Shown in pieces: positions 1-56,113 of a stretch of DNA of 56,113 bases. The position numbers and the translations under genes are program-made. Below the pieces are notes generated by a model. The model was given only the letters and a program-made list of their open reading frames with translations, did not search any database and was not told where the DNA came from. The first letter of the stretch is position 1. Every line of letters begins with the position of its first letter. This DNA comes from Rhodospirillaceae bacterium (GTDB taxonomy: Bacteria > Pseudomonadota > Alphaproteobacteria > MPNO01 > UBA830), in NCBI GenBank assembly GCA_002689465.1, contig NZGJ01000019.1:15025-71137 (forward strand), read 5' to 3'.

Positions 1-1
1 C

Positions 2-166
2 GGCTGGCATCTTCTGCTGCGAGACTTGGAAGCGCGAATAGTGTTGGACGACATCGTCGCTTGGATCGCCAAGCCCGCTGGCGCGCTGCCATCGGGCGCA
101 GACAAAGCCGCGCTCGAGGCGATGACCGCCGTGGCAACCGGGGCACTGTCAAGAGACCGAGACTGA
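2..166 (+). CDS. C-terminal end of an alpha/beta hydrolase (lysophospholipase / monoacylglycerol lipase-like), partial
   Basis: An open frame enters from the left edge and ends at a TGA at 164-166, leaving 54 residues. The segment begins GWHLLLRDLEARIVLDDIVAWI. In monoacylglycerol-lipase-like alpha/beta hydrolases the catalytic histidine sits in a closing G-[WY]-H-x-L-L-R-D-L motif followed by a helix of this kind, so this His is probably the third member of the catalytic triad. Nucleophile and acid would lie outside the window. The family would act on acyl glycerols or lysophospholipids; substrate cannot be inferred. It reads toward the tRNA-Arg gene 87 bases downstream. The assignment rests on one motif. 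Confidence 0.6.
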   Translation, partial: GWHLLLRDLEARIVLDDIVAWIAKPAGALPSGADKAALEAMTAVATGALSRDRD

Positions 167-253
167 TATCCCATCATTCCAATTGCCGCGTGCGTCTTGG
201 CGCGCTATGCTTTCTCATCTTAGGTTTGGCTACTAAGATATGCTGCGACACGG

Positions 254-330
<77 letters not shown>

Positions 331-2383
331 ATCTCCATAGAACACATTGGTTACACCATTGAATTCAAACGCTTCTCTCGGCGAGGTTGTTGGGGTGTAT
401 ACCATTTCGTGTACCAACGGTTTTCCGTCCCTCTATCAAAGAGGTTCCATTTTCTACTTCAATAGAAGGGTGGCATCCGACCTGTAGAGGCATTACCGTT
501 CTGACCGAATTGTTGTCTCCCTCAGAACCAGATCGATCAAAGCCGCCAAGGTAAAGTCTGCGTCTCTCTCTTCCCAGCTCGATGAGGTCTATGCCGGACA
601 AATCACTTCTCTGACCGTTAGCGAAGGAAACGAATTGAACTCCACCCACACCCCATTCTCTCTACCCATTCCGAATATTCTCTGCCAGACCTCCCAGAGA
701 AACCTACTACTCATCCTTCCTATCCTGCTCCTTACCCTCTTGTTGGGAACCCCGGCGTTCTTTGCTGATTTCTAAAAAGGTATAAACGCTACTCAAGGTG
801 GGGACTACACAACTGCTCAACGTGAATGGACTGCCGCTGCGCTCAAAACCTGGCAAACCAAGAGAAGTTTCGAGAATAGGTTGGATCTTGGCGTTAGGTA
901 ACAACGAATATTGTACTTTCGGACGCGCCACGGGCTAGGCTCTATAATTTTTGCACCCTGTAACAGTTTTTTGTGAGCTAAGGTGTTGCACCCATCATAA
1001 AGGGTATTCTTTATCCAAAATGGCTGTGGTTCTCGTGTCAGAATGTCCCTCTCGATCCAACCCTCTTTTTCGCCAGTCTCGGACGCAGTGAATACACATA
1101 AAGGCCCATTCAAACCCGTTTTGCTTTTCTCCTAGAATAATCCAGCGACCCGCTGTCTCAGCTGCACCAGTTTGACATTCATGACACACGGTTATTCTCG
1201 GGCTCAATTCAAGTTTATTTCATATTCTGTGGAAGACCGTAAGCGCGCATACCTAAGTCTTTTGATAATGGCTGACATACTTTTGACTCGAAGTGCGCAA
1301 CCTGGCTGACGTGCTTCTTCCCAACGCAGGTCGCCATAGCTCCAGTGACCGCCATTTCTAAATTCTTTAAAGCGTGCTCTGGTCGGAGTTTAACCAAATC
1401 AATGCTTTTCCTCTTCGAGAAATTAGGTAACCGATCATCCAAAATCGTGCAGACGCTACGAGTCTCAACGTGATTAATCACGGTACCGGAGCACCTGTCT
1501 GAGAAAGACCCTGTAACTGGGTCCTTTCCGAAAAGTCCTAAAACTGTATCTAGAATATTCTTTTCGGTCATTGACACCCCGCAATTCCATCATTTCCTGG
1601 AGATTGAGGCTAAAGTTTTTAGACAAAGGGTATCCTTGAGTTTTCTCTGTGGGCCATCGCTACTTCGCAATAGTCAGGTCCGTGTGAGTGAGATGCTCGA
1701 GCACGAACGGTTCCCAGAGATGAGAGATGTTCAAATAGGTAAGGAATAAGGTAAACGCTATAAAAAAAAGTAAAAGCGCATAGGCAGCAAGAATTTCATA
1801 AAAAATAGTTTTAATGTGTACCATAACAAAGATACGGAACAAAAATCATCCGAGATCACGCATTTGGCAACCTCTTTAATACCACATAGGAAGCGATTGC
1901 GAAGAGACTAAGTAAAGAAAACCCAACCGGGTGCCGTAAGTAGAAGAGAGCTCTCTAATCTCGCGTTGGCAGGTATATACGTCAGACAAGGCAGAAAATG
2001 GACAGTGTACGCTAACAACAGTTTACGCTTAGATAGGTTACCCCATAAATATGGGGAATATGTTTCCCACTTAAGACACCAAAACCGACCCAGTTTCCTT
2101 CATGGTTACTCGTATGTCATTGATTCGAAATCACCTTTCGTTTGTTAATTTCGAGAGTGCATCGTAGTTAATTCAGCATTCGTGTCACTGTCCAACGATC
2201 GCTCATCTATGGGCAAAATTCTGAGGTAGAAAAAACAAGTTGCTATGGATTAAAAATTTGAAATCAATCCCCAATTGTAGGTAGCCACGTACTAAGGTGC
2301 AACACACTCTACAAGTGGGATGATATAGTGTTAAATTGAGGTTTCCTGAGTGACCATTATAAAATCAAATTAGTATTTCATTT
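331..2383. other. AT-rich, gene-poor stretch behind tRNA-Arg (putative island remnant)
   Basis: This 2 kb has visibly lower GC than the rest of the window and no protein I recognise. Open frames exist, all on the minus strand: 365-649 (94 aa), 707-931 (74 aa), 817-1113 (98 aa), 995-1207 (70 aa, with C-x2-C pairs CHEC and CIHC resembling a small zinc ribbon) and 1660-1842 (60 aa, TTG start, one hydrophobic segment). Several overlap one another in different frames, so at most some can be real; a decayed gene with frame shifts around 817-1207 is possible. No integrase, transposase or repeat of the tRNA 3' end was found. Confidence 0.5.
1215..1571 (-). CDS. hypothetical protein, 118 aa, doubtful
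   Basis: This is the longest open frame in the AT-rich stretch after tRNA-Arg. I prefer the ATG at 1571 (MTEKNILDTVLGLFGKDPV) because a GGGGTG run lies a few bases upstream; a GTG two codons earlier is also possible. There is no signal peptide or membrane segment. Four cysteines are scattered without a clear metal motif. I recognise no family. It is listed because length and a possible ribosome site make it the best coding candidate between 331 and 2383, but codon use gives little support and it may be chance. Confidence 0.25.
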   Translation of the reverse strand: MTEKNILDTVLGLFGKDPVTGSFSDRCSGTVINHVETRSVCTILDDRLPNFSKRKSIDLVKLRPEHALKNLEMAVTGAMATCVGKKHVSQVAHFESKVCQPLSKDLGMRAYGLPQNMK

Positions 2384-2794
2384 ATGGGAAAAACCCAAGT
2401 GCGTTGGACATTAGTAAGTATATTTTCTTTTTGGTTATTGTTTGACACTTCGTTGACGAGCCAAGTGGCCATGGCTAACGATTGTCTCGTTACTAACTGG
2501 CAAATTTCGGGCACCGTTAAAGACAGAGTACCGGCAGACTTACGCAGAAAATTTACGCAAAAAGATAATCGCGTATTCGCTTTTATTAAATTGAGTTGCA
2601 CCATGCCAGTAAATAACGTTCGCTTCTGCTTTAATCGTGATGAAATTCGGTATTCGTGCATTAAACAACCAGTCAAGAGTCCGATACATTGGAGAACATG
2701 GGCAAGCGTAAGAGCTTTGGCAGGGAGTTGGTCAGTTGTAGTTAGCGTAGATGAGCGCGTACTACTCTCTGATAATTTTTTGGTTGGTCGCTAA
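2384..2794 (+). CDS. DUF2914-like secreted protein
   Basis: The 136-residue product starts with a basic, hydrophobic segment ending SQVAMA before NDC, a plausible Sec signal peptide cleaved near residue 31, so the mature protein would be periplasmic. The rest matches the pattern I know for DUF2914: a front strand with a variable loop, then WRTWAS, a G-x-W-x-V-x-V segment (GSWSVVVSV) and a closing VLLSDNFLV. The DUF2914 domain is small, often attached to membrane proteins, and has no established reaction. Four cysteines in the mature part could form disulfides. The gene is AT-rich like its surroundings, unlike the genes from 3250 onward, suggesting it came with the island. No clear ribosome site precedes the ATG. 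Confidence 0.6.
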   Translation: MGKTQVRWTLVSIFSFWLLFDTSLTSQVAMANDCLVTNWQISGTVKDRVPADLRRKFTQKDNRVFAFIKLSCTMPVNNVRFCFNRDEIRYSCIKQPVKSPIHWRTWASVRALAGSWSVVVSVDERVLLSDNFLVGR

Positions 2795-2857
2795 GCGCAC
2801 TTCTTAAATCTTTAGATATAATCTGTTCAAAGGTGCAGCTAAAAGATCTCGGGGTAA

Positions 2858-3085
2858 ATAGACCACTTTAACTGTGACAAAAAAAGCAGCGGTGATTGCA
2901 GAGTTATTCATCATGCGCGGCCAAGTCAAAAAGAGTTTAGACAATGGCTAAAAGCACCCGATACTTGGATAGCAATCAAAGAGAAATCACCTTATCCCGA
3001 CGACCCGGTCGGGCAATTATGGAACGCTCAAATCGATAGGGCTGGCTTCAACGCAGCTTTCGGAGAACCAGCGAATATTGTTTAG
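2858..3085 (+). pseudogene. C-terminal gene remnant without start codon
   Basis: An open frame of 75 codons runs from after a TAA at 2855-2857 to a TAG at 3083-3085, with no ATG, GTG or TTG near its front. The translated text, including QKEFRQWLKAPDTWIAIKEK and DDPVGQLWNAQIDRAGFNAA, has the composition of a folded protein, not chance translation. I read it as the tail of a gene that has lost its front. I do not recognise the family. It lies between the DUF2914 gene and the hydrolase gene at 3250. Confidence 0.35.
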
Positions 3086-3249
3086 CCAAAATTGGTCAAG
3101 ATTTCGTTCTAACTTGCGTTGTTACTACCGAAAAACTCCCAGACTAAGTCAAACAGTAGTCATCTTTCACGGACCGTCCCTGTATATCATAACTCTCTTT
3201 ATGACTAAGCTATCAGTTATTCGGTGCTCCACTTTTCCAACTCAACAGA

Positions 3250-4170
3250 TTATCCGATCCACCCGATAATCATATCAGCGAGCTCATCAGAATTGTCCTC
3301 CATCATCAACATGTGGCCATTGCCGTTGATACCGCGATCAGGCAGCCACCAGTATTCAGCCTTTGCACCTGCATCGATTAGCCAGTCGACCACGGCACCG
3401 TCGATGTCTTTAGGGTGATCGGTATCTTGGGAACCGGTAAACACCATCACGGGAAGACCGTCGAATACCGACAGATTTTGGATCTTTAGCTGGCTCCCGC
3501 CGATATTCTGGCGTTCATATAGCAATCGTGGTGGAACCGCAGCGACATGGCCTGCATACATTGCGAGCATGCCTTCGGGAAACCTCGCGGACTGGCCGAT
3601 CAATTTATGGGAAATGAATTCTAACCCGCCGGCATAGGCCCGGTCCCGTGCCAGCCGTCGGGTCATACCGAAAGATTCAACGACCACTTCATCGGCAGTC
3701 TCCTCTATCACGGTCGCCTCTGGCTGGATATTGCCCGGGGGGGCCGGCGCAACGGCAACAACCCGATCGATCAATGGTCTTTTCTGCTCAACCAATTTCC
3801 AGCCCATGGCGCCCGACATCGAATGGGTCATGAGCACGATTTTGCCGGTTGGCGATGCGGCGGCCGCTTCGGCGAGCACCGCGCCAAGGGCAGCGACTAC
3901 GCGTTCACCGGTGAGATCTTTGAAGGGGACATCGCCGCTCCGCCCACAGCCCGGCCAGTCCGGCAGCCAGACCGGATAACCCGCCGCCGCGAATCGATAG
4001 GCCCAGCCAGGCCGGTTATCGGCCGTCAGTAGATAGCAGGCGCCGCTATGCCCACCGCCGTGGCTCATTACAACCGGCAGTTTTTCGGTCGTCGGCGCCG
4101 GCATCAATCGGTCGACATAGACAGTTATACCGTCGTTATGGACAAAACGCGCAGTATGGGTGTTGGACAT
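3250..4170 (-). CDS. alpha/beta-fold hydrolase (esterase-like)
   Basis: The 306-residue protein has the full alpha/beta-hydrolase layout. An oxyanion-hole HGGG lies near residue 35 (VVMSHGGGHSG). The nucleophile elbow is THSMSGAMG, a G-x-S-x-G variant with His in the first position and Ser as nucleophile. The acid is probably the Asp in FTGSQDTDH, and the catalytic His lies in GNGHMLMMEDN close to the end. It should hydrolyse an ester or similar bond in the cytoplasm, since there is no signal peptide; substrate is unknown. I chose the ATG at 4170 (MSNTHTARF) over one 18 codons upstream because a CGGAG ribosome site precedes it and homologous folds start here. It is the first gene with typical genome composition after the AT-rich stretch. 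Confidence 0.85.
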   Translation of the reverse strand: MSNTHTARFVHNDGITVYVDRLMPAPTTEKLPVVMSHGGGHSGACYLLTADNRPGWAYRFAAAGYPVWLPDWPGCGRSGDVPFKDLTGERVVAALGAVLAEAAAASPTGKIVLMTHSMSGAMGWKLVEQKRPLIDRVVAVAPAPPGNIQPEATVIEETADEVVVESFGMTRRLARDRAYAGGLEFISHKLIGQSARFPEGMLAMYAGHVAAVPPRLLYERQNIGGSQLKIQNLSVFDGLPVMVFTGSQDTDHPKDIDGAVVDWLIDAGAKAEYWWLPDRGINGNGHMLMMEDNSDELADMIIGWIG

Positions 4171-4564
4171 GATTACTTTGCTCCGTGGCTTCTTGCCCCT
4201 TAATCCTGCACCATTCGCCGACATTAGAGAATTGCTATACTCAAAAAGTTGGTAAATTTATCGACTGATACATTGCTGAACGACCGCAAAATTCGCCATT
4301 AGGTCGGAATGGTAAGAATCGGAATAGTCCCTCAGGGGGAAAGCTTGGAAACGGGACGCGACGTCGTTGAATGCGAGCGCGGTGAAAAGTTCTCGGGCGA
4401 CCAGTAAAAACGATGGCCATTCTTGCGAGTCTATCGCTGATGTGACTGATGTGGCGAGTATGCTACGCTATTTTCATGCGCATTGGCCTTATCATCGTTA
4501 TCTAACGACCAAGGCCTCGCAGCGTTTGTCGCTACAAAGCTTTCAAACGAAAAGGGAAAGACTG
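4171..4564. other. divergent intergenic region
   Basis: This spacer separates the minus-strand hydrolase from the plus-strand YciI-like gene and should hold both promoters. A frame upstream of yciI stays open from 4367, but its translation looks like noise and a better start exists at 4565. No clear -35/-10 pair, terminator or operator palindrome was recognised. Confidence 0.4.
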
Positions 4565-4879
4565 ATGCTTTACATGGTTTACGGGGTCGATGGACCCGAT
4601 GCTGACCGGATCCGCGACGAAAATCGTGAGAGCCATTTCGCCTATCTGGCAGATAACGAAGATATTCTGGTTCTGGGCGGCGCCACATTAGCTGATGGGT
4701 CGGATGCCCGCACTGGGAGCCTTCTGGTTATCAACGTACCGTCGCGCGCGCATGCAGATACCTTTGCCGCCGGAGAGCCCTTTAACAAAGCCGGATTGTT
4801 CGAATCGTACACTGTATCGCGCATGCGGCGCGGTCAGTGGAATCCGGAGGCGGCACCAGCGAGTTCTGAAGGTAGCTGA
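4565..4879 (+). CDS. YciI-like protein
   Basis: The product from the ATG at 4565 is 104 residues (MLYMVYGVDGPDADRIR...), close to the usual length of about 95-100 for YciI-like proteins. It shows the family plan: a first beta strand, a conserved SHFAYLADNEDILVLGGATL segment with the buried His, then DGSDARTGSLLVINVPSRA and FNKAGLFESYTVSRMR. YciI proteins are small dimeric alpha/beta barrels related to muconolactone isomerase, with a His-Asp pair in the pocket; most have no known substrate. An AGGGA ribosome site about eight bases upstream supports this start. The open frame continues upstream to 4367, but that part looks non-coding. Confidence 0.8.
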   Translation: MLYMVYGVDGPDADRIRDENRESHFAYLADNEDILVLGGATLADGSDARTGSLLVINVPSRAHADTFAAGEPFNKAGLFESYTVSRMRRGQWNPEAAPASSEGS

Positions 4880-5144
4880 CTATCGACTGACCCACCGCGG
4901 AGCTGTGCCTCTGACGTTGTGCGAATGTCTTTACCAGAAAATCTTGAGCCTAAGGCCTAAGCCTCAAGCCCGATGTTTCGGGCGAATTTGGCCTGGATGA
5001 TCTCGATCGTACGGCCGCATGATGTATTCACTGGCACGGTCAGGTCACCAAGTTATTCACGAACACTAATCACCAAAATCTCCAATCCTAGCACCACTAA
5101 ATAGGGCATGCTTGTATGCTGATATCGAACACTACCAGACCATC

Positions 5145-6224
5145 TTAGGCCTTGCGTAAGACAGTGATATAGCCTTTTACCGCCGCTCCATACTCGGTTC
5201 TAAGGGTATCAGTACGCCCCACAATCTCCTCGAATCCCGCACTTTGGGCCGATTTTCGGATATAGGCCGGTTTGTGCGCGTACCGCCCAGAACTTGTCAG
5301 CGAATATCCCCGTTTGGATTGCGACTCCACCGAGAATAACAGCATGCCCTCGTTTTTCAGGGTCACTGACGCGGCCTCGAGCGATTCTTGGAGGTCGCCG
5401 ATATAACAAAAAACATCGGCAGCGACGATCAGGTCAAACTTCGCCTCATTGGCACGCATGAACGCGGCAAGCTCTCCCTCGTGAAGTTTATCATAAATCC
5501 CGCGGTCCCCGGCAAACTCTAACATTTTGGGCGACAGGTCGACGCCGACCAAGTGGCTTGCTTGGGCTTTGAATTCTATACCGGCCAACCCGGTCCCACA
5601 GCCAGCATCGAGAATAACAAGATCCGCACCCGCACCCGGCCAGGCCTCGCGAAAGAGTGAATGGATTAGCTTGGGGGCTCGGTATCCCAGTTCTTCCAAT
5701 AACTGTTTATCAAACTCCTCGGCAAAATGATCAAACGTCTCGCGCACATAACTATCGCTCGCGCGCAGAGGTTTCAGACCGTCGCCAAGAGCCGCCACCA
5801 TATGACGCGCCTCATGGTCGACCGGGTACTTCTCGCCATAGGCCCGGTACCATTTCAGAGCTTCGTCAAAATCGCGCATGCCGTAATAGGATTCGGCAAG
5901 GCCCCAGATCGCGTCGTCGTAATCGGGATCCATATCGAGAATCTTGTTGTAGCACCTGATCGCCACATCGAAACGGCCATTGACCAGCGCCGTCTTGCCA
6001 ACACTGTACGTGCTCTCGGTCTCAATATCGGTAACCACCTGACGTGCGGCATGGGGATCCCCCAATACACGACCTGCCTCAAGGGTCTCAGCTAATGCCT
6101 TGGCTGCTGCCAGGTGCTTTGGCTGACTACTCAGGATATCGCGATAAAGGGCGACAGCGGCGGATGCTTCTCCACGATCAGCAAGCGCGGTTGCTTGGGC
6201 AAACCGTTTTGTATTTTCAATCAT
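5145..6224 (-). CDS. TPR-repeat SAM-dependent methyltransferase
   Basis: The 359-residue protein has two parts. Residues 1-150 are tetratricopeptide-like helices, with clear repeats in DVAIRCYNKILDMDPDYDD and DEALKWYRAYGEKYPVDHEA. Residues 160-359 are a class I methyltransferase, with the SAM-binding loop VILDAGCGTGLAG, the acidic strand-2 end GVDLSPKML and the motif DLIVAADVFCYIGDL. The front would bind a protein partner and the back would transfer a methyl group; the acceptor cannot be told. Proteins with this arrangement are common in alphaproteobacteria and remain poorly characterised. It stands alone, with mmcB diverging at 6363. The ATG at 6224 is preceded by GGATG. Confidence 0.85.
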   Translation of the reverse strand: MIENTKRFAQATALADRGEASAAVALYRDILSSQPKHLAAAKALAETLEAGRVLGDPHAARQVVTDIETESTYSVGKTALVNGRFDVAIRCYNKILDMDPDYDDAIWGLAESYYGMRDFDEALKWYRAYGEKYPVDHEARHMVAALGDGLKPLRASDSYVRETFDHFAEEFDKQLLEELGYRAPKLIHSLFREAWPGAGADLVILDAGCGTGLAGIEFKAQASHLVGVDLSPKMLEFAGDRGIYDKLHEGELAAFMRANEAKFDLIVAADVFCYIGDLQESLEAASVTLKNEGMLLFSVESQSKRGYSLTSSGRYAHKPAYIRKSAQSAGFEEIVGRTDTLRTEYGAAVKGYITVLRKA

Positions 6225-6362
6225 GCGTCTTTTTCACATCCGTTCCCTGCCAATAATCTAACATGCGCAGAACGCAGAAGCAGGTAGGTTAAGGCACGGG
6301 GCACCATCGTCGCCTTTTAAAAGACCAAAGTTGTGGTATCAGGCAATCTTTTTGTTTACGTT

Positions 6363-6809
6363 ATGTTCTCAATGAAACTTTTCGATAATAAATACGATGT
6401 GCCCGAGACCACTCGCCTGTTGACCCGTGGTGTATGCAAACTGTTTGAAGATCTAGGTTTCGGTGCACTCACCGAATTCAAACTAACAAATGGTCGCCGC
6501 GTCGACGTTATAGCAATCGACCGCAACGGCGAGTTTGTGATTGTAGAAGTCAAAAGCACTGTTTCAGATTTCCGCGCCGACCGGAAATGGCATGAATACC
6601 TCCCATTCTGCGACAGGTTCTATTTTGCCGTACCTGAAGATTTTCCCGTCGATCTGATGCCTAAAGATTGTGGCCTTATCGTCGCGGACCCATATACCGC
6701 CGCCGTCCGGCGCGAAAGCCTGACATGCAAGCTAAATAACAACCGTAAGCGTCGTCAACTTATCCGCTTCGCGCTCGCCGCGAGTAACCGCCTCAGTCAT
6801 CTTAGGTGA
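6363..6809 (+). CDS. mmcB: MmcB-family DNA repair protein
   Basis: The product (about 148 residues) matches the MmcB family: an RGVCKLFEDLGF helix, then LTNGRRVDVIAIDRNGEFVIVEVKS and the signature FRADRKWHEY, followed by CDRFYFAVPEDFP. The D...E-V-K arrangement is a PD-(D/E)xK nuclease-like core. In Caulobacter, mmcB is a damage-inducible gene needed for mitomycin C resistance, so a role in processing damaged DNA is expected. Start choice is uncertain: ATG 6363, ATG 6372 and an upstream GTG at 6333 are all in frame and none has a strong ribosome site. No LexA box was recognised upstream. Confidence 0.85.
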   Translation: MFSMKLFDNKYDVPETTRLLTRGVCKLFEDLGFGALTEFKLTNGRRVDVIAIDRNGEFVIVEVKSTVSDFRADRKWHEYLPFCDRFYFAVPEDFPVDLMPKDCGLIVADPYTAAVRRESLTCKLNNNRKRRQLIRFALAASNRLSHLR

Positions 6810-6939
6810 CAAACTGCTGACAACGCTGAACCCAATACGGTTCTTAACTCTGTCTGCCGCCAGCACCAAATGCAGCGGGCGGAAAATGCTCTCAAAGGCA
6901 CTTACAAATTTGCTCGATAACAATGGGGTTGTCTCCCCG

Positions 6940-8409
6940 TTAGGTACCGTTTATCCGCTCGATGGTCGCCGTGGTACTGAACCCATTCACGATTTTTGCC
7001 AAAACTACCTTACCGCCATAGGATTGCACGAGGTCTGCGCCGACCACCGTCTCGATGGTGTAGTCGCCGCCTTTGACCAAAACATCAGGGCGCACTTCAT
7101 CAAGCAGCTTCTCCGGCGTATCCTCATCAAAGATCACGACAAGGTCTACGGTCTCCAACGACGATAATACGACAGCCCGCGCGGCCTCGTTCTGCATCGG
7201 GCGGTTCTCGCCTTTCAACCGCTTCACCGATGCGTCGGAATTCAGGCCGACAACCAGTCGGTCGCAGGTCGCACGGGCTGACGCGAGAAGCGAGACATGT
7301 CCGGGATGCAGAAGATCGAAGCAGCCGTTTGTAAAACCGACTTTCTCGCCACGTGCCTTCCAAGTCTTTATCCGATCGAGCGCCGCATCCTGGCGAACCG
7401 GTAACTGCGAGCCACTAAGACCTGCCATCTCATTCAGTTCTTCCAGAAGATCATCCGCATACACTACGGCCGTTCCGGTCTTGCCAACAACAACCCCCGC
7501 CGCCACGTTGGCAATCTGAGCTGCCTCAAGCACCGGCACGCCGGCCGCGACACCTGCAGCCAGCACGGCGAGAACCGTATCGCCGGCACCTGAAACATCA
7601 AATACTTCTCGCGCCCGCGACGGGAAATGCTTCGCATTATCGACGGTTACCATCGACATACCCTGCGCACCGCGGGTGATCAACATAGTGCCTATATCCG
7701 TCTCGGTCAGCAAACCACGGGCGGCATTAACGATATTTTCCTCTGACGCCAGCCCGCCATCTACCGCTTCTCCGAGTTCTTTCAGGTTGGGGGTAATCAA
7801 GGTCGCACCAGCGTAGCGCCCAAAATCGGGGGATTTTGGGTCAACGATCACGGGTTTGCCCGCTGCAATAGCCGCCTCGATCAGACGCGATACAAGACCC
7901 TCAGTCAGCGTACCTTTCCCATAATCCGATAGGATCAGCGCACCAGCATCTCTCAGCTCCTTCTCCGTCGCCATAAAAATAGCATCAGCTATATCATCGG
8001 GAATCGGTGTCGTAACCTCACGGTCGGCACGGAGTAGTTGCTGGCCACCGGCGACATAGCGAATTTTTCTGGTTGTCGGGCGGTGTTTCTCACGGACAAG
8101 TGTAGGCGTTACGCCCGCGAGGTCGCGCAGCAATACATCAACATCGTCGGCGTTATCATCATCGCCGGTAACGCTGATAAATGAGACTGAGCCCCCGATA
8201 GCCACCAGGTTACGGACCACATTTCCGGCTCCTCCAAGCATCGCGGTCTCATTCGTTATCCGACACACCGGAATCGGTGCCTCCGGAGACATTCGACTAA
8301 CATCACCATATACAAAGAAATCGAGCATGACATCGCCGACACAGACTAACTTCGCTGTCTGAAGGTCGGCAATTCGTGCAGCAAGGACGGCGTGATCAGG
8401 AAGTGTCAT
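6940..8409 (-). CDS. hldE: bifunctional heptose-7-phosphate kinase / heptose-1-phosphate adenylyltransferase
   Basis: The 489-residue protein joins the two domains of HldE (RfaE). Residues 1 to about 320 are a PfkB-type sugar kinase with MLGGAGNVVRNL and the signature DVSGAGDTVLAVLAAG, whose last Asp is the catalytic base. From about residue 345 a nucleotidyltransferase begins with FTNGCFDLLHPGHVSLL, containing the HxGH motif. Together they phosphorylate D-glycero-D-manno-heptose 7-phosphate and later attach AMP, giving ADP-heptose for LPS inner core. I chose the ATG at 8409, whose A overlaps the TGA of gmhA (TGATG), as in translationally coupled genes; an ATG three codons earlier is also in frame. 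The usual intermediate phosphatase GmhB and epimerase HldD are not in the window. Confidence 0.97.
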   Translation of the reverse strand: MTLPDHAVLAARIADLQTAKLVCVGDVMLDFFVYGDVSRMSPEAPIPVCRITNETAMLGGAGNVVRNLVAIGGSVSFISVTGDDDNADDVDVLLRDLAGVTPTLVREKHRPTTRKIRYVAGGQQLLRADREVTTPIPDDIADAIFMATEKELRDAGALILSDYGKGTLTEGLVSRLIEAAIAAGKPVIVDPKSPDFGRYAGATLITPNLKELGEAVDGGLASEENIVNAARGLLTETDIGTMLITRGAQGMSMVTVDNAKHFPSRAREVFDVSGAGDTVLAVLAAGVAAGVPVLEAAQIANVAAGVVVGKTGTAVVYADDLLEELNEMAGLSGSQLPVRQDAALDRIKTWKARGEKVGFTNGCFDLLHPGHVSLLASARATCDRLVVGLNSDASVKRLKGENRPMQNEAARAVVLSSLETVDLVVIFDEDTPEKLLDEVRPDVLVKGGDYTIETVVGADLVQSYGGKVVLAKIVNGFSTTATIERINGT

Positions 8410-9011
8410 CAGCCACATTTACGTTCGATAACGTCACATAGCATCTGGCCAAGCAGGATGTGCATTTCCTGGATACGTGCCGTTGTATCCGAAGGAACAA
8501 TTAAGAGTGGGTCTGCAAGTCCTACTAGGTTACCTCCATCTTTCCCGCTCAGTGCAACCGGAACAACCCCCATGTTACGCGCCGCTTCTAATGCCAGTAT
8601 TACGTTCGGGCTTTGCCCCGAAGTCGTGATACCCATAGCGACGTCGCCCGGCTTGCACAGCGCCTCAACCTGTCGGGCGAAAATAGTCTCGTAGCCGAAG
8701 TCATTCGCCGCTGCGGTCAGCAGCGATGTGTCAGTGGTAAAAGCGATCGCGGGAAGCGCACGACGATTCACCTTGTAGCGACAGGTCAGTTCGGTGGCGA
8801 GGTGCTGCGCATCGCCAGCACTACCGCCATTTCCGAAAAAGACCAGTTTGTTGCCTGCATTCACGGCTACCTCGCAAATATCCGCGAGACGGATGAATTC
8901 TGCCTTCAGTGCGCGGGTCGCACGCGCAACCACATCGTGCTCGTCAAACTCAGAGTCAAAATAGGTATCAAGATTCATGGCGTCTGCCCCCGACTGTATT
9001 AGAGTGCGCAT
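8409..9011 (-). CDS. gmhA: phosphoheptose isomerase (sedoheptulose 7-phosphate isomerase)
   Basis: The 200-residue product is a SIS-domain protein with the GmhA signature FFGNGGSAGDAQHLATEL and the later TTSGQSPNVILALEAAR loop. GmhA converts sedoheptulose 7-phosphate to D-glycero-D-manno-heptose 7-phosphate, the first step of ADP-heptose synthesis, as a cytoplasmic tetramer. The next gene, hldE, performs the following steps and starts inside this gene's stop codon. The ATG at 9011 is preceded by AGAGG at good spacing; a second ATG at 8978 (MNLDTYF) also has a G-rich stretch in front and cannot be excluded. Confidence 0.95.
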   Translation of the reverse strand: MRTLIQSGADAMNLDTYFDSEFDEHDVVARATRALKAEFIRLADICEVAVNAGNKLVFFGNGGSAGDAQHLATELTCRYKVNRRALPAIAFTTDTSLLTAAANDFGYETIFARQVEALCKPGDVAMGITTSGQSPNVILALEAARNMGVVPVALSGKDGGNLVGLADPLLIVPSDTTARIQEMHILLGQMLCDVIERKCG

Positions 9012-9213
9012 TCCTGAAAACCTCTGAATCCTTAATCACAAGCCTGCAGATTACGATCTTGACGGCTTTCTACGGGCTAACATTTACACCAATGCTCGTT
9101 TGATCGTTTGGCCGTCCCGCCGCAGGCAGGGCGTCTCCATCGCGCCAATTTAGCCCCGTTTAAATACAACAATCTTCACACTCTCTACTCCTCTCGGACG
9201 GGTTGTAGACTAA

Positions 9214-11001
9214 TTAATCCACCATTGGAATTGCCGTCGTAAGGCCGCCAAATAACCTTAAAAGATCGGCGGTTTCCGGTACGACCGCATCCGCCGACCA
9301 GGCAAAGAATACTGCAGCCCTGGCGTCCCCATTCTCCACGGCGGGACTGACATCAAAGCGATGGGCTTTCTGCTCCACACCGAAACGGTACCAGTGTAAC
9401 GAATCGACCGGGGACGAAAGGGTCCCCGCCAGAGCCTGTACCGCGAGGTTCGTGCCTCCCTGCCGGAACATGGCGCCGTCAACCCGCTCCCAGTCCGAGG
9501 GAAGAAGGAACCGTGTCTCCGCCTTTAGCATCCTGCCGCGCCAAAGATCAGCGATCAGCAGGCCCTTTCCCGGCCACAAGCAAACAGCTCGGCGCACATC
9601 AACACCAAGATGGCCGTAGCCGCTCTGCCAGCCAGCAGCGAATAAAGCGCCGGTCGGGGGGGCGAAATCAAGCTCGCCGGCATGTCCGCGCCGCCCGACC
9701 CGAAACGATCGCCAGAATTCTATGGGCTCTGCCCCGATCAGGCGCGGACCGTTATGTGCAGCAGCAGAACGCGATGAATTCCGGTCAATACCGGCGGTAT
9801 AAGTTGGCACGCCAGTATCTACGAGGAACCGCATCCCGTTCGCTGTTGCTTCGACCGAGAGGAAATCCGCATGGGCATGCCCGGGGTTACTGTCAGGCCC
9901 ACAACGACCACAATCGAACACAACCGAATCCCCACCCGCGCCGAGCCGAACATACCCGGTGTCGGTAAGCCTTGTGATACGCGCTGTCGTTGTCGTGTCA
10001 ACCACGCTATCGGCGCGCGGTGCCTCGCCTATCCAAGAATCGTTCATCAGCGCAATTTCGCCATCGGCCAGCGTCATGACCTGCAGGGCCGCTGACATGC
10101 GGACCAACGTCTCATTAAGAAACGGCTGCCACGCATGTTGAAAAATGCCGCTTGCCACTAGGACCCTCACATCCACTATCGACAGGACATGATACATCGG
10201 ACAACGCTCGGCCTGACCGCCGTCAACAAGCACGTTTTGGCAGATAGACCTCAGCACAGCAGTTTCTAGCAGGCTAAGGGAGGGTGGCAGTGAGGCGCAC
10301 ATCCCGGCATAAGCCGTCAGCGCCACATAGTTCTTCATCAGGTGATTGAACTGAAGATCACGTTCGAGATTGGCACGAATGTACGCGGCACAGAACCTCG
10401 CATGTTCCAAAAGCACGGCCTCGGCTGCGGAGTCACGTTGACCGCCCGCCTTGTGGTAAAGCGCAAGACCGGAAAGTAGGTTGATCAGCCTGTGGCTGGC
10501 GGTATAAGAATTCCACACATCGCGAAAGACGCCTGGGATTGACCAGGCGTTCTGCGTTTCCAGCGAATCCACAAGCGCACGTATCGCAGCCAAATCCTGC
10601 ACCCGGCCCTGTGCCAACAGCGGTACCGCATATCCCATATAGGCAAGGTTCATCCGGCGCAGCGGGTTGTTGCCTTCATGAAAGTCGCCCCGCCAAGAAA
10701 CATCCTCCACGCTACCAAAATCGTAAGCGCGGTTAAGAAGTGAGAATTTTCCCTCTGGGACACCCGCATAGCTCTCACCATGCACAGCGGCTTGAAGCTG
10801 CAAAACGATTTCTGCAATCGCGACCGCCTGGCCCGCGGTTGGATCTGCAAGCGGCAATTTACCGGCGGCGCGTTCAATTCGCCGGCGGCAGAAGTCAGAA
10901 TGATAACGCATCACTAGGCGTTGTCCCTGGCAGATAAACCGGAACATCCACTGCTCCAAGGTCAGGTGACGTACTGTGCGCCAGAGGCGACCTAGAGACA
11001 T
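9214..11001 (-). CDS. heparinase II/III-family protein
   Basis: The 595-residue product has the alpha-helical toroid front expected of the family (about residues 100-330, including FNHLMKNYVALTAYAGM and CPMYHVLSIVDV) and a beta-sandwich back. The family's conserved stretch is seen as GHAHADFLSVEATANG with the preceding NPG. Family members are polysaccharide lyases cleaving uronic-acid-containing chains. In Gram-negative capsule or exopolysaccharide loci they occur as cytoplasmic or periplasmic proteins of unproven role; no signal peptide is obvious here. It lies 30 bases behind the bi-domain oxidoreductase gene, probably in one transcript, a pairing seen in other surface-polysaccharide loci. 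Confidence 0.88.
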   Translation of the reverse strand: MSLGRLWRTVRHLTLEQWMFRFICQGQRLVMRYHSDFCRRRIERAAGKLPLADPTAGQAVAIAEIVLQLQAAVHGESYAGVPEGKFSLLNRAYDFGSVEDVSWRGDFHEGNNPLRRMNLAYMGYAVPLLAQGRVQDLAAIRALVDSLETQNAWSIPGVFRDVWNSYTASHRLINLLSGLALYHKAGGQRDSAAEAVLLEHARFCAAYIRANLERDLQFNHLMKNYVALTAYAGMCASLPPSLSLLETAVLRSICQNVLVDGGQAERCPMYHVLSIVDVRVLVASGIFQHAWQPFLNETLVRMSAALQVMTLADGEIALMNDSWIGEAPRADSVVDTTTTARITRLTDTGYVRLGAGGDSVVFDCGRCGPDSNPGHAHADFLSVEATANGMRFLVDTGVPTYTAGIDRNSSRSAAAHNGPRLIGAEPIEFWRSFRVGRRGHAGELDFAPPTGALFAAGWQSGYGHLGVDVRRAVCLWPGKGLLIADLWRGRMLKAETRFLLPSDWERVDGAMFRQGGTNLAVQALAGTLSSPVDSLHWYRFGVEQKAHRFDVSPAVENGDARAAVFFAWSADAVVPETADLLRLFGGLTTAIPMVD

Positions 11002-11031
11002 ATCAACTTGCGGACCTGATCGGGACGAACA

Positions 11032-13200
11032 TCACAGATCCACCCGCGCGCCCCGCTGCAAGGACTCAAGCACGGCGATGGTCGCAAAACTCGACTGGAC
11101 AAGCTCCGCCTCACTAGCCGGTGCTAGACCGCCCGATGCCACGGCCTCGACAAAGGCCGTCAGTTCGGCAGCATGGCCTTTATCCTGTTCTATTGAACGA
11201 CCGACCTTGGATTGTTTTCCCCCCGCCGTAACCGTCAGAGCCCGGAAATCATCGATATTGATAACGGTGCCGCCGGCAAACGCCTCGATTAGCTCTTTCG
11301 AATAGGCGTTATCGCCCAGCGCCGTATAGGCAATTGTCGCAAGGCTGCCATCGGCGAAGTTGAGCGAAACAGTCAGATCGTCGCACGCGCCCCGAGACAC
11401 CTGTGCTGCTGCTGCTTGAACGGTCTTGATATCATCACCGACCAAGAAACGGGCGAGATCGACGAAATGGCAGACCTCACCAAGGATACGCCCGTTGCCT
11501 TCTTCGGCAGTGTTCTGCCAGCTGTCCTCCGGCAACTGACCGGCATTCGCCCGCAGCAGCACGTATTTACTGCCCCCCGCCGCCGCGAGCCGATCGCGCG
11601 CCTGCACTGCAAGCGGCGCGAAACGGCGGTTAAAACCCACCTGCAGAAAAGCGTCTGACTGCAACCGGGCACGTATGACCGTATTCAGCTCTTGGCGGTC
11701 CAGCGCTAGCGGTTTTTCAACCAAGACGTTCTTGCCGGCAGCAAGCGCCCGGGCCGTCAACGACGCATGGTTCGCATGTGGCGTCGCAATCAGAACGGCA
11801 TTGATATTGGGATTTTCGAAAATCGCGGATTCGTCTGTGTCCGAATAGGCAAAGCCGAAACTGCTGGCCGAATGATCAGCGGAAATACCGCGCTGGGTTA
11901 CCAGGGTGTGCAATTCGACCGCGTCGATCTTTTTCAACCGCGGCAGCAGCACCGTCCGCGCGAAATTACCAGCACCGATAACACCGAGGATACATTTCCC
12001 CGATGAGGACCCTCCCCTCGAAACAGAGATCGGTGTGCGAAGTTTTGGTGATTTTTCCTTCGGGATCGTATCGTATTCAAGGATTACCCCAAGATGGGGC
12101 TCGTTGTTGTTCAACACCAAGTCATAGGCTTTCTCGGCATCGACGAACGGAATTTTATGAGTGATCAACTGTTCGACCTGTAAACGATGATCACGCCGGC
12201 GGGACATCAACCGCACGGATTCTTCAAGATTGCGGGTCTCAGTCCAGCGCACGAAACCGACCGGGTATTTGACGTGACGGCTCTCGTAATCGGGATCGTA
12301 GCGGCCCGGCCCATAGGACCGCGAAACCACCACCGACAGTTCTTTTTTCATGAACAATCGATAATCAAATTCAGTACCCGTGATACCTATCAGGCTGATC
12401 GTCGCCTTGTCGCGGGCGATGGTTGCCGCGGTATCAAATGGCTCGCTGGACTCGGTCGCAGCCGCGATAACAACACCATCACAGCCCCTTCCGCTGGATA
12501 AGTCCATAATCGCGGCGGTGGGGTCACCCTGCGATAGGTCGCAAACCAGTTCAGCCCCGCTATCGGCCGCAAGTTTCAGGCGTTCGGCATTATAGTCGAG
12601 CACGATTACCCGGCAGCCCGCCAAATCGAGAAACTGGGCCGCGAGCTGACCGACAAGCCCGGCTCCGATAACAGCCACGACATCACCGAGTTGGGCCTCA
12701 ACCAGACGCGCGCCGTTCATGGCAATTGCCCCAAGGGTACCGAAACAGGCCTCCTCATCATTCACGTCATCAGGGACGGGCGCACAGAGATTTTCCGGCA
12801 CCGCGCTCAGTTCCGAATGATTGGCGAGTCCAGCCCCGGCGACCGCAACGCGCTCACCATTGCGGAATTTTCCTTCAAGTCCGGCGCCCACTTCGACCAC
12901 CTCGCCTACTGCAGAATAGCCTAGCGGCAAAGGCTCATCGAGCCGCGCCATGACCGCGCGCATAGTTGCACCAATACCATCACGCTTCGCCTTGTCGAGC
13001 ACCTTCCGCACCAGATCAGGTCGCGCTCGGGCCTTGGCCGCGAGGCTCTTTTTCGCAAAGTTGACGACCAGACGCTCAGTCCCCGCAGAGATCAGCGAGG
13101 CGCGGGTGCGGATTAGAAGGTGGCCTGGCCTGACCCTCGCATCAGGCACTTCTTTCAGCGCCAGCTGACCTGATCGGGCGCTTTGAACGACCTGTTTCAT
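11032..13200 (-). CDS. bi-domain oxidoreductase (zinc-type alcohol dehydrogenase + Gfo/Idh/MocA)
   Basis: The 722-residue protein is a fusion. Residues 1 to about 360 resemble medium-chain dehydrogenases: an N-terminal substrate domain with the PLGYSAVGEVVEVG segment, then a Rossmann fold with VAVIGAGLVGQLAAQFL. From about residue 395 a second Rossmann domain of the Gfo/Idh/MocA type starts at CILGVIGAGNFARTVLLP, with VLVEKPLALDRQEL as the conserved EKP motif. It probably oxidises and reduces a nucleotide sugar or sugar intermediate during polysaccharide synthesis; the real substrate of this fusion is not established. It leads the two-gene unit with the heparinase-like gene. Confidence 0.88.
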   Translation of the reverse strand: MKQVVQSARSGQLALKEVPDARVRPGHLLIRTRASLISAGTERLVVNFAKKSLAAKARARPDLVRKVLDKAKRDGIGATMRAVMARLDEPLPLGYSAVGEVVEVGAGLEGKFRNGERVAVAGAGLANHSELSAVPENLCAPVPDDVNDEEACFGTLGAIAMNGARLVEAQLGDVVAVIGAGLVGQLAAQFLDLAGCRVIVLDYNAERLKLAADSGAELVCDLSQGDPTAAIMDLSSGRGCDGVVIAAATESSEPFDTAATIARDKATISLIGITGTEFDYRLFMKKELSVVVSRSYGPGRYDPDYESRHVKYPVGFVRWTETRNLEESVRLMSRRRDHRLQVEQLITHKIPFVDAEKAYDLVLNNNEPHLGVILEYDTIPKEKSPKLRTPISVSRGGSSSGKCILGVIGAGNFARTVLLPRLKKIDAVELHTLVTQRGISADHSASSFGFAYSDTDESAIFENPNINAVLIATPHANHASLTARALAAGKNVLVEKPLALDRQELNTVIRARLQSDAFLQVGFNRRFAPLAVQARDRLAAAGGSKYVLLRANAGQLPEDSWQNTAEEGNGRILGEVCHFVDLARFLVGDDIKTVQAAAAQVSRGACDDLTVSLNFADGSLATIAYTALGDNAYSKELIEAFAGGTVINIDDFRALTVTAGGKQSKVGRSIEQDKGHAAELTAFVEAVASGGLAPASEAELVQSSFATIAVLESLQRGARVDL

Positions 13201-13339
13201 TTATGCAACCACATCTTTCGGATTTCCACGCAATCTTTGCTGCTACTCGAGGCGGGCGCAACTATTGTCGCACATAGATGGTTTGTTTCGGATTAGTTCT
13301 GAGAGGGATGATGTCAGTTTGAAATTCATAAGCTTGACC

Positions 13340-15247
13340 TCATGGACTCGCAGTCTCTGCATTATCTAGCGCCCGGCACCATAACTCCATCGCCATCATC
13401 GGGAAAAGTGTGAAAGCAGCATCAACGCGCTGAGCGTAAAAGTCGTCTTTGAGATCGGCCACTGCATCGGCATCGAATAGGCCGCGGGATGATACAGCCG
13501 CTGGGGAGGTCAGCTCTTCCATCATGTCCCGCGCAGGGCCCTGCAGCCAACTACGAACCGGCACACCAAAACCCTGCTTTGGGCGGGTCAGGATCTCAGC
13601 CGGCAGACGGTCGTGTTGAGACGCACGCAAGATAAGTTTGGTATCGCGCAAGCTAATTTTGGCCGAAAGTGGTAATTGCATGGCGTAGGCCACAAGTCTC
13701 TGATCTATCAGCGGGACACGTACCTCGACCCCCGCCTCCATCGCCATCTTGTCTGTGTAGTTCAGATTATGATCGGGCATGAACCCGTTGAGTTCGAGAT
13801 CAAGTAACCGTTCGACCGGATGATGCCCCCTCGTGCGATCAAGCGACATACGCAGTCCTTCGGCAATGCCGTCTGGGGGCATGGCGTCGCGCAAAGCGGG
13901 CGCCAGCAGCAGACGACGTCGATCTGTGCTAACTTCAGAATAACTCATCGCGTTGGCGAGCATCGCATCCTCGGGCATCGACAACAACGCGCCGATCCGT
14001 TTCAGGCGACGGCCGACAATGCTGGCCGGCGAAAACATCCCCAACACCATCGCACTAAACCCCCGCAGGCCGGGTATCCTGTTTGCTTTTGACCAGATCA
14101 GCCCTGCCGTGTGGCGGCCATACCCGGTAAACAGGTCGTCTCCACCAACACCCGACAATAATACCTTTATACCGTTCTCGCGTGCTGCACGGGCGAGTAG
14201 TAATGTCTGTATCCCAGCGAAGTCCGCCGTTGGTTCGTCGAGTTGCCAGACCATATCGGGCAGGGCGGCAATCAGGTCGGCATCAGTCGCAACCTCAATC
14301 AGCTTCACGCCAAGATGCTGCGCGACGGCCCGCGCATGGTTCTGATCATCGCCGAAATTATCGGTTCCAGAATCAGGTTTAGTGACCGCAGCACAGAAGG
14401 TTGTGATTTTCGACGGGTCAGTGGCGCGGCACATGGCGGCAACAATGGCACTCGAGTCGACCCCACCAGACAGTAACGCGCCAACTTCGACATCGGCGAC
14501 CATCTGATCCGCCACGACCTGATCGATCATATCACGCAGCGCGGCGGCATCATTTGGCGTCGGGGCGGCAGAGGCGTCAAATTTCGGCGTACTGTAATAG
14601 CTTGAACGGGTCACCGAACCACCGGCCGAAACGGTTAGCGTGGAGCCGGGCCGCAGTTTTTTGACGGCTCGGATCATTGTGTTCTCACCTGCCGTCCATA
14701 TAAAACCGAGATGATCCCCGACAGCCGTCGCATCGATATCCCGCGGAACATCGGGGCAAAGCGTCAACGATTTTAGATCCGAAGCGAATAAAAAACCCTG
14801 CGGCAACGTGGCATAGTAAAGCGGTTTTACGCCCATATGATCGCGGGCAATCGACAGCACGCGGTGATGTCGATCCCAAATGGCGAAAGCAAAAATACCA
14901 TTCAGCCGGTCGACACAATCGAGCCCATCGCGCGCAAAAAGGGAGAGTAGAACCTCTGTGTCCGATCCGGTACGGAACTTTATCCCGGACTGTTGGAGTT
15001 CAAGTTGGAGATCGCGGAAGTTATAGATCTCCCCGTTGTAGGTAATAACATACCGATCATCGGCGCTGTGCATTGGCTGCGCCGCGGCATCCGAGAGGTC
15101 GATTATCGACAACCGCCGATGGCCGAGCGCCACGCCATCTTCAGACCATAGACCACTTCCATCGGGCCCACGATGGGCGAGCGCCGTCGTTATCGCACCA
15201 GCCAGCGCCGGGGCCCAAGAACCAACGAAACCCGCTATGCCGCACAT
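13340..15247 (-). CDS. asnB: asparagine synthase (glutamine-hydrolysing)-type amidotransferase, copy 1
   Basis: The reading frame extends upstream, but the true start is the ATG at 15247, because class II glutamine amidotransferases need Cys2 exposed after Met removal (MCGIAGFVGSW). That gives 635 residues. The glutaminase domain shows RGPDGSGLWS, HRRLSIIDLSD and TYNGEIYNF. The synthetase domain has the canonical ATP-pyrophosphatase loop LLSGGVDSSAIV and later KQGFGVPVRSWL. The family makes asparagine from aspartate, but copies inside polysaccharide loci often amidate sugar uronates or similar carboxylates. The start overlaps the end of the orphan gene at 15235-15693 by 13 bases, which suggests coupled translation. 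Confidence 0.93.
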   Translation of the reverse strand: MCGIAGFVGSWAPALAGAITTALAHRGPDGSGLWSEDGVALGHRRLSIIDLSDAAAQPMHSADDRYVITYNGEIYNFRDLQLELQQSGIKFRTGSDTEVLLSLFARDGLDCVDRLNGIFAFAIWDRHHRVLSIARDHMGVKPLYYATLPQGFLFASDLKSLTLCPDVPRDIDATAVGDHLGFIWTAGENTMIRAVKKLRPGSTLTVSAGGSVTRSSYYSTPKFDASAAPTPNDAAALRDMIDQVVADQMVADVEVGALLSGGVDSSAIVAAMCRATDPSKITTFCAAVTKPDSGTDNFGDDQNHARAVAQHLGVKLIEVATDADLIAALPDMVWQLDEPTADFAGIQTLLLARAARENGIKVLLSGVGGDDLFTGYGRHTAGLIWSKANRIPGLRGFSAMVLGMFSPASIVGRRLKRIGALLSMPEDAMLANAMSYSEVSTDRRRLLLAPALRDAMPPDGIAEGLRMSLDRTRGHHPVERLLDLELNGFMPDHNLNYTDKMAMEAGVEVRVPLIDQRLVAYAMQLPLSAKISLRDTKLILRASQHDRLPAEILTRPKQGFGVPVRSWLQGPARDMMEELTSPAAVSSRGLFDADAVADLKDDFYAQRVDAAFTLFPMMAMELWCRALDNAETASP

Positions 15248-15693
15248 TTCAACAGTCCTACTACGTTGCCAGCTGGAGATACCGGCTCTCCAAGTCGCAA
15301 CTTGTCTTCTATCGTAAAATGCCGGCCGGCGACCCGTTCGAATACTTGGTTCTGATACAACCCTTGCTCGATTAACTTGCCCGTTTGCCGGTACATAAAA
15401 ATATAGGGCATATCGGCGCGATACGCCACCACGGCCATAACCCGGCTGGTGTACATGTACGGTAAAGGCCAGTGCATCAGGCTGAACATGCCTACATCCA
15501 CCCACAATTCTGGCTTGAGCGAAGAACGGGTCTCCCAGAAACGCAGCCTGTAGACGGCGAGGTATTTTACCACCACACGGGTAAGACCCATCAGGACCCC
15601 CGATCGAACATCGAGATTATCGGGATCCTTCACTCTCAACTGATAGATCGCAAGGTCATGGCGACACTGTGGCATTTCACGGAACACTCCCAC
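15235..15693 (-). CDS. hypothetical protein, 152 aa, overlapping asnB copy 1
   Basis: The frame encodes 152 residues starting MGVFREMPQCRHDLAIYQL and ending at a TAG 13 bases inside the asparagine-synthase gene that follows. Direction, codon composition like its neighbours, and the start-stop overlap argue that it is real and translated together with asnB. There is no signal peptide; a moderately hydrophobic middle contains many Tyr, Met and Trp residues (LMHWPLPYMYTSRVMAVVAY). I recognise no family. It is too short and lacks the Cys-His-Asp pattern to be a transglutaminase-like protease. Its position makes it a candidate accessory factor for surface-polysaccharide amidation. Confidence 0.5.
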   Translation of the reverse strand: MGVFREMPQCRHDLAIYQLRVKDPDNLDVRSGVLMGLTRVVVKYLAVYRLRFWETRSSLKPELWVDVGMFSLMHWPLPYMYTSRVMAVVAYRADMPYIFMYRQTGKLIEQGLYQNQVFERVAGRHFTIEDKLRLGEPVSPAGNVVGLLKCAA

Positions 15694-15924
15694 ACCGGCC
15701 TGTGACTGACCCTCTCCCTGAAGTAAGGGTTTCGCAAGTGCATTTTAAATTCGCATGTATATGCGGACGACGTTGGATCCATAAATTGTGTATGGTAGTG
15801 GTCCGACGCCGCGTCAACCTATTGCCGTGGCGGCCCACGGCACAGGCATCAGTATCTTGCATAACATCTTCCTAATTTTCGGAATACCGAAACCGCTCCA
15901 TTCTCACCAAATAGGCCGCGCCTT

Positions 15925-17709
15925 ATGTGCGGTATAGCCGGCATTTTTGCCTACGACAGCAGCGCGCCGCCGGTCGACCGGGACGCCCTTTTGCGGATGA
16001 GCAACTCTATGATTTCACGGGGCCCGGATGGCGAAGGAAATTGGGTCTCAGAAAATTTACGCACTGGGTTTGCGCACCGGCGTCTGTCGATTATCGACCT
16101 TTCTGATAGCGGCGCGCAGCCCATGCAGATGGATGGTGGCCGTCTGATGATTACCTACAATGGCGAAATATATAACTTCCGTGAGCTGCGCGCAGAGCTG
16201 GAACAGCAGGGCCGTCGATTTAGGTCAGAATCGGATACCGAGGTCTTATTGCATCTGTATGACAGGGATGGCGCCGCCATGGTCGAACGACTACGCGGGA
16301 TGTTCGCTTTTGCGATCCATGACTGCAAGAAACAGGCCGTTTTTCTCGCGCGTGACGGGTTCGGAATCAAACCTCTTTATTATGCAAATGATGGCCGGAC
16401 CCTACGTTTTGCATCGCAAGTTAAAGCTCTGCTTGCGGGCGGTGATATAGATACCGCACCATCCGCAGCGGGTCTCGCGGGTATTTATGTCTGGGGGTCG
16501 GTGCCGGAGCCGTGGACGTTGTTCGACAATATCCGCAGCCTGCCGGCAGGCAGTACGATGTGGGTTGACGCGACAGGTGCTGGCGAACCGGTTAAGTTTT
16601 TCGACGTTACACATGAGCTTGAACGAGCCTCAGAAACGCCTGAGCAATGGTCATGGGAAAACCTCCGCAATGCTTTGCTCGATACGCTGCAGCATCATCT
16701 CGTGGCCGATGTGCCCGTCGGCGCATTTCTATCTGCCGGCCTCGATTCGGCAACCATCGTCGCCCTTGCCGCCGAACTGCAACCCAACGCCCTCCGATCG
16801 GTGACGCTCGCCTTTGAAGAATTCGACAATACCGAGTTCGACGAGGCCGCTCTCGCGGAAAAAATCGCCTCGCATTATGACACTTCACACCGCACAGAAC
16901 GCCTGAAAGGCGCCGACTTTCATGCCGAATATCGGCGACTGTGCAGCGCCATGGACCAGCCGACTATCGACGGGGTGAATACTTATTTTGTTAGCAAAGT
17001 CGCAGCTGAAACCGGATTGAAGGTCGCCATGTCTGGGCTGGGAGGCGACGAAATGTTCGGCGGATATCCCAGTTTTCGACAGATTCCGCAACTCGCAGAG
17101 ACCCTCGGGAAAATTCCTGGAATGCGCTGTGCCGGGCAGCTATTCCGCAAAATCTTTGGGCCCACCATTAGTGCGGTAAAATCTCCCAAATACGCGGGTT
17201 TATTCGAATATGGCACCACCTACGCAGACGTGTATCTCTTGCGACGTGCGCTGTTTATGCCATGGGAGTTGCCGAACCTGATGGGCAGCACCATGGCTCG
17301 GGATGGTTGGGAGGAGCTTGAAGAAATCACCGGCAGACGACAGCAAGTCGATAGCCTGCATACACCGCGCACAAAAGTCTCCGCCCTCGAGGCAACATGG
17401 TATATGCGCCACCAGTTACTGCGCGATTCGGACTGGGCGGGGATGGCGCATTCGCTCGAAATCCGCGTCCCGCTGGTCGATACGGTCTTGTTCCGCCGGA
17501 TTGCGCCAATGTTGGTTTCGAAAACACCGCCGGGTAAGCGCGATATGGCGGCAAGTCCAACAAAACCATTGCCTGACACGGTACTGAACCGGTCGAAGAC
17601 TGGTTTCGCAGTGCCAATGCCTGATTGGTTGCTCAAGAACGATCCGGCCGCATTGAAGCAGGGCTATCGAGGGTGGCTACGCAAGATTATCGAAGACTGT
17701 TACGCCTGA
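15925..17709 (+). CDS. asnB: asparagine synthase (glutamine-hydrolysing)-type amidotransferase, copy 2
   Basis: The 594-residue product starts MCGIAGIFAYD, so Cys2 is the glutaminase nucleophile; RGPDGEGNWVS and TYNGEIYNFRELRAELE follow. In the synthetase domain the pyrophosphate loop reads FLSAGLDSATIVAL, with Ala in place of the first Gly of the usual S-G-G-x-D-S; the Ser and Asp that contact ATP remain. Later segments AMSGLGGDEMFGGYPSF and LEIRVPLVDTVLF are typical. It diverges from the other asparagine-synthase gene across a 231-base spacer and shows clear sequence differences from it, so the two probably amidate different acceptors. In this region a sugar-linked carboxylate is as likely an acceptor as aspartate. 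Confidence 0.92.
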   Translation: MCGIAGIFAYDSSAPPVDRDALLRMSNSMISRGPDGEGNWVSENLRTGFAHRRLSIIDLSDSGAQPMQMDGGRLMITYNGEIYNFRELRAELEQQGRRFRSESDTEVLLHLYDRDGAAMVERLRGMFAFAIHDCKKQAVFLARDGFGIKPLYYANDGRTLRFASQVKALLAGGDIDTAPSAAGLAGIYVWGSVPEPWTLFDNIRSLPAGSTMWVDATGAGEPVKFFDVTHELERASETPEQWSWENLRNALLDTLQHHLVADVPVGAFLSAGLDSATIVALAAELQPNALRSVTLAFEEFDNTEFDEAALAEKIASHYDTSHRTERLKGADFHAEYRRLCSAMDQPTIDGVNTYFVSKVAAETGLKVAMSGLGGDEMFGGYPSFRQIPQLAETLGKIPGMRCAGQLFRKIFGPTISAVKSPKYAGLFEYGTTYADVYLLRRALFMPWELPNLMGSTMARDGWEELEEITGRRQQVDSLHTPRTKVSALEATWYMRHQLLRDSDWAGMAHSLEIRVPLVDTVLFRRIAPMLVSKTPPGKRDMAASPTKPLPDTVLNRSKTGFAVPMPDWLLKNDPAALKQGYRGWLRKIIEDCYA

Positions 17710-18104
17710 CCGATGACCACTACCTCTCAAAAAGATAGCGATCCACGGTCTCGTTAAGCTCGGCAATACGGCGCTCTGGATGCCTATATTTCATAAGCTA
17801 AACCCGGCACGGCCGAAGCCCGAAGACAAGCTCTAACGAACTGCCCCGTGGCCGCCGCCATGCCCTCTCTGCAGGCACTGTTAGTGGCGTCTGTTTTACT
17901 ATCCGATTGACTAGCGAAGCCCCTCGTCACTCTGGATATTAGCCTTAGACTTTCGCGCGCGGGAGTTGGGCCTCTCTGTTAATGCCAATGCAGTCAAACC
18001 CACCCCTATCAATGATCCGCGCCGGACTGGGGATTCACAATCGGCGCATATAGCGACCGTTTGCGGCATTGTGTCAATAAAATGATTTGGTCGACATCAC
18101 ACCT
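17710..18104. other. intergenic region
   Basis: This 395-base spacer separates the convergent asnB copy 2 and the epimerase gene. The only open frame with protein-like text is on the minus strand just below 17800, about 24 codons ending in TVDRYLFER, too short to call. No strong hairpin with a T-run was found. Confidence 0.4.
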
Positions 18105-19055
18105 TTAGCGGTCAGACAGAAGGTTGTCGAAATAGGCAATCGTCTGACGGAGTCCTTGATCAAGCTCGACCTTGGGTTCCCAACCGAGCTTCTCCTGCGC
18201 CAGCGTAATATCGGGGCGCCGGCGCGCCGGATCATCCTGAGGTAGCCGCTTATTCACGATTTTGCTTTTACTTCCTACAAAGTCGATGATCTTTTCCGCC
18301 AATTCTAAGATGGTAAATTCACCGGGGTTACCGATATTCACCGGCCCAACAAAGTCGTCATCCGACGCCATGATTCGCACAAACGCCTCAATTAAGTCAT
18401 CGACATAGCAGAACGACCGGGTCTGAGACCCGTCCCCGTAAAGCGTAATGTCGTCGCCGCTCAGGGCCTGAACGATAAAGTTGGATACGACGCGCCCATC
18501 GTTCGGGTGCATCCGTGGGCCATAGGTATTGAAGATTCGTGCTACTTTAATCCGGACTTGGTGCTGACGCCAGTAGTCAAAGAATAGTGTTTCTGCGCAG
18601 CGCTTGCCTTCGTCATAACAGGCCCGCAACCCGATAGGGTTCGTGTTGCCCCAATATGACTCATGCTGCGGATGGATCTCCGGATCGCCATAGATCTCAC
18701 TGGTTGACGCCTGAAAGACCTTGGCGCGCAAGCGTTTAGCGAGTCCCAGCAAGTTAATCGCGCCGTGCACACTAGTTTTAGTCGTTTGCACAGGGTCATA
18801 TTGATAATGCACCGGAGATGCGGGACATGCCAGATTGTAGATCTCGTCAACTTCGACATATAGCGGGAATGTCACATCATGGCGCATGATCTCGAAACGA
18901 GGATTATCGAGCAAATGCGCGATATTTTCTCTAGTCCCGGTGAAGTAATTGTCGACACAAAGGACATCGGCGCCATCATTCAACAGCCGTTGACAGAGAT
19001 GAGAGCCGATAAACCCGGATCCACCCGTGATCAGCACCTTCTTTGAAATCGACAT
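18105..19055 (-). CDS. uxs: UDP-glucuronate decarboxylase (UDP-xylose synthase)-like epimerase
   Basis: The 316-residue extended short-chain dehydrogenase starts with the NAD loop [17 protein letters not shown]. It has the catalytic Ser-Thr/Ser in [11 protein letters not shown] and Tyr-x3-Lys in YDEGKRCAE, then [21 protein letters not shown]. This combination, with [16 protein letters not shown] near residue 80, is characteristic of UDP-glucuronate decarboxylases, which oxidise, decarboxylate and reduce UDP-glucuronate to UDP-xylose. It would supply pentose for surface polysaccharide or LPS in the cytoplasm. It stands next to the two amidotransferase genes, in keeping with a glycan locus. Close relatives include dTDP-glucose dehydratases, but the PASPVHYQ motif favours this call. 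Confidence 0.9.
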
Positions 19056-19430
19056 ATGAACTCCCTACTCACTAATTTAAACTGGTCAAAATCTTTTCAA
19101 GGCTAGCACCGACAGTCATGCAAAAGAACCTTGACAGCCTGTGCGGTCAATAAGCTGACTACCCGTCGCTCAATCCGTTTTTTCTCATCAAACCTGTCAA
19201 AGGGAGTCCGATGTTATTTAGTGCTAACCGTTACTCTTTGCCGCGCATAAATGCCCCGTTAAGGACATCTAAAGGCCAAAGTCGCCCTACCGTCCTTTGC
19301 CAGAGCTTTATCTATAAGTCTGGGGCGACCTCGTCTGAAGGCGCGGATTGTCAGGGTTTGTTAACCTTTCTAGCCGGATCTGATGGGATAACCAAGACCG
19401 GCGAGTCCCAGATATAGAAAATTTACACCA
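19056..19430. other. intergenic region with one doubtful small frame
   Basis: The 375-base spacer lies between the epimerase start and the end of the HPr-kinase-like gene. A plus-strand frame at 19211-19417 (68 codons, MLFSANRYSLPRINAPL...) has AAAGGGAG just upstream of its ATG, but no family or conserved pattern supports it. Promoters for the epimerase gene should lie near its start. Nothing else was recognised. Confidence 0.35.
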
Positions 19431-20336
19431 TTATTTCTCGGCGGCCTCATCCAGGTGTCGTAACTCCCGCGATAAAAGCACAGCTGCGTCCCGGCTGCTT
19501 GAAAACCGAAGATGGTAGGTATCGGTGGAATCTACAAATCTAGTCATTGATGACAAAAGCTGAAGCGAGGAGATATGCGGCGCAAAGGCCGTGCGAACCA
19601 TTGCCTTCAAAAGCTCCGGGCGGGACCCCGGACGCAAACTGGACTTGCCTGTCTCTGTCCTGACGAGAAACACAATTGCGCGGACCGGAGCCGTTTCGCC
19701 GAACGTACTGGCCTCACCTTCCCAGAGTTTGAGATAAGCCATGGCGTCACCCCGCATCGAAGTGTACCCATCCACAAACTCGCGGAATGGATCACCGCAA
19801 TCATCAGGGAGAGGCAGACGTACTTTAGGCATAAGCCCGAGGCACATGCCTGAATATGGATTTTCGAGTTTCAACGCGATCTGGTCATCCCCAAAAAACC
19901 GATTTCCGAGAACGGCGAGATGAATTGCCACGCTTGACTTTCCCACAAACCGGTCGCCGATCACAACCACAAGGCCATCGCCCACACGGGCTGCCCCGGC
20001 GTGCAGACACACCGTTTGAGGCGCGCGGGAGACATAGGTGCTGACAAGTTCTCCAGAAAGGCCATTGGCTGCGTCGTAAGGATTGTCGAACGCCAAAGAT
20101 GCTGCGCCAAGCCCACTGCTAATGACCCGGAAGGTCCCGTCGGAATTCTCAACCACTTGTATATCGGGTTTCCGATCATCGCCAGTTGCAGCCCATTTCA
20201 GAGGCCAGCCTGCCAGGTAATATGGCAGATATGGCATCACCGCCTCCGCGTTCTCTACCAGAACTGGGTTATCGTCAGGGCCAATCCACCAGAAAGCCGG
20301 GGCTTCCTCCGCTCTTCCGCGGACAGGATCAACCAT
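19431..20336 (-). CDS. HPr-kinase-like P-loop protein
   Basis: The product is about 301 residues from the ATG at 20336, which overlaps the regA stop codon by eight bases; an ATG nine codons upstream (20363) is also in frame. The second half resembles the C-terminal kinase domain of HPr kinase/phosphorylase: a P-loop VVVIGDRFVGKSSVAIHLA, then RFFGDDQIALKL where the paired acids bind metal. The first 90 residues match nothing I know. HprK-related kinases of this type occur beside polysaccharide or peptide-modification genes and few have known substrates. Translational coupling to regA suggests that it is expressed with the redox regulators. There is no membrane segment. Confidence 0.75.
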   Translation of the reverse strand: MVDPVRGRAEEAPAFWWIGPDDNPVLVENAEAVMPYLPYYLAGWPLKWAATGDDRKPDIQVVENSDGTFRVISSGLGAASLAFDNPYDAANGLSGELVSTYVSRAPQTVCLHAGAARVGDGLVVVIGDRFVGKSSVAIHLAVLGNRFFGDDQIALKLENPYSGMCLGLMPKVRLPLPDDCGDPFREFVDGYTSMRGDAMAYLKLWEGEASTFGETAPVRAIVFLVRTETGKSSLRPGSRPELLKAMVRTAFAPHISSLQLLSSMTRFVDSTDTYHLRFSSSRDAAVLLSRELRHLDEAAEK

Positions 20337-20901
20337 CACCGGGAGGAGCCTCTCGCGGCGCACGCTTTGACAAGATTCGCTGGAGCGTTCTGCGATGCAT
20401 ATTCAGACGCCGCGCAGTTTCCGACACGTTACGGTCGCATTGCTCGTAAACACGCTGAATATGCTCCCAACGAACACGATCAGCCGACATGGGATTTTCA
20501 GGTGGGGGTGGCAGGCTATCACCTTTCGCCAGCAAAGCAGCTTCAATCGCATTGGCATCTGCTGGCTTCGCAAGATAATCCAGCGCGCCCGCTTTTACGG
20601 CGGCCACCGCCGTCGCTATATTGCCATAGCCTGTTAGCATAATGATTCGCGATTCGGCTCGGCCTTCCTGGATCGCTGACACAATTTCAAGACCGCTGCC
20701 GTCGGCCAGACGGAGATCAAGAACTGCAAATGCTGGAGGTTTGGAGCGCGCTTTTGACACACCATCCCTTACAGTCGCCGCCGTCATAACTTCAAAACCT
20801 CGACTTTCCATCGCACGGGCGAGACGGATCCTCAGGGGTTCGTCATCATCGACGATAAGAAGCGTTCTGTCTTCGAAATGTTCAAGTGTTTCTGCTATCA
20901 T
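20329..20901 (-). CDS. regA: redox response regulator RegA/ActR/PrrA
   Basis: The 190-residue protein has a receiver domain with acidic pocket LLIVDDDEP and phospho-acceptor Asp62 in AVLDLRLADGSG. A proline-rich linker (SLPPPPENP) follows, then the short C-terminal helix-turn-helix NVSETARRLNMHRRTLQRIL, which is very strongly conserved in RegA orthologues. RegA, phosphorylated by RegB, controls respiration, carbon and nitrogen fixation and, where present, photosynthesis genes in response to redox state. The gene begins two bases after regB ends and its stop is overlapped by the HPr-kinase-like gene, so the three are probably one operon. Confidence 0.97.
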   Translation of the reverse strand: MIAETLEHFEDRTLLIVDDDEPLRIRLARAMESRGFEVMTAATVRDGVSKARSKPPAFAVLDLRLADGSGLEIVSAIQEGRAESRIIMLTGYGNIATAVAAVKAGALDYLAKPADANAIEAALLAKGDSLPPPPENPMSADRVRWEHIQRVYEQCDRNVSETARRLNMHRRTLQRILSKRAPREAPPGDG

Positions 20902-20903
20902 AA

Positions 20904-22256
20904 TTATGGTCCCAGTTCCTGTACCTCTAGGTGGTCACGGCGCCAGACGATATCTACCTTCGCACCCTTTGGCCGATCATTCTCGAAAGCCACAGTGGCC
21001 CCTGATCGTTGCAGAAGCGTTTTGGCTATAAAAATACCCAGGCCCATATGACCGGCGGGGTTCATTCTCGAAGAGATATAGGGTTCACCGACATGCTCGA
21101 GAAGTCCGGGCGGAAAACCGGGACCGTCATCACGGATAGATACTCGAATTTCGTCAGCATCCCAGCCACTCGAGACATATACGGTAGATAATGCAAACTG
21201 GACGGCGTTTTGAATGATATTACCAATCCCGTGAATCACCTCAGGACTTCTTACGACAATAGGTTCGGGGCCAGCAGCATTTTCCTGCAACGGCATTGTC
21301 TCGAAAGAGAAAGTTACGTGATCCTGATGGTGACGCTCCGCTGCGGCTTGGACCAGGGCGTGAACCGGTAATAAGGAAAATGGTGATGAACGATCTTCGC
21401 CCTCATCCGACCGGTCGGAGAGTTCTGCCAGAATGTCCCGGCAGCGTGCCGTCTCACTTATGAGCAACTGGACATCGTCGGAAATGAGACTGTCGTCCGG
21501 CAAATCGCGGGCTATTTCACCAGACACGACAGCGATCGTACCCAATGGGCTGCCCAGTTCATGCGCAGCTGCAGCCGCAAGGCCGCCCAATGCCGCAAAT
21601 TGTTGTTCCCGAGCAAGGGCAAGCTGACTGGCTGCAAGCGCATTGGACATGCGGCGAGCTTCCTCAGCAACGCGCCAGGTATAAATCGCAAAAAATACGA
21701 TTCCGACGGCAAGCGCCACCCAGATTCCCAGCACATACATCTGCGGCACCGAGAACCCGCCTTCCTCCCACGGCAACGGATAATGCATTACAGCGAGCAG
21801 GGTGATGCTCGCGACCGACAATACACAGAGAGCAAATGTGCTGCGGATTGATAAAATCGTAGCTGACACGGCGACTGGCGCAAGCAACAAGAACGAGAAT
21901 GGGTTCTCGAGACCGCCTGTCAGATACAGCAACGCCGCAAGTTGCATAATATCAAAGGCGAGAAAAGCTGCAGCCGGCCGGTCGCCCAACCGAACTGGCG
22001 TCGGGTGGCCAGACATCACGATAAGATTCAAGAGTAACGACGCACCCACCACGGAAAACGCCGCAGCCAAGGGCACTGGAAACCCCAGGCCGAAATGGAC
22101 AATCAGCAGAGCCAGTGCCTGACCGACAATAGCAACCCACCGGATTAACGTGAGCGTCCGCAAGCGTACCGGGTCTGTCGCAGCCGGCGCCATTTCATAA
22201 GCCGCGTTCACCGACATAATATGGTCAATTTCACGGCCACCGCTCGGGGCATCCAT
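20904..22256 (-). CDS. regB: redox sensor histidine kinase RegB/ActS/PrrB
   Basis: The 450-residue protein has about six N-terminal membrane segments and then a transmitter domain. The quinone-sensing heptad GGxxNPF is present as GGLENPF (residues 114-120). The phospho-accepting His232 lies in AAAHELGSPLGTIAVVSGE. A redox-sensitive cysteine equivalent to the one known in Rhodobacter RegB is Cys272 in SETARCRDILAELS. ATP-binding boxes follow: IGNIIQNAVQFA, RDDGPGFPPG and MGLGIFIAKTLL. It should sense ubiquinone pool and oxygen state and phosphorylate RegA. An alternative start is Met14. It diverges from an ABC exporter operon. Confidence 0.96.
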   Translation of the reverse strand: MDAPSGGREIDHIMSVNAAYEMAPAATDPVRLRTLTLIRWVAIVGQALALLIVHFGLGFPVPLAAAFSVVGASLLLNLIVMSGHPTPVRLGDRPAAAFLAFDIMQLAALLYLTGGLENPFSFLLLAPVAVSATILSIRSTFALCVLSVASITLLAVMHYPLPWEEGGFSVPQMYVLGIWVALAVGIVFFAIYTWRVAEEARRMSNALAASQLALAREQQFAALGGLAAAAAHELGSPLGTIAVVSGEIARDLPDDSLISDDVQLLISETARCRDILAELSDRSDEGEDRSSPFSLLPVHALVQAAAERHHQDHVTFSFETMPLQENAAGPEPIVVRSPEVIHGIGNIIQNAVQFALSTVYVSSGWDADEIRVSIRDDGPGFPPGLLEHVGEPYISSRMNPAGHMGLGIFIAKTLLQRSGATVAFENDRPKGAKVDIVWRRDHLEVQELGP

Positions 22257-22384
22257 ATGTCACCTCAGAAATCGCTGGGTGAGGTCTATCGCGATGTTTC
22301 GTCGGTGTGAAGTTTATTCCACACATAGAAGCCAAACGGCAAAAGTTTCTGGCGCGCTGCGCCAGAAGTTCCCATATTCACGAT

Positions 22385-23143
22385 ATGGTCGAAATCGCAA
22401 TCAAAGTAGAGAATCTTACCAAGAAGTTTGGCGATGTCGTCGCTATCAAAAGCCTGAGCTTCGATGCACGCGAAGGAGAGATCGTCGGTCTACTGGGTGG
22501 CAATGGTGCCGGAAAGACAACGACAATTTCCATGATCCTCGGCTTGCTGATTCCCACGTCAGGCACGTTAGAGGTGCTCGGTACCGATATGCTGCGCCAT
22601 CGTTATCGTGTGTTGCCGCGGATTAATTTTTCGTCGCCATACGTGGATTTGCCCAAACGTCTTACATCCCGCGAAAACCTAATGGTGTACGCGAAGCTAT
22701 ACGGCGTCGCTTCCCCCCAAGACCGTCTTTCGGAATTGGCCGCAGGTCTGGCAATAGACGAGCTGCTCAACCGGCCCTTTGGAGAGCTCTCGTCGGGTCA
22801 AAAAACCCGCGTGTCCTTGGCAAAATCTCTTTTAAACGAACCCGAACTATTATTGCTAGACGAGCCAACGGCATCATTAGACCCCGATACCGCAGATTGG
22901 GTACGCACCTACCTCAAGGACTTCCAGAAGAAAAGAGGCGCGACCATCCTGCTCGCATCTCACAACATGGCGGAGGTCGAACGTCTCTGCGATCACGTCG
23001 TGATGATGAAAAGGGGCAGAATCGTCGACCGTGCAAGCCCCGCGGTCCTATTGGAAAAATACGGTCGGGCAACCCTGGAAGAGGTCTTCTTAGATATCGT
23101 CCGCGATCGCAGTATTCCCGGAGCACAGCAGGTGGCGCACTAG
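22385..23143 (+). CDS. ABC-2-type exporter, ATP-binding protein
   Basis: The product is 252 residues from ATG 22385 (MVEIAIKVENLTKKFGDV). Walker A is LLGGNGAGKTTTISMILG, the signature is GELSSGQKTRVSLAKSLL, Walker B is LLLLDEPTASLD, and the switch His is in LLASHNMAEVERLCDHV. Together with the permease 2 bases downstream it forms a half-transporter pair like CcmA/NodI/DrrA exporters. An in-frame GTG at 22307 would add 26 poorly conserved residues; neither start has a strong ribosome site. Substrate unknown; export of a lipid, glycan or small molecule are all possible. Confidence 0.9.
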   Translation: MVEIAIKVENLTKKFGDVVAIKSLSFDAREGEIVGLLGGNGAGKTTTISMILGLLIPTSGTLEVLGTDMLRHRYRVLPRINFSSPYVDLPKRLTSRENLMVYAKLYGVASPQDRLSELAAGLAIDELLNRPFGELSSGQKTRVSLAKSLLNEPELLLLDEPTASLDPDTADWVRTYLKDFQKKRGATILLASHNMAEVERLCDHVVMMKRGRIVDRASPAVLLEKYGRATLEEVFLDIVRDRSIPGAQQVAH

Positions 23144-23145
23144 AT

Positions 23146-23979
23146 ATGCAGGCAATCAAACCGAGCCATGCTGACAGGGGATATTATTTTTCACCACGGC
23201 GAGTTGGCGCAATGGTCCTGCGATATTTTTATCTTCTGCGTGGCTCTCTGCCGCGAATTATCGAGCTTTCTTACTGGCCGACAATGCAGATGTTGATCTG
23301 GGGATTTATGTCCCAATTTCTCTACGAACATTCCGAATGGTTTTTCCGCGCCGGTGGCATTCTGATTGCGGCGGTCCTGCTATGGGACGTTATGTTCCGC
23401 TCGAATATCGGCGTTTCGATCTCATTCCTGGAAGAAATGTGGTCGCGAAATCTGGGGCAGCTTTTTGCGAGCCCGTTGCGCCCCTACGAGTGGGCATGCG
23501 CATTATTGATGATAAGCGGTATCCGGACCCTGATCGGCGTTGTCCCTGCGGCGTTACTCGCAATCCCGCTTTATCACTACTCGATTTTCGAAATGGGTTT
23601 GCCCCTCATTGCCTTTTTCATGAACCTACTCATATTCGGCGCTGCCGTCGGCTTGGCCGTATCAGGGCTAGTCCTGCGTTGCGGATTAGGGGCCGAGAGC
23701 CTTGCCTGGGCGGTTATTTTCGCGGTTGCCCCCTTAAGCGGTATTTATTATCCGATCAGCACCCTGCCCGACTGGCTGCAGCCAATTGCCTACAGCCTGC
23801 CATCTGCGCATGTCTTCGAAGGCATGCGGGCCGCAGCAAGGGACGGCGTATTCCTGTTCGATCGGTTTGTCTGGTCGGTATCGCTAAACATGGGTTATCT
23901 CGCCTTAGGTATGGCAGCGTTTCTTTGGGCATTCCGAGTCGCCCGGCATCGGGGCCAATTGCTGCAAATGGGCGAATAG
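23146..23979 (+). CDS. ABC-2-type exporter, permease
   Basis: The product is 277 residues from the ATG at 23146, two bases after the ATPase stop codon. After a short cytoplasmic front it has about six membrane segments, with the ABC-2 membrane-domain features: an early amphipathic stretch (YWPTMQMLIWGFMSQFLYEH), the EEMWSRNLGQLFASPLRPYEW coupling region and the closing YPISTLPDWLQPIAYSLPSAHVFEGMRA, typical of NodJ/DrrB-like permeases. It should dimerise in the inner membrane and work with the preceding ATPase. Beyond it lies a gene-poor stretch with a broken gene, so the operon probably ends here. Confidence 0.9.
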   Translation: MQAIKPSHADRGYYFSPRRVGAMVLRYFYLLRGSLPRIIELSYWPTMQMLIWGFMSQFLYEHSEWFFRAGGILIAAVLLWDVMFRSNIGVSISFLEEMWSRNLGQLFASPLRPYEWACALLMISGIRTLIGVVPAALLAIPLYHYSIFEMGLPLIAFFMNLLIFGAAVGLAVSGLVLRCGLGAESLAWAVIFAVAPLSGIYYPISTLPDWLQPIAYSLPSAHVFEGMRAAARDGVFLFDRFVWSVSLNMGYLALGMAAFLWAFRVARHRGQLLQMGE

Positions 23980-24186
23980 CCAAAACGAACCACCAATGAC
24001 GGACATGCCGTTGATTGCCTGCAGAGAGAGGTACTTTGAAACGTCGCGCGTCTTCAGAAATACGGGGCAGCGAGGACCTATAGAACCAACGTTAAAATAC
24101 TGAGGCGGCCAGAGACCAAATAAAGCCTAATGGTAAGGACAATGCCGGTCGAGTTGGCAAAGGTGCGTCCACCGGCAATCCTTGCA
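23980..24186. other. spacer behind the ABC exporter
   Basis: Together with the decayed gene that follows, this makes a 790-base stretch without an intact gene. In this first part I see no coding frame, hairpin with T-run or repeat. Confidence 0.35.
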
Positions 24187-24720
24187 TTATAAGAAAACAT
24201 CAGATGGTCCGGCAATCACGTGCCAGAACACCGGTACGACAGGACCGTCACCCAGTACGATCAAAAATATGTCCAGAGACACTAGGGCGAGTGCATCCTG
24301 ATGGATATTATTAATTTCATCGTCGGCCTTACGGAGGAGGATACCACGTGCTCGCTACAGGCTTTTACCAGGTACAAGGCAGGTGCATTTTGCAATGGGT
24401 CACAGGGTTGAAGCGCATCCCGGCAAGAACGTTTTCGATAATCTTACCATTCGTTAGCCATCTCGAAAACTCCTCACCATAGGGCCCGAAGATTTCGTAT
24501 AGTGAAAAGGATTTAGAACCAGCAACAGGTCAAGCGTGCACCAGCTGCGAATCGACCGATATTGACCGTTCAGCCGTCTAACCACTTGGTGTGCGAGAAA
24601 AGACTGATCGTTGTCGGCATCGATAATATGTGGAGGGAACTTGGGCGGCTACCGACTAGAAATTCGAACGGAAGGGCAGTTTAACACGCCATGAGCTGGC
24701 TTTGGCTCTGATAGAAACAT
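24187..24720 (-). pseudogene. decayed gene of unknown family, with stop codon and frameshifts
   Basis: Read from an ATG at 24720 the frame gives MFLSEPKPAHGVLNCPSVR, a TAG, then protein-like text such as PPHIIDADNDQSFLAHQVV and SIRSWCTLDLLLVLNPFHY. After a one-base shift near 24490 the neighbouring frame continues IFGPYGEEFSRWL and GKIIENVLAGMRFNPVTHC to a TAA at 24365-24367. A further shifted frame below this (LVSLDIFLIVLGDGPVV, then FWHVIAGPSDVFL, stop at 24187-24189) may be the tail. The texts are too regular for chance but never share one frame, so I call one broken gene with at least one nonsense and one or two frameshift changes. I do not recognise the family. Confidence 0.45.
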
Positions 24721-24769
24721 TTCGTCAGAATAGGTATTATCCCCCACGGAGTTGCGCCGAAGACAATAA

Positions 24770-25366
24770 TTACCTATTTAACTTAATTAGGTCCTCATCA
24801 CCGTTTTTCGCGGATTTCAGATAGCGGATCACAAAGCGCCGCTCGTTTCGAACAGCCCAGTCATACGCAGTCCGGCCTGTGAAATCGGTCGTAGCGCTAT
24901 CGGCTTTAAGCTCGATAAGGATTTGAACGGCTGCGAGGTTTCCCTCGGAGGCAGCAACCATCAGCGGGGTCATCCCCTGGCGATTCTGTTGATTAAGGTT
25001 TGCACCCTTTTTTGCTAGGATCTCGATAATCCCGATGTGGTTGGCAGCGGCAGCGTAATAGACTGGTGAACTACCATATTTATCAATCGCCCCAATTTTT
25101 GAATTAAACTGAAGAAGCAGGTCGGCAAAATCTTCGTTGCCGTGAATTGCAGCATAAAATAGTGCTGTCCGGCGATTTTCATCACGCGCGTCCACATCGT
25201 GCTTACGCACAAGCATATCCTCAGCCGCTTGAAGGTCATTCGCTTTTACAGCCTCTATCAATCGGTCATTTTTCAACAGACTGATCTCAGCGGCCACACC
25301 GATGGGAAAGATCGCAATCAAGCCCGCTACGATGCAGGTGGTGACAGAAATAAGACAAATACGCAT
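24770..25366 (-). CDS. secreted ankyrin-repeat protein
   Basis: The 198-residue product begins with a signal peptide, MRICLISVTTCIVAGLIAIF with likely cleavage after GVAA, so it should be periplasmic. The mature part is a run of four to five ankyrin repeats: NDLQAAEDMLVRK, NRRTALFYAAIHGNEDFADL, GSSPVYYAAAANHIGIIEIL, GMTPLMVAASEGNLAAVQIL and GRTAYDWAVRNERRFVIRYL. Ankyrin repeats bind proteins; periplasmic ones in proteobacteria (such as those with catalase) are thought to protect partner proteins, but no partner is indicated here. It diverges from the SCO1/SenC gene across a spacer of about 110 bases. Confidence 0.85.
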   Translation of the reverse strand: MRICLISVTTCIVAGLIAIFPIGVAAEISLLKNDRLIEAVKANDLQAAEDMLVRKHDVDARDENRRTALFYAAIHGNEDFADLLLQFNSKIGAIDKYGSSPVYYAAAANHIGIIEILAKKGANLNQQNRQGMTPLMVAASEGNLAAVQILIELKADSATTDFTGRTAYDWAVRNERRFVIRYLKSAKNGDEDLIKLNR

Positions 25367-25474
25367 AACACAAGCTTGTGCATCTGAACGCAGGTGGTCA
25401 AGTCTTTCTGTAGCCTTCGGGGCTGCTCGTGCTTATACCTTTCTTAGCTCGAATATCAGAGGAGTAAGAGTCTG

Positions 25475-26071
25475 GTGCGCGTCTATCAGGTTTTACTATT
25501 GGGTGTATCCGGAATGGCGATAGCAGCTTTTGCGGTGTTTATTTTTTATGGCGGCGGTACAGGCGGTAAAGGTCTCTCTTCGATCGGTGGGTCGTTTGCA
25601 TTAATCGACCACAAAGCCCAACCGAAAACGGACAAAGATTTTCGAGGTCGCTATATGTTGATCTACTTTGGTTACACCTACTGTCCCGATGTCTGCCCTA
25701 CGGCCCTGCAGTCGATGACCGAGGCGATGGACAATCTTGATCCCAAGACCCAGAAAAAAATCACTCCAATATTTATTACAGTCGATCCGGAACGCGACAC
25801 AGTAAAACAACTGAATGCTTATGTTGAAAATTTTCATCCGACTACAGTAGGTCTGACAGGAACCGTCGAGGAAATTGCCAAAACCGCTCGGGTATACAGA
25901 GTTTATTTCGGCCGTGCGAAGGGCGTTGAAGAGGACTCGACAGATTACCTAATGGATCATAGTTCCATAGTCTTTTTGATGGATCCAGATGGGGAGTACG
26001 TGACCCATTTCACCCATGCGACGCCGCCGAAAAAATTGGCGGAACGGTTAGCGAAGGTAGTGGGTCCCTGA
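25475..26071 (+). CDS. senC: SCO1/SenC-family copper chaperone / thiol oxidoreductase
   Basis: The 198-residue protein has one N-terminal membrane anchor (YQVLLLGVSGMAIAAFAVFIF) and a periplasmic thioredoxin-like domain. The copper site is complete: C-P-D-V-C-P in GYTYCPDVCPTAL, and the distant His in YLMDHSSIVFL. SCO proteins deliver copper to the CuA or CuB centre of cytochrome c oxidase, and in Rhodobacter senC is linked to regA and influences its signalling. The start is a GTG at 25475 with GGAG ten bases upstream. The ycgN gene begins three bases after the stop, so they form an operon. The regBA genes lie about 3 kb away on the other strand. Confidence 0.93.
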   Translation: MRVYQVLLLGVSGMAIAAFAVFIFYGGGTGGKGLSSIGGSFALIDHKAQPKTDKDFRGRYMLIYFGYTYCPDVCPTALQSMTEAMDNLDPKTQKKITPIFITVDPERDTVKQLNAYVENFHPTTVGLTGTVEEIAKTARVYRVYFGRAKGVEEDSTDYLMDHSSIVFLMDPDGEYVTHFTHATPPKKLAERLAKVVGP

Positions 26072-26074
26072 GAC

Positions 26075-26545
26075 GTGACAAGCACTGTACCCTTCTGGGA
26101 GTCGAAGACCATCGACGAAATGGATGCCGACGAGTGGGAATCGCTTTGTGACGGCTGCGCCAAATGCTGCCTAATCAAGCTAGAAGACATCGAAACAGGT
26201 GACATTGCATTTACCGAGATCGTCTGCCGATTGCTTGAGCTCGGCACTTGCGCCTGCTCAGATTATCCCAACCGGTCAACACGTGTCCCAGATTGCCTGC
26301 AAGTAACGCCTGATCTCGCGCGGACAGCGAATTGGCTGCCATCCACCTGTGCATATCGGTTGATTGCCGAGGGTAAAGAACTGAGCTGGTGGCACCCCCT
26401 AGTTTCCGGCAGTCACGAGACAGTCCACACTGCGGGCATATCAGTCCGTGACAAAGTCGTGCATGAATCCCAACGCATAGACCCGGAAGACCATATTGTA
26501 TCTTGGCCCGAGCAACGGCAGGGCGGTGAGCCGGGCGACACCTAA
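26075..26545 (+). CDS. ycgN: YcgN-family cysteine-cluster protein
   Basis: The 156-residue product starts at a GTG three bases after the SCO1 stop. It matches the YcgN/UPF0260 family: [20 protein letters not shown], then [14 protein letters not shown], a later [17 protein letters not shown], and VPDCLQVTP with the closing [16 protein letters not shown]. Eight or more conserved cysteines of the C-x2-C-x2-CC type suggest a metal or Fe-S cluster site, but the function is not established. Sitting in an operon with a copper-delivering protein is suggestive of metal handling, which is inference only. Confidence 0.9.
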
Positions 26546-26581
26546 CCCGTTTCGGCGTAACCGGAAGACTGGCACCAACCT

Positions 26582-26704
26582 ATGAGCATACTTTCACCAA
26601 TCGACGGCGGCGTGATGGCAGCTGTCCTAACGCCTCTGAATGACAATTTTTCACCAAATCATGCTGCGTGGCTCGACTATAGCCGCTTCGAGAAGCTGAA
26701 CTAG
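26582..26704 (+). pseudogene. N-terminal remnant of a dihydrodipicolinate-synthase/N-acetylneuraminate-lyase-family gene
   Basis: An ATG at 26582 opens a 40-codon frame ending in TAG. Its text, including SPIDGGVMAAVLTPLNDNF and NHAAWLDYSRF, matches the first strand and helix of DapA/NanA-type class I aldolases (G-V-x-A-A-x-L-T-P-L-x2-D). The rest of the roughly 300-residue barrel, including the Schiff-base lysine, is absent downstream in any frame I could follow. I read it as a truncated leftover. Confidence 0.45.
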
Positions 26705-27235
26705 TTGGCTTCGCTCGTCGTCCCGAGTACCGACAGTCGGGTGCATCCCTGATCTACCAAGTCGCGGCTATGGATTCGGCACGCTGGTCTCGGGTCAGAT
26801 TACCCGCCGGGTTGGGATCAATCGGATGATTTTTTTTGACAGGTTGGTCATGAAGATTTTCGGTGAGATCGACGTAAACCTGCCGATTCTTGGCTATTTC
26901 AACATCTGGACCGTTGTTATACCATTTTATCGTTTTTCCTTTGGTACAGGTTTTTTTTCGCGAGCGGGCAGACAGGTGCAATCTCGCCCAACCCGAAAAT
27001 GGCGGGAGCCGCATAATCAGTGCTGAGCTGCCTGCAAATGTCGACCGCAGAAATAATCGGTGCAGCGACAGCACAGATGCTGGACGGGTCGACTATACCC
27101 ATGGCTTAGACCGTATTCGTAATGGGGCGCGTGCTCTTATTGAGCTTCTATCTTCTAGTTATGCGGAACCCCCACAAAAAAACAGGCGCGGTCTCTTGAG
27201 GGGCTCGATGACGCTATGGCGATAACGCCCGGCTT
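26705..27235. other. gene-poor region
   Basis: This stretch between the aldolase remnant and the end of the penicillin-binding-protein gene holds overlapping open frames on both strands (for example 26754-27074 minus, 106 aa, and 26826-27026 plus, 66 aa), none with a recognisable family or a convincing ribosome site. It may contain further decayed DNA. Confidence 0.35.
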
Positions 27236-29230
27236 TCAGTCGCCTTTGTTATAATCTTCATCATCTACCGTCTTTGACGGACCCAACCGACGCCACCACG
27301 GCACCTGGATCTCCACGGCGGGCTTCTCGTCGGCAACTGAATTTGACGGTGGCTGACCAAGAAAGACGTGGGGTTTGGCGGGAACTCCGTCGAGGGCAGT
27401 GATCATGAAATCGCGCCACAAACGGGCCGGCAGACTGCCACCAGTCACACGCTTCATCGGCGCGCCGTTATCGTTCCCCATCCAGACGCCGGTCACCAGT
27501 TCGCCGGTGTATCCGATAAACCATGCATCTCGGAATTCTTGGCTTGTGCCGGTTTTACCTGCGGCGGGGCGGCTCGGATTAGCAGCTTTACCCGACCCCC
27601 AGGCAACGACGGCCCGTAACAAGTCGTCAACCCGCCGCACCGCCGCAGGGTCAACCACCTGTGCAGCGGCACCGTCTACACGACGATACAAAACGCGTCC
27701 GCTACGCTCACGGATCTCTGAAATCCCATGCGGCCAGACAGCCACACCGCCATTAGCGATAACACTGTAGGCCGCCGTCAATTCAATCAGCGAGACCTCG
27801 CTAGCACCAAGCGCAATACTGGGATGAGATTTCAGAGACGAGGTAATACCGAGGCGACGGGCAACATCGATGACCTTGCTGCGGCCGACCCTTTCCGACA
27901 CCTGAACCGCAACCGTATTGATCGATCGGGCCGCCGCTTCACGCAACGTGACGCTACCGAGAAAGTTCCCACCGTAATTCTGAGGTTTCCATTTTCCAAT
28001 CCGCAGCGGACCATCGACGGCCCGGTCGTCCGGGGTAAATCCGTTTTCCATCGCCGCCAGGTAGACGAATAGTTTAAAGGCCGATCCCGGCTGGCGCTGT
28101 GCCTGGAAAGCCCTGTTAAATTGACTAGTTGCATAGTCGCGTCCGCCCACCAGCGCTTTTACCGCACCGCCCGGCGACATAGATACCAACGCTGCTTGGC
28201 TGACCCGCTTGGCCTTGCTGGTCTTGGCGAGCGTTGCCCGCAGGCGTTGTTCAGCCAGCCGCTGCAGGCGGGCGTCCATCGTAGTTCGAACAATCAGATC
28301 AACGCCCCTACGACCGACAAACCCCGACACCATTTCGAGCGCCCAATCGGCGAAGTAATTGGCAGCGTTATTCCGTTTCTTGCCGGCGGCAAGGCGCAAT
28401 CTCTGGCGCGCGACGCGCTTTGCCGTTTGCGGTTCGAGGAATTTGGCGGCGACCATAGAGCCGAGGACAGCGCGCGCACGGTCCTCGGCGGCCTTGCGAC
28501 TACGGTGTGGGGAATAGCGGGACGGTGCTTTAAGCAATCCGGCCAACACAGCGGCTTCATGGAGAGAAACATTGCGCGCCGATTTTCCGAAATAACGCCG
28601 CGCGGCAGCGTCGACGCCATAGGTGCCCGAACCTAGATACACGCGGTTGATATAGATTGTGAAAATCTGCTCTTTGGTCAAATTCGCTTCAAGCCAAAAT
28701 GCCAGAAGCAACTCTTGCACTTTGCGCCGAAGCGTTCTGTCAGGTTTGAGAAAAACGTTTTTGGCAAGCTGTTGGGTCAGCGTACTACCGCCCTGGCGCA
28801 CACGTCCTGCCCGGATATTGGCCACAGCCGCACGAACCAGCGCGATAGGATCAAAGCCCAGGTGCTCAAAAAACCGCCGATCTTCGGTAGCAACGATCGC
28901 CTGCATCAAATAGGGCGGTATGTCGGCGAGGCTAAGTGCATCTCCGTAGAGATCGCCGTAGGTCGCGATCTCGCGTCCGTCCGCATCCATTAAAGTCACG
29001 CTTGCTTTCCGGGGCGTAACAGCAAGATTATCGATATCCGGCAGATCATAGGCATACCATGCAACCATTATACTGAGCGCAACCGCACCCCAGATTCCGA
29101 CAATGAACGACCATTTTAGCGTGCCCATAACCAAACGTGACCGCCGCGATCTCTGGGTCTTTTTGCCTGATTTATCCGACTCGATTTTTGTCGCACTCAT
29201 GCCTTTTTCGCCACTCCCTCCGAAAACCAT
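27236..29230 (-). CDS. class A penicillin-binding protein (PBP1-type transglycosylase/transpeptidase)
   Basis: The 664-residue protein has a cytoplasmic basic front, one membrane anchor (about residues 35-60) and two periplasmic enzyme domains. The glycosyltransferase 51 domain shows the catalytic Glu in IVATEDRRFFEHLGFD, then RQGGSTLTQQLAKN and KEQIFTIYINRVYLG. The transpeptidase domain shows S-x-x-K in RQPGSAFKLFVYL, S-x-N in AARSINTVAVQ and K-T-G-T in AAGKTGTSQEFRDAW. It polymerises and cross-links peptidoglycan. The start is uncertain: ATG 29230 is used here, but an ATG at 29200 (MSATKIESDKSG) has GGAGG upstream. It is a compact PBP1A-like form without an OB insertion that I can see. Confidence 0.92.
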   Translation of the reverse strand: MVFGGSGEKGMSATKIESDKSGKKTQRSRRSRLVMGTLKWSFIVGIWGAVALSIMVAWYAYDLPDIDNLAVTPRKASVTLMDADGREIATYGDLYGDALSLADIPPYLMQAIVATEDRRFFEHLGFDPIALVRAAVANIRAGRVRQGGSTLTQQLAKNVFLKPDRTLRRKVQELLLAFWLEANLTKEQIFTIYINRVYLGSGTYGVDAAARRYFGKSARNVSLHEAAVLAGLLKAPSRYSPHRSRKAAEDRARAVLGSMVAAKFLEPQTAKRVARQRLRLAAGKKRNNAANYFADWALEMVSGFVGRRGVDLIVRTTMDARLQRLAEQRLRATLAKTSKAKRVSQAALVSMSPGGAVKALVGGRDYATSQFNRAFQAQRQPGSAFKLFVYLAAMENGFTPDDRAVDGPLRIGKWKPQNYGGNFLGSVTLREAAARSINTVAVQVSERVGRSKVIDVARRLGITSSLKSHPSIALGASEVSLIELTAAYSVIANGGVAVWPHGISEIRERSGRVLYRRVDGAAAQVVDPAAVRRVDDLLRAVVAWGSGKAANPSRPAAGKTGTSQEFRDAWFIGYTGELVTGVWMGNDNGAPMKRVTGGSLPARLWRDFMITALDGVPAKPHVFLGQPPSNSVADEKPAVEIQVPWWRRLGPSKTVDDEDYNKGD

Positions 29231-29433
29231 GGCGCCTATTTTTCCGGTTTTTAGTTCAGGTTTCCCAGCCCGCGGAACCGAGGATTTGCGCGCCAGATTT
29301 TTAGCCTTTTTCTTGACTCATCCTTTTGAAGACGATTTCGGTTTTATCGGTTTTCGCTCGGCCATAGCGATATATGTTGTAGATTAGGAATTGCATAAAA
29401 TCCAATTCACCAATGTGACGTCAGCAAGGCAAC

Positions 29434-29952
29434 ATGTCCGACAGCAAAACCGACGATACACATTCGATAAATGTGCGTCCCGCCCAGCGTGACGACGCCG
29501 ACGCGATCGCGCGTATGGCGCGGGCGCTCAGCAAATCGGATGGCGAGCGCATATCCCGCTTTTCCGCCACGGCCTTTTTGCGCGATGGGTTTAGCGACCT
29601 TCCTGCGTTTTTCGCACTAGTTGCAGAATGCGACGGTATTCCCGCCGGTTATGCCGTTTATTATTGGGGATATGATACCGACAGTGCGACTCGCGGAATT
29701 TATCTCGCCGATTTGTACGTCGATAAAAAGCGTAGGCGGGCGGGCGTCGGTACGGCGTTAATGACCTTTATATCCCTCCATACCAGAGAGCAGGGGGGTC
29801 GTTGGCTTTTCTGGTCCGTGCTAAAAAGAAACAAAGCGGCCCGGAAATTTTACCGGCATATCGCCCCCGAACTTAAAGATGTTGTGATCTGCGCGGCATT
29901 TGGAACAACCTTCGATCAAATCGCTGATCGCGCCCAAAACGCGGGACACTGA
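29434..29952 (+). CDS. GNAT-family N-acetyltransferase
   Basis: The 172-residue product has the GNAT core: VRPAQRDDADAIARMARAL at the front, strand IYLADLYVDKKRRRAGVGTA with the acetyl-CoA loop R-R-A-G-V-G, and WSVLKRNKAARKFYRHI where the Asn and Tyr complete the site. The best-matching subgroup acts on amines such as diamines or amino-acid derivatives, but the acceptor cannot be inferred. AAGG precedes the ATG. It converges tail to tail with gyrB, leaving three bases between the stop codons. Confidence 0.88.
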   Translation: MSDSKTDDTHSINVRPAQRDDADAIARMARALSKSDGERISRFSATAFLRDGFSDLPAFFALVAECDGIPAGYAVYYWGYDTDSATRGIYLADLYVDKKRRRAGVGTALMTFISLHTREQGGRWLFWSVLKRNKAARKFYRHIAPELKDVVICAAFGTTFDQIADRAQNAGH

Positions 29953-29955
29953 GTT

Positions 29956-33616
<3,661 letters not shown>

Positions 33617-33630
33617 CCGGTCTGGCCGCG

Positions 33631-34749
33631 TCAGACGCGCATCGGCATGAGAACATACAGTGCACTGGTGTCGCCGAGATCCTGCACCAAAGTCGGCGAT
33701 GCACCGTCGGAGAGCATGAATCTAGCGTCGGCACCCTCGATTTGCTGCGTGATATCAAGCAAGTACTTAGAATTGAACCCAATTTCCAAAGAACCGTCAT
33801 TGTAGTCGACGTCGAGCTCTTCGCGGGCGCTGCCGGCCTCCGGGCTTGTCGCGGTCAGCACCAGACTGCCATCTTCGAGTGATAGCTTTATAGCGCGGGA
33901 TTTTTCGGTGGAAATGGTCGACACTAGGTCCACCGCCTTTACGAATTCTGTCCGCTTTACTTCAAGCGTCTTGTCATTGCCGAACGGAATAACCCGGTCG
34001 TAATCGGGGAAAGTACCATCGATCAGCTTCGATGTGAGAACAACATCAGAAAATTCAAAACGGACCTTGGTTTCAGACAGCGCGATTTCCACATCGTCTT
34101 CGACCTCATCGATAAGCTTCCGGATTTCGGCAACCGCTTTGCGCGGCACGATTACGCCAGGCATCCCGGCCGCGCCATCAGGCAAAGGCACCTCTACGCG
34201 CGCGAGACGATGCCCATCCGTTGCGACAATCCGCAGAACCGGTTTACCATCCGTTTCAGCAGCGTGAAAATATAGCCCGTTCAAATAATAGCGAGTTTCC
34301 TCAGTCGACATGGCAAAGCGCGTCCGGTCTATTAGACGGCGCAGCATGGCGGCTGGCAACGTAAACCTGTGTGGCAGATCACCGTCCGACATTACCGGGA
34401 AGTCCTCGCTTGGCAGCGTTGTCAGGCTGAGCTTTGAGCGCCCGGATTTAATTTCCAGCTGTCCCTGTTCGCCGCCAGAGCCGATTTCGAGCTGGGAGCC
34501 TTCCGGCAGTTTGCGAACAATATCATAGAGCGTGTGCGCCGGGACTGTTGTCGACCCATCCTGTGCGACGTCGGCGTCCGTACCTTCTATTATGGCAAGA
34601 TCCATATCCGTTGCAGTCAGACCGAGCTTGCCGCCATTGGCCTGAAGCAGAACGTTCGACAGGATCGGGATTGTCGTTCGCCGCTCGACGACGCCCTGCA
34701 CATGGGTGAGGGACCTGAGGAGAGTGCTGCGTTCGATGGTAAATTGCAT
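33631..34749 (-). CDS. dnaN: DNA polymerase III beta subunit (sliding clamp)
   Basis: The 372-residue protein has the three-part clamp fold, starting MQFTIERSTLLRSLTHVQGV and VERRTTIPILSNVLLQA, with the middle AMLRRLIDRTRFAMSTEETR and NGLYFHAAE. It ends SALYVLMPMRV, the usual M-P-M-R closing of clamps. The homodimer encircles DNA and tethers polymerase III. It is followed within 20 bases by recF and is preceded by a 327-base spacer from dnaA, so it may have its own promoter. Confidence 0.98.
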   Translation of the reverse strand: MQFTIERSTLLRSLTHVQGVVERRTTIPILSNVLLQANGGKLGLTATDMDLAIIEGTDADVAQDGSTTVPAHTLYDIVRKLPEGSQLEIGSGGEQGQLEIKSGRSKLSLTTLPSEDFPVMSDGDLPHRFTLPAAMLRRLIDRTRFAMSTEETRYYLNGLYFHAAETDGKPVLRIVATDGHRLARVEVPLPDGAAGMPGVIVPRKAVAEIRKLIDEVEDDVEIALSETKVRFEFSDVVLTSKLIDGTFPDYDRVIPFGNDKTLEVKRTEFVKAVDLVSTISTEKSRAIKLSLEDGSLVLTATSPEAGSAREELDVDYNDGSLEIGFNSKYLLDITQQIEGADARFMLSDGASPTLVQDLGDTSALYVLMPMRV

Positions 34750-35076
34750 GGCTGTGTGTCGGCTTTCACGCTGTTAGGGCCACCGGAATAGCTTGCTGCC
34801 GAATGGCGCGCTTAGCGGACACATTCATTATGGCAACGAGGCCTTTGAGAGATCCCAAATTATACCACAAGTCATTGAAATCCCAAGAGAAGTCAAGAAT
34901 GCAAAGCCCGTCTGAACGGGCCCTAAAAGGCCAGTGTTATCAGAGGGTTACAGCTCGCAAAAGCGCATACACCCGGTCCCGCGAATCAAGAAAGGAAGGA
35001 CCAGGACCAATCGGGCGGTTTTTAGCAGAAAGTCATGGCTGGTGGCGCCTAGGCCAAGTAAGGTCTGTGGCGGTAA
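34750..35076. other. dnaA-dnaN intergenic region
   Basis: This spacer contains the hairpin at 34906-34921 described separately and probably the dnaN promoter. I found no convincing DnaA box: a TTATACCACA element near 34860 has an extra base compared with the TTATNCACA consensus. Confidence 0.4.
34906..34921 (-). terminator. possible dnaA terminator hairpin
   Basis: GCCCGT-CTGA-ACGGGC forms a 6-bp stem with a 4-base loop. On the minus strand it is followed by TTTGC, a weak T-run. It lies about 155 bases downstream of the dnaA stop codon and 157 bases upstream of the dnaN start, so it could end or attenuate the dnaA transcript. Confidence 0.4.
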
Positions 35077-36468
35077 TCATCCCTCAAGCATACGCCGCAG
35101 CAGATCAACATCTTCAGCGAAGTTTATATCCGACGTCCGCAGTTCTTCTACCTTTTTAACGGCGTGTATGACAGTCGTGTGATCACGACCGCCGAACTTC
35201 CGTCCGATTTCCGGCAACGACCGGGACGTAAGCTGCTTAGATAGATACATAGCAACCTGGCGTGGGCGCGCAACCGCCCTCGATCGGCGCGCCGAATGCA
35301 TGTCGGCCATCCGGATATTGAAATGCTCCGCTACCCGTTTCTGGATTTCCTCGATCGTGATTCGCCGATCGCTGGCCCGCAGTAGGTCATGCAAGACCTC
35401 TTGACAGCTTTCCAGCGTGATGTCGCGGCCGATCAGCGTGGAATGAGCGGACACCCGATTCAGCGCTCCCTCAAGCTCGCGCACACTTGATGTGATCTTG
35501 TGAGCGAGGAACTCAAGCACCTTGTCCGGAACGACCGCTTCCAGCTCGTCTTTCTTGGCATGCAGAATACCGAGCCGCAACTCGTAAGTGGTGGCATGGA
35601 TATCCGCGACCAAACCCCATCCGAGCCGGGAGCGCAAACGCTCCTCCATCCCTTCTAGGTCCGACGGTGACTTGTCTGCCGATACGACGACCTGACGGTT
35701 ATTATCAACAAGATCGTTAAACGTATGGAAAAACTCTTCCTGCGTGGACTCTTTGCCGTTGATGAACTGGACATCATCGATCATCAGCACGTCGACAGAC
35801 CGGAACCGTTCCTTAAAGGCCATCGTGTCTTGAAATCGGAGCGCTCGGATAAAGTGGTACATGAACTTTTCAGCCGAAAGATACACTACCTTGCGATCCG
35901 GCTGGTGCTCCCGAATATGCCACGCAATCGCGTGCATCAAATGGGTTTTACCAAGACCTACCCCGCCGTAGAGGAACAACGGATTGTATGTGGCCGTCGG
36001 CGAGTCCGCAACCCGGCGCGCCGCCGCGTAGGCCAGTTCGTTCGGCTTGCCCACAACAAAATTATCGAACTTGAACCTAGGGTCCAGTGCCGCACCGACG
36101 TCGCCCTCGGCACGATCAGGCGAGATCCTGGCCCCTTCGGAGGCACGCACCATGGTTTCGGAAGCTGGTTTCGCGGCGGTAGTCGCCCTGATGTCTTCCT
36201 TATCGGCCAGCACGAAGATATCAACATCGGACACCGGCGAATTACCGTCCGACCAAAGAGTGGAAATCCGATCGCCATAGTGATTTGCCACCCAATCGCG
36301 CATGAAACGGGTAGGGACCGACAGTTTCACAACGCCATCAGCATATTCTACGAGATTTAATGGCTTCAGCCAGCTTTTATAGGCTGAATCGCCGACTTCA
36401 GCCCGTAGAACGCCGCGGACACGTGTCCAGCGCGCATTAATATCCTGGGTTAAACCGTTCTTTGCCAT
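35077..36468 (-). CDS. dnaA: chromosomal replication initiator DnaA
   Basis: The product is 463 residues from the ATG at 36468 (MAKNGLTQDINARW), preceded by AGGGG; the open frame continues upstream into the rhodanese gene. The N-terminal domain (SAYKSWLKPLNLVEY) is followed by a linker and an AAA+ domain from about residue 130: FLYGGVGLGKTHLMHAIAWH, VLMIDDVQFINGKESTQEEF. The C-terminal DNA-binding domain has RRSRAVARPRQVAMYLSKQL and GRDHTTVIHAVKKVEELR, the DnaA-box-reading helix-turn-helix. It starts four bases after the rhodanese stop codon, so the two are probably co-transcribed. Confidence 0.98.
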   Translation of the reverse strand: MAKNGLTQDINARWTRVRGVLRAEVGDSAYKSWLKPLNLVEYADGVVKLSVPTRFMRDWVANHYGDRISTLWSDGNSPVSDVDIFVLADKEDIRATTAAKPASETMVRASEGARISPDRAEGDVGAALDPRFKFDNFVVGKPNELAYAAARRVADSPTATYNPLFLYGGVGLGKTHLMHAIAWHIREHQPDRKVVYLSAEKFMYHFIRALRFQDTMAFKERFRSVDVLMIDDVQFINGKESTQEEFFHTFNDLVDNNRQVVVSADKSPSDLEGMEERLRSRLGWGLVADIHATTYELRLGILHAKKDELEAVVPDKVLEFLAHKITSSVRELEGALNRVSAHSTLIGRDITLESCQEVLHDLLRASDRRITIEEIQKRVAEHFNIRMADMHSARRSRAVARPRQVAMYLSKQLTSRSLPEIGRKFGGRDHTTVIHAVKKVEELRTSDINFAEDVDLLRRMLEG

Positions 36469-36472
36469 GAGC

Positions 36473-36940
36473 TTACCCCTGAACCCAGGGAAGACCACTG
36501 GCCTTCCAGCCAGCGGAAGATCCACGATGTCGGTTCTGATCGTGCGGACCCTCAAAGCCCTCGCTGATATTGAAACACGCCGCGTAACCCGCCTGAGTCA
36601 GCGCCATGGCGGCCGATTTTGAACGCACGCCGGACCGGCAAAGAAAATATATCGGCTGTGATTTATCAGGCGACGCCGCGATGACTGCATCCACAAAAGA
36701 TGCATTAACATCCATTGTCGGAAAAACCTGCCATTCGATCAGAACCGGTTCCCTGCCAGCCCCCGAAAGGTCGGGAGTACCTACAAAGTTCCATTCTGCT
36801 GTCGTCCGTACATCGACCAGAACAGCACTAGGATTATTCTTCACCCCTTCCCATGCTTCCAACACGTCAACATCCCCGGCGTAACCAACGCTAAATGCCT
36901 GCCCGTCGGTGGTTACCCCAGACTCGGATGATTGACCCAT
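36473..36940 (-). CDS. rhodanese-domain protein
   Basis: The 155-residue protein is a single rhodanese domain: AVLVDVRTTAEWNFVGTPDL at the front and the active loop YFLCRSGVRSKSAAMAL with the persulfide-carrying Cys, then GYAACFNISEGFEGP. Single-domain rhodaneses transfer sulfur or relay redox state; substrate unknown. Its stop codon overlaps the dnaA ribosome site, so it is the first gene of a two-gene transcript with the replication initiator. There is no signal peptide, so it is cytoplasmic. Confidence 0.92.
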   Translation of the reverse strand: MGQSSESGVTTDGQAFSVGYAGDVDVLEAWEGVKNNPSAVLVDVRTTAEWNFVGTPDLSGAGREPVLIEWQVFPTMDVNASFVDAVIAASPDKSQPIYFLCRSGVRSKSAAMALTQAGYAACFNISEGFEGPHDQNRHRGSSAGWKASGLPWVQG

Positions 36941-37256
36941 TGACCGTCCCCTTTAACGACTCGCACAGAGCTCGTCGACGATTACTTTAGCGACTATTCT
37001 CAAAGAATTAGCGTTGCGTTTCTCAGCATACAGACGCTGAATACGTTATTTTTTCGTAATTTTTACGGATCACCCTGTCGAACCGAAAGTCGACTGTAAC
37101 CATCACAAAGCACAGGCGCAACGGCTTGATAGCCTCTCGTGACGAAAATATTGCCGATTCGGAACATTTATAGGGTTGACAGAATAGAACGGTGCATAAC
37201 CCTGTGGAAGAACCCTGAAGCCGTCGTGGGCGCGGGTTTTCACCAATTACCATAAA
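36941..37256. other. AT-rich intergenic region with DnaA-box-like sites (candidate origin or dnaA control region)
   Basis: Between rpsT and the rhodanese-dnaA operon. An AT-rich run lies at about 37043-37067 (CGTTATTTTTTCGTAATTTT). On the minus strand at 37191-37199 is TTATGCACC, one base from the TTATNCACA DnaA box, and at 37203-37211 TCTTCCACA, two bases from TTATCCACA. An AT-rich segment plus clustered weak boxes beside dnaA fits an origin or an autoregulatory DnaA site. Only two boxes are visible and both are imperfect, so this is tentative. Confidence 0.3.
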
Positions 37257-37283
37257 CGCAAAAGGCCGGCGGTAAGCCGGCCT
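37257..37283 (-). terminator. rho-independent terminator of rpsT
   Basis: AGGCCGGC (37263-37270) and GCCGGCCT (37276-37283) form a perfect 8-bp GC-rich stem with loop GGTAA. Read on the minus strand the stem is followed by TTTTGCG. It lies about 60 bases downstream of the rpsT stop codon and in the right direction. Confidence 0.75.
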
Positions 37284-37341
37284 ATTCTAAAGTCTCGGAA
37301 GCGATTGACTCTAAAGCACTATCCGCCGGTTAGGCGAAAAA

Positions 37342-37602
37342 TTAGATCGCCTTGATACGCCGCGACAAACGCGAAATCTTACGCGACGCTGCATTCTTAT
37401 TGACGACACCGCGCGAAACACCGCGCATCAATTCGGGCTGTGCCGATTTAAGAGCTGCATTTGCAGAGTCTATATCACCGGTCTCAATCGCAGTTTCGAC
37501 CCTTTTAATAAAGGTCCGAATTCGACTACGTCGATTGATATTGGTTGCCGTCTTGCGCTCGTCACGCCGGCCGCGTTTTTTCGCGGATGTTGTATTCGCC
37601 AT
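37342..37602 (-). CDS. rpsT: 30S ribosomal protein S20
   Basis: The 86-residue basic protein starts at the ATG at 37602 ([18 protein letters not shown]), preceded by GAGAGGGA; upstream codons of the open frame are not coding. It is rich in Lys and Arg with long helices, including [20 protein letters not shown] and ending [18 protein letters not shown], as expected for S20, which binds 16S rRNA and helps assemble the small subunit. A strong terminator follows at 37257-37283. Position upstream of dnaA is conserved in many alphaproteobacteria. Confidence 0.97.
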
Positions 37603-37715
37603 CGGTATCCCTCTCAAACGAGGGGTGTTTCTACGAAGGAAGTTGCCCGGCGTCAAGGGTTTCTGCGGGCTTAGAGACGATTATTTGACCCCTCTGTCAG
37701 GCGCCATGATGGTCG

Positions 37716-38150
37716 CTATCCTCCCGCCTTGGGCTGCGCCGGAACGACCCGAATTTCAAGCCGTACCACGCTGCCCCGGGCTTTGAGCTCAAAGTTCAGC
37801 ACTTCTCCATCCCTACTATAGTTGCCGCCCCGTGCCATGGACCAGCCAAGAGGGGGCAGGGCCTTGCGATAAAACGCCCGAATCGCTTCTGGATTGGCTT
37901 TTCCCGTCGCAACCGCCATCACAATCCGCCCTGTTGGACTGTCAAACGTGACGCCATCCTCAACAACCTCGGCCAGCCCGGGCGCCAGCGGCAAATCATC
38001 GATCGAGGCGAAAAATTCGGACGCGACAAGCTGTATCGGCGCAAATAGGAGTCCCGAAACCACCAGAATCGCGAGCATAGAGCCTATTTTAGCCGCCTGA
38101 GAGGCAATTCTACAGGACAGAAAGGCCGGTTTAGCGTTGAATTTCAGCAT
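37716..38150 (-). CDS. hypothetical exported protein behind mutM
   Basis: The 144-residue product has a hydrophobic front (KIGSMLAILVVSGLLFAPIQ) likely to be a signal peptide or anchor, preceded by about 24 residues that may be untranslated if the ATG at 38078 is used. The mature part is small and mixed alpha/beta: DDLPLAPGLAEVVEDGVTFD, ANPEAIRAFYRKALPPLGW and a closing VLNFELKARGSVVRLEIRV. I recognise the general pattern of a conserved protein accompanying mutM in related bacteria but no named family. It starts six bases after the mutM stop codon, so it should be co-expressed with it. Confidence 0.75.
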   Translation of the reverse strand: MLKFNAKPAFLSCRIASQAAKIGSMLAILVVSGLLFAPIQLVASEFFASIDDLPLAPGLAEVVEDGVTFDSPTGRIVMAVATGKANPEAIRAFYRKALPPLGWSMARGGNYSRDGEVLNFELKARGSVVRLEIRVVPAQPKAGG

Positions 38151-38156
38151 GAGGCC

Positions 38157-39023
38157 TTACCTTTGCCGTTTTGCGCAATAAAAAGTCGATCGACCCGATT
38201 GTACAATCCGGCTGACCGACTGGCCACAGTCGCATCCGGGGCACGGCTCCCCGGTGCGGCCATAGACTTTGAAGCTGTGCTGGAAGTAACCCAGTTCGCC
38301 GGTGGGTGCGATGTGGTCGCGCAACGACGAGCCACCTGCCTCAATCGCGTCACCAAGAACATCGCTAACCGCTTTCGCCAGCCGGTTGGCGCGATGACCC
38401 TGAACCGTCGCCGCTTGTCGCCGCGGCGATATGCCTGCCGCATACAACGCTTCGCAAGCATAGATATTGCCAACCCCGGCGATAATCGTTTGGTCCAGCA
38501 GCGCTGATTTAATAGGCGTTTTCTTTCCCTTTAAACGTGCCGCAAGTACGGGGCCGGTAAAATCTCCCCCCGTGGGCTCGGGGCCCAAATGGCCAATAAG
38601 CTTGTGGCGAGCAAAACTTTGGCGATCTGTCAGGACCATCAGCCCGAAGCGCCTAGGGTCGGAGAACCGGATTACCGTGCCGTTCCCGACATGAAAAACG
38701 ATATGCTCGTGTTTGGCATGGCGGCCGGTATCGTGCGCAAATTCTGCCGGGCGGCGACCCGCATCGTCCGGCGTCTCGATAATCATTCTGCCCGACATGC
38801 CTAGATGCGCCAGCAGGACGGTTCCGTCATCAAATTCGCCGACGAGGTACTTCGCCCGCCGTCCCAGTTTTTCGAGGGTACGACCTTCGAGGCGCTGGTC
38901 GAAATCTTCTGGCACCGGCATCCGGAGGTCGTGTCGCCGCACCTCGACCCTCTCGACCCGACGACCTTCCATGACCTGGGCCAGTCCACGGCGGACGATT
39001 TCGACTTCGGGGAGTTCGGGCAT
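38157..39023 (-). CDS. mutM: formamidopyrimidine-DNA glycosylase (Fpg/MutM)
   Basis: The product is 288 residues from ATG 39023, giving the required N-terminus PELPEVE after Met removal: Pro1 is the Schiff-base nucleophile and Glu2 assists. The DNA-binding helix-two-turn-helix region (IKSALLDQTIIAGVGNIYACEALYAAGI) is complete. The C-terminal zinc finger is unusual: GEPCPGCDCGQSVSRIV then STFYCAKRQR, so the last C-x2-C of the standard four-Cys finger reads C-x2-R. The enzyme removes 8-oxoguanine and formamidopyrimidines. It diverges from ubiE across 46 bases. Confidence 0.95.
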   Translation of the reverse strand: MPELPEVEIVRRGLAQVMEGRRVERVEVRRHDLRMPVPEDFDQRLEGRTLEKLGRRAKYLVGEFDDGTVLLAHLGMSGRMIIETPDDAGRRPAEFAHDTGRHAKHEHIVFHVGNGTVIRFSDPRRFGLMVLTDRQSFARHKLIGHLGPEPTGGDFTGPVLAARLKGKKTPIKSALLDQTIIAGVGNIYACEALYAAGISPRRQAATVQGHRANRLAKAVSDVLGDAIEAGGSSLRDHIAPTGELGYFQHSFKVYGRTGEPCPGCDCGQSVSRIVQSGRSTFYCAKRQR

Positions 39024-39069
39024 ATCGTGAAGGTAGCGGGAAGCGCGCCCGCACGCTATCCTCAAACGT

Positions 39070-39858
39070 ATGGGATCACCGACAAATCAGCAATCAGACG
39101 CGCCGGACAAGAACGCCGAGGATAACAGCGAAACCGATTTCGGGTTTCGCCGGGTAGATTTGGCGGATCACACCGGTCTCGTCCGCGGCGTCTTTGACTC
39201 CGTCGCCAGGCAGTATGACCTGATGAACGATCTGATGTCCGGCGGTCTCCATCGGGTATGGAAAGCCGCGCTTCAGAACCGCTTGAATCCAAGGCCCGAC
39301 ATGACCCTGCTAGATGTCGCCGGCGGCACCGGCGATATTGCAGAAGGTTTTCTTAAACGCGGCGGGGGCGGCGCCATCATCTGCGATATCAACCGCGAAA
39401 TGCTAACGGCCGGGATGGACCGGGCGCTGGACCGCGGAAACACAGCGGGCCCGTCCTGGGTTTGCGGCGACGCGGCGGCATTACCGTTAGCACGCGCCAG
39501 TGCCGATGCTTGCACCATCGCTTTCGGGCTCCGCAACGTGACCTGTCGAACACATGCACTCGCGGAGATGCACCGGGTACTAAAAACTGGCGGCCATTTT
39601 ATCTGCCTTGAATTCAGCCCGGCCGTTCTGCCCCAGTTGCAGGCACTCTACGACACCTATTCTTTCAAGGTCATACCTTGGCTAGGCCAGCATGTTGCCG
39701 GGGACGCGGACGCCTACGCTTATCTCGCCGAGAGCATTCGAAAATTTCCACCCCCCGAGCAACTCGCAGCCGAAATGCAGGATGCCGGGTTCGGCAACGT
39801 GACCCAGACGCCGATGTCAGGCGGAGTCGTCTGGATGCACTCAGGTTGGCGTATCTGA
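39070..39858 (+). CDS. ubiE: ubiquinone/menaquinone C-methyltransferase UbiE
   Basis: The 262-residue class I methyltransferase shows FDSVARQYDLMNDLMSGGLH, the UbiE signature, then the SAM loop TLLDVAGGTGDIAEGFL and the later FGLRNVTCRTHALAEMHRVL and GGHFICLEFSPAVLP. It adds the C-methyl group to the demethyl-quinone ring in ubiquinone synthesis. The first 28 residues are polar and variable. ubiB follows three bases after the stop, so the two quinone genes are one transcript, with coaBC and dut behind. Confidence 0.97.
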   Translation: MGSPTNQQSDAPDKNAEDNSETDFGFRRVDLADHTGLVRGVFDSVARQYDLMNDLMSGGLHRVWKAALQNRLNPRPDMTLLDVAGGTGDIAEGFLKRGGGGAIICDINREMLTAGMDRALDRGNTAGPSWVCGDAAALPLARASADACTIAFGLRNVTCRTHALAEMHRVLKTGGHFICLEFSPAVLPQLQALYDTYSFKVIPWLGQHVAGDADAYAYLAESIRKFPPPEQLAAEMQDAGFGNVTQTPMSGGVVWMHSGWRI

Positions 39859-39861
39859 CAA

Positions 39862-41409
39862 ATGTTCGCCGTTCTGCGTCATTTTCGCCGAATAATTACG
39901 GTCAGTCGCATCCTAGCGCGCCACGACACGCTGTTCCCGCTGGAGCGGGCAGGGGTGCCCGGCGCGGTGGTCAGCCTGTTGCGGATCATTCTACTGGCGC
40001 CGCGCAAATCCGAAGTCCAGAAGATGCGGCCGGGCAAACGGCTGACAATAGCCTTAACCGCGCTCGGGCCGGCCTACGTCAAGCTGGGCCAGGCGCTGTC
40101 AGTGCGCCCCGATCTGGTGGGCGATACCTTGGCCGACGACCTGACGTCGCTGCAGGATGACCTACCGGCATTCAGCGGTGCCGATGCGCGGGCCGCGATC
40201 GAGGCGGAACTGAACGGCACAGTCGACGAGCTGTTTGGATCGTTCGACGACACTGCAATCGCCGCAGCCTCCATCGCGCAAGTACACAAGGCGACAAACC
40301 CGGAAGGCCACCCGATCGCGGTTAAAGTTCTCCGGCCCGGAATTGAAGCCGCGTTTGCCCGGGATCTCGATGTCGCCCTATGGGGCGCTGGACAGCTCGA
40401 GAAACTGCGTCCCGATATGTGCCGGCTGCGCCCCGTGGAGGCGGTCCGAACGATTATACGTTCGGTCGAAATCGAAATGGACCTGCGGTTCGAGGCAGCG
40501 GCGGCCGACGAACTACGCCAGAACTTTGAAGACGACCCAACGTTTTCGGTGCCCGCCGTGGACTGGCAGCGGACGGGCAGGCGGGGGATGACAACCGCCT
40601 GGATCGATGCGACGCCTATGAACGAAATAGACGCGGACTCGGACAAGTTCAACCGGGAGAATATCGTCGCAAGCTTTGCGCGGGCATTTTTCCTGCAGGT
40701 GTTCCGGGACGGCTTTTTCCATGCCGACTTGCATCCCGGCAATATATTCGTTGACGCCGGGGGCGTGGTCCATGCGGTGGACTTTGGCATCATGGGCCGG
40801 CTGGACCGCCAGACGCGGCAGTACCTCGCAGAGATGCTGCACGGATTTCTGACGGGCAACTACAAACGCGTCGCCGACATTCATATCCAGGCGGGCTACG
40901 TGCCCGCTGACCAGTCGGCGGACGAGTTCGCACAGGCCGCCAGGTCGATTGCCGAGCCGATTCTGGGGTTGCCATTGAGCGAAATCTCACTCGCCCGACT
41001 GCTGGCGCAACTTTTTGCCATAGCCGAAAAATTCGAAATGCGCGCCCAGCCCCAACTTCTACTGCTGCAGAAAACGATGCTGGTCGCCGAGGGAAGCGGT
41101 AGGCATTTATACCCCGACATCAATATGTGGGAGCTCGCCCGACCACTGATCGAAGAATGGATGATGGAAAATATGGGGCCGGAGGCACGCATGCGCGAGG
41201 CCACGGAGGCCCTTCTCGACCGGCTCGAACGCCTGCCGCAACTGATCGCCGATATGGAAGGTTCTATCAGTGCCATCACCCGAGACGGGCTGCGGGTCAA
41301 TCCGGCATCTCTGGAATCCCTGACCGGCGCCCAGGCACGACGCGGGACTTGGCGGATATGGGCGGTCGCAGCAGCGACGGGGGCGCTCGTTCTCGTCGCA
41401 TTGGACTGA
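39862..41409 (+). CDS. ubiB: UbiB atypical kinase/ATPase for ubiquinone synthesis
   Basis: The 515-residue protein is an ADCK/UbiB-family member: the invariant K-x-G-Q motif in YVKLGQALSVRPDLV, the A-rich loop AIAAASIAQVHKA, VKVLRPGIE, and the catalytic FHADLHPGNIFVD with VDFGIMGRLDR. The last residues (IWAVAAATGALVLVALD) form one membrane segment. UbiB proteins have ATPase activity and are needed for ubiquinone biosynthesis, probably to move or extract lipid intermediates. It is next to ubiE, and about 70 bases precede coaBC. Confidence 0.96.
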   Translation: MFAVLRHFRRIITVSRILARHDTLFPLERAGVPGAVVSLLRIILLAPRKSEVQKMRPGKRLTIALTALGPAYVKLGQALSVRPDLVGDTLADDLTSLQDDLPAFSGADARAAIEAELNGTVDELFGSFDDTAIAAASIAQVHKATNPEGHPIAVKVLRPGIEAAFARDLDVALWGAGQLEKLRPDMCRLRPVEAVRTIIRSVEIEMDLRFEAAAADELRQNFEDDPTFSVPAVDWQRTGRRGMTTAWIDATPMNEIDADSDKFNRENIVASFARAFFLQVFRDGFFHADLHPGNIFVDAGGVVHAVDFGIMGRLDRQTRQYLAEMLHGFLTGNYKRVADIHIQAGYVPADQSADEFAQAARSIAEPILGLPLSEISLARLLAQLFAIAEKFEMRAQPQLLLLQKTMLVAEGSGRHLYPDINMWELARPLIEEWMMENMGPEARMREATEALLDRLERLPQLIADMEGSISAITRDGLRVNPASLESLTGAQARRGTWRIWAVAAATGALVLVALD

Positions 41410-41478
41410 CCACAATTTGTTGCCAAAATGCTTTAAAATCATTAGGTTAACAGCTTTCCGGTGAGGGGATGTCCGCGA

Positions 41479-42699
41479 ATGCTCCATGGCAAACGCATAC
41501 TTCTGATTATATCGGGCGGGATCGCGGCATATAAAAGCCTCGACCTGATCCGGCGGCTGCGCGAACGAGGCACCGCTGTGCGTTGTGTCCTAACGGATTC
41601 GGCAACCCAGTTCGTTACACCGCTTTCAGTGTCGGCGCTAAGCGAAGACAGAGTTTATGGCGATCTGTTTTCACTAACGGATGAAGCAGAAATAGGCCAT
41701 ATCCAGCTATCGCGGGATGCCGACCTGCTGGTAGTAGCGCCGGCGACAACGAATATCATGGCCAAGATGGCCCAGGGAATCGGTGATGACCTGGCCACCA
41801 CGGTTCTGCTGGCGACCGACAAAGACGTTCTCGTAGCGCCGTCTATGAATGTACGCATGTGGGAACATGCGGCTACACAGACAAACATCGCGACGCTAAA
41901 ATCACGCGGGATTTGGTTTGCGGGACCGACCGAAGGTGCAATGGCCTGTGGCGAATTCGGCGAGGGCCGGATGGTCGAACCGCTGGAGGTCCTAGCGGAA
42001 ATCGAGAGCTATTTTACGACGTCTGCGCCGCTTGCCGGGCGGCGGGCGATTGTCACCAGCGGGCCTACCTTGGAAGCGATTGATCCGGTGCGATATATCG
42101 CTAACCGCTCATCAGGCAAGCAGGGCCACGCGATTGCCGCAGCGCTGGCCCATATGGGTGCGGAAACGATCCTGGTGACTGGCCCCACGAACGAAACAGC
42201 GCCAGCAGGCGTAGATGTCCGGCATATTGAATCCGCGCGGGAAATGTATGATGTCTGTGTCGGCGCACTGCCGGCGGATATCGCCGTCTGTGCCGCCGCC
42301 GTCGCCGACTGGCGGCCCGCACGGCAGGGCGACCGCAAGATCAAGAAAGAGAAAGGCGCGGCCCCACCCAGCATTGAAATGGTCGAGAACCCGGACATCC
42401 TGCGTACTTTATCCTCTGCTGGAAACCAGCGTCCTGCGCTAGTCGTAGGCTTCGCCGCCGAAACTGGTGACCTGATCGCGAACGCCACCGCAAAACTGAT
42501 GCGCAAGGAATGCGACTGGATCGTCGCCAACGACGTCTCGGCCGATACCGGGACCTTTGGCGGCGACACAAATACAGTCCATCTCATTACCGCAAACGGA
42601 TCGGAAGACTGGCCCGTAATGCGCAAGAACGAGGTGGCCGACCGCCTGGCAGAACGCATTGCCGGACGTTTTAATCAATCCACAGAGGCTGTCGGATGA
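41479..42699 (+). CDS. coaBC: bifunctional phosphopantothenoylcysteine decarboxylase / phosphopantothenate-cysteine ligase
   Basis: The product is 406 residues from the ATG at 41479, with GAGGGG upstream; a GTG 18 bases earlier is also in frame. The CoaC half has the FMN-binding [17 protein letters not shown], the motif [15 protein letters not shown] and the active Cys in [12 protein letters not shown]. The CoaB half begins near residue 185 with [20 protein letters not shown] and [16 protein letters not shown], and has the later AAAVADWRP. It makes 4'-phosphopantetheine in CoA synthesis. Its stop codon overlaps the dut start (ATGATGA). Confidence 0.97.
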
Positions 42700-43145
42700 T
42701 GAAGGTAGACATCGCCGTTACCCGTTTACCCCACAACGCAGCCCTGCCGCTGCCCGCCTATGAGACGGCGCTTTCCGCCGGGATGGACCTCGCGGCGGCA
42801 ATCGAGGCGCCTGTGACGTTAGCGCCGGGTGGGCGTACCGTGGTGCCAACGGGCCTCGCCATCGCGCTGCCGGCAGGCTACGAGGCGCAGGTTCGGCCAC
42901 GGTCCGGCCTTGCCGCCAAGAATGGAATCACCGTGCTGAACACGCCAGGGACGATCGACGCCGATTACCGCGGCGAAGTAAGGGTGATCCTCGTAAATCT
43001 CGGTGACGATGCTTTTGAAATCGAACGGGGCATGCGTATCGCCCAGATGGTTATCGCCCCCATCACCCAGGCAAGCTTTGCCGAGGTCGACACCCTGCCC
43101 GAGACGGCGCGCGGCGCTGGCGGCTTCGGGTCAACCGGCACCTGA
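42696..43145 (+). CDS. dut: dUTP diphosphatase
   Basis: The 149-residue trimeric dUTPase has all five motifs: [50 protein letters not shown] and the flexible [10 protein letters not shown] tail. It hydrolyses dUTP to dUMP, preventing uracil in DNA and supplying dTMP synthesis. It starts within the coaBC stop codon, the coaBC-dut coupling common in proteobacteria; the second Met may be the start. moeB follows 15 bases later. Confidence 0.98.
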
Positions 43146-43160
43146 AGCGGCGCCACACCC

Positions 43161-43955
43161 ATGGATTTCACCGACGATCAGGTCCAACGCTATGCGCGCC
43201 ATATTGTGCTGCCAGAAGTGGGCGGTGCCGGCCAAGAGAAGTTACTCAACGCACGCGTCCTTGTAATCGGCGCTGGCGGCCTGGGTGCACCATTGCTCAT
43301 GTATCTCGCCGCCGCGGGCGTCGGCACACTCGGCGTGATCGATCACGATGTGGTAGACCTGTCGAACCTGCATCGCCAAGTAATCCATGGCACTGGAAAG
43401 CTTGGCAAAGCAAAGGTAGACAGTGCCGCCAGCTCGATCGCGGACATCAATCCGGAAGTATCGGTCGTGCCACATCAGGCACGCCTTACCGCGGCGAACG
43501 TCGACACGCTGATCGGCGGCTACGATCTGATTGCCGATGGAAGTGACAATTTCGAAACGCGATTTCTGGTGAATGATGCCTGCCATCTTGCCGGTAAAAC
43601 CCTAGTTTCTGCCGCGATCCTGCGTTTCGAAGGACAGATCGCAACCTTCCGGTCGGCGCGCGGACAGGGCGAACCTTGTTACCGGTGCCTTTATCGCGAA
43701 GCGCCGCCGCCGGGACTCGTGCCGAGCTGTTCCGAAGGGGGAGTTCTCGGCGCGCTGGCGGGCGCTGTCGGCTCCCTACAGGCAATCGAAGTTCTGAAAG
43801 AAATCATGAGTATTGGGGACAGCCTCGCGGGCTGGCTGATGATCTATGATGCACTTACCAGCGACGTACAGAAGATGAAACTACCCCGCGATCCGGTCTG
43901 CCCGCTCTGCGGCGATGCACCGTCTATCACCGATCTTTCTGCGCACGCAGCGTGA
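43161..43955 (+). CDS. moeB: MoeB/ThiF-family adenylyltransferase
   Basis: The 264-residue E1-like enzyme has the ATP loop VLVIGAGGLGAPLLMYLAAA, then IDHDVVDLSNLHRQVIHG, IADGSDNFETRFLVND and the zinc-binding CYRCLY...CPLC pairs. The segment SEGGVLGALAGAVGSLQAIEVLK contains the family's cross-over loop. It adenylates the C-terminal glycine of a ubiquitin-like sulfur carrier (MoaD for molybdopterin or ThiS for thiazole). Which carrier applies is undecided from sequence, since no moa or thi genes are nearby; there is no rhodanese tail. It overlaps the next gene. Confidence 0.94.
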   Translation: MDFTDDQVQRYARHIVLPEVGGAGQEKLLNARVLVIGAGGLGAPLLMYLAAAGVGTLGVIDHDVVDLSNLHRQVIHGTGKLGKAKVDSAASSIADINPEVSVVPHQARLTAANVDTLIGGYDLIADGSDNFETRFLVNDACHLAGKTLVSAAILRFEGQIATFRSARGQGEPCYRCLYREAPPPGLVPSCSEGGVLGALAGAVGSLQAIEVLKEIMSIGDSLAGWLMIYDALTSDVQKMKLPRDPVCPLCGDAPSITDLSAHAA

Positions 43956-44338
43956 TGACCTCGCCCGACAAGCTCTCGCTGATCATTCAGTCCGGCGCGT
44001 ATGAACGCATTCACTATGCATTGGTGATAGCGAGCGCCGCCCTTGCCGTCGGCAAACCCGTGACACTTTTGTTCACCATGGGTGGCACCCGTGCACTCAC
44101 CGAGGACTGGGCGGACCAGGCCCGAGAGAAAGCCTTTGCCGCAGACGGTCTCGCTACCTTCGAAGACCTGCTCAGCGCCTGTCAGGAACTCGAGGCCACT
44201 TTTATGGTATGTGCGCTGGGATTGCGCTCCGAGAAGCTGGATACCGGCGATTTACGAGCCGATATCCCAATTACCGAAGGCAGCGCAGTGAGCTTTTTAT
44301 CCGACGCATCGGACAAGGGTGCAATCCTTTACGTATGA
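43952..44338 (+). CDS. DsrE-family protein
   Basis: The 128-residue protein has the DsrE fold: a front KLSLIIQSGAYERIHYALVIASAAL, a VTLLFTMGGTRAL strand and later ELEATFMVCALGLRSEKL with one cysteine, then SAVSFLSDASDKGAILYV. DsrE/TusD-like proteins relay persulfide sulfur or bind nucleotides. The single Cys in the fourth strand could be the sulfur-carrying residue. It starts four bases inside the moeB gene, so the pair is translationally coupled and may pass sulfur toward a MoaD/ThiS-type carrier, which is inference. It converges with the following dehydrogenase gene, leaving 22 bases. Confidence 0.8.
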   Translation: MMTSPDKLSLIIQSGAYERIHYALVIASAALAVGKPVTLLFTMGGTRALTEDWADQAREKAFAADGLATFEDLLSACQELEATFMVCALGLRSEKLDTGDLRADIPITEGSAVSFLSDASDKGAILYV

Positions 44339-44360
44339 ATGTCAGGCCCGACGGGCCGGC

Positions 44361-45341
44361 TCAGATTTGATAGACCCGGTCTCGCGGATTGTGCTGGTCG
44401 ACGAAGCTGCGAATATTCACGATGACTTTTTCGCCCATCGCGACTCGCCCTTCATGGGTCGCCGAGCCGAGATGAGGAGCCAGCACCACATTGTCGAGCC
44501 CCAGCAGTGCAGGTTCGATCTCCGGCTCCCGCTCATAGACGTCCAGTCCAGCGCCCGCGATTTTATTTTCCGCTAGCAGCCGCGCGAGAGCGCCTTCCTC
44601 TATGATTTCGCCGCGCGCGGTGTTGATCACGAACGCATGCGGCTTGAGCAGATTCAGCCGCTCTTCGTTGAGCAGATGATGGGTTTCCTTGGTATGCGGA
44701 CAATTTATAGAAACGAAATCCATATGAGCCAGCATCTGATCAAGGTTTTCCCAGTACGTCGCTTCCAATTTGGTCTCAACATCTTCATGGAGACGGCGCC
44801 GGTTGTGATAGTGGACGGTCATCCCAAAACCTTTGACGCGTCGGGCCACCGCCTGACCGATTCGTCCCATACCAATAACTCCAAGGCGTTTTCCAGAAAT
44901 CCGGTGACCAATCATAAAGGTCGGCGACCAGCCCTCCCATTTTCCCGACCGGACAAGCCTGTCACCCTCAGCAAGGCGGCGGGATGCGGCAAGCAGCAAA
45001 CAGACCGTCATATCCGCCGTATCGTCAGTGAGCACCCCAGGTGTATTAGTGACCGCGATTTTTCTCGCATTGGCGGCCTCAAGGTCGATATGGTTCACAC
45101 CAACACCGAAATTTGCAATCAGTTTGACCGAGTCGGGCAGGCGGTCGATCAGCCCGGAATCTATCTTGTCAGTTACCGTCGGGACAAGCACGTTTGCGCC
45201 TTCTACTGCAGCAATGATTTCATCAGAGGTCATCGGCACGTCGCTTGCATTCAGGCGCGCCTCGAACAACTCCATCATGCGCGTTTCCACAACGTCTGGC
45301 AGCGTCCGGGTAACAGTGACGACGGGTTTGCGTTGTGGCAT
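44361..45341 (-). CDS. gyaR: D-2-hydroxyacid dehydrogenase (glyoxylate/hydroxypyruvate reductase-like)
   Basis: The product is 326 residues from the ATG at 45341 (MPQRKPVVTVTRTL), with GGAG upstream; the longer frame is not coding. The NAD(P) loop LGVIGMGRIGQAVARRV, catalytic Arg in NTARGEIIEEGAL, Glu in DVYEREPEIEP and His in APHLGSATHEGR are all present. The FGVGVNHIDLEAANARKIAV region is typical of glyoxylate reductases, reducing glyoxylate or hydroxypyruvate. A broader D-hydroxyacid substrate range is equally possible. An Arg-Arg-Arg stretch after strand 2 (YHNRRRL) suggests NADPH preference. Confidence 0.88.
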   Translation of the reverse strand: MPQRKPVVTVTRTLPDVVETRMMELFEARLNASDVPMTSDEIIAAVEGANVLVPTVTDKIDSGLIDRLPDSVKLIANFGVGVNHIDLEAANARKIAVTNTPGVLTDDTADMTVCLLLAASRRLAEGDRLVRSGKWEGWSPTFMIGHRISGKRLGVIGMGRIGQAVARRVKGFGMTVHYHNRRRLHEDVETKLEATYWENLDQMLAHMDFVSINCPHTKETHHLLNEERLNLLKPHAFVINTARGEIIEEGALARLLAENKIAGAGLDVYEREPEIEPALLGLDNVVLAPHLGSATHEGRVAMGEKVIVNIRSFVDQHNPRDRVYQI

Positions 45342-45520
45342 CTTTAGCCCATCTCCATGAGTCCGTGTTCTTGCGATCCGATTTTTCTCTGGCGTATCAG
45401 GGCCAAGTGCGGTTGTCCAGAGGTCTTGAACTTGACGCTGCCGAGTATATTTTCTCCGGGTCAAAGGGGCGGTCTACCAAACACATGGAGCGACTCACCG
45501 CACTGGTTTATAGTGAAGGC

Positions 45521-46018
45521 ATGAGTCGCTCTATGATCATCGCGATCGCTTTTGCCGGCGCCACAGCAATGCTTCTGGCAACGCCGATGGTCGCGATCGC
45601 TGATACAGGATTGCCTTTGCCGCGTTTTGCCTCGCTGCGCGCGGACAAGGTGCACCTTAGAACTGGCCCCGGGATGCGCTATCCGGTCGATTGGATCTTC
45701 GTGCAGCGCAACATGCCAGTCGAAATTGTCGCCGAGTTCGAAAATTGGCGAAAAGTCGGTGACTGGCAAGGAACCGAGGGCTGGGTGCATCGCTCGATGC
45801 TCTCAGGGAAGCGGACGGCAGTCATAAAGGATGGTATCCAGCCGCTTCGCCGCGGGCCCGCTTCAAATGCAATGCTGGTAGCCAGGGTGATGGAAAAAGT
45901 GGTCGCCAGCATCCTCGAATGCGAAAGCGATTGGTGCCGCGTTGAGGTCGCGAAAAAACGCGGCTGGATGAGACGCACCCATATCTGGGGCGTTTACCGG
46001 AACGAACAGTTGAATTGA
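45521..46018 (+). CDS. secreted SH3-domain protein
   Basis: The product is 165 residues from ATG 45521, chosen because it gives a good signal peptide (MSRSMIIAIAFAGATAMLLA with cleavage near VAIA); an in-frame ATG at 45485 would add 12 polar residues. The mature protein consists of bacterial SH3-like strands, PRFASLRADKVHLRTGPGM and PVEIVAEFENWRKVGDWQGTEGWVHRSML, and a second copy PLRRGPASNAMLVARVMEKV to ECESDWCRVE. Such proteins are periplasmic and thought to bind peptidoglycan or other ligands. No catalytic domain is attached. It diverges from the dehydrogenase gene. Confidence 0.82.
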   Translation: MSRSMIIAIAFAGATAMLLATPMVAIADTGLPLPRFASLRADKVHLRTGPGMRYPVDWIFVQRNMPVEIVAEFENWRKVGDWQGTEGWVHRSMLSGKRTAVIKDGIQPLRRGPASNAMLVARVMEKVVASILECESDWCRVEVAKKRGWMRRTHIWGVYRNEQLN

Positions 46019-46068
46019 CGCAGACTAGCTAACAATAGATGGGAAATATTTCGTTTAGATAATTCGCT

Positions 46069-46659
46069 TCAGTCAAAATCCCGGGCGAGAGCGGTTCTAA
46101 CCGCGGGTGGCATCCCGGCAGTATGGGCATAGCTCTGGTGACCGAAGCTTACGCTTACCTCAGTATCTTCCGCTCGGAATTCTGTAATCTGGACATCAGT
46201 GAATGCAAAATGGAGGAACTGAACAGATGACGCCTTTCCATCGGCCTTTGTGCGGTCAACATCTGTTTCCGCAATACCCAGTATTCTTGCTCCACCAACG
46301 GTGATTGAGATTGTCTCTTCGACGCCGCCAAGCGTCGAGAGTACCTTAGCACGTCGGTCTGGGTCGCCGATTTCAAACATGACGGTTGCAACTAGTTCAC
46401 GCCCCTGCGGGATCAGCGGATTGTAGGCGGCGAGTTCATCCGAAATCTGGTTTTCACCGCCGCGCTCAATGTAAAGCATCTCGTGGACCTGGTTCCACAT
46501 CGTCTCATAATTTTCGAAGTAGAAGGTGGCATGTGGGCCAACTTCCATCCGACGGTCTTTTTTGACTGCCATCAGCGCCTTTTTTCTCTCCCGGCGGCTC
46601 GAGGCATAGTCGTCGAACGGAAGAATGTCTGCGCGGGTAATTTCTTTAAGCGTGTTCAT
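46069..46659 (-). CDS. DUF3501-family protein
   Basis: The product is 196 residues from ATG 46659 (MNTLKEITRADILPFDDYAS); the open frame continues upstream into the Fe-S protein gene but is not coding there. It matches the DUF3501 pattern: YASSRRERKKALMAVKKDRR, GPHATFYFENYETMWNQVHEML and the closing HFAFTDVQITEFRAE, HQSYAHTAGMPPAVRTAL. There is no cysteine motif, signal peptide or known activity. The start lies one base after the stop of the preceding gene (TAGCATG with AGGAAA in front), so expression is coupled. DUF3501 genes are typically placed with rubrerythrin and Fe-S proteins, suggesting a shared redox or iron task. Confidence 0.85.
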   Translation of the reverse strand: MNTLKEITRADILPFDDYASSRRERKKALMAVKKDRRMEVGPHATFYFENYETMWNQVHEMLYIERGGENQISDELAAYNPLIPQGRELVATVMFEIGDPDRRAKVLSTLGGVEETISITVGGARILGIAETDVDRTKADGKASSVQFLHFAFTDVQITEFRAEDTEVSVSFGHQSYAHTAGMPPAVRTALARDFD

Positions 46660-46660
46660 G

Positions 46661-48019
46661 CTATTTCCTGTCGTCGCGATAGGCCTGCGCCAGCAACTGC
46701 ACCGGATGCGGCGCATGTATCGGCACCGCTGGCGGTGGCGTTTCTTTCTCGGCAAGTCTTTCCATTCCCTGAAGGATGTGAACACCAGCAAGCGGGCATT
46801 CCGACACCACATATTTCGGCGCGGTTTCTATGGCCTTTCGAGCGGCAGGCCGGCCGACCTTGATTGCGGTTTCAAAATTTTCTTTCATCATGCCCCAGGA
46901 CCCACCGTGGCCAGAGCAGCGTTCGATCACAGTCACGTCTGAATCGGGGATCAGCCGCAATAATTCTGCGGCCTTTTGACCCATATTCTGCGCCCTTGAG
47001 TGACAAGCGAGATGGACGGTCACAGGGCCGTCTAACGGCTGCATGCCGTCAGACAGACCCTCATTCTTGGCAATATCGACTACATACTGGCTGATATCAT
47101 GGGTCGAACCGGAAAGAAGTTTGATGTCGTCGTCATCCGGCAGGATTAGCGGCCATTCAAATTTGAGCATTAAGGAGCAACTGGGCGTCAGCGCAACAAC
47201 GTCGTATCCCTTCTCAATCCACGGCCGGAAAACAGCGGCAATCTGCTTGGCGCTTTCAGCAACGCCAGCTATATCACCATGCTCCAACTTGGGCATACCG
47301 CAACAGGCGGGGTGCAGAACCTCTGTCTCGACGCCGTTTCGCGCCAAAACTTTAAGCACATCCATCCCTATTGAAGGATCGTTATAGTTGACGAAACACG
47401 TACCATAGACCACAGCTTTTCGCGCTTTGGCCGGGGCGTCGGCATCTCTCGCCGGCGGGTTTTTTCTTGCCTGGGCGATCAGGGTCTTGCTGTAGAATTT
47501 AGGGAGAGCGGCTTTCTCATCAATGCCGGCCGTTGCCTGAATCACAGGGCGCGTCAGTTTATTACCCCTCTCTGTCGTCCAGTTCGTCAACGGCGCGAGA
47601 GAACCTGCGAGCTTCCCGTTTCGATCGGTCTTGGAAATCTGTTTGGCGACGAAAGGGGCATCTCCTTTCTTTAGCTCGACTGCTCGGTAACGTAGCATCA
47701 GGTGCGGTACATCAAGATTGAATTCATGCGGCGGCACGTACGGACATTTTGTCATAAAGCACATATCGCACAATGTGCAGGCGTCAATGACTGGCTTGAA
47801 ATCCTGTGAGTCGACAGTGTCGAGTTCCATGCTCTCAGCTTCATCGATAAGATCGAAAAGCAGCGGAAAGGAGTCACATAGATTGTGGCAACGGCGGCAT
47901 CCATGGCAGATGTCAAACTGGCGGCGCAGCTCTGCATCCAGTTTTTTCTCATCATAGAATTCGCTATCCTGCCATGGGATAGGATGGCGTTCCGGCGCAC
48001 CAAGGCTGCCCTCAGACAT
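46661..48019 (-). CDS. Fe-S oxidoreductase with CCG domains (GlpC/heterodisulfide-reductase type)
   Basis: The 452-residue protein has two [4Fe-4S] ferredoxin motifs near the front: CHGCRRCHNLC (residues 38-48) and CTLCDMCFMTKCP (81-93). Two cysteine-rich CCG-type domains follow: HPACCGMPKLEHGD near residue 240, and ERCSGHGGSWGMMKENF near 370, where the usual CCG is CSGHGG. The architecture resembles GlpC and HdrB/D subunits that pass electrons to or from disulfides or quinones. No membrane segment is seen, so the partner is unknown. It is the second gene of a rubrerythrin-led unit, with DUF3501 immediately behind. A ribosome site GAGG precedes the ATG at 48019. Confidence 0.9.
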   Translation of the reverse strand: MSEGSLGAPERHPIPWQDSEFYDEKKLDAELRRQFDICHGCRRCHNLCDSFPLLFDLIDEAESMELDTVDSQDFKPVIDACTLCDMCFMTKCPYVPPHEFNLDVPHLMLRYRAVELKKGDAPFVAKQISKTDRNGKLAGSLAPLTNWTTERGNKLTRPVIQATAGIDEKAALPKFYSKTLIAQARKNPPARDADAPAKARKAVVYGTCFVNYNDPSIGMDVLKVLARNGVETEVLHPACCGMPKLEHGDIAGVAESAKQIAAVFRPWIEKGYDVVALTPSCSLMLKFEWPLILPDDDDIKLLSGSTHDISQYVVDIAKNEGLSDGMQPLDGPVTVHLACHSRAQNMGQKAAELLRLIPDSDVTVIERCSGHGGSWGMMKENFETAIKVGRPAARKAIETAPKYVVSECPLAGVHILQGMERLAEKETPPPAVPIHAPHPVQLLAQAYRDDRK

Positions 48020-48112
48020 ATGTCGGCCTCATCTTTCGTAGAAAATTTCCCGTGGGGCGCACTTAATAGACAAGCACCAATAGCACTAACGTGGGTCCTT
48101 CACAGGCGCGCA

Positions 48113-48148
48113 ACCGGCCACCGATCCTACTACAGGCCAGTGGCCGGT
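48113..48148 (-). promoter_or_regulatory. 9-bp hairpin between rubrerythrin and Fe-S genes
   Basis: ACCGGCCAC (48113-48121) and GTGGCCGGT (48140-48148) form a perfect 9-bp stem with an 18-base loop. It begins just 5 bases downstream of the rubrerythrin stop codon on the minus strand. There is no T-run, so it may be a partial terminator or RNA-stabilising structure that makes rubrerythrin mRNA more abundant than that of the downstream genes. Confidence 0.5.
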
Positions 48149-48152
48149 CTAA

Positions 48153-48572
48153 TTAGGTGAGGTCGTCGAGCGCCTTCTGGAAACGTCCGGCATGGGAACG
48201 CTCGGCCTTGGCAAGTGTCTCGAACCAATCGGCAATTTCGTCAAAGCCTTCATCACGGGCTTCTCGGGCCATGCCAGGATACATATCGGTGTATTCATGA
48301 GTTTCGCCAGCAACAGCCGCTTTAAGGTTGTTCGATGTCGAACCGATGGGCTCACCCGTTGCAGGATCCCCCGTTTCTTCAAGATATTCGAGATGTCCAT
48401 GCGCATGGCCGGTTTCGCCTTCGGCAGTCGACCGGAACACAGCCGCAACATCGTTATAGCCCTCTACGTCGGCCTTTTGGGCGAAGTAGAGATAGCGACG
48501 ATTGGCCTGGGATTCGCCCGCAAAAGCGTCTTTCAAATTGTTTTCGGTCTTTGTTCCACCAAGTGACGGCAT
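48153..48572 (-). CDS. rbr: rubrerythrin (erythrin-type, without rubredoxin domain)
   Basis: The 139-residue protein is a ferritin-like diiron four-helix bundle. The metal-binding Glu and His residues lie in [56 protein letters not shown] and [17 protein letters not shown]. The C-terminal rubredoxin domain of classic rubrerythrins, with its four cysteines, is absent, so electrons must come from another protein; the adjacent Fe-S/CCG protein is an obvious candidate donor. Rubrerythrins reduce hydrogen peroxide. An Irr-box-like palindrome lies about 156 bases upstream. Confidence 0.93.
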
Positions 48573-48727
48573 GTCACCCTCCTTATTCTAGTTATGAATT
48601 GAGTCGCTCTGGTTTTCTGAAGGACGAGAGGCTTCGTCCTGCGATCCGTTTTCTGCCGGACCAAGTACCATCCATTTGAGACGGGCCTTTGACTTTATAT
48701 AGGTGGCGGAAACCCAACCGTCAATAG

Positions 48728-48744
48728 TTTGGAATTATTCCAGA
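48728..48744. promoter_or_regulatory. Irr-box (ICE)-like palindrome upstream of rubrerythrin
   Basis: TTTGGAA-TTA-TTCCAGA is a near-perfect palindrome with two 7-base arms. It closely resembles the iron-control element bound by Irr, TTTAGAA-NNN-TTCTAAA, differing at three of the fourteen arm positions. It lies between the end of irr and the start of rubrerythrin, so it could place the rubrerythrin operon under the control of the neighbouring Irr protein. Confidence 0.55.
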
Positions 48745-48770
48745 GAAGAGAATCGTCTCATTATTAGATT

Positions 48771-49202
48771 TTATTCCTGACCACTAACCCGCACAATAAC
48801 ATCTACGCGCTTGACGGATTTACCCTCAGGTGCGGCTGGTAGTTCGGACACATTGATCTGATCGCTCGGAATATCTTCCAGAGAACCGGTATCTTCGTGA
48901 AAGAAGTGATGATGGTCACCGGTGTTGGTATCGAAGTAGGATCGGCCTGCTTCTACCCCAACTTCGCGCATGATTCCGACACCAGTAAACTGGTGGAGCG
49001 AATTATAAACCGTAGCAAGAGAAACACTTACGCCGGCTTTCTGTGCTTCAATGTGCAAGTCCTCCGCCGTAACATGTCGATTTTCCCCCTCAAACAGCAG
49101 TTTGGCCAGCGCAATTCGCTGCCTAGTCGGGCGAAGACCAGCCTGCTTCAGGAAGGCGATCACGCCGGAATACGGTCGCTTTTGAGAGGTGTTCTCAGCC
49201 AT
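48771..49202 (-). CDS. irr: iron response regulator Irr (Fur family)
   Basis: The 143-residue protein has the Fur-type winged helix (AGLRPTRQRIALAKLLFEGE, VSLATVYNSLHQFTGVGIMR) and a dimerisation domain. The features that separate Irr from Fur and PerR are present: YFDTNTGDHHHFFHEDTG, with the three-His heme-binding cluster (residues 97-99), and the LEDIPSDQI stretch. The zinc-binding C-x2-C of Fur is missing. In Rhizobiales and Rhodobacterales Irr is active when iron is scarce and is inactivated by heme, repressing iron-using and storage genes. The N-terminal heme regulatory motif of Bradyrhizobium Irr is absent, as in most orthologues. Rubrerythrin genes lie directly behind it. Confidence 0.92.
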   Translation of the reverse strand: MAENTSQKRPYSGVIAFLKQAGLRPTRQRIALAKLLFEGENRHVTAEDLHIEAQKAGVSVSLATVYNSLHQFTGVGIMREVGVEAGRSYFDTNTGDHHHFFHEDTGSLEDIPSDQINVSELPAAPEGKSVKRVDVIVRVSGQE

Positions 49203-49269
49203 GGAATAGGTATAGGACGTACGGCGAAAATTTTAAACCCCACGAAAAATTCGAGGTGCTAAATAGGTG

Positions 49270-49286
49270 TTCAGAAATTCTTGAAA
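49270..49286. promoter_or_regulatory. weak ICE-like element upstream of irr
   Basis: TTCAGAAATTCTTGAAA, about 70 bases upstream of the irr start, keeps the left arm of an ICE box with one change (TTCAGAA for TTTAGAA) but has a poor right arm. Autoregulation is known for irr in some rhizobia. The match is weak. Confidence 0.3.
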
Positions 49287-49316
49287 TTACCCCTGCCGGC
49301 ACCGGAATAATTGACC

Positions 49317-50705
49317 CTAATCGCCGGTATGGAGCCGGGCGACTAGCTCCTTGACCGTTGGGATAAAACCGTTCGAATAAAACGGATCGTCCCTGAACTT
49401 GTAGGCGTTGTGGCCCGCAAACATCAGCTGTTCATCGACCGGGTCTCCATGGACGATATCCTGCAGCGTTTTCTGGATACAGTACGACCGAGGGTCAGGG
49501 CGACGACCCGTGGTTCCACCTTCATTCTGCGCCCAGTTCGAAAACTGGCATTGTGACAAGCAACCCATACAGTCTGACTGGTCGGTCTGGATTTGCTTGC
49601 CCTTTTCCGCCGAAACGAAGATGACAGTGGAATCCGGTGTCCTCAAACCTTCTGTATATCCCTCGGTAACCCATTGCTCGGCCCGCGACTTGTCGGCGGC
49701 AGTAACAAAAACCTTGCGGCCACGGGCGCCAATCTTGAATTCCTCATTCAGCTCACCCACTGGCTCTTCGACAAAAGCGACCTGGCGGTCGGAACGTCCC
49801 TTTAGCTCTTGCAGGAATGGATTGCGCACGGCCGATGAATAAAAACCGGTCGGACTGAATTTATTCAGAAAAACGTCACCTTCCTCAAGCGTCATAAGGC
49901 GTGTTTTCCATTCTTTGGAAATCGGACTTTCCTGGGTGAGTAGCGGGCGCGTGCCGTACTGAAAAGCGATCGGCGCGATATCGGGATCTTCGATCCAATC
50001 CGCCCAGTCCCGCAGATACCATACACCGCCGGCCATAACAATTGGCACGATATTTAGACCAAGTTCGTTCATGACCTTGCGCAGTTCCGCTACCCGTGGC
50101 CGCGGACCTTCAGGCACATGGGGGTCTTCGCTGTTCGACAGGCCATTGTGGCCGCCGGCCCGCCAAGGGTCTTCATAAACTACACCGCCAAGCCATTCAG
50201 GGTATTTGTTATATGAACGCTTCCACAACGCTCGGAATGCCCGCGCAGAAGAAACGATCGGATAGTAATAGACGCCGTATTCTGCCGAAATCTGGGCAAT
50301 TTTATACGGCATGCCAGCACCGCAGGTGACGCCATGAATAAGGCCCTTCGCCCCACCCAGAACACCATGCAGGACCCGTTCAGCGCCCGCCATTTCCCAC
50401 AAAACGTTCATGTGGATGCGGCCTTCGCCGCCAGAAACGTCATGGGCAATGCGAGCCTGAACCAGCCCGCCCTGAATCGCATAGGCTAAAAGTTCCTCAT
50501 GTCGGTCACGCCGAGTTCTTCCATGATATACAGGCAGAATGGGATTTCCGTTTCCGTCAAAGGAATCGGCGTTGACGCCGGAAAATGTTCCGATACCACC
50601 GGCCGCCGCCCACGCGCCAGAGCTTTCGCCATTCGACACGGCGATGCCCTTGCCGCCCTCAACGAGGGGGGCGACCTCCTTGCCGGAGATGACAAGCGGT
50701 TGCAA
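49317..50705 (-). CDS. nitronate monooxygenase-like flavoprotein
   Basis: The 462-residue protein has the TIM-barrel layout of nitronate monooxygenases/2-nitropropane dioxygenases: VEGGKGIAVSNGESSGAWAA at the front, AKGLIHGVTCGAGMPYKIAQ, IVPIVMAGGVWYLRDW and AFQYGTRPLLTQES, which bind FMN phosphate. A C-terminal extension carries the cysteines DCMGCLSQCQFSNWAQ. It probably oxidises an alkyl nitronate or acts as a flavin-dependent oxidoreductase; the substrate is unknown. The TTG at 50705 is the annotated start, but the conserved LKPL precedes it and a GGAG lies seven bases before an in-frame CTG, so translation may start there. Long for the family. Confidence 0.85.
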   Translation of the reverse strand: MQPLVISGKEVAPLVEGGKGIAVSNGESSGAWAAAGGIGTFSGVNADSFDGNGNPILPVYHGRTRRDRHEELLAYAIQGGLVQARIAHDVSGGEGRIHMNVLWEMAGAERVLHGVLGGAKGLIHGVTCGAGMPYKIAQISAEYGVYYYPIVSSARAFRALWKRSYNKYPEWLGGVVYEDPWRAGGHNGLSNSEDPHVPEGPRPRVAELRKVMNELGLNIVPIVMAGGVWYLRDWADWIEDPDIAPIAFQYGTRPLLTQESPISKEWKTRLMTLEEGDVFLNKFSPTGFYSSAVRNPFLQELKGRSDRQVAFVEEPVGELNEEFKIGARGRKVFVTAADKSRAEQWVTEGYTEGLRTPDSTVIFVSAEKGKQIQTDQSDCMGCLSQCQFSNWAQNEGGTTGRRPDPRSYCIQKTLQDIVHGDPVDEQLMFAGHNAYKFRDDPFYSNGFIPTVKELVARLHTGD

Positions 50706-50839
50706 CGGTTTCAGAATCTATCTCCCTGACACGTGCCCTATGTTGCATATTATATGAAGGGTTTCCAAAACGGCCAGTCCCGGACAACGAATTATTCTCA
50801 TTGCTCGGAACAAAAGCACGTTTTCCAGAAAACCGACGA

Positions 50840-52975
50840 TCAAACGTCGCTATCTGCTTCTTCCTTCTTCTCGGACAGGTCTTGACCGGTTTCCTGATTA
50901 ACGACTTTCATAGATAGGCGAACCTTCCCGCGGTCGTCGACCGCGAGGACCTTGACCTTGACCTGATCGCCTTCGTTAACGACATCTGTGACCTTGTCCA
51001 CCCGGCGATTTTCGAGTTCGGAAATATGAACTAAGCCATCCCGGGAACCCATGAAGTTCACGAATGCGCCGAAATCGACGACCTTCACTACCTTGCCGGT
51101 ATAAATCACGCCGATTTCCGGCTCAGCAACGATACCCTTAATCCAGTTCACCGCCGCTTCAGCTGCGGCATTGTCTACCGACGAGACCTTAATCGTGCCA
51201 TCGTCTTCAATATCCACCTTAGCGCCAGTTTCATCGCAGATTTCGCGAATTACCTTGCCTCCCGTGCCGATCACCTCACGGATCTTATCTTTCGCAATCT
51301 GAAAAGTCGTGATCCGCGGAGCAAAATCGCTGACCTCTTCCCGGCCGGATGTCAGCGCGGCAGCCATCTCACCCAGAATGTGCATCCGACCGCCTTTGGC
51401 TTGTCCCAGTGCAACCTGCATAATCTCTTCGGTTATGCCGGTGATCTTGATATCCATCTGGAGAGCAGTGATACCTGCCTCGGTACCGGCTACTTTGAAA
51501 TCCATATCGCCAAGGTGATCCTCATCGCCAAGAATATCGGAGAGAACGGCAAAGCGTTCATCCTCCTTGATCAAACCCATAGCGATGCCTGCACAGGGAC
51601 GCCGCAGTGGAACGCCGGCATCCATCAGCGATAGCGAGGTGCCGCAGACAGTCGCCATCGATGACGAACCATTGGACTCGGTGATCTCCGACACGATTCG
51701 CATTGTGTAAGGGAAATCCTCTTTCTTCGGCAGCAAGGCGCGAATAGCACGCCAAGCGAGCTTTCCATGGCCAATTTCACGGCGCCCCGGAGAACGCAGG
51801 AAGCTGGCTTCACCGACCGAGTAGGGCGGGAAGTTGTAGTGCAGCAAAAAGTGTTCGCGATACTCTCCTTCGAGCGCGTCAATGATCTGCTCGTCCTGAC
51901 CCGTGCCGAGCGTGGCTGTCACGATCGCCTGAGTTTCGCCCCGGGTAAACAGGGCCGAACCATGGGCGCGAGGTAGAATTCCTACCTCGGAGGAGATCGG
52001 GCGAACAGTCTCCAGATCCCGACCATCGATACGCTGCTTCGTATCTAGGATCGCATTACGAACAATATCCTTCTCTACCGTCTTCAGCATTCCCTTGGCA
52101 CGTTCTCGAATACTGTCATCGTCATCAGCAAAAGTTTCCATCGCGGCGGACTTGGCGGCACCGATTTTTTCGACACGAGCCTGCTTGACGGTTTCCTGAT
52201 AGGCATCACGAAGGCCAGCTTCGGCCGCAGCACTTACGCGCGCCAGAAGGGTATCTTCATCTGCAGGCGCCTCAGGAATGTCCCACGGTTCCTTCGCGCA
52301 AACCTCCGCCAGTTCGACGATAGCATCGATCACCGGCTGGAAACCTTGATGCGCAAACATAACTGCGCCGAGCATAATATCTTCAGAAAGCTCGTTCGCT
52401 TCTGATTCCACCATGTTAACGGCGTTGGCCGTGCCGGCCACGACCATGTCTAGATCGGTAACGTCCATCTGGTCTTGAAGCGGGTTGAGCACGTAATCAC
52501 CCTCAATATAGGCAACGCGTGCAGCACCAATCGGGCCCATAAACGGGATACCGGAAATCGTGAGCGCCGCTGACGAGCCCACCAACGACACGATGTCGGG
52601 ATCGTTTTCCAAGTCGTGCGCCATCACGGTACAGATCACTTGGGTTTCGTTCCGGAACCCGGAAGCGAAAAGCGGACGTAGCGGACGGTCGATAAGCCGC
52701 GAGGTCAGCGTTTCCTTTTCAGACGGACGGCCTTCGCGCTTGAAAAAGCCGCCTGGGATTTTACCAGCGGCAAATGTCTTTTCCTGATAATTGATCGTCA
52801 ACGGGAAAAAATCGATCCCTGGCTTCGGCGATTTCTGCGCTACAGCGGTACAAAGAACCTGCGTGCCGCCATAAGTAACCATCACGGCGCCATCTGCCTG
52901 CCGGGCGATTTTCCCGGTTTCGATTATAAGAGGACGTCCGCCCCATTCAATTTCTTTACGGTGTTCAGTGAACAT
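50840..52975 (-). CDS. pnp: polyribonucleotide nucleotidyltransferase (PNPase)
   Basis: The 711-residue protein has two RNase-PH domains and C-terminal KH and S1 domains. [20 protein letters not shown] marks the first domain. The second, catalytic one shows [22 protein letters not shown] and [20 protein letters not shown] with the phosphate- and metal-binding residues. KH is the [20 protein letters not shown] stretch, and S1 is [28 protein letters not shown]. It degrades RNA phosphorolytically from the 3' end and is part of the degradosome. It is the last gene of the infB-rbfA-truB-rpsO series here, about 210 bases behind rpsO. Confidence 0.98.
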
Positions 52976-53130
52976 ATCGTATATTCCTTCCTAAGCCCGC
53001 CGCCCTGCGCGGCCGGGCCGGTTTCGCATCGGCAGTTTGCCTGTGCGGCCGGCTAGCGTTCGACCCTTGCCGGACTTTGAGCGCGACCCCCATGGCCGCG
53101 ACAGTTTATCCGCATTCGCATACACGTAAC

Positions 53131-53156
53131 ACCGGCCTGCAATATCGCGGGCCGGT
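53131..53156 (-). promoter_or_regulatory. hairpin in the rpsO-pnp spacer
   Basis: ACCGGCC (53131-53137) pairs with GGCCGGT (53150-53156) with a 12-base loop. On the minus strand it lies about 30 bases behind rpsO and 155 bases before pnp and has no T-run. In Escherichia coli an RNase III-cleaved stem in the pnp leader controls PNPase levels; this stem could serve a similar role or attenuate read-through. Confidence 0.4.
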
Positions 53157-53186
53157 TTAGGTATCAAACCGAATACAGCTTTCTGA

Positions 53187-53456
53187 TCAGCGCCGAAGTC
53201 CGAGGCTTACGATCAGCTTCTTATAGCGCGATTGATCTTTGCGCTTGAGATAATCCAGCAAGCGCCGTCTCTGACCAACCATCATCAGCAGGCCACGTCG
53301 CGAGTGGAAATCCTTTTTATGTTCTTTAAGGTGTTCCGTAAGGTTTCCGATACGCTCCGACAGGATAGCAACCTGAACCTCCGGCGAACCTGTATCGTAT
53401 TCTCCGGTGGAATATTCTTTAATTAGCTCTGTCTTGCGCTCTTGCGTAATCGACAT
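53187..53456 (-). CDS. rpsO: 30S ribosomal protein S15
   Basis: The 89-residue protein matches S15 closely: [40 protein letters not shown], then [20 protein letters not shown] and [19 protein letters not shown]. It binds 16S rRNA and nucleates the central domain of the 30S subunit. It begins three bases after the truB stop codon and is followed by pnp, the conserved truB-rpsO-pnp order of proteobacteria. Confidence 0.98.
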
Positions 53457-53459
53457 CGT

Positions 53460-54431
53460 TTACTCCGTTTCCGCGCTCGGCCTGTGAGCGCCTTCGATGT
53501 TAAGTACCCGAACCGGCTGGATTTCCTCTCCTTCGAGACGGACGAGCGCAACCGGGATTTCACCCGACATGGCGCACAGCACATCCCCGTCTCTTAGTGC
53601 GTCCAACTTGTTCGCATCGACGAATATGGTACTGCCTCTTCGCGCCCGGACCGCGCGTCCATGACGCAGGTGATCGGTTTGGGTATCCGTCATGGCCAAC
53701 GCCGGGATGTCGTCCAGCGCGGTCGTGACGGGCAGCAATGTATCTTGCGGAGTGGCAGATAGCATGGATTCGGCCAGTTTATCCAGAGAAATCGCATCTT
53801 TTTCGGAAAATGGTCCGCACAAGGTGCGGCGCAATTCCGACACATACGCAACAGTGCCCAGACGAACCCCGAGATCGCGGGCGAGGCTGCGGATATAGGT
53901 ACCTTTTCCGCACTCGACTTCAAAGACCGCATGATCGGGGTCCAGCCTATCAACAAGCTCAAACCGGCTGATTTCAACGTTCCTCGCGGGCGGCGATTCA
54001 CCGTCGCCATCACGCGCTTTCTTGTAGGATCGCACGCCCGCGATCTTAATTGCCGAATAGACCGGCGGCACCTGCGAAAGGGTGCCGGTAAATGCGGGCA
54101 AAGCCGCAAGAATCGCCGCGTCGTCAGGTCTGATATCGCTGGACGCGATCACACGGCCCTCAAGATCGTCCGTATCGCGGGCCTCGCCGAAACCGGCGGT
54201 AAAGCGGTAGACTTTGGTCCCATCCATCACGTATGGAACGGTTTTTGTGGCCTCGCCCAGGGCGATCGGCAGGACCCCTGTCGCCAATGGATCGAGCGTG
54301 CCAGCATGACCGGCTTTCTGGGCATCGAAAATAGAGCGGACGCGGCCCACCACCTGTGTCGATGTGAAACCGATATCCTTGTCGACCGCAACCCAGCCGT
54401 GAATTGGCTGCCCCCGGCGTTTACGTCTCAT
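53460..54431 (-). CDS. truB: tRNA pseudouridine-55 synthase TruB
   Basis: The 323-residue protein shows HGWVAVDKDIGFTSTQVVGR, then the catalytic Asp in KAGHAGTLDPLATGVLPIAL, and the later CGKGTYIRSLARDLGVRL and VPPVYSAIKIAGVRSYKKAR. It makes pseudouridine 55 in the T arm of all tRNAs. The last 60 residues form a PUA-like domain. It overlaps the rbfA gene by 11 bases at its start. Confidence 0.98.
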   Translation of the reverse strand: MRRKRRGQPIHGWVAVDKDIGFTSTQVVGRVRSIFDAQKAGHAGTLDPLATGVLPIALGEATKTVPYVMDGTKVYRFTAGFGEARDTDDLEGRVIASSDIRPDDAAILAALPAFTGTLSQVPPVYSAIKIAGVRSYKKARDGDGESPPARNVEISRFELVDRLDPDHAVFEVECGKGTYIRSLARDLGVRLGTVAYVSELRRTLCGPFSEKDAISLDKLAESMLSATPQDTLLPVTTALDDIPALAMTDTQTDHLRHGRAVRARRGSTIFVDANKLDALRDGDVLCAMSGEIPVALVRLEGEEIQPVRVLNIEGAHRPSAETE

Positions 54432-54846
54432 CTTCTTCTACATCGACTTCGTCGGGTACATAAACATCTGCAGACACCGCCGGGCTGCGCAGCAGGGCAT
54501 CGATATGGCCCGCATTATCGAAACTGGAATCAAGCTCAAATGACAACGACGGCAGGCGTCGAAGGTCGACTTCAGACGCTACCCGGCGACGAAAAAACGG
54601 CGCTGCCCGTCTCAGACTCTCAAGAATTTCATTGCTACCGGTGCCTCCAAGCGGCATCACAAACGCCGTGGCATTGCGTAGATCGGAGCTGACGCGGACC
54701 TCAGTCACAGTAATCGTGACGCCATCGAGCCCAGGATCATTCGCTTCTCCACGACCGATCAGCTGCACCAGTGCATGCCGGATTACTTCACCGATACGCA
54801 GCTGCCTCTGGCTGCGGGGTTTCAATTCACCGCGCTTCATCCCCAT
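54421..54846 (-). CDS. rbfA: ribosome-binding factor A
   Basis: The 141-residue protein has the KH-like RbfA fold: QRQLRIGEVIRHALVQLIGR, DGVTITVTEVRVSSDLRNAT, then VMPLGGTGSNEILESLRRAA and PFFRRRVASEVDLRRLPSL. It helps mature the 5' end of 16S rRNA and cold-shock ribosome assembly. A long acidic tail (YVPDEVDVEEDET) is present. It lies 55 bases behind infB and overlaps truB. Confidence 0.96.
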   Translation of the reverse strand: MGMKRGELKPRSQRQLRIGEVIRHALVQLIGRGEANDPGLDGVTITVTEVRVSSDLRNATAFVMPLGGTGSNEILESLRRAAPFFRRRVASEVDLRRLPSLSFELDSSFDNAGHIDALLRSPAVSADVYVPDEVDVEEDET

Positions 54847-54901
54847 AATCCGCTATACGACCCGTTGGTAACCAACATCGGCAACAAAACCGAACTCTGT
54901 G

Positions 54902-56113
54902 CTAAAGGGTCCTGGCGATTTCTTCGACGTCGAAGCATTCGATGACGTCGCCGGCCTTAAGATCTTGATAGTTCTCAAATGCCATGCCACACTCGAAAGC
55001 CTGCGCGACTTCACGCACTTCATCCTTGAAGCGTTTGAGGGTCGACAATTTCCCTTCATGGATAACGACGTCGTCACGCAACAGGCGAACACTGGAGCCC
55101 CGCCGTACAACACCCTCGGTAACTTCGCAACCTGCGACCCGGCCTACCTTAGTAATGTTAAACACCTCCTTGATAGCCGCGTTCCCAAGGAAAGTCTCAC
55201 GAATCTGCGGTGCCAGCATGCCACTTAGCATCGATTTCAGGTCGTCCACCAAATCATAGATAATCGCGTAATAGCGAATATCCGCTCCCTCGCTCGCGGC
55301 AAGCTGACGCGCCTGAGAATTAGCTCGAACATTGAAACCAACCAGCATCGCTCCCGATGCTTGGGCAAGCGTGACATCTGATTCGTTGATCGCACCGACA
55401 CCGGAATGAAGCACCCGGACAGAGACTTCGTCGGTACCAAGGTTATTGGCACTCTGAATGATAGCCTCCACCGAGCCCTGCACGTCGCCCTTTACGACGA
55501 CCGGAATCTCTTTCACGTCGCCCGCCTGAATCTTATCGAACATCTGGTCCAACGTACCGCGGGCACCCGCCTGAACCTTAGCGTCACGATTGCGGCGCTG
55601 CCGGAATTCGGTAATTTCACGCGCTCGAGCCTCGTTCTCGACAACGCCGAATTCGTCACCCGCATCAGGTGTGCCATTCAAACCTAGGATTTCGACTGGC
55701 ATGGACGGTGAGGCACTTTTAGTTCGCGAGCCTGTATCATCAATAAGCGCGCGCACCTTGCCCCATTCGGCGCCGGCGACAACAATATCGCCAACTTTCA
55801 GCGTGCCGCGCTGTACCAGCACGGTGGCAACAGACCCACGCCCGGTTTCGATCTTTGCCTCAACCACGACACCCTGCGCATTCCGGTCCGGGTTCGCCTG
55901 AATTTCAAGCATCTCGGATTGCAGAATAATCGCCTCTTCAAGCTTGTCGAGGTTGGTCTTTTTGAGCGCCGAGACTTCTACCGAGAGTATATCGCCGCCG
56001 AGATTTTCGGTCACCAATTCATGTGACAGCAATTCGTTACGCACCCGGTCGGGATTAGCATCCGATCGATCCATCTTGTTGATCGCAACAATGATCGGCA
56101 CATCGGCTGCCTT
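54902..56113 (-). CDS. infB: translation initiation factor IF-2, C-terminal part
   Basis: The frame runs in from the right edge and ends at 54902, giving about 403 residues. The GTP-binding G4 motif is visible in [15 protein letters not shown]. Domains II to IV follow: [57 protein letters not shown] and [19 protein letters not shown]; the end [20 protein letters not shown] binds initiator fMet-tRNA. The N-terminal G1-G3 motifs lie outside. It starts the rbfA-truB-rpsO-pnp series in this window. Confidence 0.97.

Follow-up and report, generated by a model that had tools for sequence, protein, structure and literature searches.

RegB and RegA form a global redox regulator in Alphaproteobacteria. 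In a 56,113-nucleotide stretch of DNA from a Rhodospirillaceae bacterium (contig NZGJ01000019.1; hereafter the window), their genes are followed by a third gene, whose product resembles HPr kinases, and this raises the question of what such a protein does behind a redox-sensing pair. The original prediction was that HprK-type metabolite sensing provides an added input to redox control. We arrive at a different answer and give a probability of roughly 55% to the reading, drawn by analogy, that the protein is a peptide kinase like those encoded in RiPP (modified-peptide) clusters, made from the regBA operon and now orphaned in this lineage.

The gene arrangement and its conservation

The gene regB (20904..22256, minus strand) encodes a 450-residue redox-sensing histidine kinase of the ActS/PrrB/RegB family with HATPase_c, HisKA and a PilS-like transmembrane region, and regA (20329..20901, minus strand) encodes a 190-residue response regulator of the ActR/PrrA/RegA family. 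Both reach the equivalog level in NCBIfam (RegB with NF033792: 523 bits, cut-off 350; RegA with NF033791: 307 bits, cut-off 250) and are thus ordinary relatives of the pairs known from the model operons (PrrBA, ActSR). The third gene (19431..20336, minus strand, 301 residues), which we assign from weak PF07475 and TIGR04352 matches, its modelled fold and its regA-adjacent orthologues, follows in the same direction. The coordinates agree with the close packing described at the outset: two bases (20902-20903) separate regB from regA, and an 8-base overlap, ATGGTTGA, spans the ATG of the HprK-like gene (20336-20334) and the TGA of regA (20331-20329). An alternative in-frame start, GTG, lies upstream at 20363. 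From this spacing we infer that the kinase gene is co-transcribed with regBA, and its expression is perhaps under redox control via this operon.

As in the model operons, a SCO1/SenC gene lies close by (25475-26071), whereas the HprK-like gene and an ABC-2 transporter pair (ATPase, then permease; 22307..23979, plus strand) divergent from regB set the window apart from them. The original remark that the arrangement is unfamiliar from model RegBA operons stands, in that a search of open-licence papers found none naming RegB, RegA and 'HPr kinase' together. Beyond the ABC-2 pair, the segment 24770-26545, with an ankyrin-repeat protein, SCO1/SenC and a small gene (26075-26545), is conserved near regBA in much of the order. 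On the other side, the next gene downstream of the kinase, for a UDP-xylose-synthase-like nucleotide-sugar epimerase/dehydratase (18105..19055, minus strand), is probably a separate transcript. Further along (9214-17709), two asparagine-synthase-like genes and others resemble a polysaccharide cluster, and AsnB and the nucleotide-sugar enzyme recur close to regBA within the same family.

A kinase homologue is present in 18 of 61 genomes (that of the window and those of 60 relatives; the genomes compared are mostly metagenome-assembled and incomplete), and nearly all those in the window's order lie directly behind regA. In a profile search, 13 of 13 full-length regA-type copies of the order adjoin regA, while a split copy in another genome (G009, L023) has its start right behind it. 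Surveying regA neighbourhoods, as the original prediction had proposed, therefore revealed tight, repeated coupling to regBA and not the absence beside regA in all relatives that would have spoken against it. In a broader sample of 385 alphaproteobacterial genomes, with the family counted at E <= 1e-8, the kinase occurs in 39 genomes and RegA in 192, most of the latter having no kinase homologue. Where both could be placed, they lie within 12.2 kb of each other in 16 of 21 genomes and 8 of 12 families; well under one such pair would be expected if genes were placed at random, although these counts, like those for PqqD and motifs below, treat related genomes as independent. Outside the order, the two genes are directly adjacent in G054 and G322 and likely also in G147, where both sit at contig ends. 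A tree built from 41 homologues groups the regA-adjacent copies of the order as a single clade (support 100/99). The arrangement is thus genuine and old, though absent from most RegA-bearing genomes, and its conservation rules out a one-off or chance association.

The two parts of this arrangement also occur separately. Three relatives (G023, G025, G026) have deleted the kinase gene and kept regBA, and some genomes that have a homologue lack RegA (L037, L096, L112). One of these genomes (G042) carries two tandem kinase copies (L112, contig C63) and a third on another contig (L113, C10).

Relationship to HPr kinases

The window protein falls below every HprK cut-off: 17.8 bits against PF07475 (cut-off 33.3), 12.7 against TIGR00679 (240) and 24.5 against TIGR04352 (200), the last being nevertheless its best NCBIfam match. 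The similarity is weak, local and located around the P-loop. There, the motifs of HprK are intact: H112 (in VCLHAG), a Walker A sequence of the form GxxxxGK[ST] (GDRFVGKS, codons 127-134, 19935..19958 on the minus strand, placed by alignment, with codon 1 at the 20336 ATG) and the Asp pair D150-D151. An AlphaFold model (pLDDT 94.8, pTM 0.90) matches PEP carboxykinases in the PDB along its whole length (7e-8) and HprK over the kinase core (1.7e-7), and, as modelled, the protein has the PEPCK/HprK superfamily fold.

Fold and core motif are therefore shared with canonical HprK/P and with the alphaproteobacterial HprK of the PTS-Ntr, but the genome has its own, true PTS-Ntr HPr kinase elsewhere. 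This hprK lies between chvG and rapZ in a canonical locus on contig C19 (G000:C19:3798-7395; L001, L168). Looking for a PTS-Ntr HPr gene, as had been suggested, did turn one up, close to this canonical hprK; the window kinase is on contig C10 and has no genomic link to HPr or PTS genes. The missed cut-offs and the separate hprK/HPr locus together rule out that it is the HPr kinase.

A closer likeness is found in the HPr-rel-A system of NCBIfam, in which an HprK-related kinase A (TIGR04352) is paired with a PqqD-family chaperone (TIGR04353), since homologues of the window kinase show the same pairing. However, these kinases score only 22-48 bits against the cut-off of 200 and the PqqD proteins 15-21 against 35, and the window itself has no adjacent PqqD-type chaperone. 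Judged by these scores, the kinase family is a sister of the HPr-rel-A family, not a member. Neither 'HprK-related kinase' nor 'HPr-rel-A' was found in the open-licence papers searched.

Partner genes and their decay

Across the family, the kinase has recurrent neighbours. PqqD (PF05402) is encoded directly downstream of, or fused to, the kinase in 24 of 40 homologues checked (counted by hand; G314, whose flank was not fetched, is left out), NTP_transf_5 (PF14907) lies near it in many, and several have an exporter pair, HlyD and a C39-like ABC transporter, convergent to it. PqqD and the exporter pair are both present in G016, G054, G112 and G322. The fullest layout is that of G054, in which an ABC-2 pair is divergent from regB-regA-kinase-PqqD and the convergent HlyD and ABC exporter genes follow; G112 is arranged likewise, but with opposite-strand reading frames between regA and the kinase. 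Apart from the missing regBA, the RegA-less loci L037/L097, L096 and L112 carry a block of this kind. Because its partners are PqqD, NTP_transf_5 and C39-ABC/HlyD, the family would appear to function in peptide tailoring and export. The ABC-2 pair, too, is found beside kinase/PqqD pairs in genomes without regBA; at the RegA-less loci just named, it adjoins them like the pair at 22307-23979 of the window, as if regBA had been excised from an older block.

Such a function has precedents. In known systems, precursor peptides are phosphorylated by HPr-kinase homologues, which a PqqD/B1 protein assists, and the peptide phosphate can be glycosylated by a nucleotidyltransferase (PMC10368454, PMC8498205). 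The window kinase shares the H, GKS and DD elements of the lasso-peptide kinases BsfK, in which the conserved motif reads H-G-G-G-K-S-D-D, and paeninodin kinase (PMC10368454). Likewise, the B1/PqqD protein and the pseudomycoidin nucleotidyltransferase of lasso systems have their counterparts among the kinase's partners in the window's relatives, a nucleotidyltransferase and a protein of PqqD type (PMC10368454, PMC8498205). The systems differ in that our homologues have a C39-like ABC/HlyD exporter and a link to regBA, and in that the partners are gone in the window. A strict lasso-peptide cluster is rejected, as a scan of ten genes flanking distant homologues showed no lasso protease or cyclase. 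The set that marks a RiPP cluster (precursor peptide, RRE/PqqD, exporter) is missing from the window, and the regA-linked copies have no conserved short precursor beside them, only PqqD, NTP_transf_5 and their remnants. Beside some distant homologues, short leader-like proteins (SRRxALARLGLAAAxxYAAPT, twin-Arg-like) encoded directly 5' of the kinase are candidate precursor peptides (L036/L094, 6835-7146; L095, 8276-8533; L115, L116, L117 and L119). No open-licence paper found in our search combines PqqD, HprK and a nucleotidyltransferase.

In the window's lineage, the partners have decayed. The intergenic stretch 3' of the kinase gene (19056..19430, minus strand) is the site at which relatives have PqqD and NTP_transf_5 or their remnants; in the window, permissive tblastn detects no remnant there, and both genes are absent from the rest of the genome, which is 67% complete, so that a partner could be missed. 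In a genome of the same genus (G001), broken remnants of both lie at the expected position, a scrap of NTP_transf_5 is left in G004 (permissive tblastn), and in G024 PqqD is truncated and adjoins a fragment of a transposase.

The kinase itself is still under constraint. Between the window and G001, its pN/pS is 0.27 (dN ~0.21, dS ~1.66), compared with 0.08 for RegA and 0.13 for RegB. Values of 0.13-0.19 in the genus of G010, G012, G014, G018 and G024 rise to 0.27-0.35 in partner-less lineages and to 0.66 in G007/G020, with synonymous changes near saturation in most pairs compared; overall, the kinase's rate of evolution is several times that of RegA. The partner-less G004, G006, G007 and G020 have either an altered P-loop or none, and one of the two motif Asp residues is changed in G001. 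Motif loss affects 6 of 16 copies without PqqD versus none of 24 with it (Fisher p = 0.002, uncorrected for kinship), while the motif is intact in G022 and in the window copy, both of which lack PqqD. Even in G004, G006, G007 and G020, frames of about 300 codons have stayed open, which at saturated synonymous divergence has a chance of only ~1e-5 to 1e-9, and the non-catalytic W44 and P175 remain conserved in the kinase.

Weighing the explanations

In the reading that we favour, the protein would be a serine/threonine peptide kinase of PEPCK/HprK fold and not an HPr kinase; its neighbour genes and fold point to this function. Its older alphaproteobacterial setting would be a cassette with a PqqD-type protein for presenting the precursor peptide, and the kinase, by analogy with the lasso systems, would phosphorylate this peptide. 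The NTP_transf_5 enzyme may decorate the peptide phosphate further, and the C39-like ABC transporter with its HlyD partner would export the product. Several families have this cassette immediately after regBA or a short way off, and its kinase would then be expressed as part of the operon for redox sensing. Once PqqD and NTP_transf_5 had gone, the window's lineage would have been left with a lone kinase gene in third place in the operon, whose product may still have a target. Three findings weigh against this reading: the regA-linked copies have no precursor peptide next to them, the kinase motif is preserved in the window copy and in G022 although PqqD is gone, and the flanks of the homologues checked lack the protease and cyclase of the lasso systems from which the analogy is drawn.

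The original idea, a metabolite-sensing HprK that acts on RegA or HPr by phosphorylation and couples redox control to carbon status, now appears very improbable. It could draw on the intact Walker A, His and Asp pair of the window copy, the HprK-like fold of the model, the position in the regBA operon and the presence of HPr in the genome, but it conflicts with the missed cut-offs and with a canonical hprK sitting with HPr on contig C19. It also fits poorly with PqqD, NTP_transf_5 and C39-ABC/HlyD as the stable partners and with a RegBA pair that outlasts the loss of the kinase. A lack of nucleotide binding, which was to count against this idea, applies to the four regA-linked relatives that have lost ATP-binding residues, but not to the window copy with its intact motif.

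A single observation nonetheless calls for a role on RegBA or another new role, namely that the kinase has survived the loss of PqqD and, in sister lineages, of the ATP site; it may conceivably take part in RegBA signalling. Rather doubtful, in our estimate, is that the kinase is by now a RegBA accessory that associates with RegB or RegA, whether with ATP or without, and modulates redox signalling, this being the reason why it outlived PqqD and, in some lineages, its own active site. The 8-base overlap in the window and the tight spacing throughout the order, the constraint after partner loss (window against G001), the long open frames without intact ATP site and the conserved W44 and P175 all agree with such a role; the persistence of RegBA after kinase deletion in three relatives, the many RegA-bearing genomes without kinase, its faster evolution than RegA and the homologues in RegA-less genomes do not. 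We are a little more doubtful still about its bolder form, in which the regBA operon took up a peptide-tailoring kinase that has since become a third player in redox signalling and that, in some lineages, acts as a pseudokinase on RegB or RegA without ATP. It is unlikely, moreover, that the kinase is a mere relic, a former cassette gene drifting after partner loss and held temporarily by an operon under selection. Partners that are pseudogenes or gone, the raised pN/pS of partner-less lineages, motif erosion and clean deletion in three relatives would suit a relic, whereas the long frames kept open against the odds and the full set of catalytic motifs in the window copy argue against one.

Our preferred reading of an orphaned peptide kinase bears on redox regulation in Alphaproteobacteria more generally. 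That RegBA is linked repeatedly to a cassette of PqqD, peptide kinase and exporter suggests that a phosphorylated peptide is made or exported in a redox-controlled manner. The open-licence papers searched contain no such connection between redox control and peptide modification. In the window's order, in turn, the orphaned kinases, some of them ATP-dead, offer a direct test system for a second job of such a kinase in a RegBA operon.
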